Source of the DNA: Terriglobia bacterium
Lineage (GTDB): Bacteria > Acidobacteriota > Terriglobia > Terriglobales > Acidobacteriaceae
Reading direction: 5' to 3'
DNA length: 64,000 bases
NCBI GenBank assembly: GCA_020072815.1
Contig: JAIQGE010000001.1
Coordinates: 1 to 64,000 of the forward strand
Under the pieces are notes generated by a model. It was not told the origin of the DNA. It saw only the letters and a program-made list of their open reading frames with translations, and ran no database searches. Shown here one piece after another: positions 1 through 64,000 of the stretch. Position 1 is the first letter of the stretch. Each line of letters starts with the position of its first letter. Position numbers and translations under genes: made by a program.

Positions 1-40
1 TTGCCCACTGTTCGTCGGTCACTTCCCAGCGTCCATGCAT
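1..40 (-). CDS. N-terminus of an IS5-like transposase (runs off the window)
   Basis: Reading leftwards from an ATG at position 40, the first 13 codons give MHGRWEVTDEQWA before the window ends. The RWE(L/V)TDEQWA string is how many IS5-family (IS427-like) DDE transposases begin. That is known of the family; only 13 residues are visible here, so the call is tentative. The 170 bases between this start and the next gene hold nothing else I can support and may include the element's terminal inverted repeat. An insertion sequence here fits the mobile character of the first 9.7 kb. Confidence 0.45.
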   Translation of the reverse strand, partial: MHGRWEVTDEQWA

Positions 41-210
41 CGGTCAGCTGCAGAGTACTCCAGAGAACCCCATCATGCCTCTTCTCACCCCCAACTGCAC
101 TCGCATTCTCTCCCAACCTATTTATGAGACTGGTTCTAGAGTTCTCTTTGACATCAAAGTCTATTTGCACCGATCAATTTGGGAGGCTCTATGACGAATG
201 GATGCGTCTC

Positions 211-1176
211 CTACGCGATCTCCGGGGTCAGCAACTGCTTGAACGAGTGCCGATCCCAATACACTGGCCCGTTGCTCTGAGGAAACTGGAGTTTTCCCGA
301 GCGCAATCCGCGGCTGATGCAGTTCATGAACATGCCTTTCGCTCCTTTAACCAGCACAGGTCTGCAACCAATGCCGAGCAGCGGCTCAATCGCTTTCAGC
401 CGTGTCAATTCACCCAAGAACCAGTCGGCCCATTCGCATACGCCCGGCACTCCATGAACCTGCGCAAGCGATTTCCAAACAAAGTCCGGCGAGTCATCCA
501 GCAGAATCACCCGCTCGGTCGTCTTTCCGGTACCGATTTGACTCAGCTCTTCGGAAACGGCCACGAGATGGCGCAGAGGATATTTGCTGCCCTCCACGTT
601 GACAGAACCCCGGTACGACTGAGCATTGGCTCCCAAGGTGACTCTGAAAGTTGAGCCGTCCGGGGTCTCCACGCTGAACCACTCCCGATTGGCAATGGCT
701 GCGCTGACTGCGGCGATCTGGGTGTCACCGCCTGCGACAGAGATTAGATGGGCTTTGCAGAGTGAATGGTTTTCAAGGGGTTCCCCGATGAAGCGATCAA
801 GAGGAATTTTGAAGTGGCTCTCCAACATCGACTCCGGCAGGTAGTCGAACACCTGTGTTTCTAGAGGCGGATAGAGCGACGCCAGTTGCTTGCCACTGCT
901 GCATGGAACCGCAGAGCCGCCCACCTCAACGCGCAGGTCCGGGGTGTTGGTGATGAGCCAGTCAGAGGCTTCGATCACCTCGACTCGCGGAATCGGCAGT
1001 CCAAGCCATTGGCCCAGGCGCGACGCGAACATCTCGTTGGCCAGGACGCGAACGTGCTGGGGGTTATTGGCGAATTTGACCACGAAGAAATTGCCGTCGG
1101 AGGAGCGCATCAGATGAGACTGCGCTCCTCCGCGCATTCTGCGGATGTGTTGCACTGCAGAAAGACCGGTACTCAT
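211..1176 (-). CDS. Chimeric protein: HipA-like kinase N-lobe fused to an unrelated domain
   Basis: Residues 1 to about 119 match the start of the HipA-family kinase common in Acidobacteria (GGAQSHLMRSSDG, VVKFANNPQHVRVLANE, QVFDYLPESML). After about residue 119 (near position 819) the HipA pattern stops. The remaining 200 residues, which include RVILLDDSPDFVWKSLAQ and CEWADWFLGEL, belong to no family I recognise. The HipA catalytic loop and metal-binding Asp are absent, so kinase activity is not expected. The ATG has a GGAAG Shine-Dalgarno-like sequence. The gene is last in a minus-strand cluster with the Rad52, MoxR and vWA genes. The simplest inference is that a deletion or integration joined the 5' end of a hipA-like gene to an element-borne gene. 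An intact two-domain protein cannot be excluded. Confidence 0.6.
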   Translation of the reverse strand: MSTGLSAVQHIRRMRGGAQSHLMRSSDGNFFVVKFANNPQHVRVLANEMFASRLGQWLGLPIPRVEVIEASDWLITNTPDLRVEVGGSAVPCSSGKQLASLYPPLETQVFDYLPESMLESHFKIPLDRFIGEPLENHSLCKAHLISVAGGDTQIAAVSAAIANREWFSVETPDGSTFRVTLGANAQSYRGSVNVEGSKYPLRHLVAVSEELSQIGTGKTTERVILLDDSPDFVWKSLAQVHGVPGVCEWADWFLGELTRLKAIEPLLGIGCRPVLVKGAKGMFMNCISRGLRSGKLQFPQSNGPVYWDRHSFKQLLTPEIA

Positions 1177-1305
1177 GGGAACTTCCGATGGGTTGATTGA
1201 TGGAGTTCTGATCTCTTGAAGGGTGCGATGGGGAACGGCCGTCAGGGCGGGATTGCGAAGCCGATTATTGAGAGCTAACGTGAGTGGCCACGAACAATGC
1301 GGGTT

Positions 1306-1578
1306 TCACACTGCTTCCGTTTTATCGGCTCCATTGCTGAAAGCGTCTTCTGAAGCGTCCATTTGCCCGGTTGGCTCGGTCTGAATTTCTGGATGAGAAA
1401 CCGTCAATCCCTCCCCAGTCTCAGCCTTCTTGCGAGCAATCCCGCAATAGAGGTGGATGACGTGGAGTGATTCACAGCCATGGCACTCTTTGTGCTGCGG
1501 CCCTCCGTCTTTTGCCGGGTTGTAACGGGGATGCACACTACATCTCCCGTCAAATCGAAAGCTGATCCTTAAAGACAT
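1306..1578 (-). CDS. Small Cys/His-rich, probably zinc-binding protein
   Basis: This 90-residue protein has a Cys/His-rich first half: C13, H15 and then HKECHGCESLHVIHLYC, which could form a zinc-ribbon or knuckle. The second half is acidic and low in complexity. The upstream vWA gene's stop TAA overlaps a GGAG ribosome-binding site that lies 6 nt before this ATG, so the two genes are probably translationally coupled. I do not recognise the family. From its place in the Rad52/MoxR/vWA operon it may be an accessory or DNA/RNA-binding subunit, which is inference only. Confidence 0.65.
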   Translation of the reverse strand: MSLRISFRFDGRCSVHPRYNPAKDGGPQHKECHGCESLHVIHLYCGIARKKAETGEGLTVSHPEIQTEPTGQMDASEDAFSNGADKTEAV

Positions 1579-1587
1579 GGCGGCTCC

Positions 1588-2874
1588 TTAGTCGAGGGTG
1601 ATGCGAACCGTTTCACCGAAAGGCGCAGTCCGGCGGGAATCGGTCACCCACAGAACTGGATATTCAGGGATTGGGGGATAGGAATAGCAACACAGATCGG
1701 TGAGATAGATGAGACAGACGGGTGAGATTTGGTTTTCGTTGACCCACTCGAATACAGGACGGAAGTCCGTGCCCCCGCCGCCTCTGGGCTTCAGTTGAAT
1801 CGACTCTGACGGCCCAAATTCTTGTGATGACTGGACCGTCGCGTCACAATATACGACGTGGATGCCTTCCGGCTTGGCTTCCTCTGAGATGGCCGAGATT
1901 TCGCCTGCGAACTGCTTCAGCTCTTCCTCCCCGATTGAACCTGACGTGTCGACACCGACTACGATGGTGCCCAGACCAGTCCGCTCGACTGACGGCAGGT
2001 ACAAACCCGAAGCCACATACCTCCGATTTGGTGGCGTCCACCGGTAATCGGACGGCGCAATTGCTGCCACGAAGGCGCGCAGGATTGCCCGCCAGTCTTG
2101 CATTGGCTGTCTGCTTTCGTTGAGAGGTCTGTCCAGATTTGCGGGTTCGTGTCCACACGATTTTGCTGATCGCATTGCCTGGTCGGCGGCGATGTTCCAC
2201 TCCTGCTGCTGGCGGCTGTTCTCTGCCTGCGACGCAGGACCGCCCTGCTCGTCTGTTGCGTCCCAAACCTCGCCGAAACCACCAAGCCGAGGCGGCTGGC
2301 TTTCTGCCCGGTTCCCACTTGCGTCTTGGTTTGGGGCGGACGGGTTCTGCGTACTTGATTCAGAATCTGACGTTTGCTGGCCCTGAGCTCCTTGCTCGTT
2401 ACCGCCGCCCGAACCAGCGCCCGGCGGCTGCGGAGTCTGCTCTGGCGTTGCGCTCGATTCGTCCTTGCTCCGCTGAAGCAACCGCGTGTAAATCTCTTCG
2501 GCGCTCAGGTTGTCGAAAGCAGGATCAAGCAGGGCGCCAGCCGGGAGTGCGAATCCATTGCTCACGAGGATTGGGTTGATGGCCAGGTCTGCGGCCTGAT
2601 TCCAAATCTGCGGATCGCGTTCGCCTCGGCGGCAGTGGTGCCCAAGCGCGCAGTGTAAGACCTCATGAGCCAGCACGGCTTCCAGCTCTGCCGGCTTGAG
2701 CGCATCGACAAAGGCCGGATCGTAAACGATGCGGCGGCCGTCGGTGGCCATCGTTGGCAGGTTGCCAGGAGCAAGCTTCAACCGCAGACACAGCGTCCCA
2801 AAGAACGGCTGGTTCAGCAGGAGTTGCGTCCGTGCTCGGGTCAGTTTCCGTTCCACACTGGTCTGGATCCTCAT
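1588..2874 (-). CDS. DUF2201-type protein: HExxH metallopeptidase-like domain plus vWA-like domain
   Basis: The N-terminal half carries HEVLHCALGHH (H70-E71-x-x-H74), the signature of the putative metallopeptidase domain found in DUF2201 proteins. A Gln/Ser/Pro-rich linker (about residues 145-225) follows. The C-terminal part is von Willebrand A-like, with VGVDTSGSIGEEE giving the DxSxS metal-ion-dependent adhesion motif and GGGGTDFRPVF matching its third motif. Proteins of this type normally work with a MoxR AAA ATPase, encoded just upstream at 3846-4826. The start overlaps the stop of the 2871-3797 gene by 4 bases, so the two are co-translated. The substrate is unknown. Confidence 0.85.
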   Translation of the reverse strand: MRIQTSVERKLTRARTQLLLNQPFFGTLCLRLKLAPGNLPTMATDGRRIVYDPAFVDALKPAELEAVLAHEVLHCALGHHCRRGERDPQIWNQAADLAINPILVSNGFALPAGALLDPAFDNLSAEEIYTRLLQRSKDESSATPEQTPQPPGAGSGGGNEQGAQGQQTSDSESSTQNPSAPNQDASGNRAESQPPRLGGFGEVWDATDEQGGPASQAENSRQQQEWNIAADQAMRSAKSCGHEPANLDRPLNESRQPMQDWRAILRAFVAAIAPSDYRWTPPNRRYVASGLYLPSVERTGLGTIVVGVDTSGSIGEEELKQFAGEISAISEEAKPEGIHVVYCDATVQSSQEFGPSESIQLKPRGGGGTDFRPVFEWVNENQISPVCLIYLTDLCCYSYPPIPEYPVLWVTDSRRTAPFGETVRITLD

Positions 2875-3797
2875 GCAACCTCCATCGGCTCAAACACGGG
2901 TACTGAGTAACCTGCCATGTAGCCGGCCATGTGCTGCGCGATGGCCGCGGCGACTTTGGCGGTCTCGGCGCGGGCCGATTCTGACTTGCGCAGTGAGTTG
3001 GGATCGACGAGAAGCGAGGCGCGCACTTGTTCTGCCAAGCGCTCCAACTCAGCGTCATTCGTGATATTCAGTTTCGGCAGAACGTCTACAAGTTTCACCA
3101 AATTGGTGACAACAGTGTCGCGAAACGGGTGCTCCACACCCTGGTCCGTCACCTTATAGGCGGACAGCCGTTCGGCCATATGCTGGACAGCTTCATAGAG
3201 GCGAAACCACAATTCCCTGGTTCCCACTTGGAGAGAGGCCTCCACTGCTGCCGTAATCTGGCGTTTGATCCGGTCTTTTTCTTCGTTCCCCAGCGCAACT
3301 CGGAAGTCGCCTGCCTCCGGCAAAGGCAACACCTTGGTGTCGAAGGAGAACTTAGCACGAAGCTCGTTGGCGGCCGGATAGTCACTTTCGCGAAACAGAC
3401 CACCGAGTCGTGTCTTGGCTTGTTCAACAAGAGCCGAAAACTGCCGCGTCAAGGTTTCGACCGCCGCGGTGAATTGATTCGACAGACCGCGCATCTTCTC
3501 GACGTGATCCATATAGACGGCTGCCGGCAGCACTCGGTAGCCGTCGTCGTCCCAAGGCAATGTCATGAAGTAGTGTTCCTGGCGGGCCTCACTAACGACC
3601 TTCTGTATCTCGGTTAACGCTTGCTTGGGAAGGAGGACTTTGTGGTAACGCCCGGAGTCGGCCTGGGCACCGTGCCGCACCGCAATCTCCTCGGAAGCAT
3701 CGCGATCATGTTTCCGAGCGGACCACATGCTGATGGAAAGCGAGCACAACATAGCCCGCGAAGACAAAGAGGGTTCTGGAATCTGAATGGAAGTCAC
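2871..3797 (-). CDS. DUF3150-like helical protein of a phage/plasmid-type operon
   Basis: This 308-residue protein is soluble, largely helical and rich in Lys, Glu and Ala, with no catalytic motif I can identify. Its size, helical middle (VEKMRGLSNQFTAAVETLTRQ) and position between MoxR and vWA genes resemble DUF3150 proteins. DUF3150 members are known mainly from phages, plasmids and integrative elements next to AAA ATPases. It lies 48 bases after the MoxR gene and overlaps the vWA gene by 4 bases, so it is part of the same transcript. The family name rests on context and general character, not on a clear motif. Confidence 0.6.
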   Translation of the reverse strand: MTSIQIPEPSLSSRAMLCSLSISMWSARKHDRDASEEIAVRHGAQADSGRYHKVLLPKQALTEIQKVVSEARQEHYFMTLPWDDDGYRVLPAAVYMDHVEKMRGLSNQFTAAVETLTRQFSALVEQAKTRLGGLFRESDYPAANELRAKFSFDTKVLPLPEAGDFRVALGNEEKDRIKRQITAAVEASLQVGTRELWFRLYEAVQHMAERLSAYKVTDQGVEHPFRDTVVTNLVKLVDVLPKLNITNDAELERLAEQVRASLLVDPNSLRKSESARAETAKVAAAIAQHMAGYMAGYSVPVFEPMEVA

Positions 3798-3845
3798 AGC
3801 GAATGTCTCCTGTTGGGATTTTCTGAGAGAAGTGTCTTGAGGCTG

Positions 3846-4826
3846 TTAAGCGAGTACGTGGTGGTTCTCAATCGCCCATTTGGTGTAGCTGGCCGTATGG
3901 CGAATGCCTGGTTCGCGCAAGGACGCGTCACGCACGCACAGCACACTAAACTCCGTTGGCATACGATCCAGGTACAGGCAGACGCGGTCGAAGTTGATGT
4001 CGGATGCGCATCGCGCCAAGGCCGAAGGCACTGCGTACTGCGCAGCCGCATTTTCTGGCACGGGTTCCTTGAGCGGGTTCATCAAGATGGCATCGATGTT
4101 CGGCAGTTCGCGGAACATCCGTAGGAAAGCGGAGAACTCCGTAGCCGCACCGGTGCCAACCGCGCCGGAAAACAGCTCGTGCTCTATAGATTGATCCGGT
4201 GCGGAGTCGAGAATGCGGGACACGAATTCCCAGGAGCGCGGTGACGGGAAGGCATTGGCATCACGATCAAATGCGCTCAGCACTTCGGGCCGAAAACGCA
4301 GGAACGCGATCACCTCGGGCCGGACCCCGGCCTGGATGGCCCACTCCGACCATTCCTGAAGGTCCACCTCGAACTCCAGGTGCACAAACCGGTTCCGCAA
4401 AGGCGTCGGCATGCGGGTTGTCACCGCGCGGTCCGAATCGCGGTTGCCGGCGGCAATAATCGCCCATCCCTCTGGCAAGGTGTATTCGCCGAGCTTGCGA
4501 TCCAGCACAAGCTGGTAGCAGCTGGCCTGGACCATGCCGGGTGCCGCATTCAATTCGTCCAGGAACAGAATTCCCGATCCCTCTTGGGGAAGGAACTCTG
4601 GTGTTGCCCACTTTGACCGACCATCTTTTCCCAGGAATGGAAGGCCGCGCAGGTCGACCGGATCGAGCAACAAGGCCCGAACATCCTGGAGAGTGACCTT
4701 TAGAATGGCGGCAAGCTGATGAACAACGGCCGACTTGCCGATGCCGGGACCGCCCCAGATGAACACGGGCTGCCGTGCAGCAACGAGCGTGCGCAAGGCA
4801 TTTGCAATGGTAGATGCTTTCATCAA
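3846..4826 (-). CDS. MoxR-family AAA+ ATPase
   Basis: Walker A is GGPGIGKS at residues 25-32. Walker B is GILFLDELN, and IIAAGNRDSD with TRMPTPLRNRF supplies sensor 1 and the arginine-finger region, all typical of MoxR ATPases. The 326-residue length is normal. MoxR ATPases remodel partner proteins and are usually paired with vWA-domain proteins; the vWA partner is at 1588-2874. AAAGGA lies just upstream of the ATG. A divergent gene starts 130 bases away at 4958, so the region between should hold promoters for both directions. Its exact role in this operon is unknown. Confidence 0.88.
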   Translation of the reverse strand: MMKASTIANALRTLVAARQPVFIWGGPGIGKSAVVHQLAAILKVTLQDVRALLLDPVDLRGLPFLGKDGRSKWATPEFLPQEGSGILFLDELNAAPGMVQASCYQLVLDRKLGEYTLPEGWAIIAAGNRDSDRAVTTRMPTPLRNRFVHLEFEVDLQEWSEWAIQAGVRPEVIAFLRFRPEVLSAFDRDANAFPSPRSWEFVSRILDSAPDQSIEHELFSGAVGTGAATEFSAFLRMFRELPNIDAILMNPLKEPVPENAAAQYAVPSALARCASDINFDRVCLYLDRMPTEFSVLCVRDASLREPGIRHTASYTKWAIENHHVLA

Positions 4827-4923
4827 ATTTTCCTTTCAGATAAGTAAGAGACGCCGGGCATAGCGCTGGAATCAACCTGATTAAATAGTTGGTGAGCCAG
4901 CCCTTGGACGTGCTGTTTCGTTT

Positions 4924-4929
4924 TACAAT
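4924..4929 (+). promoter_or_regulatory. Probable -10 box (TACAAT) for the 4958 gene
   Basis: TACAAT at 4924-4929 lies downstream of TTGGAC (4904-4909). The 14-nt spacing is shorter than the sigma-70 optimum, so the -35 assignment is weak. The box overlaps the first possible in-frame ATG (4928), which argues that translation starts further downstream at GTG 4958. Confidence 0.4.
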
Positions 4930-4957
4930 GGCACCCGTCAAACAGAAGAGGAGAACC

Positions 4958-5164
4958 GTGGACACAGCAGCCATAATTGCTGAATTGGAAGCCGAGAGAG
5001 ACCGTCTCAACAGGGCTATCGCGGCGCTGCAGGTAAGCGGTGGTGGCAGGGGCAGGATAACAGCCAAGCGCACGGGTCGGAGACGTCACGTGAGCGCGGC
5101 AGCCAGGAAGCGGATCAGCGACGCACAGAAAAAGCGGTGGGCAGCACGAAAAAAGCTGGCCTGA
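4958..5164 (+). CDS. Small basic, histone H1-like protein
   Basis: The preferred start is GTG 4958, because AGAAGAGGAG (4944-4953) sits 4 nt before it and a likely -10 box overlaps the earlier ATG at 4928. The 68-residue product begins MDTAAIIAELEAERDRLNRA, a short amphipathic coiled coil. It then becomes very basic, with RRHVSAAARKRISDAQKKR. This layout is recurrent in Acidobacteria in small proteins of unknown function that look DNA-binding. It lies between, and on the opposite strand to, the MoxR and rad52-like genes. A role in DNA compaction or regulation is inference. Confidence 0.7.
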   Translation: MDTAAIIAELEAERDRLNRAIAALQVSGGGRGRITAKRTGRRRHVSAAARKRISDAQKKRWAARKKLA

Positions 5165-5197
5165 AGCTGGAAGGGTTTATCAGGGTTCCACCTACCG

Positions 5198-6241
5198 CTA
5201 TACCTGAGTGGCTGTAGGAGTCGCCTTCGCTTCGAGTGCGAGCACAACCTTGTGAAGAGTTTCGAGATTGTCCACTTGGTCGAGAGACTTCACATTCAAC
5301 GAACGCAGAACCGCAGCCAACGGTTCGGCTCCCGTCTTGTCCATGGCGGCGTCCAATCGGCGTAAACCGCGCTCTGCTGCCTGCATTTGCGCCAACACTT
5401 TCTGAAGCAGTGCTGCATCCTGAACCTGGCTGGGTTTCCAGACCCTTGCTACTGTCTTCAGCAGTCCCCGATAGGGGCCCCTTCCCAGCGGCTCCGCCAT
5501 CGCTTCAATCTCGCGAATTAGTTCGGCGCACTTGCCCTGCCCGACAGTTTTTTTCTGGCCTTGGTTTTCAGGAGTCGTCTTAGCGGCGCTGGCCGGTATT
5601 GACGATTGCTGGTCCTCTCCCCGGTGTGGTCGCAGGCCTTGCCGCCAGCCTTCAGGCGTCGCCCAACCGGCAAGCTTCGGCGTATTCGTTGGCCGCTTTC
5701 TGTCGTCCAAATCCACCCACGCACCGGTGAAGTGATACAGGTACCGGCCAAGCCCAAAGCAAGAACATGCACGTTTGAACGCCTGGGCTTCCGCGCTGGT
5801 GCCGGCGTTTTCGTCGTCCGCCCACTCCTCACCCGTAGCTGAATGGAGACCGAGCCCGAAGATCGTCAGAGCACAGGTGACAAAGACCTTGACAACAACT
5901 CTTTGGTCCTTGCCCCGCTGAAAATTGGCGCTGGTGTGGACAGTGTACTTGCGCGTCCATCCGGCAGGGCTGAAGAGCGCATTGAGTCGGTCGGTATACG
6001 CTCTCTGGTCAGCGTACGGTATGACTTGCCCGCGCCTTTTGTCTTTCGTAGAGTTGGTGACCCGCCACTCGATCACCGAGGGATCGAATGGCACTTCCAG
6101 CTCTGCGACGAGTTCTTTGATTTGTTCCAGCGTGAAGTGGGGCGCTGGGCTCATCCCGAGCAGTACGGGGGGTGGCACAGATTTGCTTAAATCGACTGCG
6201 CTGCCCTCCGGTCCGTTTGCACGTCCATTGCGGGGACTCAT
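5198..6241 (-). CDS. Rad52/Rad22-type single-strand annealing protein
   Basis: Residues of about 35-190 show the Rad52_Rad22 fold: [34 protein letters not shown], then the family hallmark [20 protein letters not shown] followed by [14 protein letters not shown]. Such proteins anneal complementary single strands and are found in phages, plasmids and integrative elements as recombinases. The C-terminal half is charged and helical. AGGAGAA lies 5 nt before the ATG. It probably heads the minus-strand operon with MoxR, DUF3150-like and vWA genes, although a plus-strand gene lies in the 370-base gap. Its promoter must lie in the decayed helicase just upstream. Confidence 0.85.
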
Positions 6242-6349
6242 AGCTGTTCTCCTGTCGATGAGGAAGCTGAGATTGAGGGTGGGGTGTTGCCAAGGATAGG
6301 AAAATGACCGTGGCCGCTCCGGGGTAGCCCGCGAAACTGGACGTCAGCA

Positions 6350-7421
6350 GCGATTGATAAATGGCCTCAGGCGACGACGCGAGGCGGCGTTGCAGGATGG
6401 TTAGCGCGAAGCCGACCGTACCGGCGCGCTTGTTGTTTTGGAGAGCTTCGGCGCGATTAAACTCTACGCGGACGTAATCGGTTACAGCTGCGTATAACTG
6501 CGCTTCAGGATCAGAAAGTTTATAAGGCACCGTGTACGCGAACCGCTCCGGGTCTCCGTCAAGCAGCGCCATAAACAACTGGAAATCTTCCTCTTTGCCA
6601 TTGTGCGGCGTAGCCGTCATGAGCAGGAAGTGTCGCGTGATCCCGGAGAGCATTTGACCGAGCTTATATCGTTTCGTGTATTTGATTTCGCCGCCGAAGT
6701 ACGTGGCCGACATCTTGTGGGCCTCGTCGCAGACGATCAGATCCCATCGGCAGTCAGGCGCGAGAAGCTTGCCCTGGACGTCCTCATTGCGGGAGAGTTT
6801 GTCCAAGCGAGCAATGACGTGGTTGGCCTCCAGGAACCAGTTACCGGTTCGGGCAGCCTCCAGCTTGTCGTTGGTCAGAATCTCAAATGGCAGGTGGAAA
6901 CGGCGATAAAGTTCATCCTGCCACTGCTCCGCCAGACTGCCGGGGCAGACGATGAGGCAACGCTGAAGGTCACCGCGGGCGATGAGCTCCTTAATAAGAA
7001 GACCGGCCATGATCGTTTTGCCGGCGCCGGGGTCGTCGGCAAGCAGGAATCGCAGCGGCTGGCGCGGGAGCATGGAGTCGTAAACTGCCGTGATCTGATG
7101 CGGCAGGGGTTCAACCAGCGAAGTATGCACAGCTAGTACGGGATCGAAAAGATGGGCTAGGCGGATGCGGTGGGCCTCTGACACAAGACGGAACAGCGAG
7201 CCATCCCCGTCAAAACTCCAAGGCCGCCCGATCTCAACAACTTCGATTCGCGGCTCGTCGTGCCGGTAAAGGAGTTCATTGGCTACCTTGCCGGTGGTCG
7301 TCTTGTAAGTCAGCTCCAGCGCCGTTGAGCCAAACCACTGGACGTTAACAACCGTAACAAGAGAGTCCGGGAGTATGCCTTTGACGGTCGAGTTGGGAAG
7401 TAATGCCTCGAGCTTGCTCAT
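6350..7421 (-). pseudogene. Decayed SNF2-type defence-associated helicase
   Basis: The reading frame starts [20 protein letters not shown]. It continues through Walker A ([16 protein letters not shown]), DEAH ([12 protein letters not shown]) and motif III ([10 protein letters not shown]), matching a helicase family of about 1,000-1,200 residues seen in DISARM-like and DUF1156/DUF499-type defence loci. Two lesions are visible against the family pattern as I know it. About 40 residues are missing after MALLDGD, where the text jumps to [10 protein letters not shown]. Homology also ends at [10 protein letters not shown] near position 6350, after which the frame runs on as unrelated sequence into the rad52-like gene to 6009. 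The C-terminal RecA lobe and everything after it are gone, so activity is not expected. Confidence 0.75.
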
Positions 7422-7466
7422 GTGAGAGACGGGGTGTGTTGGACGATTCTACCACCGAGCCCGCGG

Positions 7467-7472
7467 TATAAT
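7467..7472 (+). promoter_or_regulatory. Perfect -10 box (TATAAT) upstream of the UvrD-like gene
   Basis: TATAAT occurs at 7467-7472, between the divergent helicase remnant and the UvrD-like gene. The nearest -35-like hexamer, TTGGAC (7439-7444), is 22 nt away, too far to be convincing, so only the -10 is offered. Confidence 0.3.
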
Positions 7473-7593
7473 AGGGTTCGGGTCTCGCCTATCGGGTGCC
7501 CCCCGATTTTCTGGACGGCGCCTCTTCCCAATACGGGAGCGAATTACAACTTCAAGGTTGCCCGTCCCCTTGGGATAAAATCATACAAACTTA

Positions 7594-9531
7594 ATGCCTT
7601 GGAACACTGGACTGCAAGGAACGCCGCTAAACATTGCTGCTTATGCCGGCGCACAGCTTCGCGTGGTCGCAGGTCCTGGCACTGGCAAAACCTTCGCTCT
7701 GATGCGCCGCGTTGCGCGGCTTTTGGAGCAGAATGTCCAGCCTAACCATATCCTGGCTGTCACATATACCCGTACGGCCGCTCTTGATCTGGTCGGCAAA
7801 TTGGCGCAGCTAGGCGTGGCTGGCGCTGATCAGGTAGCAGCAAAGACGCTCCACTCGCTGAGCTTCGGGTTATTGAGCAGGACGGCAGTCTTTCAGACGC
7901 TGGGGCGTAACGCACGTCCGCTGTTGGCCTATGAGCAGGACACGATGGCGTGCGACCTCGGTCCACAGTTCGGCGGAAAGCGTAAGGTCAACAAGCTGGT
8001 CAAGGCATTCGACGCATATTGGGCGCGGCTGCAGCATCATCAGCCAGGATGGCCAAATAACCCGGTAGAGCAGGCATTCGATCACGCGCTAAAAGCGTGG
8101 CTCCGATTTCATCGGGCGATGCTGGTAGGCGAGCTGATTCCCCTGGCTCTCGATTTTGTGTCGCAGAATCCGGGACATCCGGATATTCCCCAATACGAGC
8201 ACGTCCTAGTCGATGAGTACCAGGATCTCAATCGGGCTGATCAGGCGCTCATTGATGCGATCGCTGGCAATGCAGCGGTGACCGTCATTGGTGACGAGGA
8301 TCAATCGATCTACGGCTTTAGGCACGCTCATCCGGAAGGGATTGCGCAATATCCGCAAACGCATGCCGGCACTCATGACGAACTGCTCAACGAGTGCAGG
8401 CGCTGTCCGCAGCGCGTCGTCAACATGGCGAATGAACTGATCAGCCACAATCAACGATTGGCACCCAAAACCTTGAACCCACGTCCTCAGAACGCGCAGG
8501 GCGATGTCTATATTGTCCAGCATCACTCGCTTGAAGACGAAGTCAGCACAATCGCCGATTATATCGACTGGTATTTACAGCAGCATCAGGGAATGGCAGC
8601 TGGCGAGGTGTTAGTACTTTCGAGTCGTCGCTTGATCGGTAACGGTATCCGCGATCGGTTGAATGAGATCGCGCAGCAGAATGGGCGAACGTGGCAGGCA
8701 CAAAGCTTTTACTTCGAGGATGCTCTGACGACGGATATCGCTGCCGACGGATTTGCACTGCTGACTCAGTTGGTCGATCCAGAGGACCGGCCTTCGCTGC
8801 GTTATTGGCTGGGCGAGCATGCGCAGGATTGTAAGAGACTTCCCTATGCGCGGTTGCGGGCGCATTGCGAGCAATCTGGACAGTCTCCGCGCGCTGCCCT
8901 CCAAGACATGGGGTCAGGCGCGCTAACGATCCCGCACACGGCTACATTAGTGACACGATTCAACGCCCTGACCCTAAAGCTGACTGCACTGATGGCGTTG
9001 GACCTCGCGGCACTGATCGACACCCTCTTTCCGGACGGCAATGCGGACGTGATATCAGTTCGGCAGGGGGCGCTCCTGAGCCTTCCGAATGTGGCCAATG
9101 CTAAGGAACTCCTGGACGAACTGCGCAGCACCATCACGCAGCCTGAACTTCCTGGCTCCCAAGGGCCGTCAGTGCGGATCATGAGCTTGTACAAGTCCAA
9201 AGGGCTCACGGCGCGACTGGTGGTCATCGCAGGGTGCATCGCTGGCATTATGCCCAGTATTGATCCGAAAGACGCTCCAGCAGAGCAGGAGCGACAGCGC
9301 CAAGAGCAGCGCAGGCTGTTTTACGTGGGAATCACGCGGACCACGGAGACTCTGATGATCAACAGCTCGATTCGAATGCTCTCCGCCGCGGCATTTAGGA
9401 TGCGAATGCCCAAACTGGCGACTGCTGGCATGTACGTCATCCTGCAGGCGAGTCCAATGTTGCCCGACTTGGGGCCGACCGCGCCGCCATCGACCCCTGC
9501 TGCAGCGTGGCGCGCGCTGCTGGGTTTTTGA
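7594..9531 (+). CDS. UvrD/Rep-like superfamily 1 DNA helicase
   Basis: All main SF1A motifs are present in order: Walker A AGPGTGKT (residues 26-33), AVTYTRTAALDL (Ia), VLVDEYQDLNRADQ (II), TVIGDEDQSIYGFR (III), IMSLYKSKGLTARLVVI (V) and RLFYVGITRT (VI). The 645-residue length is short for UvrD/PcrA (about 720) but near-complete. The ATG lacks a clear ribosome-binding site. It is divergent from the broken SNF2-type helicase, so both may derive from one defence or repair module. Helicases of this kind also act as GajB in Gabija, but no GajA partner is adjacent. An unwinding role is certain by family; the pathway is not. Confidence 0.88.
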   Translation: MPWNTGLQGTPLNIAAYAGAQLRVVAGPGTGKTFALMRRVARLLEQNVQPNHILAVTYTRTAALDLVGKLAQLGVAGADQVAAKTLHSLSFGLLSRTAVFQTLGRNARPLLAYEQDTMACDLGPQFGGKRKVNKLVKAFDAYWARLQHHQPGWPNNPVEQAFDHALKAWLRFHRAMLVGELIPLALDFVSQNPGHPDIPQYEHVLVDEYQDLNRADQALIDAIAGNAAVTVIGDEDQSIYGFRHAHPEGIAQYPQTHAGTHDELLNECRRCPQRVVNMANELISHNQRLAPKTLNPRPQNAQGDVYIVQHHSLEDEVSTIADYIDWYLQQHQGMAAGEVLVLSSRRLIGNGIRDRLNEIAQQNGRTWQAQSFYFEDALTTDIAADGFALLTQLVDPEDRPSLRYWLGEHAQDCKRLPYARLRAHCEQSGQSPRAALQDMGSGALTIPHTATLVTRFNALTLKLTALMALDLAALIDTLFPDGNADVISVRQGALLSLPNVANAKELLDELRSTITQPELPGSQGPSVRIMSLYKSKGLTARLVVIAGCIAGIMPSIDPKDAPAEQERQRQEQRRLFYVGITRTTETLMINSSIRMLSAAAFRMRMPKLATAGMYVILQASPMLPDLGPTAPPSTPAAAWRALLGF

Positions 9532-9551
9532 GCATCCGACGAGCAATAACT

Positions 9552-9683
9552 CACGTCCAGAGCCGGGCCTGTGGCATTAATCGGGCCGAAACGTACATGC
9601 GTAAGGCAGGCATCTCAGACGTCACTTTTCGCCTAAGAATCGATTTCGGAAAGTGGACTGCCGATTTGCCCAGCAGAGAATAG
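9552..9683 (+). pseudogene. Possible tyrosine-integrase relic
   Basis: A short open stretch ending at TAG 9681-9683 reads INRAETYMRKAGISDVTF and then RLRIDF. The pattern R-K-A-G-[I]-x-D-V-T-F-H-x-L-R-H is typical of the region around the second catalytic box of tyrosine recombinases. Here the box is degraded (RLRID instead of an HxLRH-type sequence) and no start or upstream catalytic Arg is visible. It lies 126 bases from the 3' end of a tRNA gene, where an integrase gene would be expected. This is a suggestion based on about 25 residues. The rest of 9532-9808 shows no gene. Confidence 0.28.
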
Positions 9684-9808
9684 CGCCTAACAACTAGGGT
9701 TCCGCTGCTGCTCCGGTGCTTATTTCGGTTTCATTGATGCGGGAAAAGGCCCGGAACGCGGGCGATTCGCGACGAATCAGAGAAAGTTTCTCTGAGCTGC
9801 AGACTGAC

Positions 9809-9898
9809 TGGCGGAGAGAGTGGGATTCGAACCCACGTTAGAGTTTCCCCTAAACACGCTTTCCAAGCGTGCGCCTTCAGCCACTCGGCCATCTCTCC
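9809..9898 (-). tRNA. tRNA-Ser (anticodon GGA)
   Basis: On the minus strand the sequence begins GGAGAGATGGCCGAGTGG and ends CTCTCCGCCA, giving a perfect 7-bp acceptor stem, a G discriminator and an encoded CCA. The anticodon arm ACGCTTGGAAAGCGT places GGA in the loop (decoding UCC/UCU). A long variable arm and the T-loop GGTTCGAATCC follow. The total of 90 nt suits a class II serine tRNA. Its 3' end points at the accessory region (positions 1-9.7 kb), the usual arrangement for an element integrated at a tRNA gene. Confidence 0.97.
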
Positions 9899-9970
9899 GA
9901 TGTTTTAACAGCTCCCTCGACTGCGCTCGGGATTTCGCCTGCGGGCTCAAACGCCCGCTCAACGGCTCAA

Positions 9971-9995
9971 CTTCAGCCACTCGGCCATCTCTCCG
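9971..9995 (-). repeat. 25-bp duplicate of the tRNA-Ser 5' end
   Basis: Positions 9971-9995 exactly repeat 9875-9899, which is the 5' acceptor strand and D-arm of the tRNA-Ser gene plus one base. The copies are direct repeats 96 bp apart. The intervening 71 bases (9900-9970) contain near-palindromic sequence around CCCTCGACTGCGCTCGGG. It could be the remnant of a second tRNA-Ser gene or of an imprecise integration or excision. From 9996 to the next gene at 10334 I see nothing else. Confidence 0.8.
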
Positions 9996-10333
9996 CGGCG
10001 CCATGTTGGGACGCGTCACAGCCGAATCAAACCCTGGCGGGCTCACATGCGCGCCGTGACCTCTTCATTATAGCGAATGCGGCTGTTTCCCGTTGGTCCG
10101 GCTGTACACCCGGGCGGTAAACCCTTACATACAAGATTCAGAGGACCGGTTTGCAAGGCAACAAACACCGCTTTCTATCGCCATACGAAGAATTTGTGCG
10201 GTTTGAATCGGAACAGCAGAAAAAATCCCGGCCATCGTCCTCCGGTAACGCAACTCTCCCTTGGGCCCTGGGTTATGTGAAGACGGAACTTGAAACTTAT
10301 CTCCCCTTAATCTCTCCACCTGGGAGTATTCCA

Positions 10334-11722
10334 ATGCGACGTCTGATTCTCTTTGCCTCACTGGCGATCATCCTGGTCTCCGCCCTCACCGGCTGCGGAG
10401 GCGGCTCCACCAACAACGTGGCCCAGTCCCAAGCGGCCAGCGTTTACGTCACCGGAGGCGACGCTCCTCTGCCTTCCGTCCTGGCCTTCAACGTCACCTT
10501 GAACAGCATGAAGCTGGACGGCGCCACCGAGTTGCTGGCCGCACCCACTACCGTGGACTTTGCCCGGCTGCTGGGCCTGCGCACCTTGCTGGGGTTCAAC
10601 ACCGTGCCCGCCGGGACCTACAAAAACCTGACGATTACCATGGCCAGTCCTAGTATCTCTTTCCTGGACTTGACCGCTACGCCGCCATCGGCGTCGAACA
10701 TCACCGGCACATTCAAGGACACCGGCGGCAACAACGTTCCCAGCACCACCATCACCGTGGCTTTGACTCAGCCGCTGACGGTGGCTGCCAGCGGGCTGGC
10801 TGGGCTGCATCTTGATTTCAACCTGCGCAACTCGATCGCCGTGGACGCCGCAGGACAGATCACCGGCGTGGTCAATCCGGTCATCAAGGTGAAACCGGTG
10901 GCGCTGAGCGACCCCGATGCTGAAGTCAACGATCTGCGCGGCGGCCTGGTCTCGGTCAACACTGCGGGAAATTCGTTTATCCTGCAGCGCGTCGGGGGGC
11001 ATCAGATCACCATTGATGTGAACTCCAGCACCAACTTCAGCGGCAACCTGACTCTAGCCACTCTGCCCAACCCTTCTGTGATTGAAGTGGACGGCCACAT
11101 CCAGGCCGACGGCAGCGTTCTGGCTGATTCCGTGGAAGTGGTCACCACGGAGAAAGCCTTCGTCTCCGGACGCATCGTCGCCGTAAACCCCGCCACCGGG
11201 CCGGTCCAGACCGTCACGCTGCTGGTGGGTGAAGAACTGCCGGACGTGCCCGGCGTGCCCGTTGGCACCGTGACCACGCTGGACGTGAGCCTGGTCTCCA
11301 ACTACAGCATCCGCTTGATTGATAACTGGTTCACCAATTTCCTGTTCAACAACACCACGCTGGTCCCCGGCCAACGCATTGCGATGGGCGGGACCATTGA
11401 CGCGGCCACCAACAAATTTGTGCCGTCGCGCATCGTCCTGCGCCGGCAAGGCGTGGTCGGCGACCTGGTGTTGAACTCCGTGGTCATCAACAACAACAAC
11501 GCCGGCTCGCTCCAGTTGCAGAACAACAACATGCTGGGTTACGTTCTGGGAGCTCCGCTGTCGGTGCAGACGGCGAACAGCACGCACTTTACTGACATCA
11601 GCGGGCTGGCGGCCATCCAGAGCGGCGGCAGCATGAAGCTGGCGACCTACGGCCTGATACTGAAAGACCCGGTCAGCGGCAATCCCACGATGTACGCGCA
11701 TCGCGTGATTCTGTTGCAGTAA
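10334..11722 (+). CDS. Secreted lipoprotein with DUF4382 and DUF5666-like domains
   Basis: The ATG at 10334 follows GGGAG and opens a lipoprotein signal (MRRLILFASLAIILVSALTG with Cys next). An in-frame start 183 bases earlier would bury the signal and is rejected. Residues of about 33-190 look like DUF4382: VYVTGGDAPLPSVLAFNVTL, and TVPAGTYKNLTITMASPSI. The rest contains repeated beta-rich segments such as VEVDGHIQADGSVLADSVEV that resemble DUF5666. It is probably anchored in the outer membrane. Such proteins are common in Acidobacteria and their function is unknown. A strong terminator follows at 11754. Confidence 0.85.
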   Translation: MRRLILFASLAIILVSALTGCGGGSTNNVAQSQAASVYVTGGDAPLPSVLAFNVTLNSMKLDGATELLAAPTTVDFARLLGLRTLLGFNTVPAGTYKNLTITMASPSISFLDLTATPPSASNITGTFKDTGGNNVPSTTITVALTQPLTVAASGLAGLHLDFNLRNSIAVDAAGQITGVVNPVIKVKPVALSDPDAEVNDLRGGLVSVNTAGNSFILQRVGGHQITIDVNSSTNFSGNLTLATLPNPSVIEVDGHIQADGSVLADSVEVVTTEKAFVSGRIVAVNPATGPVQTVTLLVGEELPDVPGVPVGTVTTLDVSLVSNYSIRLIDNWFTNFLFNNTTLVPGQRIAMGGTIDAATNKFVPSRIVLRRQGVVGDLVLNSVVINNNNAGSLQLQNNNMLGYVLGAPLSVQTANSTHFTDISGLAAIQSGGSMKLATYGLILKDPVSGNPTMYAHRVILLQ

Positions 11723-11753
11723 GTCAGACCCGAAGTTTCGGGGTACAAAGCAG

Positions 11754-11786
11754 ACAGGCGGCCCGAAAAGGCCGCCTGTTCGTTAT
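11754..11786 (+). terminator. Rho-independent terminator after the DUF4382 gene
   Basis: A perfect 10-bp stem (ACAGGCGGCC with GGCCGCCTGT, loop CGAAAA) at 11754-11779 is followed by a T-rich tail. It lies 32 bases after the stop codon. Confidence 0.85.
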
Positions 11787-11830
11787 ATTAACTGTTCTTA
11801 TTTATTAAGATGTCTGGTAGACTGGACAAC

Positions 11831-12112
11831 ATGACCACCGTAACCATTTCCTTGCCGGATTCGCTGAAAGAATTCATTGAGCAAGAGGTCCAAACCAAGG
11901 GCTATGGCAACGTCAGCGAGTACGTGCGCGGGTTGCTGCGCGAGGCGCAGCAGAAGCAAGCCTCCGCGCAACTCGAAAGACTGCTGCTGGAGGGACTGGC
12001 CTCCGGCGAAGGCGCCCCGCTCACGCGGGATTTCTGGAAGCAGCTGCGGGCGGATGCGGGACGGATTCTCGCGAAAAATAAGGTGAAGCGTAGGCGGCGG
12101 ACTTCACGATGA
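11831..12112 (+). CDS. ParD-like antitoxin (RHH/CopG type)
   Basis: From the ATG at 11831 the product begins MTTVTISLPDSLKEFIEQEV and contains GYGNVSEYVRGLLREAQQK. This is the ribbon-helix-helix and helix pattern of ParD (CC2985-type) antitoxins. The 93-residue length is typical. The last bases overlap the start of a parE-like frame (ATGA at 12109-12112), the standard operon junction of parDE. Normally it binds and neutralises ParE and represses its own operon. Here the toxin is truncated, so this is an orphan antitoxin. Confidence 0.85.
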   Translation: MTTVTISLPDSLKEFIEQEVQTKGYGNVSEYVRGLLREAQQKQASAQLERLLLEGLASGEGAPLTRDFWKQLRADAGRILAKNKVKRRRRTSR

Positions 12113-12201
12113 AGGGCTTCGTACGACCGTTGGCGCGCGAAGACATTTTAGGCCAATATCGCTATCTGCTCGTGGAGGCAAACAGCCCTGCGACAAACTG
12201 A
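12109..12201 (+). pseudogene. Truncated ParE-like toxin (30 codons)
   Basis: The frame starting at the ATGA overlap reads MKGFVRPLAREDILGQYRYL then LVEANSPATN and a TGA at 12199. This matches the first helix region of ParE toxins (pattern LTxxAxxDIxxIxxYxxE). Full ParE is about 95 residues, so two thirds are missing, including the beta-sheet that inhibits gyrase. The stop is followed directly by an AT-rich tract of ATTAC-type repeats (12206-12250), suggesting the 3' part was replaced by repeat DNA. It is not expected to be toxic. Confidence 0.75.
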
Positions 12202-12251
12202 TTGGTTATCAAATTACCCGATTACAAAATTACTCAATTACCAATTTCTTT

Positions 12252-12572
12252 TCAGACCGCGGTGGAGAAAACGCGTTCGAAGCAGTATTCGTCAATCACC
12301 GCGGCCACGGCGGTTTTGCCGTGGTCGTCCAGCGCGCGCACCACGCGCCCGGTGCAATTCACCAGGACGTCCGTGTCCGTCCCCAGCACGGAGGCCGGCA
12401 ACACGATGCGGAACCGGATAATGGTCCCCACGTCCAGCGTAGTCTTGGTGTGGAAAAGAACGCCGCCGGCGGAAATGTCAGCGGTTTCAGCAAAGTGTTC
12501 GCGCGCGTCTGCGGTGCGGACGGTAATGGGAAGCTTGAGCGGGAAGCGAACCGAACTTCTGGAATCTGCCAC
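12252..12572 (-). CDS. PilZ-domain protein, probable c-di-GMP receptor
   Basis: A single PilZ domain of 106 residues carries the RxxxR motif (R5-S-S-V-R9) and DISAGG as the [D/N]xSxxG motif, the two c-di-GMP contacts. The start is GTG 12572 with AGGGG about 9 nt upstream. No output domain is attached, so it would act by binding a partner. It is convergent with the truncated parE and upstream of the TldD/PmbA pair on the same strand. The target (motility, polysaccharide or other) cannot be read from the sequence. Confidence 0.85.
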   Translation of the reverse strand: MADSRSSVRFPLKLPITVRTADAREHFAETADISAGGVLFHTKTTLDVGTIIRFRIVLPASVLGTDTDVLVNCTGRVVRALDDHGKTAVAAVIDEYCFERVFSTAV

Positions 12573-12688
12573 CTATTCACCCCTGTCCCAAACTTTATAC
12601 ACCTGGCATCTTTGCCGCCCTACATTACTTTGGTATTTACAGCGCACCAAAGGACATGCGCCGGGGCCGTTGTCCTTAAAACGATACG

Positions 12689-14071
12689 TTAGAACTTGGT
12701 AACCTCGGTGAAGTTGAAGCCGCGTACCTTCATCGCGGGAACCACCATATCGAAAGCCTCTTCGCCGCTGGCGCGTACGGCCTTTCCCATGGCTTCCACG
12801 TTATTTAAGGTATCAATAATGCTCTGGTTAAAGCGGAAGTTCCGGATGCCGCCCTTTACCTTGCCGCCTTCCACCAGGAATGTGCCGTCACGCGTCATGC
12901 CGGTGAGCATCTTTTCGTAAGGATCAACCTCGCGGATGTACCACAGCCTGGTGATCAGCACGCCGCGCTCGGTTCCGGCGATCATCTGGTCCACCGTCTG
13001 CTCGCCGCCTGGAGTCACAAACACGATGTTGGCCGGCGCTTCGCCCATTTCATTGGGCAACGGGAAACCGTGCCCGGTGACGCGGATTTCGCCCACTTTG
13101 CCGGCATACTCTGACTTGCGCATCTTCGCCGCCGTACTGCGCGCGTAGACCAGGTTCTTGATCACGCCCTTTTCCACCAGGTTCACGCGGCTGCGGGCCA
13201 CGCCTTCGCCGTCAAAGGGCGCGTTGGACTGCAGAGGATGCCGCACGTCGTCCACGATGGTGATGTTTTCGCCGAAGAGTTTTGTGCCGATGCGGTTATT
13301 TAGGAAAGAACGCTGGTCCAAAATGGCCATGCCGCCGAAGTCCCAGAACATGAAGCCCACCAGGTCCAGCACCGCAGCCGGTTCCAGAATCACCGTGTAC
13401 TTGCCCGGAGCCAACTCCTGCGGGCCGCGCGAGTCCCGGGCCTTCTGCGCTGCAATCTCCGCCAGGCGGACAGGCGCGAGGTTGGCGACGTCCGGCGAGT
13501 TGGCTTTCTGCCAGCCGGATGAATCATCGGCCAGCATGGTGATGGACACTTCCGCCGAAGTCTGCCGATGAAACGTGCTTAGGCCGTTCGAATTAATGAT
13601 GGCCTCCGCGCTCTCCGAACTTACGTAGATCCCCGCGGTGACCAGCCCGTTTTTCTTGGCCACACCAACAATTTTTCCGACGGCATCAGCGCGGTCTGCG
13701 GGCGTGATGGCCGCGGTCTGCGGGAACCAGCGGAAGGGCGCGGGTTCTGCGACCTTGCCTTCTTCCGCTTTGGCCAGCGGCAGACGGTCGGCATCCGGCT
13801 CCTGGACTTTGGCGATCCCTTCCGCCGATTGCACCGCGCGCTTCAGGCTTTCGTCGTCAAAGCGGTTGGTGGTGGCCCGGGCGGTCTTGCCGTCAAACGC
13901 CACGCGGATGGACGCCACCTCATTCAGGTCGGAAACATTCTGGTGGATGGTGTTGTTGGCAAAGCGGGTAAGGGAGTAGTTGGTGGATGAAAAAATGACT
14001 TCTACTTCGGGGACGGAGGCGAACTTCTTTATCTTTCCGAAAATTGCCTGCGCTTTGTCTTGATCCAGCAT
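12689..14071 (-). CDS. pmbA: PmbA/TldE-like subunit of the TldD/E protease
   Basis: The start is ATG 14071 (MLDQDKAQAIFGKIKK), because the upstream extension is a CACGGAGG-type intergenic repeat. The 460-residue protein has the TldD/PmbA fold, with ARSRVNLVEKGVIKNLVYAR, GTERGVLITRLWYIREVDP and FRFNQSI near the C-terminus. No HExxxH motif is present, as expected for the non-catalytic TldE/PmbA subunit. TldD-TldE heterodimers degrade unfolded peptides and mature microcins. The catalytic partner is directly upstream at 14112-15584, with 40 bases between the genes. Confidence 0.88.
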   Translation of the reverse strand: MLDQDKAQAIFGKIKKFASVPEVEVIFSSTNYSLTRFANNTIHQNVSDLNEVASIRVAFDGKTARATTNRFDDESLKRAVQSAEGIAKVQEPDADRLPLAKAEEGKVAEPAPFRWFPQTAAITPADRADAVGKIVGVAKKNGLVTAGIYVSSESAEAIINSNGLSTFHRQTSAEVSITMLADDSSGWQKANSPDVANLAPVRLAEIAAQKARDSRGPQELAPGKYTVILEPAAVLDLVGFMFWDFGGMAILDQRSFLNNRIGTKLFGENITIVDDVRHPLQSNAPFDGEGVARSRVNLVEKGVIKNLVYARSTAAKMRKSEYAGKVGEIRVTGHGFPLPNEMGEAPANIVFVTPGGEQTVDQMIAGTERGVLITRLWYIREVDPYEKMLTGMTRDGTFLVEGGKVKGGIRNFRFNQSIIDTLNNVEAMGKAVRASGEEAFDMVVPAMKVRGFNFTEVTKF

Positions 14072-14080
14072 TATTGTTTT

Positions 14081-14107
14081 CTCCGTGCCTCCGTGTCTCC
14101 GTGGTGA
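14081..14107. repeat. CACGGAGG-type interspersed repeat
   Basis: The minus strand reads CACCACGGAGACACGGAGGC and continues ACGGAGAA. Near-identical copies lie at 27365-27394 and 50546-50575, with weaker copies at 51428-51455 and 44954-44976. It fills the space between tldD and pmbA and may also supply the GGAG ribosome-binding site of pmbA. Confidence 0.7.
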
Positions 14108-14111
14108 GCCT

Positions 14112-15584
14112 TTAGCTTCCCTTATATGCCGTGCCAACTTTCACCCCACGAAACCTTGCCGGGGACGCGCCGTGTCCCGTCCCCATGGTTTGCATGGGCT
14201 GGCCTTTGCCGCAGTTGGGAGTTCCCCACAGCGTCCATTGGTCGCGCGAGCAGATGGCGTCCATGGAGTTCCAGAACTCGGTGGTGATGCCCGAGTACGA
14301 TGGGTTCTTGAACATCCGGCCCAGCTTGCCGCCTTTGATCTCCCAGCCAATTTCGCAGCCGAACTGGAAGTTGTAGCGCTTGTCGTCAATGGACCAGGAG
14401 CGGTTGGTCTGCATGTAGACGCCGTCGTCGGTGCCGGAAATGAGCTGCTCGAACGTCAGCGGCTTGTCACCGGGCTTGATGCTGATGTTAGTCATGCGGA
14501 TGAGCGGGATGCGGTTCCAGCCTTCCGCGCGCATGGTCCCGTTCGACCGGTTCTCGCCGATGGTGTGCGCCGTCTCGCGCGACGAAATGTATCCGGTGAA
14601 CAGCCCGTTGGTGATGATGGGCGTGCACTGCGCGGCCACTCCTTCATCGTCATAGGCGAAAGTGCCCAGGCCAGGGCCGTGCTCTTCGGTGGCGTCGGCG
14701 ACGACGTTCACGATATCGCTGCCGTAACGCAGCTTGCGCAACTTGTCTATGGTAAGGAAGGAGGTCCCGGCGAAATTGGCTTCCATCCCCAGCACGCGGT
14801 CCAACTCAATCGGGTGGCCGATGGATTCATGGATCTGCAAGCCCAGTTGCGACGAATCCAGCACCAGGTTCATGTTGCCCTGCGGGCATTGCTCAGCTTT
14901 ATGCAGCGCCACGGACTGCTCGGCAATGCGCCGGGCATTCTCCACCAATTTCAGCTCGTCAATCAGCTCGTAGCCTTTGGTCTGGTACTGTCCGCCGAAA
15001 GAATTGGGGAAAGACCGCTTCTGGATCTCCGTGCCTTGAAAACTGTACGCGGCAAAGCCCGCGCCGGTGATGGTGCGCGTCTGATGAATGTCTGAGCCTT
15101 CGCTGGAATAGAACCATTGCTCGTAGCGGCCCAGATGCATGTTGCTCTCCGCCAGCGTCACGCCCGGCACCGCGAGAATTTCATGATCAATCTTCGTCAA
15201 AAGATCAAGGTTCTGCTCAATGGACGTGGTAAACGGATCAATCTTGCACGGCGTGGCCCACTCAATCTTTGCCGCCGGCTCGGGCGCCAAACGAATGCCG
15301 GTTTCTTTCACGCGCGCGGAGGCGCGGGCGATCTCCACGGCTTTGGCGGCGGTCGAGTCCACGGCTTCGCGGGTAAGGTCGTCACTGGCGGCGAAGCCCC
15401 AGGCATCGTCCACCAGAACGCGCACGCCGATGCCCAATGATTCGTTGCTGGCCGCGTGGCCGACTTTGCCGTTCTTGGTGGCCAGCGATCGCTGGCGCTC
15501 GTCCACAATGCGGACGTCGCCGTAGCTGGCGCCGCGCTGTGTAGCTGTATTCAAGGCCCAATCTGCAATCAGTTTCATGCTCAT
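14112..15584 (-). CDS. tldD: TldD metalloprotease subunit
   Basis: The zinc motif HESIGH (HExxxH), near residue 250, lies within LGLQIHESIGHPIELDRVLG, the TldD signature. The second ligand region is GTFAYDDEGVAAQ. The length of about 490 residues is normal. The start is ATG 15584 (MSMKL) or 15578; the annotated frame could extend to 15611 but without support. With the PmbA-like protein downstream it forms the TldD/TldE protease. Confidence 0.92.
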   Translation of the reverse strand: MSMKLIADWALNTATQRGASYGDVRIVDERQRSLATKNGKVGHAASNESLGIGVRVLVDDAWGFAASDDLTREAVDSTAAKAVEIARASARVKETGIRLAPEPAAKIEWATPCKIDPFTTSIEQNLDLLTKIDHEILAVPGVTLAESNMHLGRYEQWFYSSEGSDIHQTRTITGAGFAAYSFQGTEIQKRSFPNSFGGQYQTKGYELIDELKLVENARRIAEQSVALHKAEQCPQGNMNLVLDSSQLGLQIHESIGHPIELDRVLGMEANFAGTSFLTIDKLRKLRYGSDIVNVVADATEEHGPGLGTFAYDDEGVAAQCTPIITNGLFTGYISSRETAHTIGENRSNGTMRAEGWNRIPLIRMTNISIKPGDKPLTFEQLISGTDDGVYMQTNRSWSIDDKRYNFQFGCEIGWEIKGGKLGRMFKNPSYSGITTEFWNSMDAICSRDQWTLWGTPNCGKGQPMQTMGTGHGASPARFRGVKVGTAYKGS

Positions 15585-15680
15585 AGGAAGCTCTGGTCCA
15601 CAAACTCTCATATTAAATGATACGGGGTGAATGCGGCTTTTAGCTGCTAGCGGCTAGCTGCTAGTGGCTAGGAGCTTAAA

Positions 15681-16076
15681 TTGTGGCTGCACGACTGCTT
15701 TCGCCCTAAACTATCTCCTGTGTCGCGAAAACCGGCTGTCATCAAGATCATCAACCTGGAAGAAGGCATGCCCACCGTGGAGCAGGCGCGCCTGCGCATG
15801 CAGTTTGAATTGCAGAAGGCGCGGACGCAAGGCTACGCGGCGGTCAAGCTGATCCACGGATACGGTTCTTCAGGCGTCGGCGGCGCGCTGCGTGACGAGC
15901 TGCAGAAATCGCTGCGCAAAGCGGCACGTGAAGGAACGATTGCGGCCTTCGTCGCCGGCGAAGACTGGCGCATTTCCGACGAAACCACCTGGAACCTGCT
16001 GAAGAAGTATCCGGAGTGGAAGCAGGACTCGGACTTGAGCAAGAACAATAAAGGAATCAGCATCGTGGTGCTGTAA
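15681..16076 (+). CDS. Smr-domain protein
   Basis: The C-terminal half carries KLIHGYGSSGVGGALRDEL, the HGxG...LR core of the Smr (small MutS-related) nuclease fold. The best start is TTG 15681, since AGGAG lies at 15670-15674, 6 nt upstream, and no ATG has a comparable site. The product is 131 residues and begins MWLHDCFRPK. Smr proteins nick or bind branched DNA, or act on RNA; without MutS domains the role is open. It is divergent from tldD. Confidence 0.72.
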   Translation: MWLHDCFRPKLSPVSRKPAVIKIINLEEGMPTVEQARLRMQFELQKARTQGYAAVKLIHGYGSSGVGGALRDELQKSLRKAAREGTIAAFVAGEDWRISDETTWNLLKKYPEWKQDSDLSKNNKGISIVVL

Positions 16077-16205
16077 GTTCGCGGCGAGGCCGACTTGCGC
16101 GCCGAGCCGCATGCTTCAGGCGCACTGATATCTCTCCTTGTGGGAGGGACGTGAGCGGGTTGGAGCGAAGCGACACAATCAAAGGGTAAAATAGATGTCT
16201 ACCCC

Positions 16206-18152
16206 ATGTCGCAGGAAGAAGAAGTCTTAGGCAAAGCGTATGACAGCCGGTTGATGAAGCGGCTGCTGAAATACTTGCGCCCATATTGGTGGCAGACCAT
16301 AGTTGCGCTGGCGTCGATCTTGCTGAAGGTGGTCCTGGGGCCGGACGTGATTGGCCCTTTCCTGACGGCCACCGCCGTAGACAAGTACCTGACCTTCGCC
16401 CGCGGCACGCACCACAACTTTCTCGACCGCTGGCTCAATCCCAGCCCGCTGATCGGCGTGGGCCAGATCGCGCTGATCTATCTGGCTTCCCTGCTGTTCA
16501 ACTTTGTGCTGGAGTTCGTCCAAACCTACCTGATGCAGTGGACGGGACAGAAAGTCATGTTTGACCTGCGCCGCGAGATCTTCCGCCACTTGCAGCAGAT
16601 GCACGTCGGCTTCTATGACAAGAATCCCGTCGGCCGGCTGGTGACGCGCGTCACCACCGACGTGGACGCCCTGAATGAAATGTTCACCGCCGGCGTGGTT
16701 TCTATTTTTGAAGACGTCTTCATCCTGGGCGGCATCGTGTTTGTCATGCTGCGGATGAACTGGTGGCTGGCGCTGATCACCTTTGCCGTTTTGCCGGTGA
16801 TTTTCTGGGTGACCATGATCTTCCGCAATTCGGTGCGCGAATCCTACCGGAGGATTCGCACCGCCATCGCGCGCATCAACGCCTACCTGCAGGAGCACGT
16901 GACCGGCATGGTGGTGTTGCAGCTTTTCAATCGCGAGAAGCGCGCGTACAACAAGTTCTCTGAGGTCAACGCCCAGCACATGGAGGCGTTCAAGGACGCC
17001 ATCTTCGCGTACGCCCTCTATTACCCGGTGGTGGAAGTTCTCTCGGTGATCGCGATTGCCTGCGTGCTTTGGTTCGGCGGGCTGAAGGTGTTGGTTGGCA
17101 TGGTCACTCTGGGCACGGTGACGGCCTTCATGCAATACGCGCAGCGCTTCTTCCGGCCCATTCAGGACCTGAGCGAAAAGTACAACATCCTGCAGTCGGC
17201 CATGGCCTCAGCCGAGCGCGTGTTCCGCCTGCTGGATACGCCGGTGGACATTGTTTCTCCGGCGGACCCGGTGCAGGTGGAAGGCCCCGGCAAGATCGAG
17301 TTCGATCACGTCTGGTTCGCGTACCGCAAGCTGGCTGACATAGAGAAGGAAGATATCTCCGAAACGCCGTCGGCCGCGGAGAACCACGGCCACGCGTCCG
17401 CGCCAAGCAACGCCGATGGCTCCGGCTACGATTGGATCCTGCGCGACGTTTCCTTCACCATTGAGCCGGGCGAGAGCGTGGCTATCGTCGGCCATACCGG
17501 AGCGGGCAAAACCACCATCATCTCCCTGCTGATGCGCTTCTATGATATTCAAAAGGGCGCCATCCGCATTGACGGCGTGGACATCCGCCGCATGGACCTG
17601 ACCGCTCTGCGGCGGCGCTTTGGCGTGGTGCTGCAGGACCCGTTCCTGTTCAGCGGGACCATTGAAGGCAACATCCGCCTGGGCTCCAGTTGGATTCCCG
17701 ACGAGCAAGTAGAATCCGCCGCGGAGAACGTGAACGTGGCCGACTTTATCCGCACTCTGCCGCAGGGTTTCAAGGAGCCGGTTCTGGAACGCGGCAGCAC
17801 GCTCAGCACCGGGCAGAAACAGCTGATCTCGTTTGCCCGCGCCCTGGCGCACGATCCGAAAATCCTGGTCCTGGACGAAGCCACCTCCAGCGTGGACACG
17901 GAAACCGAGCTGCGCGTGCGCGACGCGCTCACCCGCATGGTGGAAGGCCGAACGTCGGTGATCATCGCGCACCGGCTTTCGACCATCCAGCGCGCGGACA
18001 AGATCATCGTGATGCACAAAGGCCAGGTACGCGAAATCGGCAGCCACCAGCAACTGCTCACCCAGCGCGGCATCTATTGGAAGCTCTACCAACTGCAATA
18101 TAAAGACCAGGAACTGGGCGTGCCGGAGACACGGGTGGGAGCGAACGACTGA
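16206..18152 (+). CDS. ABC exporter half-transporter (MsbA/MdlB-like)
   Basis: An N-terminal six-helix ABC exporter domain (about residues 25-330) is followed by an ATP-binding domain: Walker A GHTGAGKTT, Q-loop VLQDPFLF, signature STGQKQL (in place of LSGGQ), Walker B ILVLDEATSS, and H-loop IIAHRLSTI. The 648-residue length fits MsbA/MdlB-type homodimers or heterodimers. An acidic insert (about residues 385-405) lies between the domains. The unusual LSTGQ signature is found in heterodimeric exporters. The substrate cannot be told; lipid or drug export is typical. Confidence 0.9.
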   Translation: MSQEEEVLGKAYDSRLMKRLLKYLRPYWWQTIVALASILLKVVLGPDVIGPFLTATAVDKYLTFARGTHHNFLDRWLNPSPLIGVGQIALIYLASLLFNFVLEFVQTYLMQWTGQKVMFDLRREIFRHLQQMHVGFYDKNPVGRLVTRVTTDVDALNEMFTAGVVSIFEDVFILGGIVFVMLRMNWWLALITFAVLPVIFWVTMIFRNSVRESYRRIRTAIARINAYLQEHVTGMVVLQLFNREKRAYNKFSEVNAQHMEAFKDAIFAYALYYPVVEVLSVIAIACVLWFGGLKVLVGMVTLGTVTAFMQYAQRFFRPIQDLSEKYNILQSAMASAERVFRLLDTPVDIVSPADPVQVEGPGKIEFDHVWFAYRKLADIEKEDISETPSAAENHGHASAPSNADGSGYDWILRDVSFTIEPGESVAIVGHTGAGKTTIISLLMRFYDIQKGAIRIDGVDIRRMDLTALRRRFGVVLQDPFLFSGTIEGNIRLGSSWIPDEQVESAAENVNVADFIRTLPQGFKEPVLERGSTLSTGQKQLISFARALAHDPKILVLDEATSSVDTETELRVRDALTRMVEGRTSVIIAHRLSTIQRADKIIVMHKGQVREIGSHQQLLTQRGIYWKLYQLQYKDQELGVPETRVGAND

Positions 18153-18322
18153 GGGGAATCGCCGTCATCGCGCGTGATCGCCGTGATCGGAAGTCGGCCA
18201 AGATTCCTCATACCGCCCGGAATTCTGAAAAAACAGCCCATAAGCCGCTTGACACCATGGTTTGAAACCGGTACACCTTTCCACAGACCCCGGGAGATCA
18301 GCGCTTCAGGAGAATGCCCGTG

Positions 18323-19345
18323 ATGCTTCGACGGTGGTTTCTTTACCTGCTGCTTGCTCTGGCAATCGTATGCGCGCAAGCGCGCACGGCGGCAGCCCAA
18401 ACCAAAAAGCAAACCCAGAAGAAAACTCAAGAGACACACTACGTGGCCCGCTGGGACGCACAACAGAGCGGCGTTACGGACAATCTGTGCTCGGTTTTCT
18501 TTCTCAATCCGCAAACCGGCTGGGCCGCGGGCGAGCACAACACCGTCCTGAAGACCACGGACGGCGGCACAACCTGGAAACGGATGACGGACCGCAATGA
18601 CAGCACGCGTTGCGTCGAGATCGTATTTTCTGACGCCAACAAAGGATGGCTGAACACCGGCGAGGTGCTCCTGTACACCTCCGACGGCGGCGATACCTGG
18701 CAGCCCGCTGCGGGGATCGGGAAATCCGGCGGCTTCGGCGCCGGGTGCCTGGTAGGTTCCGCGCGCTATCAACTGCACACGCCCAACATGGGGGTGGGGG
18801 TTTTCCGCAGCGATGACGGCGGACGCACGTGGACCCCGTTGCCGGGCAAACTGGAACGCAACAGCTATCGCGCCATCTCCTTTTCTGATGCGCAGCATGG
18901 CTGGCTGCTGGCGCAGCCGAGTACCATTTCAATGACCACAGACGGAGGGCGGACGTGGTCGGACGTCGAGCAGAAAATTTCCCAGCGCACGGTGAAGGTC
19001 AAGTTCGTTAATGCAACTGCGGGCTGGGCCTTCGGCCCGGACGGAACCACCATGCTGGGCAGCACCGATGGCGGCAAGACCTGGACCAGCCAATACACCG
19101 GCCTGAAGTCCTACGATGCTCTTGGCGATCTGGATTTTCGCGATGCGCAAAACGGATTCGTGCTTTCCGGCAACGGCCAGGTCATCGCCACCACTGACGG
19201 CGGCAAGCACTGGCGCCAGATCGGCAAGCTGGTGCTGGGGATTCGCGGGCTTTCCTTCCCTGATCCCAGCCATGGCTGGGTCGTCGGCGACAAAGGGTAT
19301 ATCCGGTACTATCACCTGGTGAAAGTCGAAGGAGCCTCCAAGTAG
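18323..19345 (+). CDS. Secreted YCF48/BNR-repeat beta-propeller protein
   Basis: A signal peptide (MLRRWFLYLLLALAIVCAQA) precedes repeated blades with Asp-box/BNR motifs: TTDGGTTW, TSDGGDTW, SDDGGRTW, TTDGGRTW, STDGGKTW and TTDGGKHW. It therefore resembles YCF48/HCF136-type propellers. ATG 18323 is preferred because AGGAG at 18308-18312 is too close to the ATG at 18314. It is probably periplasmic or cell-surface. Such proteins are often called photosystem II assembly factor-like, but no photosystem is implied here. Function unknown. Confidence 0.82.
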   Translation: MLRRWFLYLLLALAIVCAQARTAAAQTKKQTQKKTQETHYVARWDAQQSGVTDNLCSVFFLNPQTGWAAGEHNTVLKTTDGGTTWKRMTDRNDSTRCVEIVFSDANKGWLNTGEVLLYTSDGGDTWQPAAGIGKSGGFGAGCLVGSARYQLHTPNMGVGVFRSDDGGRTWTPLPGKLERNSYRAISFSDAQHGWLLAQPSTISMTTDGGRTWSDVEQKISQRTVKVKFVNATAGWAFGPDGTTMLGSTDGGKTWTSQYTGLKSYDALGDLDFRDAQNGFVLSGNGQVIATTDGGKHWRQIGKLVLGIRGLSFPDPSHGWVVGDKGYIRYYHLVKVEGASK

Positions 19346-19438
19346 ACAGATTCTGTTGACACAGCTATTCATCCCGAATCGGAGTGAGGGAGCCCTATCG
19401 TCATCTAAAGTGATCGGCGCGTGGAAAGGAGTCGGCCC

Positions 19439-19660
19439 ATGATGAAACGGATATTCGTCGCAACCGGAGTTTTTGGATTGGGTATTTTCCTGCTTCTCCT
19501 GCCGACCCTAGTGCGCTTGGTCCGGGCAATGCGCAACAGCCAAGTGGACGGCATAGGCGTTGATGTTGGCGCTTTGGCAGGCCGATGGACGCTCCTGGCT
19601 ACGCTGGGCCTTCTCGGCGTCATATCCTACTGGCTTTCTGGAAGACTGGGCAAAGCCTGA
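19439..19660 (+). CDS. Small two-helix membrane protein
   Basis: The ATG at 19439 follows AAAGGAG by about 9 nt. The 73-residue product has two predicted membrane helices (RIFVATGVFGLGIFLLLLP and a second around WTLLATLGLLGVISYWLSG) separated by a short polar loop. I do not recognise the family. It stands alone between the propeller gene and a palindromic repeat. Confidence 0.6.
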   Translation: MMKRIFVATGVFGLGIFLLLLPTLVRLVRAMRNSQVDGIGVDVGALAGRWTLLATLGLLGVISYWLSGRLGKA

Positions 19661-19663
19661 AAA

Positions 19664-19762
19664 ATCGCACAGGCAAGAGTGCCTGTGCCACACGATTCTT
19701 CCCCGCAGGCGAGGGCGCCTGCGCTCCACGAGGTATTGAGGCGACCCCGCTCCACCGGGGAT
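19664..19762. repeat. Palindromic REP-like intergenic repeat
   Basis: Two hairpins lie in tandem: GCACAGGCAAGAGTGCCTGTGC and GCAGGCGAGGGCGCCTGC, followed by a GC-rich inverted segment around CCCCGCTCCACCGGGG. The first hairpin with its GCCACACGA flank recurs in related form at about 46600-46630. It looks like a mobile palindromic repeat rather than a simple terminator, since no T-run follows. Confidence 0.6.
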
Positions 19763-19883
19763 CGAAGATCTTCGCCCTAGGCCAACAACGCGTCGCAACT
19801 CCAGCGTTCCCCATCCGCGTCTTAAGTCCTTAGTTTTTCCAGTGCCAGTGACAGAAATATGACACGGATGTGATATTCGTCAC

Positions 19884-19912
19884 TTGATCGGGCGTCCCTG
19901 TCACGCTAGAAT
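19884..19912 (+). promoter_or_regulatory. Sigma-70-type promoter for the beta-barrel/cytochrome pair
   Basis: TTGATC (19884-19889) and TAGAAT (19907-19912) are separated by exactly 17 nt. Transcription would start near 19919, about 13 nt before the ATG at 19932, which excludes any earlier start codon. Confidence 0.7.
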
Positions 19913-19931
19913 TCCATACTTGGTATTGAAA

Positions 19932-20849
19932 ATGAAATTCAATTTCAATTTCAACATGCCTGGCCGGAATGGCGGTTTCCCCGTGTTTTTCGCGAAATCC
20001 AAGCGTGCCGCGATCCTGGCTGGCCTGCTGGCGCTGGTCCTGTTCCCTGCCGCCTCCGGCGCCCAAGACAGCTACTTCATCACCTACACCCACCACATGG
20101 AGGAGCCGGGCAGCCTGGAGTTCGCTACCAAGACGGTGAGCGGTTTCCCCCGCGCCGGCAATTCGTTCTTCGCTAACGCGTTTGAGCTGGAATACGGCAC
20201 AACCGCGTGGTGGACCACCGAGTTGTACCTGGACGGCCAGAGCACGTCCAACGAAAGCACCGTCTTCACCGGCTGGCGGCTGGAGAACCGCTTCCGTCCG
20301 CTGCTGCGCGAGCACTGGATCAACCCAGTGCTGTACTTCGAGTTTGAAGACCTCAACGGCGCCGACAAAGCTTTGCTGGAGATTGTCGGACATGACGGCG
20401 TGACTGACGCCCTGGAGCGAAACGACCGCTCCGAGAAGAAACGCGAAGCCGAACTGAAGCTGATTCTCTCCAGCAACTTCAAGGGCTGGAACCTGGCGGA
20501 GAATTTCATCGCCGAAAAAAACCTGAAGAACGATCCTTGGGAGTTCGGCTATGCCATCGGGGTGAGCCGCCCGCTGGCGCTGCTGGCCCGCCCCGACAAT
20601 TGCCGTTTGTGCCGCGAGAACTTTACCGTGGGCGCGGAACTCTATGGCGGACTGGGCGACCGCTACAGCTTCGGCTTCGCTCATACGTCGCACTACCTGG
20701 CACCGACCATGTCCTTCCGCATGCCCAACGGCCCGACGTTCACGATATCCCCCGCAGCGGGCCTGAACCACAACAGCCACGGCCTGCTGCTGCGCTTTGG
20801 CGTGTCGTATGAAATTGACCAGTTTGTGTCCCGATTGCGGAAAAAGTAG
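19932..20849 (+). CDS. Predicted outer-membrane beta-barrel protein
   Basis: A signal peptide (AILAGLLALVLFPAASGAQ) precedes alternating beta-strand sequence such as NAFELEYGTTAWWTTELYLD and FTVGAELYGGLGDRYSFGFA. This suggests a beta-barrel of about 270 mature residues. No family is recognised. The start is ATG 19932 or ATG 19956; neither has a ribosome-binding site, and the leader would be about 13 nt for the first. CRLC in the C-terminal third is the only cysteine pair. A c-type cytochrome gene follows 10 bases later, so the two may act together in outer-membrane electron transfer or metal handling, which is inference. Confidence 0.65.
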   Translation: MKFNFNFNMPGRNGGFPVFFAKSKRAAILAGLLALVLFPAASGAQDSYFITYTHHMEEPGSLEFATKTVSGFPRAGNSFFANAFELEYGTTAWWTTELYLDGQSTSNESTVFTGWRLENRFRPLLREHWINPVLYFEFEDLNGADKALLEIVGHDGVTDALERNDRSEKKREAELKLILSSNFKGWNLAENFIAEKNLKNDPWEFGYAIGVSRPLALLARPDNCRLCRENFTVGAELYGGLGDRYSFGFAHTSHYLAPTMSFRMPNGPTFTISPAAGLNHNSHGLLLRFGVSYEIDQFVSRLRKK

Positions 20850-20859
20850 GGGAGGCATC

Positions 20860-21255
20860 ATGGCGCGCGGAAAACTCTATCTTGTACTGGCGTGGCTGCT
20901 CGTCGCATTGAGCGCGCTTTGCGCTGCTTCGTCCGGTGACGGCCTGTGGATGATCAGAGTTCCGGACAAAGCCCGAGTGAAACAGAATCCTTTCGCGGGT
21001 GACGCGCGGGCTGTCGCCGCGGGAGCAAAACTCTTTGGCCAAAATTGCGCTGGATGCCACGGGCCGGATGCCAATGGACAATACGATCATCCCAGCCTGC
21101 GAACGGAGCGCATCCGCGCGGCCACTCCGGGCGAGCTGCAGTGGATACTGACGAACGGCAGCATGCGCAACGGCATGCCGTCTTGGTCGCGCCTGCCGGA
21201 GCAGCAGCGGTGGCAGATCATTGCGTATCTGAAAAGCTTGCCGTCGAAGAATTGA
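20860..21255 (+). CDS. Monohaem c-type cytochrome, exported
   Basis: GGAGG lies 6 nt before ATG 20860. The 131-residue product has a signal anchor (KLYLVLAWLLVALSALCAAS), one haem-binding motif CAGCH, and a distal Met candidate in SMRNGMPSW, so it is a class I cytochrome c. It is co-transcribed with the predicted beta-barrel gene. The exact redox partner is unknown. Confidence 0.85.
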   Translation: MARGKLYLVLAWLLVALSALCAASSGDGLWMIRVPDKARVKQNPFAGDARAVAAGAKLFGQNCAGCHGPDANGQYDHPSLRTERIRAATPGELQWILTNGSMRNGMPSWSRLPEQQRWQIIAYLKSLPSKN

Positions 21256-21282
21256 CCGCAAAGGGCGCAAAGGAACGCAAAG
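21250..21282. repeat. GCAAAGG-type interspersed repeat
   Basis: ACCGCAAAGGGCGCAAAGGA followed by ACGCAAAGG starts at the cytochrome stop codon. The inverted form occurs at 21376-21405 and again at 50503-50532. It is a degenerate 8-9-mer repeat typical of these intergenic spaces. Confidence 0.65.
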
Positions 21283-21402
21283 GGGCTTTGTTCTCGGTTG
21301 ATGGCGCTTTGCTGGCCGACCCTGAGTTTGCGTGGTTTGATTTACATCAATCGCCGCGGATCCCCAGGCCGTTGCGTCCTTCGCGTCCTTTGCGGTCAAA
21401 AA

Positions 21403-23385
21403 CTATTTCTTTTCCCGCGTAAACGGCGTCTCCAGATATTTTCGCGCTTCGTCCAGCGCGCCCTGGAAATTGTCACCGGTCTGGATGGCCAGCCGGTACT
21501 CGTTCACGGCGCGGTCGCGCTGCTGCGTGGTATCAAAGATCTTGCCCAGTTGCACGTGGCTCCAGACCTCGGTCCAGCGGGGTTCGCCATCGCCCTGGAT
21601 GGACTCGCGATATTCGTTGGCAGCGGACTGGTAGTTGCGCTGCAGGTAAAAAACATCGGCAATGCGGTAATGCGCCAGCGAGCTGTTGCGGTTGGCTTCC
21701 AGCGCCTTGTTGAATTCTCCCAGGGCCTCCGCCAGGCTGCCCTGGGCGGTGAGTTCCTGGCCGCGGCGGATGGCGATCCGCACTTTCAGGTCTGACGAAT
21801 TTTTGAGCACAAAGTTGTTGGGGTCCAGGGTCAGGCGGCGCGGCTTGCCAAAGGTCTCCACGGAAAACGGCGACTCCGTCCCGACGACTTCAATGCGCTT
21901 CATTTCCGTCTGGCCGTCGGTGTCAATCTTCAGTTCCACCGGCATGCGGAACAAGTCCAGGTCCTGGGTGACTTCGCCCACCACGCGGAAGCCTTTCTTG
22001 ATGCGGTAGACGACGTAATGCATCTTGAATTCGGGCGCGCCGGTGCCGTCCACCCACTGGCTGAAAAATGCGGTCAGCTTCTGGCCGGCGTTGTTTTCCG
22101 CGATGGCTTGCAGGTCAGCGACGCTGGCTGATTTCCACGCGAACTTGGCCAGGAATTCCTTCATGGTCTTGTCAAACGGACCTTCGCCGATTACCCAGCG
22201 CAGCATGTGGAAGATCATGCCGCCTTTGTCGGTGGCCAGGGCCTGGAACTGGGGCGAATACGTGTCCAGCCGGCTGATGCTGCTCAACGGCATGGTGTCA
22301 TAGGCCAGAGCGCCCACAGCCATGTCGCGCGTGGCGTCTTCAAAGGCGGTGGCGCCGGCGGCGTTCTGCACGTAACGCATTTCAGAAGCGCGCGCGCCGC
22401 CGTCCATGAGCCACCAGTCGTCCTTGGAAGCCGGACTCACGGTTGCGCCCCACCACAGATGGGCAATGGCGTTGGCCAGCAGGCGGTAGTTGGTCTTCTC
22501 GCCAATGTCACGCGTGGCGATGGCGGCAATCTCCGGCGCCCAGGCCGTGGGGACGGTATCGTCGGGCAGCTCAACCACCTTCAGCATGGGCGTGGAAGCC
22601 GACCCGTAAATGCTGGAGAAATATTCAAATTCCTTGGCTGCCGTGTCCGCGTACGCGGGAGCAAAGTCTTTCTTGGCGTCGCGGAAATAGATGTGCACGG
22701 CGCCGCCGCTGAACACGTTGTCGTTAAACGGTCCGGCAATGATAGTCCCGGGGAAGCTGGGTTTCTGCCAGCTAAAGGAAGACACGGTCTTGCCCGTCGG
22801 CGCGGGCCGCGCCGCCGCCGTGGAGCCGCTGCCTACAACCACGGTCCCGCTGGGAGCGATGATGTTGATCGCCGAGGTAAAGCGGTCAATGCCGAAGTTG
22901 GCCACCGGAAACCACCTTCCAGCGTAGAGCAGATAAGTCATGTCGCTGTCTATGTACGCCAGCTTCAGCCCTTCCACCGGACTGTCATCGGCGCCGGCCA
23001 GCGCGCCTTCGTAATCAAATGTCAGAGTCATCGTGGTGCCCTTGGGCACCAGAGTTGGAAACGCGACGCGGATGGCGTTGTCCTGGCTGACACGCTCGGC
23101 GGTAAGAGCACGGCCGGAGGCGTCGGTCACTTTGCTGACGTGCAGGGCGTTATGCAGCTCAAAACTGGCGAAATTGAGGTCTTCCACCGTGACAAAACGG
23201 ACCTTGGCGCGCGCGGCCAGATGATGGGTCTTGGGGACGATCTCCGCGTCAATTACGTAGTCCTCCACCCGGAGGCGGGCTTTGTCCGCGGCCAAGGCTG
23301 GCAGCGCCAGGGCGGGAAGCAGGAAGCACAGCACGAGGGCAGAGAGCAGATACGCACGTCGCAAGGGTCGCCGCGCAAGTTGCAT
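21403..23385 (-). CDS. M1 peptidase-like protein lacking the zinc site, with TPR tail
   Basis: A signal peptide is followed by an M1 aminopeptidase-type N-terminal beta domain (about residues 35-230) and the catalytic-domain fold. In the metal site, HExxH is replaced by N305-A-I-A-H309 within NAIAHLWWGATVSP. The third ligand region, WLNEG in active enzymes, is WLMDGG here. The GAMEN substrate motif is also absent (TAWAPEIAAIATRD instead). A TPR-like C-terminus (about residues 560-655) follows. It is probably a secreted, catalytically dead pseudopeptidase used for binding. The frame is intact and long, so it is not simple decay. Confidence 0.8.
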   Translation of the reverse strand: MQLARRPLRRAYLLSALVLCFLLPALALPALAADKARLRVEDYVIDAEIVPKTHHLAARAKVRFVTVEDLNFASFELHNALHVSKVTDASGRALTAERVSQDNAIRVAFPTLVPKGTTMTLTFDYEGALAGADDSPVEGLKLAYIDSDMTYLLYAGRWFPVANFGIDRFTSAINIIAPSGTVVVGSGSTAAARPAPTGKTVSSFSWQKPSFPGTIIAGPFNDNVFSGGAVHIYFRDAKKDFAPAYADTAAKEFEYFSSIYGSASTPMLKVVELPDDTVPTAWAPEIAAIATRDIGEKTNYRLLANAIAHLWWGATVSPASKDDWWLMDGGARASEMRYVQNAAGATAFEDATRDMAVGALAYDTMPLSSISRLDTYSPQFQALATDKGGMIFHMLRWVIGEGPFDKTMKEFLAKFAWKSASVADLQAIAENNAGQKLTAFFSQWVDGTGAPEFKMHYVVYRIKKGFRVVGEVTQDLDLFRMPVELKIDTDGQTEMKRIEVVGTESPFSVETFGKPRRLTLDPNNFVLKNSSDLKVRIAIRRGQELTAQGSLAEALGEFNKALEANRNSSLAHYRIADVFYLQRNYQSAANEYRESIQGDGEPRWTEVWSHVQLGKIFDTTQQRDRAVNEYRLAIQTGDNFQGALDEARKYLETPFTREKK

Positions 23386-23462
23386 TTGGGTTATCTCCAG
23401 AGCTGCTGGGGTTTCAAGGCGATTAGATGTAAATTGTTACAAAAAAGCTGCTTTTGTACCAC

Positions 23463-24683
23463 TCAGGGAGTTTTCCCCGCGTTCAGAGCGGCCAGAATCT
23501 CCCGCGCCGCGCGCTGGACTGGGGCTTCCGCGCCAGGCCGCTGGCGCAGCGGGTCTTCTGTCAGGTGACCTTCCATCAGGCGTTCCTGGACTTCTTTCAG
23601 GTCGTTCTGCATCTGGCGGCGGGCGGGCGAATCGGGCAGGATGGCGTTGAGTTCGCGCAGCACGCTCTTGGGGGTGAATCCGCGCTGGATCAACTCGGGG
23701 ACGATCTTTCGTCCGGCGATCAGGTTGGGCATGGCGAAGGTGTCCAGGCGGACCAGGCGGCGGCCCAGAATCCATGTGAGCGGCGCCAGCCGGTACACCA
23801 CCACAAACGGCGTCCCGGACAGCGCGGCTTCCACCGTGGCGGTTCCGCTGGCGACCACCGACGCGCGCGCCAGCATCATCGAAACGCGGGCGTTCTCCGT
23901 CAGCTTGATGTCTGCGACATGCGTCGCCGACGCGGCCAGCTGCTCGCGCATCCAGTCCTTGCTCAGGGTGGAAGCCACGGGCAAGAGGTATTCGTAATCT
24001 GTACCCTGTTTTCGCAACAGCTCTTTTCTTAGCAGGTCGTTTCTCAGCAAGTCTATGGCGCCAAGAATAGTAGGCAAGTTCAGCCGGACTTCTTTGCGCC
24101 GGCTGCCGGGCAGCAGCGCGATCCATTCCTTCGCTGGATCAAGACCGTATTGCGCGGCAAACGCCGGGCGGGAAACTTGCGGCACGGGAGCAGCGGCGAG
24201 CGGATGTCCGACGTACGAAACTTCCACGCCGTGTCGGCGGTAGAACTCCTGTTCGAAGGGAAAGATCACGATCATCTTGCGGACGTACTTCTGGATCTGC
24301 TTGACCCGGCCCGTGCGCCAAGCCCAGATCTGCGGGCTTACAAAATAAAAGACGGGAATACCCAGGCGATGCAGTTCGCGCGCCAGGCGCAGGTTGAAAT
24401 CCGGAAAATCAATGAGCACAGCGGCGTCAGGCTTGCGCCGCGCGGCTTCGGCGACAAGGTGTTTGAAGCGCCGGCGGATGGCCGGCAGATGCTTGACCAC
24501 TTCGACCAGTCCGACCACCGCCACTTCATTGGCGTTGACCAGCAGTTCGCAACCCGCCGCCTGCATTCGCTCGCCGCCCATGCCAAAGAAGCCTGCTTCC
24601 GGCGCGAGCCGGCGCAGCGCGTCAATCATCTGCGCGCCGTAGGTGTCACCGGAAGCTTCACCGGCGGAGAGAAGGATCTGCAT
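23463..24683 (-). CDS. lpxB: Lipid-A-disaccharide synthase
   Basis: LpxB joins UDP-2,3-diacylglucosamine to lipid X on the inner face of the cytoplasmic membrane, making the lipid A disaccharide. The sequence shows the family start MQILLSAGEASGDTYGA, then GFFGMGGERMQAAG, FPDFNLRLAR, YFVSPQIWAWR and YVGHPLA, with GTATVEAALSGTPFVVVYR in the sugar-nucleotide-binding C-terminal half. The 406-residue length is slightly above the usual 380-390. Its presence shows an LPS-type outer membrane. Confidence 0.96.
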   Translation of the reverse strand: MQILLSAGEASGDTYGAQMIDALRRLAPEAGFFGMGGERMQAAGCELLVNANEVAVVGLVEVVKHLPAIRRRFKHLVAEAARRKPDAAVLIDFPDFNLRLARELHRLGIPVFYFVSPQIWAWRTGRVKQIQKYVRKMIVIFPFEQEFYRRHGVEVSYVGHPLAAAPVPQVSRPAFAAQYGLDPAKEWIALLPGSRRKEVRLNLPTILGAIDLLRNDLLRKELLRKQGTDYEYLLPVASTLSKDWMREQLAASATHVADIKLTENARVSMMLARASVVASGTATVEAALSGTPFVVVYRLAPLTWILGRRLVRLDTFAMPNLIAGRKIVPELIQRGFTPKSVLRELNAILPDSPARRQMQNDLKEVQERLMEGHLTEDPLRQRPGAEAPVQRAAREILAALNAGKTP

Positions 24684-24769
24684 GGCAGGAATGATTCTAC
24701 ATTTGCTTCGCTAAGCAACCACGCGAAGAGTGCTTCACGGCAATCGTCCGGAACGCAGGTACGGCGGGG

Positions 24770-26014
24770 TCATTCGTAGCGCAGGGCTTCAATGGGGTCC
24801 AGCCGCGCCGCCTTGAGGGCCGGCAGCATGCCGCTGACGATGCCCACGATCACCAGAATTCCGGTGGAAACCACCAGGTTCATGGGCGAGATGATCAGGG
24901 TGATGTCGCCGGCCTCAGCATTCTTGGCGATATAGCTGTAGACGGGGATGCGCCCTACACTCCAGGCAATGATGTAGGCCACGCAGATGCCCATCAGGCC
25001 TCCGGCAAAGGTGATGGCCATGGCTTCTGACAGGAACTGAAACAGGATGTCGCGTTTGCGCGCGCCCAGCGCTTTTTCCACGCCAATCTCCCGCGTCCGC
25101 TGGGTGACGGAAACCAGCATGATATTCATCAGTCCCACGCCGCCCACCGCCAGCGTGGACATGCCGATCAGCGAAAGCAAGATTTCAAGCGCAATAGTGA
25201 AGATCTGCCAATTGCTCGCCTGCTTCATGGCGTTCCAGCAGAAAACCGCGCGCGGGTCCTTGGGATTGAAGCCGTGGAAGCCGCCCAGCACGCTGCGGAT
25301 GTTGTTCTCAATTTTCTCAAACTGGTTGCCGTCGTAACTGATCCAGATGCCGTTGAGGTATTTGGTGTCTTTCAAATCGCCCATGGCGCTGAACGGGATA
25401 TAGACGACGCGATTGATGTCGCTGTCGCCTTCCTGCATCTTGGGCGCGGTCACGCCGATCACGTCAAAGGTCACGCCGTTGATCCTGATCTTTTCGCCCA
25501 CGGCAAATTGTCCGGAAAACAGCTTGGTTTTGGCTTCCGACCCCAGCACCGCCACGCGGGCCCGCTGGCCTTCGTCGTCAGGATTGAAGAAGCGCCCGGA
25601 CTCCATGTCAATGGAGCGGATGTACTGGATCTGCGAGTAAAAACCGTTCACCGGAAAGGAAAACGAGCGGTTGTCGTTCTGCACCGTGGCGGGATCGAGA
25701 GAAGCTTCCGGGCTGATGTGCCGGACGAGAGGAACCAGTTCTTGCACGTGCTGGATGTCCTCAATCTGGAAGCGCACGGGGACTCCAGCCTTGAGCCCGC
25801 CGGCTTGCAGCGACGTGCGGCCGGGAAAGAAACCCATCATCTGCATGCCCATTTGGGAGAAGATGTTGCCGATGGCCCGTCCGAAGCCGGCGCCGTACGC
25901 CAGCAGCAGCACAACCGTGGCAATGCCCCAGGCCATGCCCAGCATGGTGAGCGCGGTGCGCCGGCGGTTGTAGCGCATGGCGGAATAAGCTTGTCCGATC
26001 AGATCGTGGACCAT
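24770..26014 (-). CDS. MacB/FtsX-type ABC transporter permease (second of pair)
   Basis: One N-terminal membrane helix is followed by a large periplasmic MacB_PCD domain and three C-terminal helices with the FtsX signature MNIMLVSVTQRTREIGVEKA and a final LDPIEALRYE. The 414-residue length is typical. It follows the related permease 26021-27274 by 6 bases, so the two are co-transcribed. No ATPase gene is adjacent. The pair may use an ATPase encoded elsewhere, for example the MacB-like one at 50587-51381. Confidence 0.9.
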   Translation of the reverse strand: MVHDLIGQAYSAMRYNRRRTALTMLGMAWGIATVVLLLAYGAGFGRAIGNIFSQMGMQMMGFFPGRTSLQAGGLKAGVPVRFQIEDIQHVQELVPLVRHISPEASLDPATVQNDNRSFSFPVNGFYSQIQYIRSIDMESGRFFNPDDEGQRARVAVLGSEAKTKLFSGQFAVGEKIRINGVTFDVIGVTAPKMQEGDSDINRVVYIPFSAMGDLKDTKYLNGIWISYDGNQFEKIENNIRSVLGGFHGFNPKDPRAVFCWNAMKQASNWQIFTIALEILLSLIGMSTLAVGGVGLMNIMLVSVTQRTREIGVEKALGARKRDILFQFLSEAMAITFAGGLMGICVAYIIAWSVGRIPVYSYIAKNAEAGDITLIISPMNLVVSTGILVIVGIVSGMLPALKAARLDPIEALRYE

Positions 26015-26020
26015 GTTCGT

Positions 26021-27274
26021 CTATTCCCTTCGCAACGCTTCCACCGGCGTCAGCATGGCGGCTTTGCGCGCGGGATAAAGACCGGCGATGATTCCAGCCA
26101 GACAAAGGGCCAGCACGGCAATCGCCGCCGATATCGGCACAATATGCGGAGGATCAAATCCAATGTTGCTCTTGGGCCAAGCGGTGACCAGGATTTTGGA
26201 CAGCATCGCCGCCACCGCCACACCGATCCCGCCGCTCAGCCCGGTGAGAAACGCGCCTTCCAGGAAGAACTGGACCATCACGTTGCGGTTGGTGGCGCCC
26301 AAGGCCTTCATCAGGCCGATTTCGCGGGTGCGCTCGGTCACCGAAACCAGCATGATGTTGATGATGCCAATGGCGCCCAGCGCCAGGGTGATCAGGCCCA
26401 CGCCGCCCAGGAAAAAGTCCATGGCGGTAAAGATCTTGCCCACCATCTGCGTGCTTTCCACCGTGTCCCACTGCTCAAAAGCTTCCGGGATGTTGGGATC
26501 GAAACCGTGGTTGCGGCCGATGACCTTGTGCACGTCATCAATCGCCTGGCGATGCAGGTCGCGGGCGACGGGCTGGAAGTTAAGCCCGTTGATGTCGTCG
26601 GTGGTGTGCGCGTTCTTGACGGGGAAAAACTCGCGCATGGTGTTCAGCGGCATGTACACGCGGATGTTGTTGCCGTTGTTTTCCTGTTTGCCAATCTTGT
26701 CCAGCACGCCCACCACGTCAAAGCGGATGCCGTTGATCAGAACGGTGCTGCCCAGCGCGGGACGTCCGGGAAACAAAGTTCGCATCATCTGGTAACCCAG
26801 CACGCACACGTTGCGCTTCTGCGCTTCGTCTGCATCATTCAGCCAGCGTCCCTGGCCCAGCGGCAGGTAGCGTACGGTAGCAAAGTTGGGAGTGGCGCCG
26901 GTGAACGTCCCGCTGCTGGTGGCGAAGTCGCTCACCACTTTCAGGTCGCCCCGGTTGATGATGGGCACCACGTCCTTGACCGACTTGGCTTCATTCTTGA
27001 TGTCCAGGTAGTCCTTGTAGGTGATGAAGTAAAAGCGGCCGCCGGCATGTTGCCCCGACACGTTGGGAATCTGGCCCGGCCAAAGGAAGATGACGTCTTC
27101 GCCGATGTCCGCCATGTTCTTGCGCTGGCCGGAACGGAAGCCCTCGCCCACGCCGATAAGCATCAGCAGGGAAAAGACGCCGTAAGCGATGCCAAACATG
27201 GTGAGAAACGAGCGCAGCTTGTGCGCCCACAGGGTGCGGAGGACTTGCCCGAAGATGTCCAGGGCGGTATTCAT
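26021..27274 (-). CDS. MacB/FtsX-type ABC transporter permease (first of pair)
   Basis: The same architecture as its neighbour is seen: an N-terminal helix (KLRSFLTMFGIAYGVFSLLM), a periplasmic domain, then INIMLVSVTERTREIGLMKA and TPVEALRRE at the end. Two MacB_PCD/FtsX permeases in tandem without an ATPase suggest a heterodimeric permease for a mechanotransmission or export ABC system. The start is ATG 27274. Confidence 0.9.
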   Translation of the reverse strand: MNTALDIFGQVLRTLWAHKLRSFLTMFGIAYGVFSLLMLIGVGEGFRSGQRKNMADIGEDVIFLWPGQIPNVSGQHAGGRFYFITYKDYLDIKNEAKSVKDVVPIINRGDLKVVSDFATSSGTFTGATPNFATVRYLPLGQGRWLNDADEAQKRNVCVLGYQMMRTLFPGRPALGSTVLINGIRFDVVGVLDKIGKQENNGNNIRVYMPLNTMREFFPVKNAHTTDDINGLNFQPVARDLHRQAIDDVHKVIGRNHGFDPNIPEAFEQWDTVESTQMVGKIFTAMDFFLGGVGLITLALGAIGIINIMLVSVTERTREIGLMKALGATNRNVMVQFFLEGAFLTGLSGGIGVAVAAMLSKILVTAWPKSNIGFDPPHIVPISAAIAVLALCLAGIIAGLYPARKAAMLTPVEALRRE

Positions 27275-27364
27275 TCGGTCTGGTATTCAATACGTCCGGA
27301 AAGGGACTAGGGTTCCAAGGATTTAGACGGGGGACAGGGCTGTTTGGTTAGAGGGGCCGCAAAA

Positions 27365-27394
27365 CCCACCACGGAGGCACGGAGTCACGGAGAA
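27365..27394. repeat. CACGGAGG-type interspersed repeat
   Basis: CCACCACGGAGGCACGGAGT followed by CACGGAGAA lies between the ABC permease start and the DUF4870 gene, matching the copies at 14081 and 50546. Confidence 0.7.
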
Positions 27395-27438
27395 CGGCAA
27401 AAAGGGTCTAGAATACAGCCTTCGTAAAAGGGGAAAGA

Positions 27439-27912
27439 ATGGCTACCGCATCGGGGCCTTACCTGCCGCAGCCCAACTCCGACGAACGCACCATGGCCGT
27501 CCTGGCCCACGCCCTGCAACTGGTGGGCGGATGGATTGCCCCGCTGATCATCTTCCTGGTCAAGAAAGACTCCCTTTTTGTCCGCTTTCACGCGCTCCAG
27601 GCCTTGATGCTGCACATCGTTTACCTGTTGTGCGCGATGGTGTTTGGTGTCGTGTTGTTTGTGACCATCTTCAGCACCGTGCTCATGCATGCCGGAGATA
27701 AGTCGGCCCAACCTCCAGCCGCAATCTTCATCTTGTTCCCGTTCATGTGGCTCTTCATCATGGGAGGCTGGGTAGCGATGCTCGTGATGTCCGTTGTCTT
27801 CGCCATCAAAGCCGGGAACGGGGAGTGGGCAGAGTATCCAGTCCTGGGTCCCCTGGCCCGCAGATTTCTAAAGATGAACGCGCCCGTGCAAACCAGCGTG
27901 CAAGGACTCTAA
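27439..27912 (+). CDS. DUF4870/Tic20-like membrane protein
   Basis: The N-terminal part SDERTMAVLAHALQLVGGWI, the conserved FLVKKDSLFVRFHALQAL and three to four membrane helices are typical of DUF4870 proteins. GGGGAAAG precedes the ATG. It is 157 residues long and stands alone. Function unknown; members are small inner-membrane proteins. Confidence 0.85.
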   Translation: MATASGPYLPQPNSDERTMAVLAHALQLVGGWIAPLIIFLVKKDSLFVRFHALQALMLHIVYLLCAMVFGVVLFVTIFSTVLMHAGDKSAQPPAAIFILFPFMWLFIMGGWVAMLVMSVVFAIKAGNGEWAEYPVLGPLARRFLKMNAPVQTSVQGL

Positions 27913-28031
27913 GCGCCGCGTCGCTCCCCCGGGTTAAGTGCAATTTGGGGTGGCGCCTGCGAGCAAAATTGGGAATCTCGTCTTAAGGGCAGCATTGCTA
28001 AGTCGTGCTAAATATTGCTAACATAACTGGC

Positions 28032-28292
28032 ATGCGAACTACGAAGACCCTGTCCATTACGCTGCCCCCCGAAATGCTCTCGCGTGCGGAAGACATGGCC
28101 AGGAAGGAAAACCGGACCATGAGCGAGCTGATACGCGAGGCGCTCCGGCACTACGAGCGGCAACGCTGGTGGGAGGAAACAAACTCGTACGGCAGGGCGC
28201 GCGCCCAAGAGCTAGGAATCCGTGAAAACGACGTGGAGCGCCTGACCCACGAGGCACGACGCGAGAAAGCCCGTAAGCCGCGACAGAAATGA
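28032..28292 (+). CDS. Ribbon-helix-helix antitoxin of a PIN toxin pair
   Basis: From ATG 28032 the product reads MRTTKTLSITLPPEMLSRAE and then NRTMSELIREALRHYERQRW, the RHH (CopG/MetJ) DNA-binding pattern. The C-terminal part is charged, as expected for a toxin-binding tail. The stop overlaps the PIN gene's ATG (ATGA, 28289-28292), showing translational coupling. It should repress the operon and neutralise the PIN nuclease. Confidence 0.85.
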   Translation: MRTTKTLSITLPPEMLSRAEDMARKENRTMSELIREALRHYERQRWWEETNSYGRARAQELGIRENDVERLTHEARREKARKPRQK

Positions 28293-28708
28293 TACGGATC
28301 GTAGCCGACACCAATGTCATCATTTCCGCGTTGGTCTTTGGCGGTCTTCCCCGGCAGATCATTGATCTGGCGGCTTTGGGTTTGTGCGAAATCTGTTATT
28401 CCAGTCCGCTTCGGCACGAAGTGGAGCAGGTCCTGAAGAAGAAATTTGGGTGGAGCCGCGAAGAGATTCAGAATCGTTTACCAGTTCTGTTCAGTTGGTT
28501 TGTTCAAGTCCATCCACAAGTGTTCGTAGCGGCAGTCAAGGACGACCCGGACGATGACCGGATTCTCGAGTGCGCTCTTGCCGCTCAGGCGCGAGCCATC
28601 ATTTCTGGTGACCGTCACTTGTTGCAGCTCGGTTCATTCGAGTCAATTCCCATCCTCACGCCACGGCAATTTCTGGACTCCAAAGTCTGGATCGAAGAGA
28701 AGAAATAG
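28289..28708 (+). CDS. PIN-domain toxin (COG1569-type ribonuclease)
   Basis: The start IRIVADTNVIISALVFGGLP holds the first catalytic Asp (D7). EVEQVL contributes a conserved acidic region, and KDDPDDDRILECALAAQA with IISGDRHLL supplies the remaining acidic residues of the PIN fold. The 139-residue length is normal. With the RHH antitoxin it forms an intact VapBC-like module, the only one of the three toxin-antitoxin pairs here that is complete. It probably cleaves RNA; the target is unknown. Confidence 0.88.
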   Translation: MIRIVADTNVIISALVFGGLPRQIIDLAALGLCEICYSSPLRHEVEQVLKKKFGWSREEIQNRLPVLFSWFVQVHPQVFVAAVKDDPDDDRILECALAAQARAIISGDRHLLQLGSFESIPILTPRQFLDSKVWIEEKK

Positions 28709-28780
28709 GCCGTTCGTCATTCGTTGGTCGCCCAGGGAGGCAAGTTGTCCTGCTCCGTGCTACCCTAGGTCGCTCTTACC

Positions 28781-29587
28781 ATGCCCACCATCCAAACCAA
28801 CGGCGTTGAGCTCTACTACCAGGAATCCGGCGCTGGCCCGGAGACCATTGTTTTCTCCCACGGCCTGCTGATGGACCACGCGATGTTCCACGCCCAGCGT
28901 GCAGCCTTTGAGCGGCGCTACCGGGTGATTGCCTACGACCATCGCGGGCAGGGCCAGTCGCAGGACCCGGGCGCGGGCTATGACATGGAGACCCTCACCG
29001 AAGACGCCGCTGCGCTGATCACTTCGCTCAACGCCGCGCCCTGCCATTTTGCCGGGCTCTCCATGGGAGGCTTTGTGGGGATGCGTCTGGCGGCGCGGCA
29101 TCGCGAACTGGTGCGCTCGCTCACCTTGATGAATACCGGCGCGCAAAAAGAAGAGACCTTCAGCCGGCTGAAATTCAATTTTCTTGCGCAGCTGGTCAAA
29201 CTGATGGGGACCGCGCCGTTTGCCGGCATTGCCGTGACCGAGTTGTTCGGCAAGTCCACGCGGGCCAGCACAAGTCCCGCCAAGCAGGCCATGCTTAAAG
29301 AATGGACAGCCAAGCTGCGTTCGCGTCCCAAGAACACGGCACGCGCTCTGATGGGCGTGATGAACCGCCGCGAGGTTTCGAGCGACGAGCTGGCGGGGAT
29401 ACGCTGCCCCACGCTGATCATCGCCGGGGAAGACGACAAGCCGCAGCCGCCGTTCCGATCAGAGCGGCTGGCCGCGGCCATCACGGGATCAAAGCTGGTG
29501 CGAATCCCGGCATGCGGCCACAGCAGCTCATTGGAAGCGCCGGACGCGGTCATTACCGCCATGAGAGAGTTGATGAACAGAGCGTAG
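28781..29587 (+). CDS. Alpha/beta-hydrolase
   Basis: The fold is clear: oxyanion region FSHGLLMDH, YDHRGQGQS, nucleophile elbow GLSMGG (Ser94), acid in IAGEDDKPQPP and the catalytic His in ACGHSSSLEAP. The 268-residue length fits 3-oxoadipate enol-lactonase-like and related esterases. The substrate cannot be decided. It is followed 7 bases later by a small membrane protein gene that probably shares its transcript. Confidence 0.9.
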   Translation: MPTIQTNGVELYYQESGAGPETIVFSHGLLMDHAMFHAQRAAFERRYRVIAYDHRGQGQSQDPGAGYDMETLTEDAAALITSLNAAPCHFAGLSMGGFVGMRLAARHRELVRSLTLMNTGAQKEETFSRLKFNFLAQLVKLMGTAPFAGIAVTELFGKSTRASTSPAKQAMLKEWTAKLRSRPKNTARALMGVMNRREVSSDELAGIRCPTLIIAGEDDKPQPPFRSERLAAAITGSKLVRIPACGHSSSLEAPDAVITAMRELMNRA

Positions 29588-29593
29588 ACCAAG

Positions 29594-30094
29594 GTGCCTT
29601 ACCTAAGCTTCCAGCTCGAATCGCCGATGCCGCCTGAAGCCGCCGCCGAACGCCTGCGAGCCGTCACCCGCACACCGCGAGGCTTTCTTGACAGCTTGGC
29701 CCGCCGACCCGTGGGTGCCGATTATCCATTTCAATTTGTGGGAAAGGTAGAAGGCGACCGTTTCAAACTGAGGCGTGAAATTGGCGCCAACAGCTACAAC
29801 TCCTTCCTCCCCGTGATCCGCGGAAGAATCGATAGTTCCGGCGGACCTACTCGGGTAAATGTTCGCATGTTTCTGCACCCACTGGTTTGCATGTTCATGT
29901 TGTTTGGGCTTGGAGTTCTGGGTATGGCGATTGTGGAAGATGCTTTGGAGCGTCGGGCATCCTTTCCACTCATCGGATTCTTCCTCTTCGGTCTTGGACT
30001 CTTGATCGTCGGTTTCTTTCCTGAAGCCCACTTAGCACGCCGGCTGATCACCTCAGCTGTACTGGGTGAAGACAGTCTAAAGCCGCCCCATTAG
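29594..30094 (+). CDS. Small membrane protein, unknown function
   Basis: This 166-residue product starts with GTG 29594. It has a polar N-terminal domain (GVEGDRF-like segment and RREIGANSYNSFLPVIRGRI) that looks like a small beta-structured sensor. Two membrane helices follow (LVCMFMLFGLGVLGMAI and FPLIGFFLFGLGLLIVGFF). I do not recognise the family. It lies 7 bases after the hydrolase gene. Confidence 0.6.
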   Translation: MPYLSFQLESPMPPEAAAERLRAVTRTPRGFLDSLARRPVGADYPFQFVGKVEGDRFKLRREIGANSYNSFLPVIRGRIDSSGGPTRVNVRMFLHPLVCMFMLFGLGVLGMAIVEDALERRASFPLIGFFLFGLGLLIVGFFPEAHLARRLITSAVLGEDSLKPPH

Positions 30095-30118
30095 CTGCAT
30101 TCCGTCTTCCCACCTTGC

Positions 30119-30124
30119 TATAAT
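30119..30124 (+). promoter_or_regulatory. -10 box (TATAAT) next to the TPR gene start
   Basis: TATAAT at 30119-30124 lies only 6 nt before ATG 30131, and there is no ribosome-binding site between. If used, transcription would start at or next to the A of the ATG, giving a leaderless mRNA. No good -35 hexamer is seen at 17 nt. Confidence 0.45.
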
Positions 30125-30130
30125 TTGCCC

Positions 30131-31573
30131 ATGAAATACTCCTTCCCCCACCGCCTGTTGTCCCTTGTTTTGATCACGGTTTTCCTTACGTCGCAGGTCT
30201 GGGCGACCTGTGGAGGCGGCGGAGGCGGAGGCATGGGCGGCATGTCCGGCGGCTCCAGCACAACGGTCTACAAGGTGCCGTGGAAGCTGATCACGCCGGA
30301 GGTCCAGCCCAAAGAAGGCCTGGCCATCTACTGGTTCCCGGTTTCTGACGTGGAGTTCAAGAACTCCAGCCTGCTGGAATCGCGCACGCTGCAGCTTTAC
30401 TCGCAACAGTGCGTGACCATGGGCGTGGTGGACGCGCGCACCGCGCTCGGCCAAAAGTATGTCCCGGATGGCAAGCTGCCGGTGGCAGTGCTGGCGCAGG
30501 CGGACGGCACGGTGGTCGGCAAGCTGGAAGCCAACAAGGAAGGCAAGCTGAAAGTCGGCGACCTGGAAAAGCTTCTGGACAGCGAGATAAAGAAGCGCGA
30601 AAACGCCGTCAAAGAAAAGTTTGAGGACGCCAAGGCCAAAGCCAAGGCCGGCGACAGCCAGACCGCCATCCAGGAACTGCGGGCCGTGTATGACCAGAAG
30701 TGCCTCTTCCCCAAGCGCGGCAAAGACGCGCAAAAAGAACTGAAGAAGCTGGGCGTGGAAGTGGCGGAAGTCCCTGACGCTCCCAACTTTGATCCGGCGG
30801 TGAGCGCGCAGATCCAGAAGACCATGCGCGCCGGCCTGAAAGCCGAAAACGCCGCCAAGTACGAAGACGCTGAGCGTCTGTACCAGGCCGCCGTCAAGCT
30901 CGATCCGGCCGATCCCACGCCTCTGCGTTTCCTGGCGGAACTCTATCGCCACCACATTGGCGACTGGGACAAGGCCCGCAAAACGTTTGACGCTATCCTG
31001 GCCATGCCGGCTGACCCCATGTCGCGCGCCGTCGCGCTGCACGGCCTGGGCAAGATGACCATCCACGAAGGCGACTTCAAAAAAGGCCTGTCGCTGATGG
31101 AAGATTCCGTCCGCGAGTACCCGCTGGCTCTGGCGTACCGCAACCTGGCCGTGTACTGGAACAGCGAAGGCGATGTCGCGAAAGCTGATGCCTACACCAA
31201 AGAAGCCTTGAAGCTCGATCCTAAAGATCCTTACAACCTGATCTTTGCCGCGGCCTTCATGGCCGGCAACGGACACGGCGACGAAGCGCTGAAGATCGCC
31301 CGCGAAAACGAAAAGCTGCTGCCCGCCAGCTACAACCTGGCCGCCATCTACGCGCAGGCCGGACAGAAACAGAAAGCGCTGGACCTGCTCAAGCGGCACT
31401 TCTTCACTTACGAGCGTTATGAAGCGGTCCGCAGCAAAGAGATGATGGAAGCCCGCGTGGACGCGGTGTTTGCGTCGCTGATGACCGACAAGGACTTCAT
31501 GGCCCTGACCAGCGGCGCCGACGGCCGCTTGCCCATGCGCATGAGTCCGAATGCCAAGCCGGCGGGGAACTGA
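30131..31573 (+). CDS. Exported TPR-repeat protein with Gly-rich N-terminus
   Basis: A signal peptide (LLSLVLITVFLTSQVWA) ends at CGGGGGGGMGGMSGG, a Gly-rich stretch after a single Cys. Residues of about 40-150 form a thioredoxin-like or alpha/beta region (AIYWFPVSDVEFKNS). From about 155 onward TPR-type helices repeat, for example KAENAAKYEDAERLYQAAVK and KADAYTKEALKLDPKDP. It is probably a periplasmic scaffold; function unknown. The likely promoter abuts the start codon. Confidence 0.75.
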   Translation: MKYSFPHRLLSLVLITVFLTSQVWATCGGGGGGGMGGMSGGSSTTVYKVPWKLITPEVQPKEGLAIYWFPVSDVEFKNSSLLESRTLQLYSQQCVTMGVVDARTALGQKYVPDGKLPVAVLAQADGTVVGKLEANKEGKLKVGDLEKLLDSEIKKRENAVKEKFEDAKAKAKAGDSQTAIQELRAVYDQKCLFPKRGKDAQKELKKLGVEVAEVPDAPNFDPAVSAQIQKTMRAGLKAENAAKYEDAERLYQAAVKLDPADPTPLRFLAELYRHHIGDWDKARKTFDAILAMPADPMSRAVALHGLGKMTIHEGDFKKGLSLMEDSVREYPLALAYRNLAVYWNSEGDVAKADAYTKEALKLDPKDPYNLIFAAAFMAGNGHGDEALKIARENEKLLPASYNLAAIYAQAGQKQKALDLLKRHFFTYERYEAVRSKEMMEARVDAVFASLMTDKDFMALTSGADGRLPMRMSPNAKPAGN

Positions 31574-31656
31574 AAAACAAGCAATTGGCAGTTAGCAATT
31601 AGCCAAAAGCAAAACCATACCGCGGATGAACGCGGAGTCGCGCGGATCAAAAATCA

Positions 31657-31695
31657 GGCCGTGATGGGGCAATGCCATTGCGGCCTTTTTTCTTT
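31657..31695 (+). terminator. Rho-independent terminator after the TPR gene
   Basis: An 11-bp stem (GGCCGTGATGG with CCATTGCGGCC, including two G-U pairs) is followed by TTTTTTCTTTT, 84 bases after the stop codon. Confidence 0.8.
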
Positions 31696-31797
31696 TGAGC
31701 ATGCCCCTAAAAACAATTTCAAGAAATCAGTGAGAATCAGTGTTCATCAGTGTCATCAGCGGTAAGGGTTTGACTTGCTCTGGTTTGCCAAAGGCTA

Positions 31798-31840
31798 AGG
31801 GCCAAGAGCTAATAGCCAGCCGCTAGCGGCTAGCGGCTGC
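31798..31840. repeat. GCTAGCGG-type octamer repeat
   Basis: The tract around AGCCGCTAGCGGCTAGCGGC repeats an 8-mer in degenerate form. A similar tract, CTGCTAGCGGCTAGCTGCTA, lies at 15648-15667. It abuts the 3' end of the methyltransferase gene and includes its stop codon region. Confidence 0.6.
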
Positions 31841-32570
31841 TTCCCAGCACATAAATCACCCAGGGTGCGATCGCGGTTTCATTCACCCACTTGTAGGGTT
31901 CATCGCCCGTCGCCAGCGGCTTGTAGATGGCAACCACTCTCAGGCCGGCGCGCGAGTAAACGTCCCGGTACGCTTCGTCGGTCCACAGGATGTCTTCCGT
32001 AGGACGGCGGTCCGGGAAATCTGTGGTGATGATCTTCACCCGGTCGCCTGATCGCGCCTGGCGGTTTTCGGGAAAGTCCTTGGTCGAGAACGACGCCCAT
32101 TCGTGAACATAAATCTCAGGCGACGAAACCACACTGATGATCTTCCCTGAATCCCGATTCCCTGAATGTCGGAGCAGCCTTCCGAGATCACGAAAGAGGC
32201 GCACCTTGGTCTCCAGGCCAGGGATGTTGTCAAAAGTGAACGCAGAGAGAACAAGATCGTATGCGCCAGCCTGAAACTCGCTCATATCATCATCTTTGGC
32301 AACGCGGTAATCTCCGCCAGGATCGAGTTCCCTGGCTTTCGCCACCATCTCCGGTGCGATATCCACGCCAACGGCACTGAATCCAAGTTGTTTGACGAAC
32401 CGGGTTGATCGCCCCGTCCCGCAGCCGAAGTCAAGCGCTCTGGTTCCTCTTACATGCTCACGTATGATCCCGGGAATGTCCCTATAAGCCAGGTAGTAGG
32501 TATTGGCGAACTCCAGTTGCGCATAGGACGCGGCCCGCGTCGCGTCGTCATAACAGTTGGTGAAATCCAT
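31830..32570 (-). CDS. Class I SAM-dependent methyltransferase
   Basis: The SAM-binding motif I is ALDFGCGTGRSTRFV, motif II is VGVDIAPEMVAKA, and post-II LVLSAFTFDNIP follows, a standard Rossmann methyltransferase. ATG 32570 (MDFTNCYDDATRA) is chosen because AAGGGG lies 5 nt upstream. It has 246 residues. The substrate is unknown. Confidence 0.85.
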   Translation of the reverse strand: MDFTNCYDDATRAASYAQLEFANTYYLAYRDIPGIIREHVRGTRALDFGCGTGRSTRFVKQLGFSAVGVDIAPEMVAKARELDPGGDYRVAKDDDMSEFQAGAYDLVLSAFTFDNIPGLETKVRLFRDLGRLLRHSGNRDSGKIISVVSSPEIYVHEWASFSTKDFPENRQARSGDRVKIITTDFPDRRPTEDILWTDEAYRDVYSRAGLRVVAIYKPLATGDEPYKWVNETAIAPWVIYVLGSSR

Positions 32571-32772
32571 GTGTCCCCTTGCATCCCCTTTGCGGCGCAT
32601 TGCCCCGGCGCAATGCTGTCCCTCTCATCCATGAGTACTTTCGTCTATTGTCCCATGTGATTAATAAATCTAATCCCCTTCTAATTTGCCCATAAGAAAG
32701 GTCCTCCATACTCGTTTGTGGTTAGGTACGGTCAGCAAAGCAAGACGAGTTCACAAATTTCTGGAGGACAAC

Positions 32773-32949
32773 ATGTTTGAAGGTATGTTCCAGCCGATGC
32801 ATCTGCTGGTGATTCTGATGATCGCTCTTCTGTTTTTTGGTCCCAGCAAACTGGCTGGATTGGGCAAGGGCCTGGGCGACGGCATTCGCGGCTTCAAGGA
32901 CGCTTTGAAGGAAACTGCGCCCAGTTCAGATTCGACTGATTCAAAGTAG
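32773..32949 (+). CDS. tatA: TatA-type twin-arginine translocase subunit
   Basis: GGAGGA precedes ATG 32773. The 58-residue product has a short N-terminal membrane helix (HLLVILMIALLFFGPSKLA) with the FGPSKL hinge, then the amphipathic helix GLGKGLGDGIRGFKDALK and a short acidic tail. This is the TatA/TatE pattern. TatA oligomers form the pore for folded Tat substrates; TatC is not in the window. Molybdenum-dependent formate dehydrogenases are typical Tat or cytoplasmic clients, but the one here has no Tat signal. Confidence 0.92.
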   Translation: MFEGMFQPMHLLVILMIALLFFGPSKLAGLGKGLGDGIRGFKDALKETAPSSDSTDSK

Positions 32950-33123
32950 ATAAGACTTTTAGCACGCCAGGTGTTCCCTCCCCTCGGGCAAGCCTGACCA
33001 GTTCACCTCCAGAGAAAACGGTTCCTGACTGACCATCAGGGACCGCCGAGGGGTTGTGTCTCCTCTTGAGTCCCCCGCGGTACTGGGCCACTCGCTTCGG
33101 CCGGAGTCATTGCGGTGTCAGCA

Positions 33124-33143
33124 ATCGGGTGATCGGGTGATCT
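33124..33143. repeat. GGTGATCG octamer tract
   Basis: ATCGGGTGATCGGGTGATCT is two copies of an octamer with flanks. The same string recurs at 49061-49098. Apart from this and the array starting at 33244, I see nothing in 32950-33375. Confidence 0.6.
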
Positions 33144-33243
33144 GAAGGAATTGCCAGGAGTGCCGTAATTGCCAAAGATCGCCGAGATTACGGCTTGAGT
33201 TCTCGGAAGTATCGAGTTGATCGTGCGCCGCTCAGCTCTCATC

Positions 33244-33376
33244 AGATGTCTCGATGTCCCGATGTCCCGAGGGTCCGATGTCCCGATGTCCCGATGATCC
33301 GATGTCCCGATGTCCCGATGATCCGATGTCCCGATGTCCCGATGATCCGATGTCCCGATGTCCCGATGATCCGATT
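33244..33376. repeat. Octamer minisatellite (CGATGTCC units)
   Basis: About 16 octamers run in tandem, mostly CGATGTCC with every third CGATGATC, so a 24-bp higher-order unit (two CGATGTCC plus one CGATGATC) repeats about four times. There are no spacers, so it is not CRISPR. It ends exactly at the 3' end of the 3-hydroxyacyl-CoA dehydrogenase gene on the opposite strand. Confidence 0.9.
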
Positions 33377-34236
33377 CACTTGTCCGGATATTCGTACACG
33401 CCCTTGCCCGCTTTGCGTCCCAGCCTGCCGGCTTTCACGTACTGCACCAGCAGCGGCGACGGCCGGAACTTTTCTCCCAATGATTTGTGCAGGTATTCGA
33501 GGATGTGCAGGCGTGTGTCCAGTCCCACCAGGTCCACCAGTTCAAACGGTCCCATGGGATGGTTCAGGCCAAGCTTGAGCGCCTTATCAATGTCCGCAGC
33601 CGACGCAATGCCTTCCTGCAGCATGTAAAACGCCTCATTGCCGATCATCGCATTGATGCGGCTGGTGATGAAGCCCGGCGCTTCCTTGATGACCACCACT
33701 TCCTTGCCCATGCGGCGGCCGACCTCGGCACAGGCGGCGATGGTCTCGTCATCGGTCTCCAGGGCGCGCACCACTTCCAGCAGCTTCATCTTGTGCACAG
33801 GATTGAAGAAGTGCATGCCCAGGATCTTTTTGGCGCGATAGGTGACCGACGCAATCTCCGTGACGCTGAGCGATGATGTGTTCGAAGCCAGGATGGTCTT
33901 GGGGCGGCAGATTTTATCGAGCAGCGTGAAGATTTCAATCTTCGACTCCATTTCTTCCGGCACGGCTTCAATCACCAGGTCGGCTTCGCGCGCGGCTTCT
34001 TCCACGCTGCCGGCATACTCCAGGCGGGTGAACGCGGCGTCGGCATCGGGCTTGGAGATTTTGCCCAGCTCAATGGCTTTGTCCAGGTTGGAGCGGATTT
34101 CGCTTTCCGCCGTGCGCAGGCTGGCCGGCAGAATGTCCTCAAGGATGGTGCGATAGCCGCCCAGGGCCGCCACGTGGGCAATGCCCCGGCCCATGATCCC
34201 CGCGCCGATGACGGCTACGGTCTTGATCTCGGCCAT
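33376..34236 (-). CDS. 3-hydroxybutyryl-CoA dehydrogenase
   Basis: The NAD-binding Rossmann start VAVIGAGIMGRGIAHVAA (GxGxxG), the Ser of ASNTSSLSVTEIA, and the catalytic His-Glu dyad in GMHFFNPVHKMKLLEVV define the L-3-hydroxyacyl-CoA dehydrogenase family. The 286-residue length is that of the monofunctional enzyme (PaaH/Hbd type). It oxidises 3-hydroxyacyl-CoA in fatty-acid or aromatic degradation, or acts in reverse. A small gene 3 bases upstream is co-transcribed. The octamer array starts at its stop codon. Confidence 0.94.
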   Translation of the reverse strand: MAEIKTVAVIGAGIMGRGIAHVAALGGYRTILEDILPASLRTAESEIRSNLDKAIELGKISKPDADAAFTRLEYAGSVEEAAREADLVIEAVPEEMESKIEIFTLLDKICRPKTILASNTSSLSVTEIASVTYRAKKILGMHFFNPVHKMKLLEVVRALETDDETIAACAEVGRRMGKEVVVIKEAPGFITSRINAMIGNEAFYMLQEGIASAADIDKALKLGLNHPMGPFELVDLVGLDTRLHILEYLHKSLGEKFRPSPLLVQYVKAGRLGRKAGKGVYEYPDK

Positions 34237-34239
34237 TGC

Positions 34240-34422
34240 CTAGTTCTTCTCCAGCGTTTCCACAATCTTCAGATAGTTGGGATCGGCCTGGCGCATGTAG
34301 GCGGCCAGGCGTTTTCTCTCTTCCTCGTTCATGTCGCTCACGCCCAACTGGACGCGGCGCAGGGTGGCGGCAATGTCGTCAACATAATTCATCATGCGGA
34401 TCAATTCACCAGTCACAGGCAT
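34240..34422 (-). CDS. Small conserved-looking protein co-transcribed with the dehydrogenase
   Basis: A 60-residue, highly charged helical product (MPVTGELIRMMNYVDDIAAT, then a KRLAAYMRQADPNYLKIVET region) has AAGGAG 12 nt upstream and ends 3 bases before the dehydrogenase ATG. There is no recognised family. The tight spacing suggests a functional link. Confidence 0.6.
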   Translation of the reverse strand: MPVTGELIRMMNYVDDIAATLRRVQLGVSDMNEEERKRLAAYMRQADPNYLKIVETLEKN

Positions 34423-34591
34423 GGCAGTTTCGAGCTCCTTAGTTCCGATGTTTTCATTGTCAAGGTTCCTGGGACATTAGTAAAGCGCGGCGGGCCTAAC
34501 TGGCGGGCCGAACTGGCGCGCCGAACTGGCGCGCCGAACTAAAAATGGACCGGACCGCCCAAGCGCGCGTCTCTCACGACTGGGCGCGATC

Positions 34592-35419
34592 TCATTTCCG
34601 TTCTTTCCGCGCCAACTGGATCTCAAAGATGCTGGGCCAAAGCTTGGCGGTGACGAACAACCGCTTCCCCTGGGGATCGTAAGCGATGCCGTTCAGCACG
34701 GCTTCCGGCTGCCGGCGGTACATGGGGCTGAGCAGGCCTTTGAGGTTGATCCAGCCCACCACCTTGCCGCTTTGCGGAGAGATGCGCGCGATGCGGTCGG
34801 TATGCCAGACGTTGGCGAAGATTTCTCCCTCCACCCACTCCAACTCGTTGAGTTGCGTGACCGGCATGTTGCCGTCGTGCACCTTCAAGCGCCGCTTTTC
34901 GGCAAACGTGCGGCCGTCAAGGACGCGGATTTCGGCGGTGCCGTCGCTCATAAAGACGTCGCGGCCGTTGCTGGTCAGGCCCCAGCCTTCTCCTTCGTAG
35001 GAAAACTGCTGCACCAGGTGGAAGTCGCTCAGGTTGTAGACGAATCCCACGTGCGACTGCCACGTGAGCTGCAGGATCTGGTTCTTGAGAAGAGCAACGC
35101 CTTCGCCAAAGAACTCCGGCGCCAGGTCCACGCGTTGGACAACTTCTCCTGTTTCCAGCTTTACCTTGCGCAGGGACGAGTGCCCGCTTAGACCCGTGCC
35201 TTCATAGAGAAATCCCTGGTGGTAGAACAAACCTTGCGTGTACGCCGACGGATCATGCGGGAACACGTGAATCACCTTGTAGGTGTACTCCGGTGCGGTT
35301 GCAACCGGCTTCGCAGTGCCTGCCTGGCCGGCCAGCAGCGGCGGCAGCGCAGCGAACAAGAGCACAAGGGCGAGTTGTACAAAGGCCGGCTTCATTTTCA
35401 TGGGAAAGATCTTCTTCAT
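34592..35419 (-). CDS. Glutaminyl-peptide cyclotransferase (bacterial/plant type)
   Basis: A signal peptide (PAFVQLALVLLFAALPPLLA) is followed by a five-bladed propeller of the glutamine cyclotransferase family: PHDPSAYTQGLFYHQGFLYE, GEGVALLKNQILQLTW, GWGLTSNGRDVFMSDGTAE, LNELEWVEGEIFANVW and NGIAYDPQGKRLFVTAKLWP. The enzyme converts N-terminal glutamine of exported peptides to pyroglutamate. The start is ATG 35419 or 35413/35401. It lies upstream of nothing obviously related. Confidence 0.9.
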   Translation of the reverse strand: MKKIFPMKMKPAFVQLALVLLFAALPPLLAGQAGTAKPVATAPEYTYKVIHVFPHDPSAYTQGLFYHQGFLYEGTGLSGHSSLRKVKLETGEVVQRVDLAPEFFGEGVALLKNQILQLTWQSHVGFVYNLSDFHLVQQFSYEGEGWGLTSNGRDVFMSDGTAEIRVLDGRTFAEKRRLKVHDGNMPVTQLNELEWVEGEIFANVWHTDRIARISPQSGKVVGWINLKGLLSPMYRRQPEAVLNGIAYDPQGKRLFVTAKLWPSIFEIQLARKERK

Positions 35420-35487
35420 TGACGAGATCTTTTCATCGGACAGATCAGACGCACCTTGGTGAATGATTGTCGAACAAAACCCTTTGC

Positions 35488-37026
35488 TTACGCGGCAAAG
35501 TCTTCCAGCTTCGCAGCGCTCTGCCGCCTTTCAGCGATTGGCGACACACGGTCAGTGATCGCAGACAGCGCGGCCAGCTTGTCCGCCAGTTCGTCGCTGG
35601 CCATGCCCGGGGCGAGCCGCCATCCCCAGTTGCCATCAGGCCGCGAGGGAATGTTCATGCGCGCTTCGCTGCCCAATGACAGAACGTCCTGCATGGGGAC
35701 CAGCGCCACACGGGCCACCGACGCAAACGCCGCGCGGATCATCGCCCAGTTCATGCCGTCCTGCGGCTGGCCGAAATATTGCGTGGCGTGCCGTTTTTCG
35801 TCCTCACTCGCGCCGGACTGCCACCAGCCTACGGTGGTGTCATTGTCATGCGTACCGGTGTACACCACGCAATTGGAGACGAAATTGTGGGGAAGATAGA
35901 TGTGCGCGCCGGGATCGCCGAAGCCGAACTGCAGCACCTTCATCCCCGGAATGCCCAGGCGTTCGCGCAAGGCGTGGACTTCCCGGGTGATCAACCCCAG
36001 GTCTTCGGCGATGAACGGTAGGTCGCCCAGGCGTTCCCGCAGCACGCGGAACAGATCGTCCTTGGGGCCCTCCACCCAGCGGCCGTGAATGGCGGTGGGC
36101 TCGGCGGCGGGTATTTCCCAGTAACTTTCAAATCCGCGGAAGTGGTCCAGCCGCACTACGTCACATGCCTTCAGCGCCCAGGACATGCGCTGCACCCACC
36201 ACTGGTAGTTTTGCGCGCGCAGCACGTCCCAGCGATACAGCGGATTGCCCCAGCGCTGGCCGGTCTGGCTGAACAGGTCGGGAGGCACGCCGGCCACCGT
36301 CGCCGGCTGCAGATTGTCATCCAGGTGAAATAGCTCGGGATTGCGCCACACGTCGGCGCTGTCATGGTTGACGAAGATGGCCACGTCGCCGACGATGCGG
36401 ATGCTGCGCTGCCCGCAGTATTCCCGCAAGGCGCTCCACTGCTCATGAAACGCGAATTGGATGACGCGCTCAACTTCCAGTTGTTGCCGGTATTCCGTGC
36501 CAAAGGCGTGCAGGGCTTCGGCGGAACGGCGCGCCAGGTCGCTGGGCCACGCGCTCCACAGCGCGCGCTTGTGAACGCGGCGGATGAGCAGGAAGAGAAC
36601 GTAGTCTTCCAGCCACCAGGCGTTGTCGCGCTTGAAATCTTCAAAGCGGCGGTGGTCGCCGCCGCGGCCTTCCAGAAAATTCTGCGCGGCCTGGCGCAAA
36701 TGGGGCAGCTTGAAGGCTTTCACTTCGTCAAAATTGATCCGGCCCTGGGGAGGAAGATGGTTCTGGATTTGTTCGTGGGCGATCCATCCGCGGTCCGCCA
36801 GTCGTTCCAGGCTGATGAGCAGGGGATTGCCGGCAAAAGCGGAAATCGCCGAGTACGGCGAGTTGCCAAAGCCCGGCGGCGAAAGCGGCAGCACCTGCCA
36901 CAGACCCAGGCGCGCGCGCGCCAGGAAGTCAGCAAAGGCATAGGCTTGCGGGCCCAGGTCGCCCAGACCGGGGCCGGCCAGAGAAGTCGGATGCAGCAGG
37001 ATTCCAGCGCAACGTTCCGACAGCAT
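35488..37026 (-). CDS. malQ: 4-alpha-glucanotransferase (amylomaltase)
   Basis: The GH77 pattern is complete: RCAGILLHPTSLAGPGLGDL, LPLSPPGFGNSPYSAISAFA, GDVAIFVNHDSADVW, the nucleophile Asp region VVRLDHFRGFESYW, the acid/base Glu in FIAEDLGLI, and YTGTHDNDTTVGWW. The 512-residue length is normal. It transfers maltodextrin segments during glycogen or maltose turnover. It ends 15 bases downstream of the foldase gene's stop, so they may share a transcript. Confidence 0.96.
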   Translation of the reverse strand: MLSERCAGILLHPTSLAGPGLGDLGPQAYAFADFLARARLGLWQVLPLSPPGFGNSPYSAISAFAGNPLLISLERLADRGWIAHEQIQNHLPPQGRINFDEVKAFKLPHLRQAAQNFLEGRGGDHRRFEDFKRDNAWWLEDYVLFLLIRRVHKRALWSAWPSDLARRSAEALHAFGTEYRQQLEVERVIQFAFHEQWSALREYCGQRSIRIVGDVAIFVNHDSADVWRNPELFHLDDNLQPATVAGVPPDLFSQTGQRWGNPLYRWDVLRAQNYQWWVQRMSWALKACDVVRLDHFRGFESYWEIPAAEPTAIHGRWVEGPKDDLFRVLRERLGDLPFIAEDLGLITREVHALRERLGIPGMKVLQFGFGDPGAHIYLPHNFVSNCVVYTGTHDNDTTVGWWQSGASEDEKRHATQYFGQPQDGMNWAMIRAAFASVARVALVPMQDVLSLGSEARMNIPSRPDGNWGWRLAPGMASDELADKLAALSAITDRVSPIAERRQSAAKLEDFAA

Positions 37027-37041
37027 AGTTTTCAGGATAGC

Positions 37042-39000
37042 TCAGCCACGGGTCCTGGTCAGGCCGTTCATCTCCGCCTGGTTGATTTTTACCTTGCCTT
37101 CTTTTTCCATGCGGGCGCCCAGAGCTTCCAGGAAGAGGCGCCATGCCTGCTCCTGGCGCTGCTGCACGATCTGTTCGCGCAATTGGTCGCGGTCCTTGGC
37201 GAACTGCGGGTCCGCGGCGGAAGGCTCCTGGCGGTCGGTGATCGCGATGACGGCCTCCCGGGTCCCCAGATTCAGAGCGCCGCTGATGTCCCCCCGCTTC
37301 ATGGTAAAAGCCACGGCTGCCGGGCCGCTCAAGGCGCCGATGTCCGCGACTTGCGCGTTGCGGTCCACCAGTTCGCTGGTCTTGAAGGTAGCTCCCACCT
37401 CTTTGGCGGCTTTCGCCAGATCATTCTCAGCGTGGGCGCGATTCGCCAACTCTTGCCCTTTCTTGCGTAGCAACTCGGCAGAGCGGCTGCTGACGAAATC
37501 CTTGGTCACTTTGTCGCGTACTTCTTCCAGCGCCGGGGCCCTCGCCGGTTCCACTTTCTGAAGTTCGAAGAATACATACCCGGTGGCTACGCGGGCCGTC
37601 TGCGGCGGGGACTTTTCCTTAGTGGAGAAGACTTGCTGCATCAACTGCGGCGAGGCGCCAACGCCCGGCAGCGCGTCATTCCGGGTTATCAGATTGCTCT
37701 GCACCACCGGCGCTCCGTATTTTGCCGCAGCTTTGTCCAGGCCCTGCTTGGTGGCCGTGTCCTCAGCTTCCTTGGCCTTGGCCTCCAGCGCCGCACTGGT
37801 TTTCTGCGCCTTCAGGACAGGCTCAATAGTGGCCTGCACCTCCGCCAGCGGCTTAACGTGGGCGTCTTGCTTCTCTTCCGTCTGGATAATATGGAAGCCC
37901 CAGATGGTCTTCACCAAATCGCTGATCTGGCCTTTGTTCTGGGCAAAAGCAACCTTTTCAAACTCTGCCACGGTCTGGCCCTTGACGATCCAGCCCAGCT
38001 CGCCGCCGTCCGCCGCGCTGCTGTCCTGGGAGTTCTTCTTGGCCAGTTCGGCAAAATCACCGCCAGCCTTGATCTGCTTGAGAATGCCCTCGGCCTTGAC
38101 ACGGGCTTCGTCCACGGCCTTCTGGTCCACTTTGCCGTCCGGACTCGCCGGTGGCGTGGAGATCAGAATGTGCCGCACCCGCACCCGCTCCGGAACGCGA
38201 TATTCATCCTGGTGGGAAAGGTGATAGCGCTGCAGCTCCGCAGCGTCCACCGTTATTTTGCTTTCCACGTCTTTGTCATTGATCACGAAGTAGCGGACCT
38301 GCCGCTTTTCCGGGATGGCGCTCTGGTAGCCGGCTTTGTTGGCCGCAAAAAAAGCTTCCACCTCGCTCGGCGTGGGTTTGATCTGCTTGGTCAGATCGTC
38401 CAGGTTCAGCACCGCGTATTGGAACTTTACCTTGAGATTGCGGTCTTTGTAGGCCTGCTCAACCTCGGCATCAGACGCATTTGCGCTCGCGCCCACTGCG
38501 CTGATCAGCTTGGAAACCATCAGTTGCTGGCGGACGTCGTTCTCAAAAGTCTCCGGCGTCTTGCCATTCAGCTTCAGCAGCTCTTCATACTTTTGTTTGC
38601 CGATGAACTTGCCATCGGGGAAAAAGTAGGCTTTGCTCATGCCGTTTTGCAGCTCGTCCTGCACTTCCTGGTCAGAAACCTTCAATCCCAAGCGCTCAGC
38701 CTCATAGCGGACTTCCGCCCTCTGGATCAACTGCATGACGGCCTGCTGCCTCAGGATGGGAATATAAAAGTCGGGAATTCTGCCCTGCTGCTGCCGCATC
38801 TGCTGCTGCACCAGATCGTTGACATCAGCGGTGCGGATGTCTTCTCCCGCCACGCTGGCGACGACGCCCTGCTGGTTGGTGTCCAGGGCGGTGCCGGAAC
38901 TGGGGATCAGGTACCACAGCATGCTTACACAGATAATCAGCAGGAACGCGCTCAGCACATACTTCACGGCCTTATTGCCGCTCTGCAGAAAGCGAATCAT
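37042..39000 (-). CDS. PpiD/SurA-like membrane-anchored peptidyl-prolyl isomerase
   Basis: One N-terminal helix (AVKYVLSAFLLIICVSMLWY) anchors a SurA_N-type chaperone domain (QEVQDELQNGMSKAYFFPDG). A parvulin domain follows at about residues 265-375, with VRHILISTPP, GGDFAELAKKNSQDSSAADG and GELGWIVKGQTVAEFE. A PpiD-like tail to residue 652 completes it. The role is folding of newly exported proteins at the periplasmic face. It is the right length for PpiD (about 620). Confidence 0.88.
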   Translation of the reverse strand: MIRFLQSGNKAVKYVLSAFLLIICVSMLWYLIPSSGTALDTNQQGVVASVAGEDIRTADVNDLVQQQMRQQQGRIPDFYIPILRQQAVMQLIQRAEVRYEAERLGLKVSDQEVQDELQNGMSKAYFFPDGKFIGKQKYEELLKLNGKTPETFENDVRQQLMVSKLISAVGASANASDAEVEQAYKDRNLKVKFQYAVLNLDDLTKQIKPTPSEVEAFFAANKAGYQSAIPEKRQVRYFVINDKDVESKITVDAAELQRYHLSHQDEYRVPERVRVRHILISTPPASPDGKVDQKAVDEARVKAEGILKQIKAGGDFAELAKKNSQDSSAADGGELGWIVKGQTVAEFEKVAFAQNKGQISDLVKTIWGFHIIQTEEKQDAHVKPLAEVQATIEPVLKAQKTSAALEAKAKEAEDTATKQGLDKAAAKYGAPVVQSNLITRNDALPGVGASPQLMQQVFSTKEKSPPQTARVATGYVFFELQKVEPARAPALEEVRDKVTKDFVSSRSAELLRKKGQELANRAHAENDLAKAAKEVGATFKTSELVDRNAQVADIGALSGPAAVAFTMKRGDISGALNLGTREAVIAITDRQEPSAADPQFAKDRDQLREQIVQQRQEQAWRLFLEALGARMEKEGKVKINQAEMNGLTRTRG

Positions 39001-39165
39001 GTCAGGAAAGCTCCAGAGGTTACACGAAATGGGGACGCAATAGATTATATAAAAAGCCGGGCAACAATGCCTCCAGTTGGCGGTTCCGGCCGGCCCAGCG
39101 TGCTATGCTGCTGCCAGTTTTGCGGACCCGCCACCTACGGCTGCCGCAAACTCGGGCGATTTGCC

Positions 39166-40212
39166 ATGACCTCTTCTCCGCCTTCCGCCGGCGAAAACCT
39201 GGGCGCTGATCTTGCTGCGCCTGCCGGCCCTTCTCCGCGACGTTTGCTCTGGGCCGGCGCGGCTTATGCTGCCCTGCTCATCGTCTTTTGGTTCATTGCC
39301 CGCTTCTTTCATCTGAAAGCGCTGGACGAGCACCCGGTTTCCACCTTCCTGAGTTTTGCTCTGGTTTTCGCGCCATACTGGTTCTTCGGATTCGGCGCCG
39401 CTACTCTGCTGCGACCAAGCTTGCACACAGCGGCTGCCAGGCTTGCGGCCTGCTTGCTGCTGGTGGTCCCTTACTTTGTGCTGGCGATTCCCCGCGGCGA
39501 TTTCCAGTGGCCGATGGCCGCGGCCTTGGCGGGCGTCGCAGTCCTGGTCACGGCGGCTCTTCACTATGCGCCGGCGCCCGGTAACTGGGCGGACTTGGCC
39601 GTCTTGGCCGCAGTAGGACTGATCGTAGACCTAGGTCTTCTGGGACACGCATGGCCATTCGCGGCTTACGACGCCGTGCTCTGGCCTCCGGGGATGAGCG
39701 GTTTCCCCAAATTGATGCTGGTGAACATGGCGCTCTACGGCTACCTGGTCGTCAAGCCGCTGGACGGCGTCGGCTATGACCTTGCGCCCACCTTCGCGGA
39801 CCTCAAGATTGGTTTGCGCGAATTCATCTTCTGCGCGCCCATTGTCATCCCGCTGGGGTTCCTGCTGAAGTTCTTGCATTTTCATCCCGGCTGGCCGCAA
39901 CCCACAATGGTCCCGGCAGGCTGGATCTTCACGTTTGTCTTCATCGCCTTGCCGGAAGAGCTATTTTTCCGCGGTCTGGCGCAGAACCTGCTGGAACGCC
40001 GCTGGGGACGTACGCGCGCCTTGTGGGCGACGGCGGTCTTGTTCGGCTTGTCGCACTTCAACAAAGGCGCGGCCTTCAACTGGAAGTACGTCTTGCTGGC
40101 CACCATTGCCGGCATTTTCTATGGGCGCGCCTGGCGCGCCCAGCGGCGGCTTTTTGCGTCGTCAGTGACCCACGCGTCGATGGACACGGTGTGGTCACTC
40201 TGGTTTCGCTGA
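39166..40212 (+). CDS. CPBP-family intramembrane metalloprotease
   Basis: Eight or so membrane helices end with the Rce1/CPBP motifs: EELFFRGLAQNLL (motif 1, EExxxR), LFGLSHFNKG (motif 2) and SVTHASMDTVW (motif 3). The start is ATG 39166 (MTSSPPSAGENLG); a longer open frame extends far upstream but is only the shadow of the foldase gene. The length is 348 residues. It probably cleaves a membrane protein or peptide; the substrate is unknown. Confidence 0.88.
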   Translation: MTSSPPSAGENLGADLAAPAGPSPRRLLWAGAAYAALLIVFWFIARFFHLKALDEHPVSTFLSFALVFAPYWFFGFGAATLLRPSLHTAAARLAACLLLVVPYFVLAIPRGDFQWPMAAALAGVAVLVTAALHYAPAPGNWADLAVLAAVGLIVDLGLLGHAWPFAAYDAVLWPPGMSGFPKLMLVNMALYGYLVVKPLDGVGYDLAPTFADLKIGLREFIFCAPIVIPLGFLLKFLHFHPGWPQPTMVPAGWIFTFVFIALPEELFFRGLAQNLLERRWGRTRALWATAVLFGLSHFNKGAAFNWKYVLLATIAGIFYGRAWRAQRRLFASSVTHASMDTVWSLWFR

Positions 40213-40816
40213 TTTTTTACATGCTCTGAACCGCTTTTACAATTCTTAACGGCTTCTCCTGGGCATTTCCTATAGCTTGTTGGCCCTCAAGGGCATCCAA
40301 ACCATCTGACATCACTCACCACCTGGATCTTCCGGAGCAGATCTGCGGAATTACGCTTGTAGTTCTCAGGCCCGGTCCGGAAGGCCAGGCAGAACCCTAA
40401 GACCTGCAGAGGCGGAACGCGCATGGCGGAAGACGGGAACAGGATGGTATTTCAAACCTGGCTGGCCGAGTATGCAACCTATCTGAAGGGTATGGCTGAA
40501 CACAAACTTCCAGCGGGTAGGGAGCCGCAAGAACGGCTGCCGTCCGGCGCGATGATGGCCGATTCAGACCCAGGACCGCGCGAAAAAGGGGCCGAGGTGC
40601 GCAAATAGTAATCCCGCTCCCCAATAAAACCGTGCAACACGCAGACTATTTTGGGGTTCGAATAACCTTAGGCCTAACGGGTCAATGTTTGTTTCGTGAG
40701 TGCCAATCAAACTATGCTGGAGCAGGCGGTTGAACCTTGGTTTTTCATCTTCTATCTTTTATCTTTGGTCTTTAGATGTTTAGGTTGGGATCTTAGAACT
40801 AGGAACAGGTGAACTT
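40213..40816. other. 604-base region with one doubtful small gene
   Basis: A 61-codon frame at 40423-40608 (MAEDGNRMVFQTWLAEYATY) has a weak GAGGCGGAA upstream and is polar and helical; it may be real. Before it lies a small hairpin (40362-40395, GTTCT...AGAAC, containing GTCCGGAAGG), which is compact but not assignable. The rest is AT-richer and empty as far as I can see. Confidence 0.4.
40423..40608 (+). CDS. Doubtful 61-residue protein
   Basis: The frame has an ATG with a weak upstream GAGG at about 11 nt and a balanced, polar composition. There are no motifs and no family. It is kept as a possible gene only because the surrounding 600 bases are otherwise empty. Confidence 0.3.
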   Translation: MAEDGNRMVFQTWLAEYATYLKGMAEHKLPAGREPQERLPSGAMMADSDPGPREKGAEVRK

Positions 40817-42277
40817 ATGCTGGCGAGCAAGCGAATTCCTTTCTTCGTGGTAGCGACATCCATTGTCATATTCCTGGCCGGCTGCGGAGGCTCTTCCAAC
40901 CATCCGACGCCCCCGCCAAATGGTTTCACCGACGCCTCGCTGAGCGGAACGTACGCGTTTTCGTTTGTGGGCTCTGACGCGGGAGGTTTCTATGCCGTGG
41001 CCGGAAGCCTGCAGGCCGATGCCGCGGGCCACATCACCAGCGGCGTGGAAGACATTAACCGCACGACCGGTGTTTTTACCAGCGTCCCCATCACCGGCAC
41101 TTACAACATCCGTTCTGACGGCCGCGGCGTGGCCACGCTGACCTCGCTGCAAGGCAACTTCAGCTTGAGTTTTGTACTGATTTCAAGCTCGCACGCCATG
41201 ATCTCGCGCTTTGAGAGTATCGCCAACGGCAGCGGCTCGCTGGATTTGCAGAGCGCGTCGGCGTTTTCGACGGCCGCACTGGCGGGAACTTTTGCTATCA
41301 ACTTGACGGGCGCTGACGCCGCAGGCAACGCGGAGACCGTCGTAGGTTCCGTCACCACGGACGCGACCGGCGCCGTCACCAGCGGCGTGGAGGATTCGTC
41401 GGACAACGGCGCGATTCTCACCAACCAGGCAATCACCACAGCCGGTTCGTCCATCGCCGTGGGACCCAGCAACGGACGCGGCACAGCGACCATCGTCACC
41501 ACCCTCGGCACGCTGCATTTCGCCTTCTACGTGGTGGACGCCAATCGCTTGAAATTGGTTCAGACCGACGTGGTCCCGGTGCTGGCCGGCGAGGCCTTCC
41601 GCCAGACTGGACCGTTCACCAACGCGTCCCTTACCGGCCCGTTTGCCTTCGTGGTTTCCGGCGCTGACGCCACCGTGCTCGGGCCCTTCGCGGCAGGAGG
41701 TGTTTTGACTTCCAACGGCGCGGGCGTAATTACCAGCGGCACCGAGGACATCAACGATGCCGGCGTGCTCAACACAAACCTGGCGATCACCGGGACCTAT
41801 TCCATCTCCGGCAACCGCGGCACCATGTCCCTGACCAGCACTGCGGGAACTTTTAACTTTGTCATCTATCCTTCCAGCAGCGGCGTCCAGGTGATGGAGA
41901 CCGATGCCGGGGTGGTGGTGAGCGGAAACGGACTGCAACAAACCGGCTCGTTTTCCAATTCCTCCATCCAGGGCACGTATGCCATGCAATTTGCCGGAGT
42001 CACCAACGCCGGCGAGCTGGATTCCACCGCGGAATTCACCGCCAACGGCGCGGGAAGCCTGACCGGCATCACCGACATCAACAACGTGGGCTCAATCACC
42101 AGCGGTACGTCGCTTCAGGGCACCTACAACGTGGCCGCCAACGGGCGCGGACCGCTCACCCTGAACACCGGCCTGGGCTCACAGAACATGGCCGTGTACG
42201 TAGTGGACGCAACCCGCGCACTGTTTGTTGAATTCGACAACAACGTTGTGCTGGTGGGCGAAATCCGCCACCAATAA
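40817..42277 (+). CDS. Lipoprotein of four ~115-residue repeats
   Basis: The lipobox (IVIFLAGC) follows a signal helix. Four repeats then start with variants of TDASLSGTYAFSFVGSDAGG, STAALAGTFAINLTGADAAG, TNASLTGPFAFVVSGADATV and SNSSIQGTYAMQFAGVTNAG. Each ends in a variant of FVLISSSHAMISRFE. It is beta-rich and probably anchored in the outer membrane. Such repeat lipoproteins are numerous in Acidobacteria, and their function is unknown. It starts at ATG 40817 and is followed by a terminator. Confidence 0.82.
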   Translation: MLASKRIPFFVVATSIVIFLAGCGGSSNHPTPPPNGFTDASLSGTYAFSFVGSDAGGFYAVAGSLQADAAGHITSGVEDINRTTGVFTSVPITGTYNIRSDGRGVATLTSLQGNFSLSFVLISSSHAMISRFESIANGSGSLDLQSASAFSTAALAGTFAINLTGADAAGNAETVVGSVTTDATGAVTSGVEDSSDNGAILTNQAITTAGSSIAVGPSNGRGTATIVTTLGTLHFAFYVVDANRLKLVQTDVVPVLAGEAFRQTGPFTNASLTGPFAFVVSGADATVLGPFAAGGVLTSNGAGVITSGTEDINDAGVLNTNLAITGTYSISGNRGTMSLTSTAGTFNFVIYPSSSGVQVMETDAGVVVSGNGLQQTGSFSNSSIQGTYAMQFAGVTNAGELDSTAEFTANGAGSLTGITDINNVGSITSGTSLQGTYNVAANGRGPLTLNTGLGSQNMAVYVVDATRALFVEFDNNVVLVGEIRHQ

Positions 42278-42292
42278 CCCCTTACGATCTCC

Positions 42293-42320
42293 AGGAAGGG
42301 CGCGCCACCTGGCGGGCCCT
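42293..42320 (+). terminator. Rho-independent terminator after the repeat lipoprotein
   Basis: The stem AGGGCGCGCCA with TGGCGGGCCCT (one mismatch) is followed by TTTTTG, 16 bases after the stop codon. Confidence 0.8.
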
Positions 42321-42506
42321 TTTTGCTTGTCCGAGTGAAAGCCCCGCGCGCTTTTGGACCTCCATTCCACAGAAGTTGCTTTGTTTGCGCCGATTTATCC
42401 GTTGAAGATGCGCAGTTGACCCCCAATTCACCCGCTGTGCATTGGCTTGTTTGCGCGGGCGTTGCAGACTTGCGACTGGAAGAACGCGTTGGAGGCGCAA
42501 ATTCAT

Positions 42507-43109
42507 ATGCAAATTCGTAGTCTGCTTTTCACAACCTGCTTCGTCCTGATCCTGGCTGCAACCCTCGCACCCAAGGGCGGGGCTCAACCTCGTACGGAAG
42601 ACCCGCAAGACAACAAAGGCTTCGCCGTCGGCATACAGTTCAGCGGGCTTAGAGTCAACCAGCTCAAGGAAGGCGCGGCTGGATTTGGCGTGCGGACGGC
42701 CTATGACATCCCGCTCAAGTACAGCCTGATCCTTTCACCGGAAGTTGAGTTCAACTACTTTCCCCAGAACCCCAGCGGCAACTTTGGCGAATCGCAACTG
42801 CTGGCCGGGGCCAAGATCGGCGTGCGGCGCGGCCAATTTGGCGTGTTCGGCAAGGTGCGTCCGGGATTTGTCCACTTTCCCGGTGACGGCGACTTTGCCG
42901 CGCGCAACAACGGAGGAGCCATGAACTTCGCCCTGGATACAGGCGTGGTCATTGAATTCTGGCCGCGCCAGCGAATTGCCCTGCGCTTCGACGTTGGCGA
43001 CACCATGGTTTACTTCCCTTCGCCGGTCAACACCGGCGTTGGACCGGCGGCGCCGGCAAGCGTAACGCACAATATGCAGTTCGCTACGGGAGTGGTGTTT
43101 CATTTCTGA
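42507..43109 (+). CDS. Small outer-membrane beta-barrel (porin-like) protein
   Basis: GGAGG lies 11 nt before ATG 42507. A signal peptide (SLLFTTCFVLILAATLAPKG) precedes alternating strands, and the protein ends in GVVFHF, the C-terminal Phe signature recognised by the BAM complex. The 200-residue length suits an eight-stranded OmpA/OmpX-like barrel. An in-frame start 60 bases upstream is rejected because it would spoil the signal peptide. Function unknown. Confidence 0.78.
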   Translation: MQIRSLLFTTCFVLILAATLAPKGGAQPRTEDPQDNKGFAVGIQFSGLRVNQLKEGAAGFGVRTAYDIPLKYSLILSPEVEFNYFPQNPSGNFGESQLLAGAKIGVRRGQFGVFGKVRPGFVHFPGDGDFAARNNGGAMNFALDTGVVIEFWPRQRIALRFDVGDTMVYFPSPVNTGVGPAAPASVTHNMQFATGVVFHF

Positions 43110-43170
43110 GGAAGCGCGTTCGCGAGCAGGGGCTGAAAGCCAAATGGCCGCGCCTCGCAAGCAATGCAAA

Positions 43171-43200
43171 AGGCGGAACATGTGGTTGCATGTTCCGCCC
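43171..43200 (-). terminator. Convergent terminator hairpin
   Basis: A perfect 11-bp stem (GGCGGAACATG with CATGTTCCGCC, 6-nt loop) is followed by TTTTGC on the minus strand and CCCCTT on the plus strand. It serves best as terminator of the minus-strand Gly-rich gene (ends 43286), and may also block read-through from the barrel gene. Confidence 0.75.
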
Positions 43201-43285
43201 CTTCCTCGCGAGCGCCTGCCTTTTGGTTAGCGGCCGGCCGCCGGCTTGAAAGTTGTCACCGCGTCGTACCTGCCATCAGCTCCGC

Positions 43286-43999
43286 TTAGAAGCTGAAGTA
43301 AAACACAATGCCGTTCTCTTCACGGCACCAGTTGTATCCGTCCCAGTACCAGTAGTAGCCGTCAAAGAAGCGCCACTCGCCGATATAGAGCGGCGCGGCG
43401 AAGAAGATACTGGGCCGCGAGCTTATAAACACGCGCTGGCGAACAAAGCGGCGGTCGTCGTGACTATAGAAGGCCCGGCCATTGTCAAAGCGCCGGTCAT
43501 TCACAAAGCGCCGGTCGTCGCGGCCACGGTCGAAATTGCGGTCGCCGCCACGGTTGAAGTTGCGGTTGTCACCGCGGTTGTAGTTGTTGCGGTCGCCACG
43601 GTCGCCACCGCGATAAACGTTGTTCCCGCCGCGATTGCCGCCTCGATCAACGTCGCCGTAGTTGCCGCCACGATCGCCACCGCGATTCACGCTGTTGCCG
43701 CCACGGTTTCCGCCTCGATCAACGTTGCCGTAGTTGCCGCCACGGTCGCCACCGCGATTCACGCTGTTGGCGCCACGGTTGCCGCCGCGGTCAGCCACGT
43801 TGCCACCGTTGTTGCCCCCGCGATTGCCGCCTCGGTCAACGCTGCGTCCGCCTCCGTTGTTGGAGCCTCGGTTACCGCCGTTGCTAGTGCTTCGGTTGTC
43901 GCCTCGGTCACCACCGCGATCGTGGGACTGGGCCGAGGCCAAAGCGGAACCGCCTGCAATCAGAGCTGCTCCAATCGCCAATATCTGTAAACTTTTCAT
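43286..43999 (-). CDS. Secreted Arg/Gly/Asn-repeat protein
   Basis: The plus-strand TCCTCC near 44000 gives GGAGGA before this ATG, and a signal peptide (SLQILAIGAALIAGGSALAS) follows. Residues of about 25-165 are tandem variants of RGGNRGGN and VDRGGNRGGN, a low-complexity, positively charged, probably disordered stretch like RGG boxes. The last 60 residues are aromatic-rich (GEWRFFDGYYWYWDGYNW) and resemble surface or moonlighting glycine-rich proteins. It is exported. The opposite strand is also open over the whole gene as a Val/Ala-rich shadow. Confidence 0.8.
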   Translation of the reverse strand: MKSLQILAIGAALIAGGSALASAQSHDRGGDRGDNRSTSNGGNRGSNNGGGRSVDRGGNRGGNNGGNVADRGGNRGANSVNRGGDRGGNYGNVDRGGNRGGNSVNRGGDRGGNYGDVDRGGNRGGNNVYRGGDRGDRNNYNRGDNRNFNRGGDRNFDRGRDDRRFVNDRRFDNGRAFYSHDDRRFVRQRVFISSRPSIFFAAPLYIGEWRFFDGYYWYWDGYNWCREENGIVFYFSF

Positions 44000-44584
44000 G
44001 TGTCCTCCGTTTTGCCAGGCCCGATCCGCGCCTCGCTAGGGACAACTGGTTCGGGTCCATCAGCTTTTGCTTTCTGACGGTATGAACACGACCCCGCACT
44101 CTAAGTCGGCTAAGCTTGATGTGGTTTTGTAAAGAACTGTGGACTGGCTCAGGGGCTGCAAAAGCAACTACATACTGCTGATGACGCTGATGTCGTGAGG
44201 TCGCCTAAGCTCCTAAGCTCCAGACAAGCAAACCCAAAACCTTTGAAACGCGGAGGAAAGGAGGAAACGGAGGTTCGGGGGCTGGGTTGCAAGCGCACTC
44301 GCACTCTTCTTGTGCTGGGTGTTCACGATGGCATGTTTCGCGTCCAAACTCAAAACCTCTGACACACATAGGAACCGAGGAAGCGGAGGCTTGGGGAGGA
44401 ACTGCTCTCATCCGCCACTTCCAAACTCCTTCCGATCCCTCCGTCCTACGTGTTTCCAAGAAGTCGGGTTTCTTGGCCCTTTCCGATGTCGGCGATGCCG
44501 GGCGATCACGCGCGATTTCGGCGATTCTTTTCTGTTCCGCCCGCCTCCCCTTGGGGTCTAAGAGGCCATAAGGAGGGAACGCTC
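44000..44584. other. 585-base intergenic region with degenerate purine repeats
   Basis: No gene is supported. The tract at 44240-44280 (GGAGGAAAGGAGGAAACGG) and a related one at 44370-44400 are degenerate relatives of the CACGGAGG-type repeat. Another at 44488-44527 is built from GGCGAT(T/C)-like octamers. Open frames on both strands here are artefacts of these repeats. Confidence 0.6.
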
Positions 44585-44935
44585 TTGTCACTGACCCCCT
44601 CAATACCCAATTCGCCAAATCCAGGCTCATCAACCTCAGGCTTTGCCAGGGAAAGCTCTGCACAGCAAAGCTCGCCCAACCCACGCTTTGCAGAAGAACG
44701 CTCTGCCGGCCACTCGCCCGACCGTCTCATGCAGGAACTTGAGAGATGTGAAGCCGGGCTGAACGTCTGGCTGGGCCAATCCGCCGCTAACGCCCATTGG
44801 CTGGTGCGAGATCCGGTGGGAGCTCTTCGCGCCGCCAACCTGGGCATGGACGAACAAATCCTGGCGGAACTGGACGCCACCATGAAGATGATCGCGAAGA
44901 AGATTGGCGCGCTGGACGAGCCTTATTGCGCGTGA
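44585..44935 (+). CDS. Small protein with possible peptide-leader-like C-terminal half
   Basis: A perfect TAAGGAGG (44569-44576) lies 8 nt before TTG 44585, which decides the start. The 116-residue product has a Ser/Pro/Asn-rich, low-complexity first half (repeats like SSPNPRFAEE) and an ordered second half with DPVGALRAANLGMDEQILAE and a single Cys near the C-terminus (EPYCA). The DPxxALRxA(G/N)L pattern is reminiscent of leader regions of some ribosomally made peptide precursors, but no modification enzyme is nearby, so this is speculation. Confidence 0.5.
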   Translation: MSLTPSIPNSPNPGSSTSGFARESSAQQSSPNPRFAEERSAGHSPDRLMQELERCEAGLNVWLGQSAANAHWLVRDPVGALRAANLGMDEQILAELDATMKMIAKKIGALDEPYCA

Positions 44936-45165
44936 AGCTGGGATTTCGAACCACGGAGGCGCAGAGAATCGCGGAGAAAGATTCGGCGTCCGGAATAGCG
45001 CGTCCGCTTGGCCGCAACAGAAATTTCGCAAGGGCTGCGATGGTTGCGCGCGGAGAAGATCTGGATCGAGTAAAAGAATCCTGGCCCGGTGGCAGACTCC
45101 CACAAACCAGGGTATGAACTCTTGCGGCCGCCTTCCCGTGTGGGAAGACGGCCTGGCAAGGCTAC

Positions 45166-45492
45166 TTACGCGGCGACCAGTTTGCCGGCGCGGATCTGAT
45201 GGAAGGTCGAGTTCAGGACCTCGGTTGTCTCCAGCTTCGGCGTACCGTCGATGACGCTGGCCAACATCTTGAGCACATCGTTGTACGTAACGCGGCCATA
45301 GGTGTCAGCGTCTTTCTGGGTTTCCCACAGACTGAAGGACAGTACATCTGAGCTGCCGGGAGCGGCGAACGTGATTACATCCTTGAATCCCGGCTGTTTG
45401 TTAAGCACGGGAACGATTTCTTTCTCAAAGATGCCGGTGAATTGGACGAGCGTGTTGGGCTTTAAATGAACTGAAATTTTGCGTACGAACAT
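45166..45492 (-). CDS. ABM-like small dimeric alpha/beta-barrel protein
   Basis: The 108-residue product reads MFVRKISVHLKPNTLVQFTG and FSLWETQKDADTYGRVTYN. This fits the antibiotic-biosynthesis-monooxygenase/dimeric alpha-beta barrel superfamily (beta-alpha-beta with W-E in strand 4). GAGGAGG lies 7 nt before the ATG. The function in this group is usually unknown; it is not evidence for antibiotic synthesis. Confidence 0.75.
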   Translation of the reverse strand: MFVRKISVHLKPNTLVQFTGIFEKEIVPVLNKQPGFKDVITFAAPGSSDVLSFSLWETQKDADTYGRVTYNDVLKMLASVIDGTPKLETTEVLNSTFHQIRAGKLVAA

Positions 45493-45749
45493 GATTAACC
45501 TCCTCAGGTTGTGGTGAGGCTAAGATAGGAAAGATTCAGATGGGCTGACTTAGATCAGGAGATCCGAAAAGAGAGGAAGAATACTCGCTCTGTTTCCACC
45601 CTACGCTCATTGGAGAGTAAAGTCAAAGCGCGCCTCGTCGTGAGCTTCACGGATTGAATTCAAATTACACAGAAAGCCCTCCGGCCCGCCCCGTTCCGAT
45701 TAAGTTGTCAAAGATCGTGTCCTGGCCGGATATCCAGCCAGCAATCTCT

Positions 45750-46268
45750 CTATGCCGCTCTGGCAGCAACTGTCGCTTCACTCGCGGCGATCATCAATTT
45801 CAGCATTCTTGGCCGATTCCAATCAGTGTCATCAGCGTTGATCAGCGGTGAGGTTTTGCGCCCCATGCGTTGAATCATCCGCAACAGCTTTGACGCCATC
45901 TGCAGATTCACCGCCAGCCATCCCGCCGTCTTGCAGTCAATCCGGCCGTCAATCAGCGCCTGCGCCATCACCCCAAGAGCCACCTGGATGGCGTTGAAAT
46001 CCATGAAGATGTCCGCCATCCCAAACTCCGGCTTCCCTCGCCTGCGCATCACCGCGACCACCTCCGCCAGCACCGCCCGACGCTCCCGCTGCCGCCTTAC
46101 CGCCATCTCCAGCTGACCGGCATGCGCGTGGCAAATGTGCGAGCCTTTCTCCGCCGGCGCCTTGCACTGCTCGCCGTTCTTGCGAAACACCTGGCACCGC
46201 CGGTAATACGCATACCGCGCTTCCGGTACCCGACTCTCAGCCGATCCTTGAGTACTTCCTTGCTGCAT
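45750..46268 (-). CDS. Protein with short zinc-binding N-terminus, unknown function
   Basis: Near the N-terminus RCQVFRKNGEQCKAPAEKGS and HICHAHAG form a C-x9-C-x10-C-H-x-H cluster, a zinc-binding motif seen in many proteins encoded by acidobacterial genomes and by phages. The rest is helical (FNAIQVALGVMAQALIDGRI). It has 172 residues and no clear ribosome-binding site. The 257 bases before it (45493-45749) contain no gene. The C-terminal half is followed by CAGTGTCATCAGCG-type repeat DNA. Confidence 0.65.
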   Translation of the reverse strand: MQQGSTQGSAESRVPEARYAYYRRCQVFRKNGEQCKAPAEKGSHICHAHAGQLEMAVRRQRERRAVLAEVVAVMRRRGKPEFGMADIFMDFNAIQVALGVMAQALIDGRIDCKTAGWLAVNLQMASKLLRMIQRMGRKTSPLINADDTDWNRPRMLKLMIAASEATVAARAA

Positions 46269-46289
46269 AAAGTTAAGTCATCCTCGCTT

Positions 46290-46335
46290 TTCAATTACCA
46301 AATTACTAACTTACTCAATTTCGCAATTCCTACAC
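46290..46335. repeat. AATTACC-type degenerate repeat
   Basis: TTTCAATTACCAAATTACTA with its continuation CTTACTCAATTTCG repeats a 7-8-mer based on AATTACC. A sister tract lies at 12206-12250 after the truncated parE gene. Confidence 0.55.
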
Positions 46336-46668
46336 CACCCCCCCCATACTGCTCGACTAGGATTCCAAAGCACTTAGCCGATTCATCCCAGCAGATCACC
46401 CCTGAAAATCGGCTTCCAAACACGTCAAACTCCGCCTAAACTCGGTCCAAACTCGACCCTATCGCCAAGGACCGCTAGGCCTGCCGGTTTTGCCAAAGAC
46501 CCATAGCCAAATACCAAAAGCCTAAATCTTGCTATTTTACCTTTTGTTCGCCTATAAGTCAATGCAAAATAAGACAATGTACCTCGCCCAACGACCTCGT
46601 GTGGCACAGTCGCCGCTGGCTGTGCGCTTCATTTGGCGGCGTGAAAGCACCCCTCGACTGAACATACC

Positions 46669-46758
46669 CCAAGTCCCGCCCCTGGCGGGACGACTGAAAC
46701 TAGCCCGGCCACGTTTCCGAGTCCCGGCCTGCCGGATGTGGAATAAGTGCCGGGTAAG
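46669..46758 (+). repeat. Left copy of an ~88-bp repeat flanking the OLD nuclease gene
   Basis: This copy begins CCAAGTCCCGCCCCTGGCGG and ends GGAATAAGTGCCGGGTAAG (46740-46758). The last 19 bases occur perfectly in reverse complement at 48825-48843. The full copies align with blocks AGCCCGG, ACGTT and CCGAG conserved in order. Immediately to the left (46600-46630) is a GCACAG-type palindrome related to 19664-19690. The 46269-46946 gap otherwise has no gene. Confidence 0.85.
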
Positions 46759-46912
46759 CTGAACAAAAAACCTACCGCGCTGCCGCAGGCCCACGCGCAG
46801 CGCAGAGGAACGCCAGCACAGCAATCAAAATTATCCTTCGCGGTGTGTTTCTGCTAATCAAGGAATTTGATATAGACGTAGGATGGTATCAAGCAAAGTA
46901 GGATACGCGGCG

Positions 46913-46918
46913 TACAAT
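46913..46918 (+). promoter_or_regulatory. Possible -10 box (TACAAT) of the OLD gene
   Basis: TACAAT lies 28 nt before the chosen ATG. No convincing -35 hexamer lies at 16-18 nt. A TTGATA is present at 46867-46872 but is too far away. Confidence 0.35.
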
Positions 46919-46946
46919 GCTCTTTGCTTTCAACTGGAGAACACGC

Positions 46947-48761
46947 ATGATTCTGAGATCAGTAATTCTCAATGGGTATCGATCTTTCAAGAAAGTGGTG
47001 AAGCTTAATATTTCCGAGCGCACGACTATCTTGATTGGGCCAAATGATCATGGGAAAACAAATGCACTTCTAGCCATCGAAAAGCTGAATGCCGACCAGA
47101 AGTTTTTGCCTGAAGAAGCCAATTCCAATTTGGGGGAAGGTGAGCCATCGTCAGTCGCATTTGTTCTCGCAATTGACCATGTGGATGCACAAGAGATACG
47201 CCAGGTAATCAGGACGGAGCAACAGCAACAGCAGGCCTCTGAGCAAGCCAGCCCTATCGCAGTATTGGCATCTGGGGTCAGGCAAGTCCATGACGCATTG
47301 GTGATGGTAGATATCCCTATTGCGAGCGTAACGCTAACGAGGTCCATCGGTACGGAGCTAACGCCATTCCTAGATCACGTGCCCGATACCCTTCAGGCAG
47401 CTGTAAATTCTAAGATTCTGACTATGCTACCGAAAGTGGTTTTCTTCCGGGCCGATAGCTTGCGACAGCTTCCTGACACCGTTGATCTTGGCGGATTGGA
47501 ACAAAATGAGGTGATGCAAGGCGTTTTCAAGCTTGCGGACATTTGGGACCATCGCCAACGACTGCTCTCCGGTAATACCCGTAAAAACGAAGATGAGTTG
47601 CGAGAAGCTTCCGAAATCCTAACACGCCGGATTCAAGAAAACTGGACACAAGGACGGGATCTCAAGTTCTATCTTGGCTATGACGGGAACAACGTCCGTC
47701 TCACCGTTAAAGACACTGCACAGACCCTTACAGCACTTGCTGATCGTAGCGAGGGCTTCACTTCGTATTTTGCGATGCGCATGCTCCTGGTAGCCCGGAC
47801 AGACACAGCCAAACCGAATGGATACATTTTCATGTTCGATGAACCCGGTCTAAACCTGCATCCGAAGGGGCAGGTGGATCTGCAGAACGTCTTTGAGGAC
47901 TTAGCTCAAACGAACCAGATCATCTACAGCACGCATTCGGTCTTCCTAATCAATAAGAACTACCCTGACCGAAACCACCTCATTTTCAAGGGCAAGGAAG
48001 GCAGTAACATAGATAGCAAGCCATTCGCGGGCGGTTGGGCAAAAGTAAAGGAACATCTTGGGCTTTATCTGTCTGCAAATTTTCTCTTTTCCGACAAGGT
48101 AATCCTTGCCGAAGGACCAACAGACGAAATTTATTTGCCTCTGATGCTGCAAGGGCTAATCGCACGGGGCAAATTTAATGGCGATCTAAATGCCCTAGCA
48201 ATTCATAGCGGCTTAAATGAATCAGAAATGCTCAATTCTGCCGGAATATACCTGCGTGAAGGGCGTCAGCCCGCAATTCTTGTTGACGGCGATGAAGAGG
48301 GTGACAAGAGAAGTAGGAAGATCAATCAATGGAAAACTCGCACAAAGCGCGAATGCCCTATCGTTAACCTCGGCGATTTCAAGCCTCGCCCTTGCTCCAT
48401 AGAAGACTTCCTCGAACCTGACGTATTCAGGCAGGCTGCTGTTGCGGCATGCAAGCAAGCCGTTGAGGAAGAGATCATAAATCCAAGGAACGCAAACTGG
48501 GAAGCCGAGCTTCCCGATAAACTCAAGGAAAAGCGAGATGTAACATTAGGCAAGAGGCTCGAGGATGTATTAAAAGAGTTATTCAATGAACCTATCAGTG
48601 ATGTTTGGGTTGCTCGCAAATATTCGGAGATCATCCAACAAGCTGATGAAAACACCCACGGCGCGCACTGGGCCGATCCTTCACTGTTAGCTCTCGCAAA
48701 AGCGATCTGGGCGGCGCTGAAACTTCCGACGCGGGAAGACGTTGCTCCTTTCATCGGATAG
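46947..48761 (+). CDS. OLD-family ATP-dependent nuclease (AAA ATPase plus Toprim)
   Basis: From ATG 46947 (GGAGA 6 nt upstream) the 604-residue protein shows an SMC/RecF-like ATPase: Walker A IGPNDHGKTNALLAI (about 30-44), signature-region SEGFTSYFAMRMLL, Walker B YIFMFDEPGLNLHPKG and H-loop YSTHSVFLI. The Toprim domain has VILAEGPTDEIYLPLML (catalytic Glu) and PAILVDGDEEGDKRS (DxD). OLD nucleases act in phage defence, alone or with UvrD-like GajB as in Gabija. No GajB is adjacent, so it is a solo (class 1) type. The gene is visibly AT-richer than its neighbours, suggesting transfer. Confidence 0.92.
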   Translation: MILRSVILNGYRSFKKVVKLNISERTTILIGPNDHGKTNALLAIEKLNADQKFLPEEANSNLGEGEPSSVAFVLAIDHVDAQEIRQVIRTEQQQQQASEQASPIAVLASGVRQVHDALVMVDIPIASVTLTRSIGTELTPFLDHVPDTLQAAVNSKILTMLPKVVFFRADSLRQLPDTVDLGGLEQNEVMQGVFKLADIWDHRQRLLSGNTRKNEDELREASEILTRRIQENWTQGRDLKFYLGYDGNNVRLTVKDTAQTLTALADRSEGFTSYFAMRMLLVARTDTAKPNGYIFMFDEPGLNLHPKGQVDLQNVFEDLAQTNQIIYSTHSVFLINKNYPDRNHLIFKGKEGSNIDSKPFAGGWAKVKEHLGLYLSANFLFSDKVILAEGPTDEIYLPLMLQGLIARGKFNGDLNALAIHSGLNESEMLNSAGIYLREGRQPAILVDGDEEGDKRSRKINQWKTRTKRECPIVNLGDFKPRPCSIEDFLEPDVFRQAAVAACKQAVEEEIINPRNANWEAELPDKLKEKRDVTLGKRLEDVLKELFNEPISDVWVARKYSEIIQQADENTHGAHWADPSLLALAKAIWAALKLPTREDVAPFIG

Positions 48762-48824
48762 CTGGATAGGTTCTGGTGCTCTGCTTCGCGCGGGCCTACG
48801 GCGTGTGGAAGGAATCTTTCTCTC

Positions 48825-48912
48825 CTTACCCGGCACTTATTCCTCAGCGCGCGTTGCGCACCTCGGCAACGTACCGGGCTATTATCTGCCGTCCCGCCAA
48901 TGCGGGACTTGG
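48825..48912 (-). repeat. Right copy of the ~88-bp repeat, inverted
   Basis: Reverse-complemented, this copy runs from CCAAGTCCCGCATTGGCGGG to GGAATAAGTGCCGGGTAAG, matching 46669-46758 with the ends best conserved. With the left copy it brackets the OLD gene in inverted orientation, 2.2 kb end to end. Confidence 0.85.
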
Positions 48913-48980
48913 CGACACCGTGGCCACCCGGCCTTCGTACTCCCTCGTGTCCTTTGTGGTTAATCCTCCTCTGTGGTCCC

Positions 48981-49019
48981 AAAAAAGAAAATGGCCCGGC
49001 CAAAACAACTGACCGGACC
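48981..49019 (-). terminator. Terminator of the MacAB-like operon
   Basis: On the minus strand a 10-bp stem (GGTCCGGTCA with TGGCCGGGCC) is followed by ATTTTCTTTTTT. It lies about 160 bases after the permease stop at 49180. Confidence 0.75.
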
Positions 49020-49060
49020 ACTGTTCCCGAGTAAGGGGGGTATCTTACTCAAGCCTTTTC

Positions 49061-49098
49061 ATCGGGTGATCGGGTGATCTGGCGATCGGGTGATCTGA
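49061..49098. repeat. GGTGATCG octamer tract
   Basis: ATCGGGTGATCGGGTGATCT is followed by a further GGCGATCGGGTGATCTG. The same 20-mer is found at 33124-33143. The 48762-49179 gap contains this, the inverted repeat copy and the terminator, but no gene. Confidence 0.7.
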
Positions 49099-49179
49099 AC
49101 GTCAGAACGCCCGGCATCCGATGCGTGCGCAGCGAGCTTGAGCTTCGCAAACTCCGCACGCGAACTGAGCTATGAAGCC

Positions 49180-50397
49180 TCATTCGAACCGCAACGCCTC
49201 AATCGGGTCCAACAACGCCGCTTTGCGCGCGGGATAGAAGCCGAAGAAAATTCCCACGGCCATGGAGAAGAACACAGCGGCCACCACCGCGGTGGGCGAG
49301 ATAAGAATGTTCCAGCCCAGCACCTTGGTGATGGTGACCGACGCGCCCACGCCGCAGAGCACGCCGATGATGCCTCCGGCCACGCTCAGCACCACCGATT
49401 CGCTGAGGAACTGGCGCAGCACGTCCGACTCAGTGGCGCCGATGGCGATGCGGATGCCGATCTCCCGCGTACGCTCGGTCACCGACACCAGCATGATGTT
49501 CATGATGCCGATGCCGCCCACGATCAGCGACACGCCGGCAATCGAAGCCAGCAGCATGGTCATGACGCTGGAGCTGGCGTCGGCCAGTTGCGCCACGTCG
49601 GCCAGGTTGCGGACGGTGAAGTCATCGTCCTGCCCGGCGCGAATGCGGTGGCGGTCGCGCAGCAGAGCGGTGATCTGCCCTTGCGCCGCGTAGCTGGCCG
49701 GCTGCGACGCGGCTGACGCCATGATGTACTGCAGCCAGTTCTGTCCCGTGACTTTTTTCTGCAGCGTGCTGATGGGGACGTACACGCCGTCGTCCTGGTC
49801 CTGGCCCAGGCCGGACTGGCCCTTGGCGACGAGCACACCCACCACCTGGAACGGCAGCGTGCCGATGCGCACCGTCTGGCCAACGGCGTTGGCCGTGCCG
49901 AACAGGTTTTGTTGCACGGTAGCACCCAGCACCACAACGTTGCTGGCGCGGGTAACGTCGTCCGCGGTGAACGTACCGCCCTGGACAAAGTTCCAGTTGC
50001 GCACGTCAAAGTACTGCGGCTCGGTCCCGGTGATAGTCGTGAACCAGTTCTGGTTGTCGGAGACCACCTGCGCCCTGGTGCTTGATCCCGGCGCGGCCAC
50101 GGTGATGGTCGGCACTTCTTGCAGGATGGCCTTCATGTCGTCGTCGGTAAGCGTCTTGGTGGCGCCTCCGCCGGTGCGGATGCCGCCTTTGTTCACGCTG
50201 CCCGAGCTGATGTACAGCAGATTCGTCCCCAGCGACGCAATCTGGTCCTGCACCTGCTTCTGCGCGCCCTGTCCCAGGCCCACGGTGGCGATCACCGCGC
50301 CCACGCCGATGATGATCCCCAACATGGTCAGCAGGGAACGCATCTTGTTCCGCGTGAGTGCCTTAATCGCTATGCGTAATATCGCTAAGAAATCCAT
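49180..50397 (-). CDS. MacB-like ABC transporter permease
   Basis: The start is ATG 50397 (MDFLAILRIAIKALTRNKMR), with GAGGGGG 4-5 nt upstream; a longer frame to 50442 is unsupported. The MacB architecture is seen: helix 1, large periplasmic domain, and INIMLVSVTERTREIGIRIA with a terminal LDPIEALRFE. The length is 405 residues. Unlike E. coli MacB the ATPase is a separate gene (50587-51381). It is third in the adaptor-ATPase-permease operon. Confidence 0.92.
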   Translation of the reverse strand: MDFLAILRIAIKALTRNKMRSLLTMLGIIIGVGAVIATVGLGQGAQKQVQDQIASLGTNLLYISSGSVNKGGIRTGGGATKTLTDDDMKAILQEVPTITVAAPGSSTRAQVVSDNQNWFTTITGTEPQYFDVRNWNFVQGGTFTADDVTRASNVVVLGATVQQNLFGTANAVGQTVRIGTLPFQVVGVLVAKGQSGLGQDQDDGVYVPISTLQKKVTGQNWLQYIMASAASQPASYAAQGQITALLRDRHRIRAGQDDDFTVRNLADVAQLADASSSVMTMLLASIAGVSLIVGGIGIMNIMLVSVTERTREIGIRIAIGATESDVLRQFLSESVVLSVAGGIIGVLCGVGASVTITKVLGWNILISPTAVVAAVFFSMAVGIFFGFYPARKAALLDPIEALRFE

Positions 50398-50502
50398 ATG
50401 ACCCCCTCGAAAAACCATTGCCAGAATTGCCAAGATTGCCAAAGATTGATGATTTGTTGCTGCTGCTCCCGGCCCGACGTTTTTTCTCGACTCCTATTCC
50501 AC

Positions 50503-50575
50503 TTTGCGTCCTTTGCGCCCTTTGCGGTGAACAGCTTTTTGAAGTTCTCCGTGTCTCCGTGCCTCCGTGGTGAGA
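50503..50575. repeat. Adjacent GCAAAGG-type and CACGGAGG-type repeats inside the operon
   Basis: TTTGCGTCCTTTGCGCCCTT is followed, 20 bases later, by CTCCGTGTCTCCGTGCCTCC. These are inverted forms of the repeats at 21250 and 14081/27365. Both sit in the 190-base spacer between the ATPase and permease genes. Confidence 0.7.
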
Positions 50576-50586
50576 TTTTGCTCTTG

Positions 50587-51381
50587 CTATTCATCCACCG
50601 CCGGCAAACTCTCCAGCACTTCCGCCGCACGCGGACGCTGCTTGACCGGATCGTCATGGCTGATCTTGCCGTCGCGAAACACCACAATGCGCTTGGCGAA
50701 CTGCGCCACGTCCGGCTCGTGCGTGACCAGGACAATGGTCAGCCCGCCGTCATTCAGCTCCTGGAAGATCTGCATGATCTCCACCGACGTGCGGCTGTCC
50801 AGGTTGCCCGTGGGCTCGTCCGCCAGCAGGATGGCCGGCTTGTTCACCAGCGCGCGCGCAATCGCCACGCGCTGTTGCTGTCCGCCGGAAAGCTGCGACG
50901 TAAAGTGTTCCAGCCTGTCGCCCAGGCCCACCAGCTCCAGCACTTCTTTGGACCGCGCCAGGCGCTGGGCCTTTTCCATCTTGGCGTACAGCGTGGGCAG
51001 CTCAACGTTTTCCAGCGCCGTGGTCCGCGAAAGCAGGTTGAAGCCCTGAAAAACGAATCCCAGTTTCCGGTTGCGGATGGCCGCCAGCGCCTTCTTGTCC
51101 AGTTGCGAAACGTCCGTGCCTTCCAGCGCGTATTTGCCGCTGGTGGGCTTGTCCAGGCAGCCCAGCATGTTCATGAAGGTGGACTTGCCGCTGCCGCTGG
51201 AGCCCATGATGGCCACGAACTCGCCCGGCTCAATCGTCATGTTCACGCCGCGGAGCGCGTGCACCTTGGTTTCGCCCAGATCGTAGTACTTGTGCGCGTC
51301 CTCCACCTGAATGACTGGAACGCTCAGTTCCGGATTCGTCACCACGTTTGTGTTCAGTTCGATTTGTGCCAGCGTTGCCAT
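50587..51381 (-). CDS. MacB-like ABC transporter ATP-binding protein
   Basis: Walker A GSSGSGKST, Q-loop FVFQGFNLL, signature LSGGQQQRVAIARAL, Walker B ILLADEPTGNLD and H-loop LVTHEPD define a LolD/MacB-class ATPase. The 264-residue length is usual. It lies between the adaptor (51454-52836) and permease genes on the same strand and should energise the permease. It may also serve the ATPase-less permease pair at 24770-27274. Confidence 0.93.
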   Translation of the reverse strand: MATLAQIELNTNVVTNPELSVPVIQVEDAHKYYDLGETKVHALRGVNMTIEPGEFVAIMGSSGSGKSTFMNMLGCLDKPTSGKYALEGTDVSQLDKKALAAIRNRKLGFVFQGFNLLSRTTALENVELPTLYAKMEKAQRLARSKEVLELVGLGDRLEHFTSQLSGGQQQRVAIARALVNKPAILLADEPTGNLDSRTSVEIMQIFQELNDGGLTIVLVTHEPDVAQFAKRIVVFRDGKISHDDPVKQRPRAAEVLESLPAVDE

Positions 51382-51453
51382 AAGTTCCTCTTCGATCTCA
51401 GCTTCTACGTTTGCCTTGCTGTTCTCCGTGCCTCCGCGCCTCCGCGGTGGGTG

Positions 51454-52836
51454 TTATCTGCCCACTCGTACGCCGCCTGCGCCGCCGCGCTGTTGTCCGC
51501 CGAGCGGCGCGGCCGTGGTCGTGCTGGCTTTCTGCGCGGACGCCGCCGAGCCGGTCACCAACTGGTCGCCCACATTCAGCGATCCCTTCATCACCTGCGC
51601 CACTTCCGTGGTGGTGTGGTCAGTGATGCCCAGCTTGATCTGCACCGGCTCAAGCTTGCCGCCTGCATTCAGCTTCCAAACCACCGCCGTCACTGCCGGC
51701 GCTTGCGGGGTTTGCTGCCCGGGCTGTCCGCCCTTGTTTCCGCCGCCGGAGCCGGTTCCGCGCCCGGTCTGGTTGGCCCCGCCTTTAGAATTGGCGATTC
51801 CCGCTTGCTGCAACGCAGCCGTGAGCTGGTCCGCGGTCATATCTGGCTTGTAGCGCAGAGCGCCGTTGGGGACCTTCTCCACGTCGGTCGCCGTGGCCAC
51901 GGGGACGTTCACGTAAGCCGTCATGCCCGGGAACAGCTTCAGCTGCGGGTTGTCGAAATCAACGATGGTCGTGTAGGTCACCACGTTCTGCACCGTCGTC
52001 GCATTCAACCGCACTGCGGAAACTTTTCCCCGGAACGTGTCCGTGGGGAAAGCGTCAACCTTGAAGTTGACTTGCTGTCCCGGCTGGATGGAGCCCACGT
52101 CACTCTCGTCCGTGCTCACGTAGACCTGCATCTTAGTCAGGTCCTGCGCGATGGTGAACAGAGTGGGCGCCGCCAGCGACGCAGCCACCGTCTGGCCCAC
52201 GTCCACGCTGCGGGCAATCACCGTGCCGTCAATCGGCGAACGGATGATGCTATGGTTCAAGTTGGTCTGCGCCACCGTGACCGCGGCCGATTTCTGCTGC
52301 ACCTGCGCCGCAGCCTGGTTTACCTGCGCTTTGCTCGCTGCAACGGACGCGTCCGCGCTCTGCCAGGTGGCCCGCGCGGTATCCAGTTGCTGCGTGGGCA
52401 CCACGCCTTCCGCAGCCAGCGTGGTGTATCGGTCAAAATCCAGCTTGGCTTGCGCCGCAGTCGCCTGGGCTTTCGCCAGGTTGGCTTTGGACACTCCAAG
52501 GTTCGCCTGCGAGTCCGCCAGGTCGGCCTTCGCCTGCAGCAACGCGCCGTTGAACAATGATGGATCAATCCTCGCCACTACCTGGTCCTTCGTCACATGG
52601 GAGTTAAAGTCCGCATACAAAGTCTGGATGGTGCCCGACACCTGGGAGCCCACCTGAACCGTGGTCACCGCGTTGATGGTTCCCGTGGCCTGGACCACGT
52701 TCTGCACGTCGCCCTTCTGCACCTTCTCAGTGAAGTATTGCGGCGTCTTAGGTTGTTCCAGCTTGAACGCCGCCAGCCCGGCGATGGCCGCCAGCAGCAC
52801 GCCAATGATCGTCCATTTGTTCTTCAGGTATTTCAT
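51454..52836 (-). CDS. MacA-like periplasmic adaptor (HlyD/RND membrane-fusion protein)
   Basis: An N-terminal anchor (IIGVLLAAIAGLAAFKL) is followed by the lipoyl half-motif VQVGSQVSGTIQTLYADFNS, a long helical hairpin with Ala/Gln heptads (about residues 95-195), and the second lipoyl half IIRSPIDGTVIARSVDVGQT. Beta-barrel and membrane-proximal domains complete it. A Gly/Gln/Asn-rich linker (about residues 355-385) is unusual. It connects the ABC permease to an outer-membrane channel; no TolC gene is in the window. GTP-binding or substrate cannot be told. Confidence 0.92.
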   Translation of the reverse strand: MKYLKNKWTIIGVLLAAIAGLAAFKLEQPKTPQYFTEKVQKGDVQNVVQATGTINAVTTVQVGSQVSGTIQTLYADFNSHVTKDQVVARIDPSLFNGALLQAKADLADSQANLGVSKANLAKAQATAAQAKLDFDRYTTLAAEGVVPTQQLDTARATWQSADASVAASKAQVNQAAAQVQQKSAAVTVAQTNLNHSIIRSPIDGTVIARSVDVGQTVAASLAAPTLFTIAQDLTKMQVYVSTDESDVGSIQPGQQVNFKVDAFPTDTFRGKVSAVRLNATTVQNVVTYTTIVDFDNPQLKLFPGMTAYVNVPVATATDVEKVPNGALRYKPDMTADQLTAALQQAGIANSKGGANQTGRGTGSGGGNKGGQPGQQTPQAPAVTAVVWKLNAGGKLEPVQIKLGITDHTTTEVAQVMKGSLNVGDQLVTGSAASAQKASTTTAAPLGGQQRGGAGGVRVGR

Positions 52837-52983
52837 CTTTGCCCCCGAGGTGCTTTTGCGCCTCTGTAGGGTTCAAACCCCGAGTTGGGAGGATTACGGT
52901 AAAGAGTGAACAGCGGAGGGTAAGGATTTGTTGAGCGGGAATGCTGAGAACAAACGAGTTGCGCCGCGCCGGTTACCGGGAAT

Positions 52984-53067
52984 TTACATGTTGGAAGTTG
53001 AACGCGGAATGTTCTTGAGAAAGGAAGCCAGCGGGGCTGGCGTGCCATGATCAAAGAGAATGAGCAT
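52984..53067 (-). pseudogene. Truncated DUF5615 PIN-like toxin (27 residues)
   Basis: The frame begins at an ATG sharing one base with the DUF433 stop (TGATG, 53065-53069). It reads MLILFDHGTPAPLASFLKNI and then PRSTSNM before TAA 52984-52986. This is the start of DUF5615 proteins (MxILFDxGTPAPLxxxL), which are normally about 110-120 residues and partner DUF433 antitoxins. The remainder is gone and neither other frame resumes the family pattern. Confidence 0.75.
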
Positions 53068-53300
53068 CAGCGGGCAGCGCCTGAGGCCTCAAGGCTGCGC
53101 GCGGCGAAATTGAGAACCTCCGTGACTTGTTCCCGTGTCACATCGAACCATTCGATGATGTCGTCAATGCTGGCTCCGGCTTCCAGGTTCTCAAACACCG
53201 TGGCCACGGGCATGCGCGTACCGCGGAAAACCCATGCACCGCTTACCTTGCCGGGAACGCTTTCCACTGCCGGACATTGAGACCAGTCGAGTGCCGCCAT
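53067..53300 (-). CDS. DUF433-family antitoxin-like protein
   Basis: From ATG 53300 (GGAG upstream) the 77-residue product carries WVFRGTRMPVATVFENLEAG and IIEWFDVTREQVTEVLNFAA, the DUF433 helix-turn-helix pattern. DUF433 proteins are antitoxins of DUF5615 nucleases; the toxin partner here is cut to 27 codons. It may persist as an orphan regulator. A further in-frame ATG at 53324 lacks a ribosome-binding site. Confidence 0.85.
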   Translation of the reverse strand: MAALDWSQCPAVESVPGKVSGAWVFRGTRMPVATVFENLEAGASIDDIIEWFDVTREQVTEVLNFAARSLEASGAAR

Positions 53301-53354
53301 AGGAAGTCTCCTGCAACAATTCATCTATCATTTTAGTTCGTTTTCTCTATGCCG

Positions 53355-53386
53355 ATAAAGAAAAAGGGGCGGCATCTCTGCCGCCC
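53355..53386 (-). terminator. Rho-independent terminator of the tricorn-like gene
   Basis: On the minus strand GGGCGGCA and TGCCGCCC form a perfect 8-bp stem with a GAGA loop, followed by CTTTTTCTTT. It lies about 25 bases after the gene end. Confidence 0.9.
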
Positions 53387-53411
53387 TCACTACTCGTTGC
53401 GAGGCGTGAAC

Positions 53412-56400
53412 CTACTTCTTCCCCGCCTTGATCTCTTCCTTCAACACCTCGACCGCTTTTTCCAACTGTGCGTCGCGGCCGGCCAGGAAGTCTTCCGGAG
53501 TGTTGTCCACGTCCACGTCCGGCGGGACGCCGTAGTTCTCCAGGTTGTAGCCTTTCACGTTCCACAAACCAGTTCCGGGCGTGCGGACAGAAGACCCGTC
53601 CAGCAAGCGATACGCGCCTGTCCCGATGACCGCTCCGTACGTGGTCTTGCCCACCACTTTGCCCAAGCCCAGCGTACGGAAGCCGTCGGGGAAAACTTCT
53701 GCGTCGCTGGTGGAGCGCTCATTCTCCATTACCACCATGGGGCCAAAGAACGCCGACTGCGGCCGCGTGATCGCGACCGAGTCGCGCTGCTTGGTGTACT
53801 GGTACTGGCGCTGGCTCAGGATCTCCAGCAGCTCCTGGTCAATGCCGCCGCCGGGGTTGAAGCGCTGATCGATGACCAGGGCTTTCTTCATGTGGTTTTC
53901 CACCAGGTCGCGTTCAAACTTGCGCAGCGATTCGGCGTTCATGGCGCGGATGTGCAGGTAGCCGATCTGGCCGCCGGAAAGCTTCTCCACCATGGCGCGG
54001 CGCTGTTCCACCCAGCGCTCGTATTGCAGCGTGGTGTACGCGCCCTGGTTCACCGGCTGCACCTTGACCAGGCGCGCGCCGGCGGCTTCCGGCTTGGAGT
54101 TCACGGAGAAGTGGATCTTCTGTCCGCGAACTGCCGTGAAGTACTTCCAGTAATTGTCGCCGGCTTTGAGTTCGTGGCCGTCAATGGCCAGAATGTATTC
54201 GCCCACGCTGAGGTTGACGAAGTCTTTGTCCGCCGGGCCGTCCTTATATATGTAGCTGATCTTGTAATAGCCCGACGCGTCCGGCTCCATCTCAAAGCCG
54301 GGATAGCGCGTCTGCACCATGTGGTCGCGCTCTTCCGGGCTGGGTGTGGCGCTGATCCCGGTATGCGACGCGTTCAACTCCCCGATCATCTGGCTGACCA
54401 CGTTGTGCATCTCTTCCTGGTCGGCGACGTAGTCCATCATGGGCTCATAGATTTCCCGGGCTTTGGCCCAGTCCGCGCCGTGCATTTCCGGATCGTAGAA
54501 GCGGTGCTTCATCACCCGCCAGCTTTCATTGAAGACCTGCTTCCATTCCTGATGATGGTCCACTTCAACGTGCGCGGTAAAGTTCACGCGGCGGCGCTCA
54601 AAGCTGCGCCCTGCGGCGGGGGCCGCGCCGGCGCGAGCTGCTGCACCCGGCGCTGCGGCGGGACCAAGGTCAACGTGATACAGTCCTTCGCCTTCCATAA
54701 AGAAGATGGCGCGACCGTCTTTGGAGAACTTGATGGAGTTGATCTGGCGTCCGCCAAACCCTCCGCCGCCTTCTTCGCCTTCCGGCGCGCGCGATGCCGT
54801 GGTTACCACGGTGGGCTGTGTTGCGTCTTCGGCAATGGTGTACAACGTGGACACGGGACGCCCATCCTGGTCGGCGATGGCCACAAACGCGTAGGTGCGG
54901 CTATCGGGCGAGACCGTCACGGTGGTCACGTTGTCGCTCAGCCGTGTGATTTGCCGCGAGCGGCGGTTGATGCCGTCAAAATCAATCTTCACGTCCGGTT
55001 TGGGAGCTTCGCCGCGCCCCGGCCCCTCGCGCGGGCGGATTTGCCGCTCGGCGGCCTGGGCTTGCTCTTCATCGTCCACGCCGCGGTCGGCGGGGTTCTT
55101 TTCTTCTTTGGTCAAGGCAACGGCGTGCACCTGGACCATGGTTCGCCGTTGCACCGCGCTGCCGGCTTGCGCCAGCCCGGCAAGAAACAACAAGTGTTTG
55201 CCGTCCGGCGTCCACGCGGGAGAGGTTTCAGCAAAGAGCAGTTCGTCGCTGCCTACGTGCTTTTCCGCGCCGCCGGTGGAAGGAACAATGTAAACGTGCG
55301 GCCGCAGATCGTGGTCCAATTTGGAGAAGGCCACCCATTTGCCGTCAGGCGACCAGCGCGCGCCCTGTATGTTGCCAGCTTCGCCGCTGGCGATGACCGT
55401 TCCCTTGCCCGTCTCAAAGTCATAGCGATAGAGCTTGTGGTCAGATGCCGCATACAGTAGCGACTTCGAATCCGGCGCCCACTGGATAGCATATTTCTCA
55501 CTTTCACTTTCCGTAAGCTTCTTGAGTCCTGTGCCGTCTTCATGCGCGATCCAGATTTCGTCGCGCCCGGATTTGTCCGAGACAAAGGCGATCAACTTGC
55601 CGTCCGGCGACCAAGCCGGATCGCCTTCGCGCGAGAACGACTGCGTCACCCGCTGCACGTCGCCGCGGTCGGTGGCGATGGAGAAAATCTCGCCGTGGAC
55701 GGTGATCGCAGCGCGCTTGGTGCTGGGCGAAAGATCATAGCTGTCGGCATCATTGCGGATGGTCAGCGTCTCCACCGCGTTCTCCTTGTCGTCAGAGGCG
55801 ATGCTGACTTTGATCGGCGACGACTTGCCCGACTTCACATCCAGCTTCCACACGCCGAAATCCTGCTCGTACACGATGGTCTTGCCGTCGCCGGAAATGG
55901 ACGGAAAGAACACGCGGCCGCCCGAGTGATGCGTCACTTGCTCGGCATGGCCGCCTTTGGCGGGAATCTTCCAGATGTTGTTGGCGCTCTTCATCACTTC
56001 GCGGCTGCCCGGCTTGGCTTTGCTCTCATCGGCCATGCGGTCGGAGACAAAGTAGATGTTGCCGTCGGCCGCATACAGGGGCCAGAAATAATTGCCTTTG
56101 AAGTCGCCGTCAGTGAGGTGCGTGAATTTTTTGTTCTTCACGTCCATCAGCCACAGGTCGGCGGCGTAACTGCCGCGATAGTGCTGCCGCCACCAAACCA
56201 TGGGATGACGGTTGAACGCCAGCATGCTGCCGTCCTGCGAGTAGCTGCCCCAGTACCCCCAGTCGGTGGGGACGGCGCGCTCCAGGCCGCCGTCAATCGC
56301 TACTTCATACAAGTTGGGAATGCCGGGATACATGAGCCCGCGCGCGGATTGAAACAGGACGCGCTTGCTGTCCGGCGACCAGCTGACCACGATGTCTGCG

Positions 56401-56711
56401 GCGGAATGAAATGTCAACTGCTTGGCCGCGCCGCCTTCCGCAGGGATCAGAAACACGTCGTAGTTGCCATAACGGTTCGAGGAAAAAGCAATCCACTTGC
56501 CGTCAGGCGAGAAGCGGGGATAGATGTCCCGCGCCTTGTGCACGGTCAATCGCTGCGGGTTGCTGCCGTCTTCGCTGGCGACCCAAATGTCACCCAGGTA
56601 ACTGAAAGCGACTTTCCCGTTGTGATAACTGGGATGGCGCAACAGCTTGGCTTCGCCCGCGAAAGACCACGTGGCACACAGGAGCATCAACGACAGGACA
56701 AGCTTCTTCAT
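53412..56711 (-). CDS. Tricorn-like S41 protease, exported
   Basis: The start is ATG 56711 (MKKLVLSLMLLCATWSFAGE, GGAGGG upstream), giving a signal peptide. Two TolB/tricorn-type propeller regions (about residues 20-340 and 345-680; motifs FSPDGKWIAFSS and WSPDGKLIAFVSD) precede the tricorn C1 domain, a PDZ domain (about 830-910) and the S41 catalytic domain with VIDQRFNPGGGIDQE and ENERSTSDAEVF (nucleophile Ser). The length is 1,099 residues. It probably degrades peptides or proteins in the periplasm. A Pro/Arg/Ala-rich linker near residues 540-580 is unusual. Confidence 0.92.
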   Translation of the reverse strand: MKKLVLSLMLLCATWSFAGEAKLLRHPSYHNGKVAFSYLGDIWVASEDGSNPQRLTVHKARDIYPRFSPDGKWIAFSSNRYGNYDVFLIPAEGGAAKQLTFHSAADIVVSWSPDSKRVLFQSARGLMYPGIPNLYEVAIDGGLERAVPTDWGYWGSYSQDGSMLAFNRHPMVWWRQHYRGSYAADLWLMDVKNKKFTHLTDGDFKGNYFWPLYAADGNIYFVSDRMADESKAKPGSREVMKSANNIWKIPAKGGHAEQVTHHSGGRVFFPSISGDGKTIVYEQDFGVWKLDVKSGKSSPIKVSIASDDKENAVETLTIRNDADSYDLSPSTKRAAITVHGEIFSIATDRGDVQRVTQSFSREGDPAWSPDGKLIAFVSDKSGRDEIWIAHEDGTGLKKLTESESEKYAIQWAPDSKSLLYAASDHKLYRYDFETGKGTVIASGEAGNIQGARWSPDGKWVAFSKLDHDLRPHVYIVPSTGGAEKHVGSDELLFAETSPAWTPDGKHLLFLAGLAQAGSAVQRRTMVQVHAVALTKEEKNPADRGVDDEEQAQAAERQIRPREGPGRGEAPKPDVKIDFDGINRRSRQITRLSDNVTTVTVSPDSRTYAFVAIADQDGRPVSTLYTIAEDATQPTVVTTASRAPEGEEGGGGFGGRQINSIKFSKDGRAIFFMEGEGLYHVDLGPAAAPGAAARAGAAPAAGRSFERRRVNFTAHVEVDHHQEWKQVFNESWRVMKHRFYDPEMHGADWAKAREIYEPMMDYVADQEEMHNVVSQMIGELNASHTGISATPSPEERDHMVQTRYPGFEMEPDASGYYKISYIYKDGPADKDFVNLSVGEYILAIDGHELKAGDNYWKYFTAVRGQKIHFSVNSKPEAAGARLVKVQPVNQGAYTTLQYERWVEQRRAMVEKLSGGQIGYLHIRAMNAESLRKFERDLVENHMKKALVIDQRFNPGGGIDQELLEILSQRQYQYTKQRDSVAITRPQSAFFGPMVVMENERSTSDAEVFPDGFRTLGLGKVVGKTTYGAVIGTGAYRLLDGSSVRTPGTGLWNVKGYNLENYGVPPDVDVDNTPEDFLAGRDAQLEKAVEVLKEEIKAGKK

Positions 56712-56914
56712 GGCAACCCTCCAGATCAGGAAACAGATAAAGATGACGGGCACAACGTGACCGAGAATATGAAAGGTAGGAAATTCCCGCAGCCCCCAAG
56801 CGGTGGAAGTATACGCAGACTCCCCGCTTCAGGCCAGTATTTTTACATTTCTTTACCGGGTTGGCGGCTGCCACAACTGCACACGGAACGCGTGACTTCG
56901 CCGCGGAATTGGCC

Positions 56915-56943
56915 TTGCAACCGCGATGATTGTTCGCTATAGT
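56915..56943 (+). promoter_or_regulatory. Sigma-70-type promoter of the leader RNA
   Basis: TTGCAA (56915-56920) and TATAGT (56938-56943) are 17 nt apart. A transcript would start near 56950, about 180 nt before the next start codon. Confidence 0.7.
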
Positions 56944-56949
56944 CGGCCC

Positions 56950-57098
56950 ATCGTGATTACTTCCGGTATCCGTGCGTTGCATCTTTTGTCCCCCTCGCCC
57001 GTGTGCCGGGTGTGCGGAACGGGGCAGGCGCGGGCTGGAGTGATCATTTTTCGGGCAAAAGCAAACATATCCCCCGCTGCCCACGCAGCGGGTTTTTT
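56950..57098 (+). ncRNA. Candidate small RNA or attenuating leader ending in a terminator
   Basis: The sequence between the promoter (56915-56943) and a perfect terminator (stem CCCGCTGC with GCAGCGGG, then TTTTTTG; 57073-57098) is about 150 nt and codes for nothing I can support. GC-rich internal hairpins are possible, for example CCCGTGTGCCGGG. The terminator is 31 nt before the ATG at 57129, so the RNA is either an independent sRNA or a leader that controls the downstream gene and perhaps proBA. I cannot match it to a known riboswitch. Confidence 0.5.
57073..57098 (+). terminator. Intrinsic terminator inside the leader
   Basis: An 8-bp perfect stem (CCCGCTGC with GCAGCGGG, loop CCAC) is followed by TTTTTTG. 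It lies upstream of a gene on the same strand, which is the arrangement of an attenuator. Confidence 0.85.
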
Positions 57099-57128
57099 GT
57101 TGAGACGTGCCAGGAACCGGAACACCCT

Positions 57129-57761
57129 ATGTCGTTCATCGCTTACTCGCGACTCTGCTGCGTCATTGCAGCCTCGTTCGTCTGTTTGTCGAGTGCGGCG
57201 CCAGTGGGATCCGATGTAGTCCAGTTCTTTAGGACCACCGAGAAGATCGAATCCTTATCTCCGAATAGCAAAGCCAAAATCGTACTTTTGCCTCCAGTTA
57301 GCGAAAATGCTGACCCCACGCTAGAGGCTCAAGTGCGGAATGAGAAGCTGCTATTGGGAAGTCTCCAACGCTCGGCATACTTATCGTGGCGTCCAGATAG
57401 CCGTGTAGCGGTTCTTTGGGACTTGACTTACTCGAACCATTATTTTGTTCGTCTGCTCCAGGTTGATCCAAAGCTTTCTGAAATCAAAGGATTTGACGAA
57501 TTAATTCGACAAAGAGCGCTCAAGGAGTTTCGTGTTAAAGAAGTGATTCATTATTGGCCCCACGTCCAGGGCTGGATCGGACAGAGAGACCTGCTGGTGA
57601 TCGTATGCGCTGACGGCGCTCCCACGAACACCCCAGTTAACACAAAACTCGTGGGATTTGAACGCGGCTACCTAATTGACACCGACAAACGCTCGATTAA
57701 GTCTGAGCTTAATCCTTCAGATCTGAGAAAGCTCACCGGACCTTTTGAGTGTGGTGAATAA
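57129..57761 (+). CDS. Exported protein of unknown function
   Basis: From ATG 57129 a signal peptide (LCCVIAASFVCLSSAAPVGS) leads a 190-residue mature protein with no recognised family, for example QRSAYLSWRPDSRVAVLWDL and VIHYWPHVQGWIGQRDLLVI. The gene is AT-richer than its neighbours. It ends 3 bases before the proB start, so read-through from this transcript would reach proBA. A longer frame from 57003 overlaps the terminator and is rejected. Confidence 0.65.
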   Translation: MSFIAYSRLCCVIAASFVCLSSAAPVGSDVVQFFRTTEKIESLSPNSKAKIVLLPPVSENADPTLEAQVRNEKLLLGSLQRSAYLSWRPDSRVAVLWDLTYSNHYFVRLLQVDPKLSEIKGFDELIRQRALKEFRVKEVIHYWPHVQGWIGQRDLLVIVCADGAPTNTPVNTKLVGFERGYLIDTDKRSIKSELNPSDLRKLTGPFECGE

Positions 57762-57764
57762 GGA

Positions 57765-58934
57765 ATGCCCATGCGCCCCAAGCCGGACCCTGGTGACGCC
57801 AGCGACCACCGTTCGCTGCTGGTGAAGGCGCGCCGCGTGGTGGTGAAGCTGGGCACCGGTGTGGTGTGCACCGCGGAGCACGAATTTGACCACCATCACG
57901 TTGCCGCCCTGGCCAACGGCATTGCGGCCCTGGTGCGCGACGGCCGCCAGGTTGTGCTGGTCAGCTCCGGCGCCATCACACTGGGCGCGGCGGAACTTGG
58001 AATCCACCGCAGCCGCCTGCGCGACGCCAGCGTCAACCGCGCTTGCGCCGCCGTGGGCCAGTGCAAGCTGATGGAAGCCTACGCCGAAGTGTTTCATCCA
58101 CATGGGCTCAAACTCGCGCAGGTCCTGGTCACCGAAGATGACTTCACGGACCTGAACCGTTATCTCATCCTCCGCCAGACGTTTGAAAAGCTGCTCAAGC
58201 TGGGCGCGATCCCCATCGTCAACGAAAACGACACGGTCACCAATATCTATACCGAGCAGGCGCCGGTATTTCGCGACAACGATCGCCTGGCGGCCCTGGT
58301 GCTGAGCAAGCTGGACGCGCAAGCCCTGGTCCTGCTCTCCAACGTTGACGGCCTGTTGCGCGTGGTTGACGGCGCGCCTGATCCCGGCGACGTAGTATCG
58401 GTGGTCACGGAAGTCACGGAGGCGGTCCGCGAATCCGCCAGCGGAAAGTCCGCCACCGGGCGCGGCGGCATGACCGCCAAGCTCGATGCGGCGGAAATCG
58501 CCATGCAAGCCGGAGGACTGGTGGTGATCGCCAACGGCCGGGCCCCGCGCATCCTCGAACGCGTCTTCGCCGGGGAAAATGCCGGCACGCTTTTCCTCCC
58601 GGGCGCGCAACGCCTGGCCGGCAAGCGACGCTGGCTGGCTTTTGCCAGCAGCGTCCGCGGGCAAGTCACCATCAACGCCAACGCCTGCAAAGCGCTGCTC
58701 AACGGACACGCCAGCCTGCTGCTCTCCGGGGTCATCGCCTGCAAAGGCGCGTTCTCTTCAGGACAGGTCATCGCCGTGGTGGACACCGACGGCTCTGCCA
58801 TCGGGCGGGGCATTGCCGAGTGCGGCAGCCATGAAATTTCAGACTCGCTTTCCTCCGGGACAGCAGCCAAAGGCGTTCTGGTGCGCCGGGAAAATTTCCT
58901 GATATTCTCAGACCAGCGACAATCGCATGCCTGA
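57765..58934 (+). CDS. proB: Glutamate 5-kinase
   Basis: This is the first step of proline synthesis. The amino-acid-kinase domain shows VVVKLGTGVVC, VSSGAITLGAAELG, NENDTVTN and GRGGMTAKLDAAEIAMQAG. A C-terminal PUA domain (about residues 285-375) with GVIACKGAFSSGQVIAVVDT completes it. The length is 389 residues (E. coli 367). It overlaps proA by 8 bases. The start may be ATG 57765 or 57771. Confidence 0.96.
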   Translation: MPMRPKPDPGDASDHRSLLVKARRVVVKLGTGVVCTAEHEFDHHHVAALANGIAALVRDGRQVVLVSSGAITLGAAELGIHRSRLRDASVNRACAAVGQCKLMEAYAEVFHPHGLKLAQVLVTEDDFTDLNRYLILRQTFEKLLKLGAIPIVNENDTVTNIYTEQAPVFRDNDRLAALVLSKLDAQALVLLSNVDGLLRVVDGAPDPGDVVSVVTEVTEAVRESASGKSATGRGGMTAKLDAAEIAMQAGGLVVIANGRAPRILERVFAGENAGTLFLPGAQRLAGKRRWLAFASSVRGQVTINANACKALLNGHASLLLSGVIACKGAFSSGQVIAVVDTDGSAIGRGIAECGSHEISDSLSSGTAAKGVLVRRENFLIFSDQRQSHA

Positions 58935-60249
58935 ATCCATTCCCAAGCAACCGGCCAAAGACCTGCACGCCCATGTACATGCCACGCGCCGCGCTGCCCG
59001 CGCGCTGGCCCGCCTCTCCGGCTCCGAACGGAACAGCATTCTGTTGCGGGCGGCGGATTTTATTACCGCGCGCTCGGCGGAAATCCTGGCAGCCAACCTC
59101 AGAGACTGTGAGGCGTTCGCGGCCTCCGGCGACGTTTCGCAGGCCCTGGCCAAGCGCCTGAAAACCAGTGAAGGCGGCGTGAAGGAGATGGCCAGGCGCG
59201 TCCGCGACGTGGCCGCCCTGGATGATCCGCTGGGCAGCGTGCTTGCGACCACCGAACTCGACGAAGGACTCATCCTGCAAAAAGCGCCGTGCCCGCTGGG
59301 CGTGATTGCCGTAATCTTTGAGTCCCGCCCGGACGTGATTCCGCAAGTGGCGTCGCTGGCCATTAAGACCGGCAACGGCCTGGTGCTGAAAGGCGGCGTG
59401 GAAGCCAAACTCACCAACCGCGTCCTGGCCGCCATCTGGCGCGACGCGCTGGCTGCACAGAGCCCGGCGTTGCCCGGCGCCCTCTGTCTCCTGGAAGACC
59501 GCGCCGAGATCATGCAGGTGCTGGAAATGGAACGCGAGATTGACCTGGTGGTCCCGCGCGGGTCCACCGAATTCGTAAACTTCGTCTTTCAGCACAGCCG
59601 GATTCCGGTGCTGGGGCACGGCAGCGGCATCTGCCACATTTATGTAGATCGCGCCGCCGATCTCAGCAAGGCCACCAGCGTCATCCTCGACTCCAAAACG
59701 CAATACCCTGCGGCCTGCAATTCCGCGGAGAAAGTTCTGGTGCATGAGGACGTTGCCCGCCGCTTCCTCCCCGTTCTGGTCACGGCCTTGCAATCCGCCG
59801 GGGTGGAAGTACGCGGTTGCACGCGGACGGAGCAGATGTGCGCGGACCTGAAGATTGTTCCTGCCACCACGGAAGACTGGCACGCCGAATACAGTGATTT
59901 AAAGATTGCCATCAAGGTGGTCCGCAATTTGAACGAAGCCATTGAGCACATCAATGAATTCGGCTCGCGCCACACCGACTGCATTCTCACCGAAGACAAC
60001 GCCGCCGCGGAACAGTTCCTGGACGAAGTGGACGCCGCCAGCGTTTTTCAAAACGCTTCCACCCGCTTTGCCGACGGCTTTCGTTACGGCCTGGGCGCGG
60101 AAATCGGCATCAGCAACAGCAAGCTGCACGCGCGCGGCCCGGTGGGCATGGAAGGCCTGCTGACCTACAAGTACCGGCTGCGTGGCCGCGGGCAGGTAGT
60201 TTCAAGCTATGCCGAAGGCAAGCGCAGCTTTACCCACAAAAAGCTGTAG
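58927..60249 (+). CDS. proA: Gamma-glutamyl phosphate reductase
   Basis: This is the second step of proline synthesis. Diagnostic sequence includes LQKAPCPLGVIAVIFESRPD, IPVLGHGSGICHIYVD, the catalytic Cys in QYPAACNSAEKVLVH, and TRFADGFRYGLGAEIGIS followed by HARGPVGMEGLLTYKY. The 440-residue length is slightly above the usual 420. It is translationally coupled to proB by the ATGCCTGA overlap. Confidence 0.97.
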   Translation: MPESIPKQPAKDLHAHVHATRRAARALARLSGSERNSILLRAADFITARSAEILAANLRDCEAFAASGDVSQALAKRLKTSEGGVKEMARRVRDVAALDDPLGSVLATTELDEGLILQKAPCPLGVIAVIFESRPDVIPQVASLAIKTGNGLVLKGGVEAKLTNRVLAAIWRDALAAQSPALPGALCLLEDRAEIMQVLEMEREIDLVVPRGSTEFVNFVFQHSRIPVLGHGSGICHIYVDRAADLSKATSVILDSKTQYPAACNSAEKVLVHEDVARRFLPVLVTALQSAGVEVRGCTRTEQMCADLKIVPATTEDWHAEYSDLKIAIKVVRNLNEAIEHINEFGSRHTDCILTEDNAAAEQFLDEVDAASVFQNASTRFADGFRYGLGAEIGISNSKLHARGPVGMEGLLTYKYRLRGRGQVVSSYAEGKRSFTHKKL

Positions 60250-60364
60250 CCGCCCCGGGAAGGTTATCTAGTACGAGTTACGTTTACGGAACCTGCCTGC
60301 ATTGTTCGCAGTCCATCCTTGACCCCGCCCACTCGATACAGAGACACTTATACAAGAGACAGCC

Positions 60365-62287
60365 ATGACCATATCCACCAAGAAACGCTTGACGCAGCCG
60401 CTGGTTCGCGCAAATGACGCCCGCGAAAGTAACGCACGCGCAAACGGCGGGCATCGCCCTGCGACATGGGATGAAGCCATGGACCGCGTCGCCCAGGCGT
60501 TCCGCAAATCCATCGCGAAAAAAGACCCGCGGGACTTCGGCATGTTCAGCTGCTCCAAGACCACCAACGAGCTGAACTACGCGGCGCAAAAGTTTGTCCG
60601 CACCATCATGGGGACAAACAATATTGATAGCTGCAACCGTACTTGACACGCTCCCAGCGTCGCCGGTCTGGCGGCGGTATTCGGAGCGGGCGGCGGAACC
60701 AGTTCGTATCGTGAGATTGAAGACACCAACGTCATCCTGCTGTGGGGATCAAACGCGCGGGAAACGCATCCGATTTTCTTCCATCATCTGTTAAAGGGCA
60801 TTCACCACGGCGCTGAGCTGTATGTGGTGGACCCGCGGCGCACCAGTTCTGCGCAGTGGGCCAATCTCTGGCTGGGCCTCGACGTGGGGTCTGACATTTC
60901 GCTCGCCAATGCGATGGGCCGGGAGATCATCGCCGCCGGCTTGGCCAATGAGAAGTTCATCCAGCACGCCACCAGCGGATTTGAAGCCTACAAAGCCCAC
61001 GTCGAGAAATACACTCTGGACCGCGCGGAACGCGAAACCGGCGTGCCGGCGGAGGCCATCCGCAAGACCGCGCACGCGTACGCCAAGGCGCCGCGCGCCC
61101 AGCTTTGCTGGACCCTGGGCATCACCGAGCACCACAACGCAGTGGACAACGTGGTGGCCCTCATCAACCTGGCGATCCTCACCGGCCACGTGGGCCGCTA
61201 CGGCAGCGGCGTGAATCCGCTGCGCGGGCAGAACAACGTCCAGGGCGGCGGCGACATGGGCGCCATCCCCGATCGCCTCCCCGGCTTCCAGCACGTGGAA
61301 AACGACGAGTTGCGCGTCAAGTTCGAAAAAGCCTGGGGCGCAACGATCCATCCCAAGAAGGGATGGCACTTGAGCGGTATGTTTGACGCTATGGAGCACG
61401 GCCAGCTCAAAACTCTGTACGTGCTGGGTGAAAACCCCGCCGACTCAGAAGCCGACCGCCATCGCTGCCTAAAACTGCTGGGCGGGCTGGAGTTCCTGCT
61501 GGTCCAGGACCTCTTCTACACCAAGACCGCGGAGATGGCTGACGTTGTCCTGCCCGCCGCAGCGGGCGCGTTCGAAAGTGAAGGCACAGTCACTTCCAGC
61601 GAGCGCCGCGTACAGCGCGTCCGCTGTACGGTGCCGCCACCGGCCGGGGTGCGCGACGATCTTGAAGTGATTTTCGACCTGGCACGCCGCCTGGGTCACG
61701 ACTGGGGCACGCCAAACTCTGAAGCGCTCTGGAACGAACTGCGGCCATTGAGCCCGATGCACAGCGGCATGAGTTATCGCCGTCTGGAAGAACTGGGCGG
61801 CATCCAGTGGCCGTGTTATGACGAATCGCACCCTGGAGAAATGTTTCTGCATGGCCGCTTGTGGGCCGATCCGCTCATTGGTCCGCGCGCGCCGTTCAGC
61901 GTGGTGGAGTTTGAGCCGCCCGTGGACGCGCTGGACAAGCAATATCCCATCCGCCTGACCACCGGCCGCCGGCTCGATGATTACAATACCGGCGTGCAGA
62001 GCGGAAAATATGCGTCGCCGCTGCGGCACGATGAAGCGCTGGATGTTTCTCCGGAAGACGGCCTGCTCTACAAATTGCGCGAAGGCGAAAAAGTCCGCGT
62101 GACGTCGCGACGCGGATCGCTGGTGGCGCCGGTGCGTTTCGATTCGGCGCTACGGCCCGGACTCGCGTTCCTGTCGGTCCACGCGCATGACCAGGTTGCG
62201 ACCAATGATCTGACCATTGACGCCGTGGACCCCAAGTCTGGCACATCAGAGTTCAAGGCCACGGCCATTCGCATTGAGAAAATATAA
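60365..62287 (+). CDS. fdhF: Selenocysteine-containing formate dehydrogenase, alpha subunit (in-frame UGA at codon 94)
   Basis: One frame of 640 codons is interrupted only by TGA at 60644-60646. The text reads NNIDSCNRT-[UGA]-HAPSVAGLAAVFG, aligning the UGA with Sec140 of E. coli FdhF (CARV-U-HGPSVAGL), where homologues have Sec or Cys. The molybdopterin-binding His after Sec is present, as is the Arg of VNPLRGQNNVQGGGDMGAIP. A bSECIS hairpin follows. The enzyme oxidises formate with Mo/W-bis-MGD. The usual N-terminal [4Fe-4S] domain (about 50 residues) is missing; the protein begins at the region equivalent to LTQPLVR, and an in-frame stop lies upstream. The next gene encodes NuoE-NuoF. Confidence 0.9.
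60658..60676 (+). promoter_or_regulatory. Bacterial SECIS element
   Basis: CGTCGCC (60658-60664) pairs with GGCGGCG (60670-60676), seven pairs with one U-G, around a GGTCT loop (60665-60669). The stem begins 11 nt after the UGA and the loop 18 nt after it. E. coli fdhF has the same spacing and the same GGUCU apical loop, the SelB contact. Confidence 0.88.
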
Positions 62288-62296
62288 GGGGACCCT

Positions 62297-64000
62297 TTGG
62301 ACCTTCATCTGACCAGCGCGCAAGCCACCGCAGACGAACGCGCCGCTGTTGATTCAGAACTGGGCGCGCCGGAATCCGGCTGGCAAGGCGGCCAGCGGCA
62401 AACCGCAGACACGCGCTCGGCGTTCAACGGCCACTATGGCTCGCGCCACAGGCTGCTTCCCGTGCTCCACGCGGTGCAGAAGCGCATAGGGTGGATCAGT
62501 CCGGGCGCTCTCAACTATGTTGCCGTGCGCTTGGACGTTGCTCCCGCGGAAGTGCACGGCGTGGCGTCTTTCTATGGAATGTTTTCGCTGGCGGCACGGC
62601 CTGCGGTGGTAGCGCACGTTTGCGACGACATTGCGTGCATCACGCGCGGTTCGGACAAAGTTTGTGCCGAACTGGAAAAGAAACTTGGTCCCGCAGGTTC
62701 CCCGTGCTCCGGCGGACGCGCTACTTGGCTGCGCAGCCAATGCCTTGGCCTGTGTGAGCGCGCTCCCGCCGCGCTGATCAGCGCAGCCGGGGAAAAACCG
62801 CGCGAACGCGTGTTGGCGCCTGCGTCGGCGGAAACTGTTCAGACATTAGTGAGCGACGCCGTTGCCGGGCGAATGCCAGCAGAGCCGGACGAACTTAACA
62901 TCAAGGCCAGTGTTCCGCAGGCCGCGCAGAAGCGTGATTCATCGCCTCTGCGGCTTCTCCAGCGCTTTAGCCAAGGCGACGCATCCGGCTTGGAAGGTTA
63001 CAAAAAGCTCGGCGGCTATCAAGGTTTGAGAAAAGCTCTTGCGTTTGGCGCGGAAGGCACGTTGCGTGAGATCTCTGCTTCCAAGCTTCTGGGGCGCGGC
63101 GGCGCGGCGTTTCCCACGGCCAATAAGTGGGAAGCTCTCTTCCTGCAGCGTCACCTGCTGCAAACCGACTCCAGCCGCACACACTACGTGATCTGCAACG
63201 CCGACGAATCCGAACCCGGCACGTTCAAAGACCGCATCTTGATGGAAGGCGATCCGTTCGCTGTTCTTGAGGGCATGACGATTGCCGGCTTGGTCACCGG
63301 CGCGCGCCAGGGCTACATCTACCTGCGCGGCGAATACCCGCTGGCCGCCGAGCGCATGCAAAACGCCATCGACGATGCCCGCAAGAACGGGTTCCTCGGT
63401 GAAAACATTCTGGGCAGCGACCTGAGCTTTAACATTGAAATTCGCCGCGGCGCGGGTGCTTACATCTGCGGTGAAGAAACCGCGCTGTTCAATTCGATTG
63501 AAGGCTACCGCGGCGAGCCGCGCAACAAGCCGCCGTTCCCCACGCAGTCCGGCCTCTTCCGCCAGCCCACCGCGGTCAACAACGTGGAAACGCTGGTGAA
63601 CGTCCCCGGCATCATCCGTGAAGGCGGCGCGGCTTATGCCAAGCTGGGTACGGAGAATTCCGCGGGCACCCGGCTCTTCTGCTTGTGCGGACACGTGGCG
63701 CGCCCCGGCGTTTACGAAACCGTCATGGGAACCACGCTGCGCCAGCTTATGGATCTTGCCGGCGGCGTGGCTGGCAGCGGCAAATTGCAAGCTGTCCTGC
63801 TGGGCGGCGCGGCCGGAACTTTTGTTGCGCCCAAGGAACTCGATACGCCGCTGACTTTTGAAGGGACGCGCGCCATCGGCGCTACGCTGGGTTCGGGCGT
63901 GGTCATGCTGTTTGACGATACGGTGGATCTGCGCCGCATCCTGCTGCGCATCGCCAGCTTCTTCCGCCATGAAACCTGCGGCCAGTGTGTTCCCTGCCGC
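62297..64000 (+). CDS. NuoE-NuoF fusion, NAD/FMN-binding subunit of the formate dehydrogenase (partial)
   Basis: From TTG 62297 (AAGGGG 5 nt upstream, 9 bases after fdhF) the frame stays open to the window end, 568 codons. Residues of about 45-190 are NuoE-like with the [2Fe-2S] cysteines C-x4-C (VCDDIAC) and C-x3-C (SQCLGLC). From about 240 the NuoF domain shows LLGRGGAAFPTANKWEAL, NADESEPGTFKDRILMEGDP, GAGAYICGEETALFNSIEGY and RHETCGQCVPCR at the edge. It passes formate electrons from the alpha subunit to NAD. The 3' end is missing. Confidence 0.92.
   Translation, partial: MDLHLTSAQATADERAAVDSELGAPESGWQGGQRQTADTRSAFNGHYGSRHRLLPVLHAVQKRIGWISPGALNYVAVRLDVAPAEVHGVASFYGMFSLAARPAVVAHVCDDIACITRGSDKVCAELEKKLGPAGSPCSGGRATWLRSQCLGLCERAPAALISAAGEKPRERVLAPASAETVQTLVSDAVAGRMPAEPDELNIKASVPQAAQKRDSSPLRLLQRFSQGDASGLEGYKKLGGYQGLRKALAFGAEGTLREISASKLLGRGGAAFPTANKWEALFLQRHLLQTDSSRTHYVICNADESEPGTFKDRILMEGDPFAVLEGMTIAGLVTGARQGYIYLRGEYPLAAERMQNAIDDARKNGFLGENILGSDLSFNIEIRRGAGAYICGEETALFNSIEGYRGEPRNKPPFPTQSGLFRQPTAVNNVETLVNVPGIIREGGAAYAKLGTENSAGTRLFCLCGHVARPGVYETVMGTTLRQLMDLAGGVAGSGKLQAVLLGGAAGTFVAPKELDTPLTFEGTRAIGATLGSGVVMLFDDTVDLRRILLRIASFFRHETCGQCVPCR

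Follow-up and report, generated by a model that had tools for sequence, protein, structure and literature searches.

A Rad52, MoxR, and metallopeptidase-vWA gene set in an Acidobacteriota genomic island: a candidate replication/recombination accessory of mobile elements

What role might a single-strand annealing protein share with a MoxR-family ATPase and a vWA protein that also carries a protease-like domain? The question is raised by the window analyzed here, 64,000 nt at the start of a Terriglobia contig (JAIQGE010000001.1) from a soil Acidobacteriota, in which a sequence-only reading had described five genes as a co-translated operon in an island at a tRNA gene, serving either as a replication/repair unit of an integrative element or as an undescribed anti-invader system.

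Organization of the gene set

All five genes were located in the sequence, and all lie on the minus strand. They encode a Rad52/Rad22-type single-strand annealing protein (positions 5198 to 6241; 347 aa), a MoxR-family AAA+ ATPase (3846 to 4826; 326 aa, with the ATG start probably at 4823), a DUF3150-like protein (2871 to 3797; 308 aa), a protein joining an HExxH metallopeptidase domain to a MIDAS-type vWA domain (1588 to 2874; 428 aa), and a small Cys/His-containing ORF (1306 to 1578; 90 aa). The DUF3150-like gene is the middle member of a triad with the MoxR and metallopeptidase-vWA genes, and a HipA_2-like kinase gene (211 to 1176, minus strand; PF20613, 2e-8) is also present. The start/stop overlaps on which co-translation had been argued hold at a single junction, where the DUF3150-like and vWA genes share 4 bp (ATGA); elsewhere there are gaps of 48 bp (MoxR to DUF3150-like), 9 bp (vWA to the 90-aa ORF), and 371 bp (Rad52 to MoxR), the last interrupted by an opposing ORF (4889 to 5164, plus strand). 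This gap and its ORF led us to reject a tight five-gene operon and leave co-translation of Rad52 with the remaining genes unsupported. The opposing ORF found no family in a Pfam-type profile search, shares a 67-bp, 81% match with another contig (C23) of the same genome, and is probably an unrelated insertion.

The 90-aa ORF matched no family in any profile library searched and has no counterpart after the vWA gene in four related loci (L026, L029, L031, and L032). Its membership in the cassette is doubtful, and we rejected the notion of a conserved small Zn protein because the relatives compared do not have it.

Protein families and conserved residues

The Rad52 protein belongs to PF04098 (E 4e-13; 50 bits versus a cut-off of 20.3) and also matches phrog_1097, an Erf-like annealing protein (5e-20). 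Copies 60 to 65% identical to it lie upstream of the triad in L027, L031, and L032, although this linkage is not constant: no Rad52 turned up when the flanks of L025, L028, and L034 were searched, and in plasmids the genes are non-adjacent (Variovorax plasmids carrying both were rejected as a case of linkage, the two being 81 kb apart). The HipA_2-like kinase shows 56 to 61% identity over residues 1 to 120 to a homologue in L031 and L032, where this N-terminal homologue sits between Rad52 and MoxR.

The MoxR protein matches phrog_1297 (1.5e-102) and AAA_5 (22.7 bits versus a cut-off of 22). Its Walker A (G28/G30/K31), Walker B (D90), N128, and R146 residues are invariant among 34 sequences; with Walker A and B, sensor 1, and the arginine present, and with vWA genes as neighbors in most loci, it is a MoxR AAA+ protein, and the solved sequences nearest to it are Midasin AAA modules. 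The metallopeptidase-vWA protein exceeds the cut-offs of both DUF2201_N (PF13203; 3e-55) and DUF2201 (PF09967; 3.5e-30) and contains both the HExxH and the MIDAS motif. Across 38 sequences, metallopeptidase residues E71, H74, and D96 and MIDAS residues D309/S311/S313/T369/D393 are invariant, and H70 is conserved in at least 90%. The predicted fold matches vWA domains and, weakly, selecase; the HExxH domain is a putative zinc peptidase.

The DUF3150-like protein scores 19.4 bits (E 7e-4) against PF11348, under the gathering cut-off of 24.9, and it is for this reason named only “DUF3150-like”; relatives annotated as DUF3150, together with marginal profile matches, suggest a distant relationship. 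Its predicted model is confident and alpha-rich (pLDDT 90). A structure search found no PDB match to this fold, and DUF3150 is not mentioned in the literature searched.

A genomic island at tRNA-Ser(GGA)

As had been proposed, the genes lie in an island at a tRNA gene. The right flank of tRNA-Ser(GGA) (9809 to 9898, minus strand), the likely integration site, is conserved across the genus and the left flank is not, and in a sibling genome (G005) an integrase adjoins the same tRNA, which supports a genuine island to the left of it. An att-like segment (9650 to 9834, minus strand) comprising the 3′ end of the tRNA and some 160 bp more is repeated in a sibling genome downstream of the same tRNA, with copies in L088 at 7676 to 7929, 8039 to 8223, and 15239 to 15421 (85, 81, and 76%, respectively). 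The window begins at the contig end, so that one end of the island lies beyond the contig start, and no att repeat was found within the window. The island gene set stands beside a truncated HmaA-like helicase. Searches of the window's own genome found no PRTRC_B, placing the locus outside PRTRC systems. They found no AEP primase either; on this latter result the window copy may be a remnant, and the idea that the rest of the element resides elsewhere in the genome was rejected.

Distribution and gene neighborhoods

MoxR, DUF3150-like, and HExxH/vWA genes form a tight triad, which occurs in 40-odd viral contigs, in roughly 40 plasmids, and at roughly a dozen Acidobacteriota loci. (The viral set consists of 43 contigs retrieved by the DUF3150-like profile, with the triad adjacent in most.) Relatives of MoxR occur in 844 phage and 127 plasmid records of the searched collections; copies of Schitoviridae, cyanophage, and pSYSA origin are without DUF3150, and a DNA-level search of E. 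coli genomes gave no match. The gene set is under purifying selection (dN/dS of 0.03 to 0.15 where dS is measurable, dS often being saturated), and because the triad is also conserved in dozens of unrelated loci, its association is more than chance.

Within Acidobacteriota, the triad is accompanied by SSB, Rad52, a TOTE-type primase, and, in one case, PRTRC genes: the order is AEP primase–SSB–Rad52–HipA_2–triad in L032/L036, SSB–Rad52, then triad–ligase–Strawberry-notch helicase in L031/L037, and triad–SSB–PRTRC E/F/B in L029; L026 carries a fragment of an AEP primase together with the triad and SSB. Phage copies lie near DNA polymerase, exonuclease, and helicase genes, and one viral contig has the triad amid DUF5906, PNKP, PDDEXK, SNF2 helicase, and PolA. 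The recurrence of the triad beside genes that handle single-stranded DNA (ssDNA) supports the first of the two proposed roles, that in replication or repair of an integrative element.

Functional interpretation

With moderate confidence, we interpret the cassette as a DNA-replication/recombination accessory of mobile elements in which the triad acts as an ATP-driven remodeling/peptidase machine. The three triad products would probably assemble as one complex: the vWA domain would use its MIDAS metal site to hold a target protein, the AAA+ ring of MoxR would use ATP to pull on or remodel it, and the HExxH domain would cleave it. The likeliest targets would be proteins bound to the element's DNA where it is single-stranded or being replicated, either SSB/annealase/primase complexes or proteins that block the way, and processing them would allow Rad52-SSB annealing and replication to proceed. 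The assembly of the three proteins, the peptidase activity, and the choice of substrate are inferred. The company of Rad52, SSB, and primase among Acidobacteriota, and of RecT/Bet, SSB, or exonuclease in plasmids Rts1, pRA1, and pCAR1, suggests that what these contexts share is the handling of ssDNA.

Next in plausibility, yet improbable, is a role in counter-defense or host takeover, whereby the AAA+/metallopeptidase machine would dismantle or cut host proteins that attack incoming DNA. It is carried by lytic phages as well as by conjugative plasmids and islands, the N4 homologues are middle-transcribed genes (PMC4193335), and other jumbo-phage metallopeptidases have been proposed as proteases against host proteins (PMC7824862); however, the genes closely linked to it are those for SSB, annealase, polymerase, and primase, not known anti-defense genes, and the N4-like pair is core (PMC7650795), which is less typical of anti-defense genes.

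The p97-SPRTN pair takes protein blocks off DNA. By analogy in logic, not ancestry, the replication/recombination reading could be generalized, though we regard this as speculative and improbable, to a triad that would be a general ATP-driven cleaving machine clearing or remodeling proteins on mobile-element ssDNA or replicating DNA; DUF3150 would then be an adaptor with a new fold, and the annealases Rad52, RecT, and Bet would be interchangeable clients.

Virion assembly, for which a chaperone-protease role was proposed in group 2.2 jumbo phages (PMC7824862), seems unlikely to us here. The S-TIM61 pair does lie near structural genes, but plasmid records with relatives number more than 100, the plasmids and Acidobacteriota islands inspected showed no virion gene near the triad, and several viral contigs carry terminase and portal on the strand opposite to the triad; the ssDNA-gene contexts across Acidobacteriota and plasmids argue against a virion-only function.

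The anti-invader alternative, in which MoxR, vWA-peptidase, and Rad52 would form a host defense system, gained no positive evidence and is very unlikely. Conflict systems do employ MoxR-vWA couples (PMC7159879), the distribution is patchy, and the locus stands in an island beside the truncated helicase; but PADLOC models matched none of the five proteins (on which ground we rejected a defense-system reading), the neighboring proteins contain no VMAP, iSTAND, FtsH, or beta-propeller domain and no effector domain, the bpMoxR model scores under its cut-off, and the triad is carried by phages and plasmid backbones.

A conjugative-transfer function is equally improbable: Burkholderia plasmid copies adjoin T4SS genes, the Rts1 cluster lies inside the transfer region, and transfer was suggested for pCAR1 ORF100-109 (PMC2642839), but the triad is also on phages, IS2 interrupts the vWA gene of Rts1, and, among the genes deleted from Rts1, bet and exo affect transfer, with MoxR, DUF3150, and vWA not seen in the part of the 32-gene table covered here (PMC10838148).

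Comparison with known systems

The ternary conflict systems built on VMAP, iSTAND, FtsH, or beta-propeller components resemble the window in their MoxR-vWA couple; the window set differs in having no ternary component or effector, in fusing its vWA to a metallopeptidase, and in having relatives on phages and plasmids.

Among phages, those of jumbo group 2.2 are already known to carry a MoxR gene paired with a metallopeptidase-vWA gene (Iyer et al. 2021, PMC7824862), as are the N4-like phages (Schitoviridae), in which the pair, gp24/gp25 of N4, is core (PMC7650795). Against the window proteins, those of S-TIM61 and Erwinia phage S6 are 35 to 45% (MoxR) and 24 to 27% (metallopeptidase-vWA) identical, with HExxH and MIDAS conserved, but no DUF3150 gene lies between the pair, and the context is that of a phage rather than Rad52, SSB, and primase.

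The gene architecture, although with a variable annealase position, is that of a plasmid backbone cluster: SSB–RecT–exo–MoxR–DUF3150–vWA in Rts1 (IncT), MoxR–bet–exo–DUF3150–vWA in pRA1 (IncA), and the same architecture, SSB included, in pCAR1 (IncP-7); the cluster is also reported for SXT/R391 (PMC2642839). Each has an ssDNA annealase, a MoxR-like AAA+ protein, DUF3150, and a protein carrying HExxH at its N terminus and a MIDAS vWA domain at its C terminus, with SSB in Rts1 and pCAR1 and a lambda-type exonuclease in Rts1 and pRA1. By the sequence-only reading's own terms, such a set recurring routinely in characterized plasmid replication modules would count against it, and these plasmids broadly provide that case, but the match is one of architecture, and homology was not detected for all components. 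The annealase is RecT/Bet where the window has Rad52, and the window copy is in a chromosomal Acidobacteriota island without SSB or exonuclease in its visible part. MoxR similarity is significant (8e-10 to 3e-5 when only a few sequences were searched; hhalign, 95%), that of DUF3150 is marginal, and the IncC/IncT/IncP-7 vWA proteins show no detectable homology to the window's beyond HExxH and MIDAS, those of pRA1 and pCAR1 being rejected as homologues because the profile comparison was not significant. The triad of Burkholderia/Cupriavidus PRTRC plasmids (e.g., pBMC401) differs from the window in having no Rad52 and in the T4SS genes downstream; it shares the order MoxR–DUF3150-like–VWA at about 40/35/36% identity and, like the Acidobacteriota locus L029, has PRTRC genes adjacent.

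Gene content of the cluster

As the sequence-only reading had it, ORF calls and Pfam searches place five genes on the minus strand: Rad52 (5198-6241), a MoxR-type AAA+ ATPase (3846-4826), a DUF3150-like ORF (2871-3797; Pfam DUF3150, under the curated cut-off), a protein in which a putative metallopeptidase is joined to a vWA-like domain (1588-2874; Pfam DUF2201_N and DUF2201), and a 90-aa ORF without a Pfam match (1306-1578). A HipA_2-like kinase (211-1176) follows the set. The start/stop overlaps previously ascribed to the operon reduce to a single 4-bp overlap, at the DUF3150/vWA junction; every other junction lacks one, and Rad52 and MoxR stand 371 bp apart, separated by an opposite-strand, basic 91-aa ORF (4889-5164, plus strand). 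Once so corrected, the earlier observation is sound. The intervening ORF matches another contig of the same genome (C23) over 67 bp at 81% and has a protein-level relative in locus L034. At its start, the Rad52 gene overlaps the end of a shortened HmaA-like SNF2/DEAD helicase gene (6009-7421, minus strand). This gene matches mainly the first ~290 of 1,176 HmaA positions, beyond which it appears to have lost internal sequence and to be cut short; it looks like the remnant of an Hma-type defence gene.

Distribution and genomic neighbours

The distribution of MoxR is patchy: besides its own genome, 3 of 99 near relatives have a strong match, and across the phylum the count is 3 of 297 genomes, its own included. 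Among 11 close Acidobacteriota loci, all those with complete sequence show the same order MoxR, DUF3150-like, vWA (the triad). L027, L031, and L032 have a Rad52 gene of 60 to 65% identity upstream of the triad and in the same orientation; because only 6 of the 297 phylum genomes carry Rad52 relatives, four linked cases (window included) are far beyond chance. Rad52 is absent from several kb upstream of the triad in L025, L028, and L034.

Of the two readings offered earlier, an anti-invader system is not supported. A replication/repair unit of a mobile element is supported by the neighbours of the triad: AEP-TOTE primase (L027, L028, L032, and a fragment in L026), SSB (L026, L029, L031, and L032), DNA ligase with Strawberry-notch helicase (L031/L037), and PRTRC E, F, and B (L029), of which E and B exceed the cut-off. 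Two further Rad52 loci (L055 and L056, with no MoxR in the stretch examined) also lie near an AEP primase or SSB.

Relatives extend to phages and plasmids: 844 phage and 127 plasmid records for MoxR, 108 plasmid records for the vWA protein, and 42 plasmid and 3 phage records for the DUF3150-like protein. In most of the 43 viral contigs encoding a DUF3150-like relative, MoxR and vWA adjoin it; DNA polymerase, exonuclease, and SNF2 helicase are recurrent neighbours, and terminase and portal genes, wherever seen, lie on the opposite strand. Phage MinM2 carries a complete triad near a DnaG/twinkle primase. Plasmid triads adjoin PRTRC and T4SS genes in B. vietnamiensis and pBMC401 and lie near a toprim gene in Rhodovastum, with a further example in Simplicispira. 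The Synechocystis plasmid pSYSA (L004 8001-10279, pSYSA_M) has a MoxR/vWA pair without DUF3150.

Conserved sites and proposed activity

The 38 vWA proteins compared share invariant residues at the HExxH...D site (E71, H74, and D96) and at the MIDAS (D309, S311, S313, T369, and D393), and H70 is conserved in at least 90%; across 34 MoxR proteins, G28, G30, K31, D90, N128, and R146 are invariant. Where dS is measurable, dN/dS against relatives is 0.03 to 0.15, ratios that are rough since dS is near or at saturation. The model of the vWA protein matches vWA structures and, weakly (E about 0.03), selecase, a small HExxH peptidase; that of the DUF3150-like protein is confident, yet matched no solved fold. 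Taken together, the domains, the conserved sites, and the neighbouring genes lead us to infer that the triad may combine ATP-driven remodelling with proteolysis of proteins on element DNA. The phage family matching the metallopeptidase-vWA protein, phrog_1314, is labelled "HNH endonuclease," as are phage records such as Erwinia phage S6 gp036; given the HExxH and MIDAS motifs, the phrog_1314 label looks wrong.

Probable integration site

Base 1 of the window is also base 1 of contig C1, which leaves one side of the island out of view; neither an integrase nor a second att copy is visible within the window. Right of tRNA-Ser(GGA) (9809-9898), the TldD region is conserved in 9 of 9 genus genomes; the DNA to the left is not conserved. 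In one sibling (G005), a tyrosine integrase immediately follows the same tRNA. In another (G002, L088), the 3' end of tRNA-Ser together with ~160 bp occurs three times (7676-7929, 8039-8223, and 15239-15421); the spacing of the copies resembles that of attachment sites, and they delimit a stretch carrying Fic, multicopper oxidase, and YjeF genes. Together, these features make it very likely that the site is a hotspot for integration. Just one other of 61 relatives carries the UvrD helicase gene (7594-9531), which marks it, too, as island-type. Contig C8 of the same genome (L073 15552-17303 and 17960-18184) has a second tRNA-Ser (TGA) with the same 3' flank at 85%, adjoining a DNA methylase/Mrr fusion; it is possibly a second integration site.

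Comparison with known systems

The jumbo-phage MoxR and metallopeptidase-vWA pair has been described, with a proposed role in virion assembly (PMC7824862), and N4 gp24/gp25 are core genes with no assigned function (PMC4193335, PMC7650795). According to the pCAR1 paper, ORF100-103 are conserved in R478, Rts1, SXT, and R391 (PMC2642839). The gene order is SSB-RecT-exo-hypothetical-MoxR-DUF3150-vWA in Rts1 (IncT) and MoxR-hypothetical-bet-exo-DUF3150-vWA in pRA1 (IncA), whereas in pCAR1 (IncP-7) SSB-RecT lies 10 kb beyond MoxR-DUF3150-vWA. The MoxR proteins of these plasmids are homologous to that of the window, but DUF3150 similarity is marginal and the vWA proteins have only motifs in common. 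Excerpts from the Rts1 deletion series report poor transfer in bet and exo mutants, and the excerpted entries of its 32-gene table do not include the triad genes (PMC10838148). IS2 splits the HExxH part from the vWA part of the Rts1 gene (L139 12030-15192), which bears on how those deletion data are interpreted. What is new relative to these systems is the variant joining Rad52 with a DUF2201-type peptidase-vWA protein in Acidobacteriota islands, and the recurrence of the same architecture with different annealases (Rad52, RecT, and Bet).
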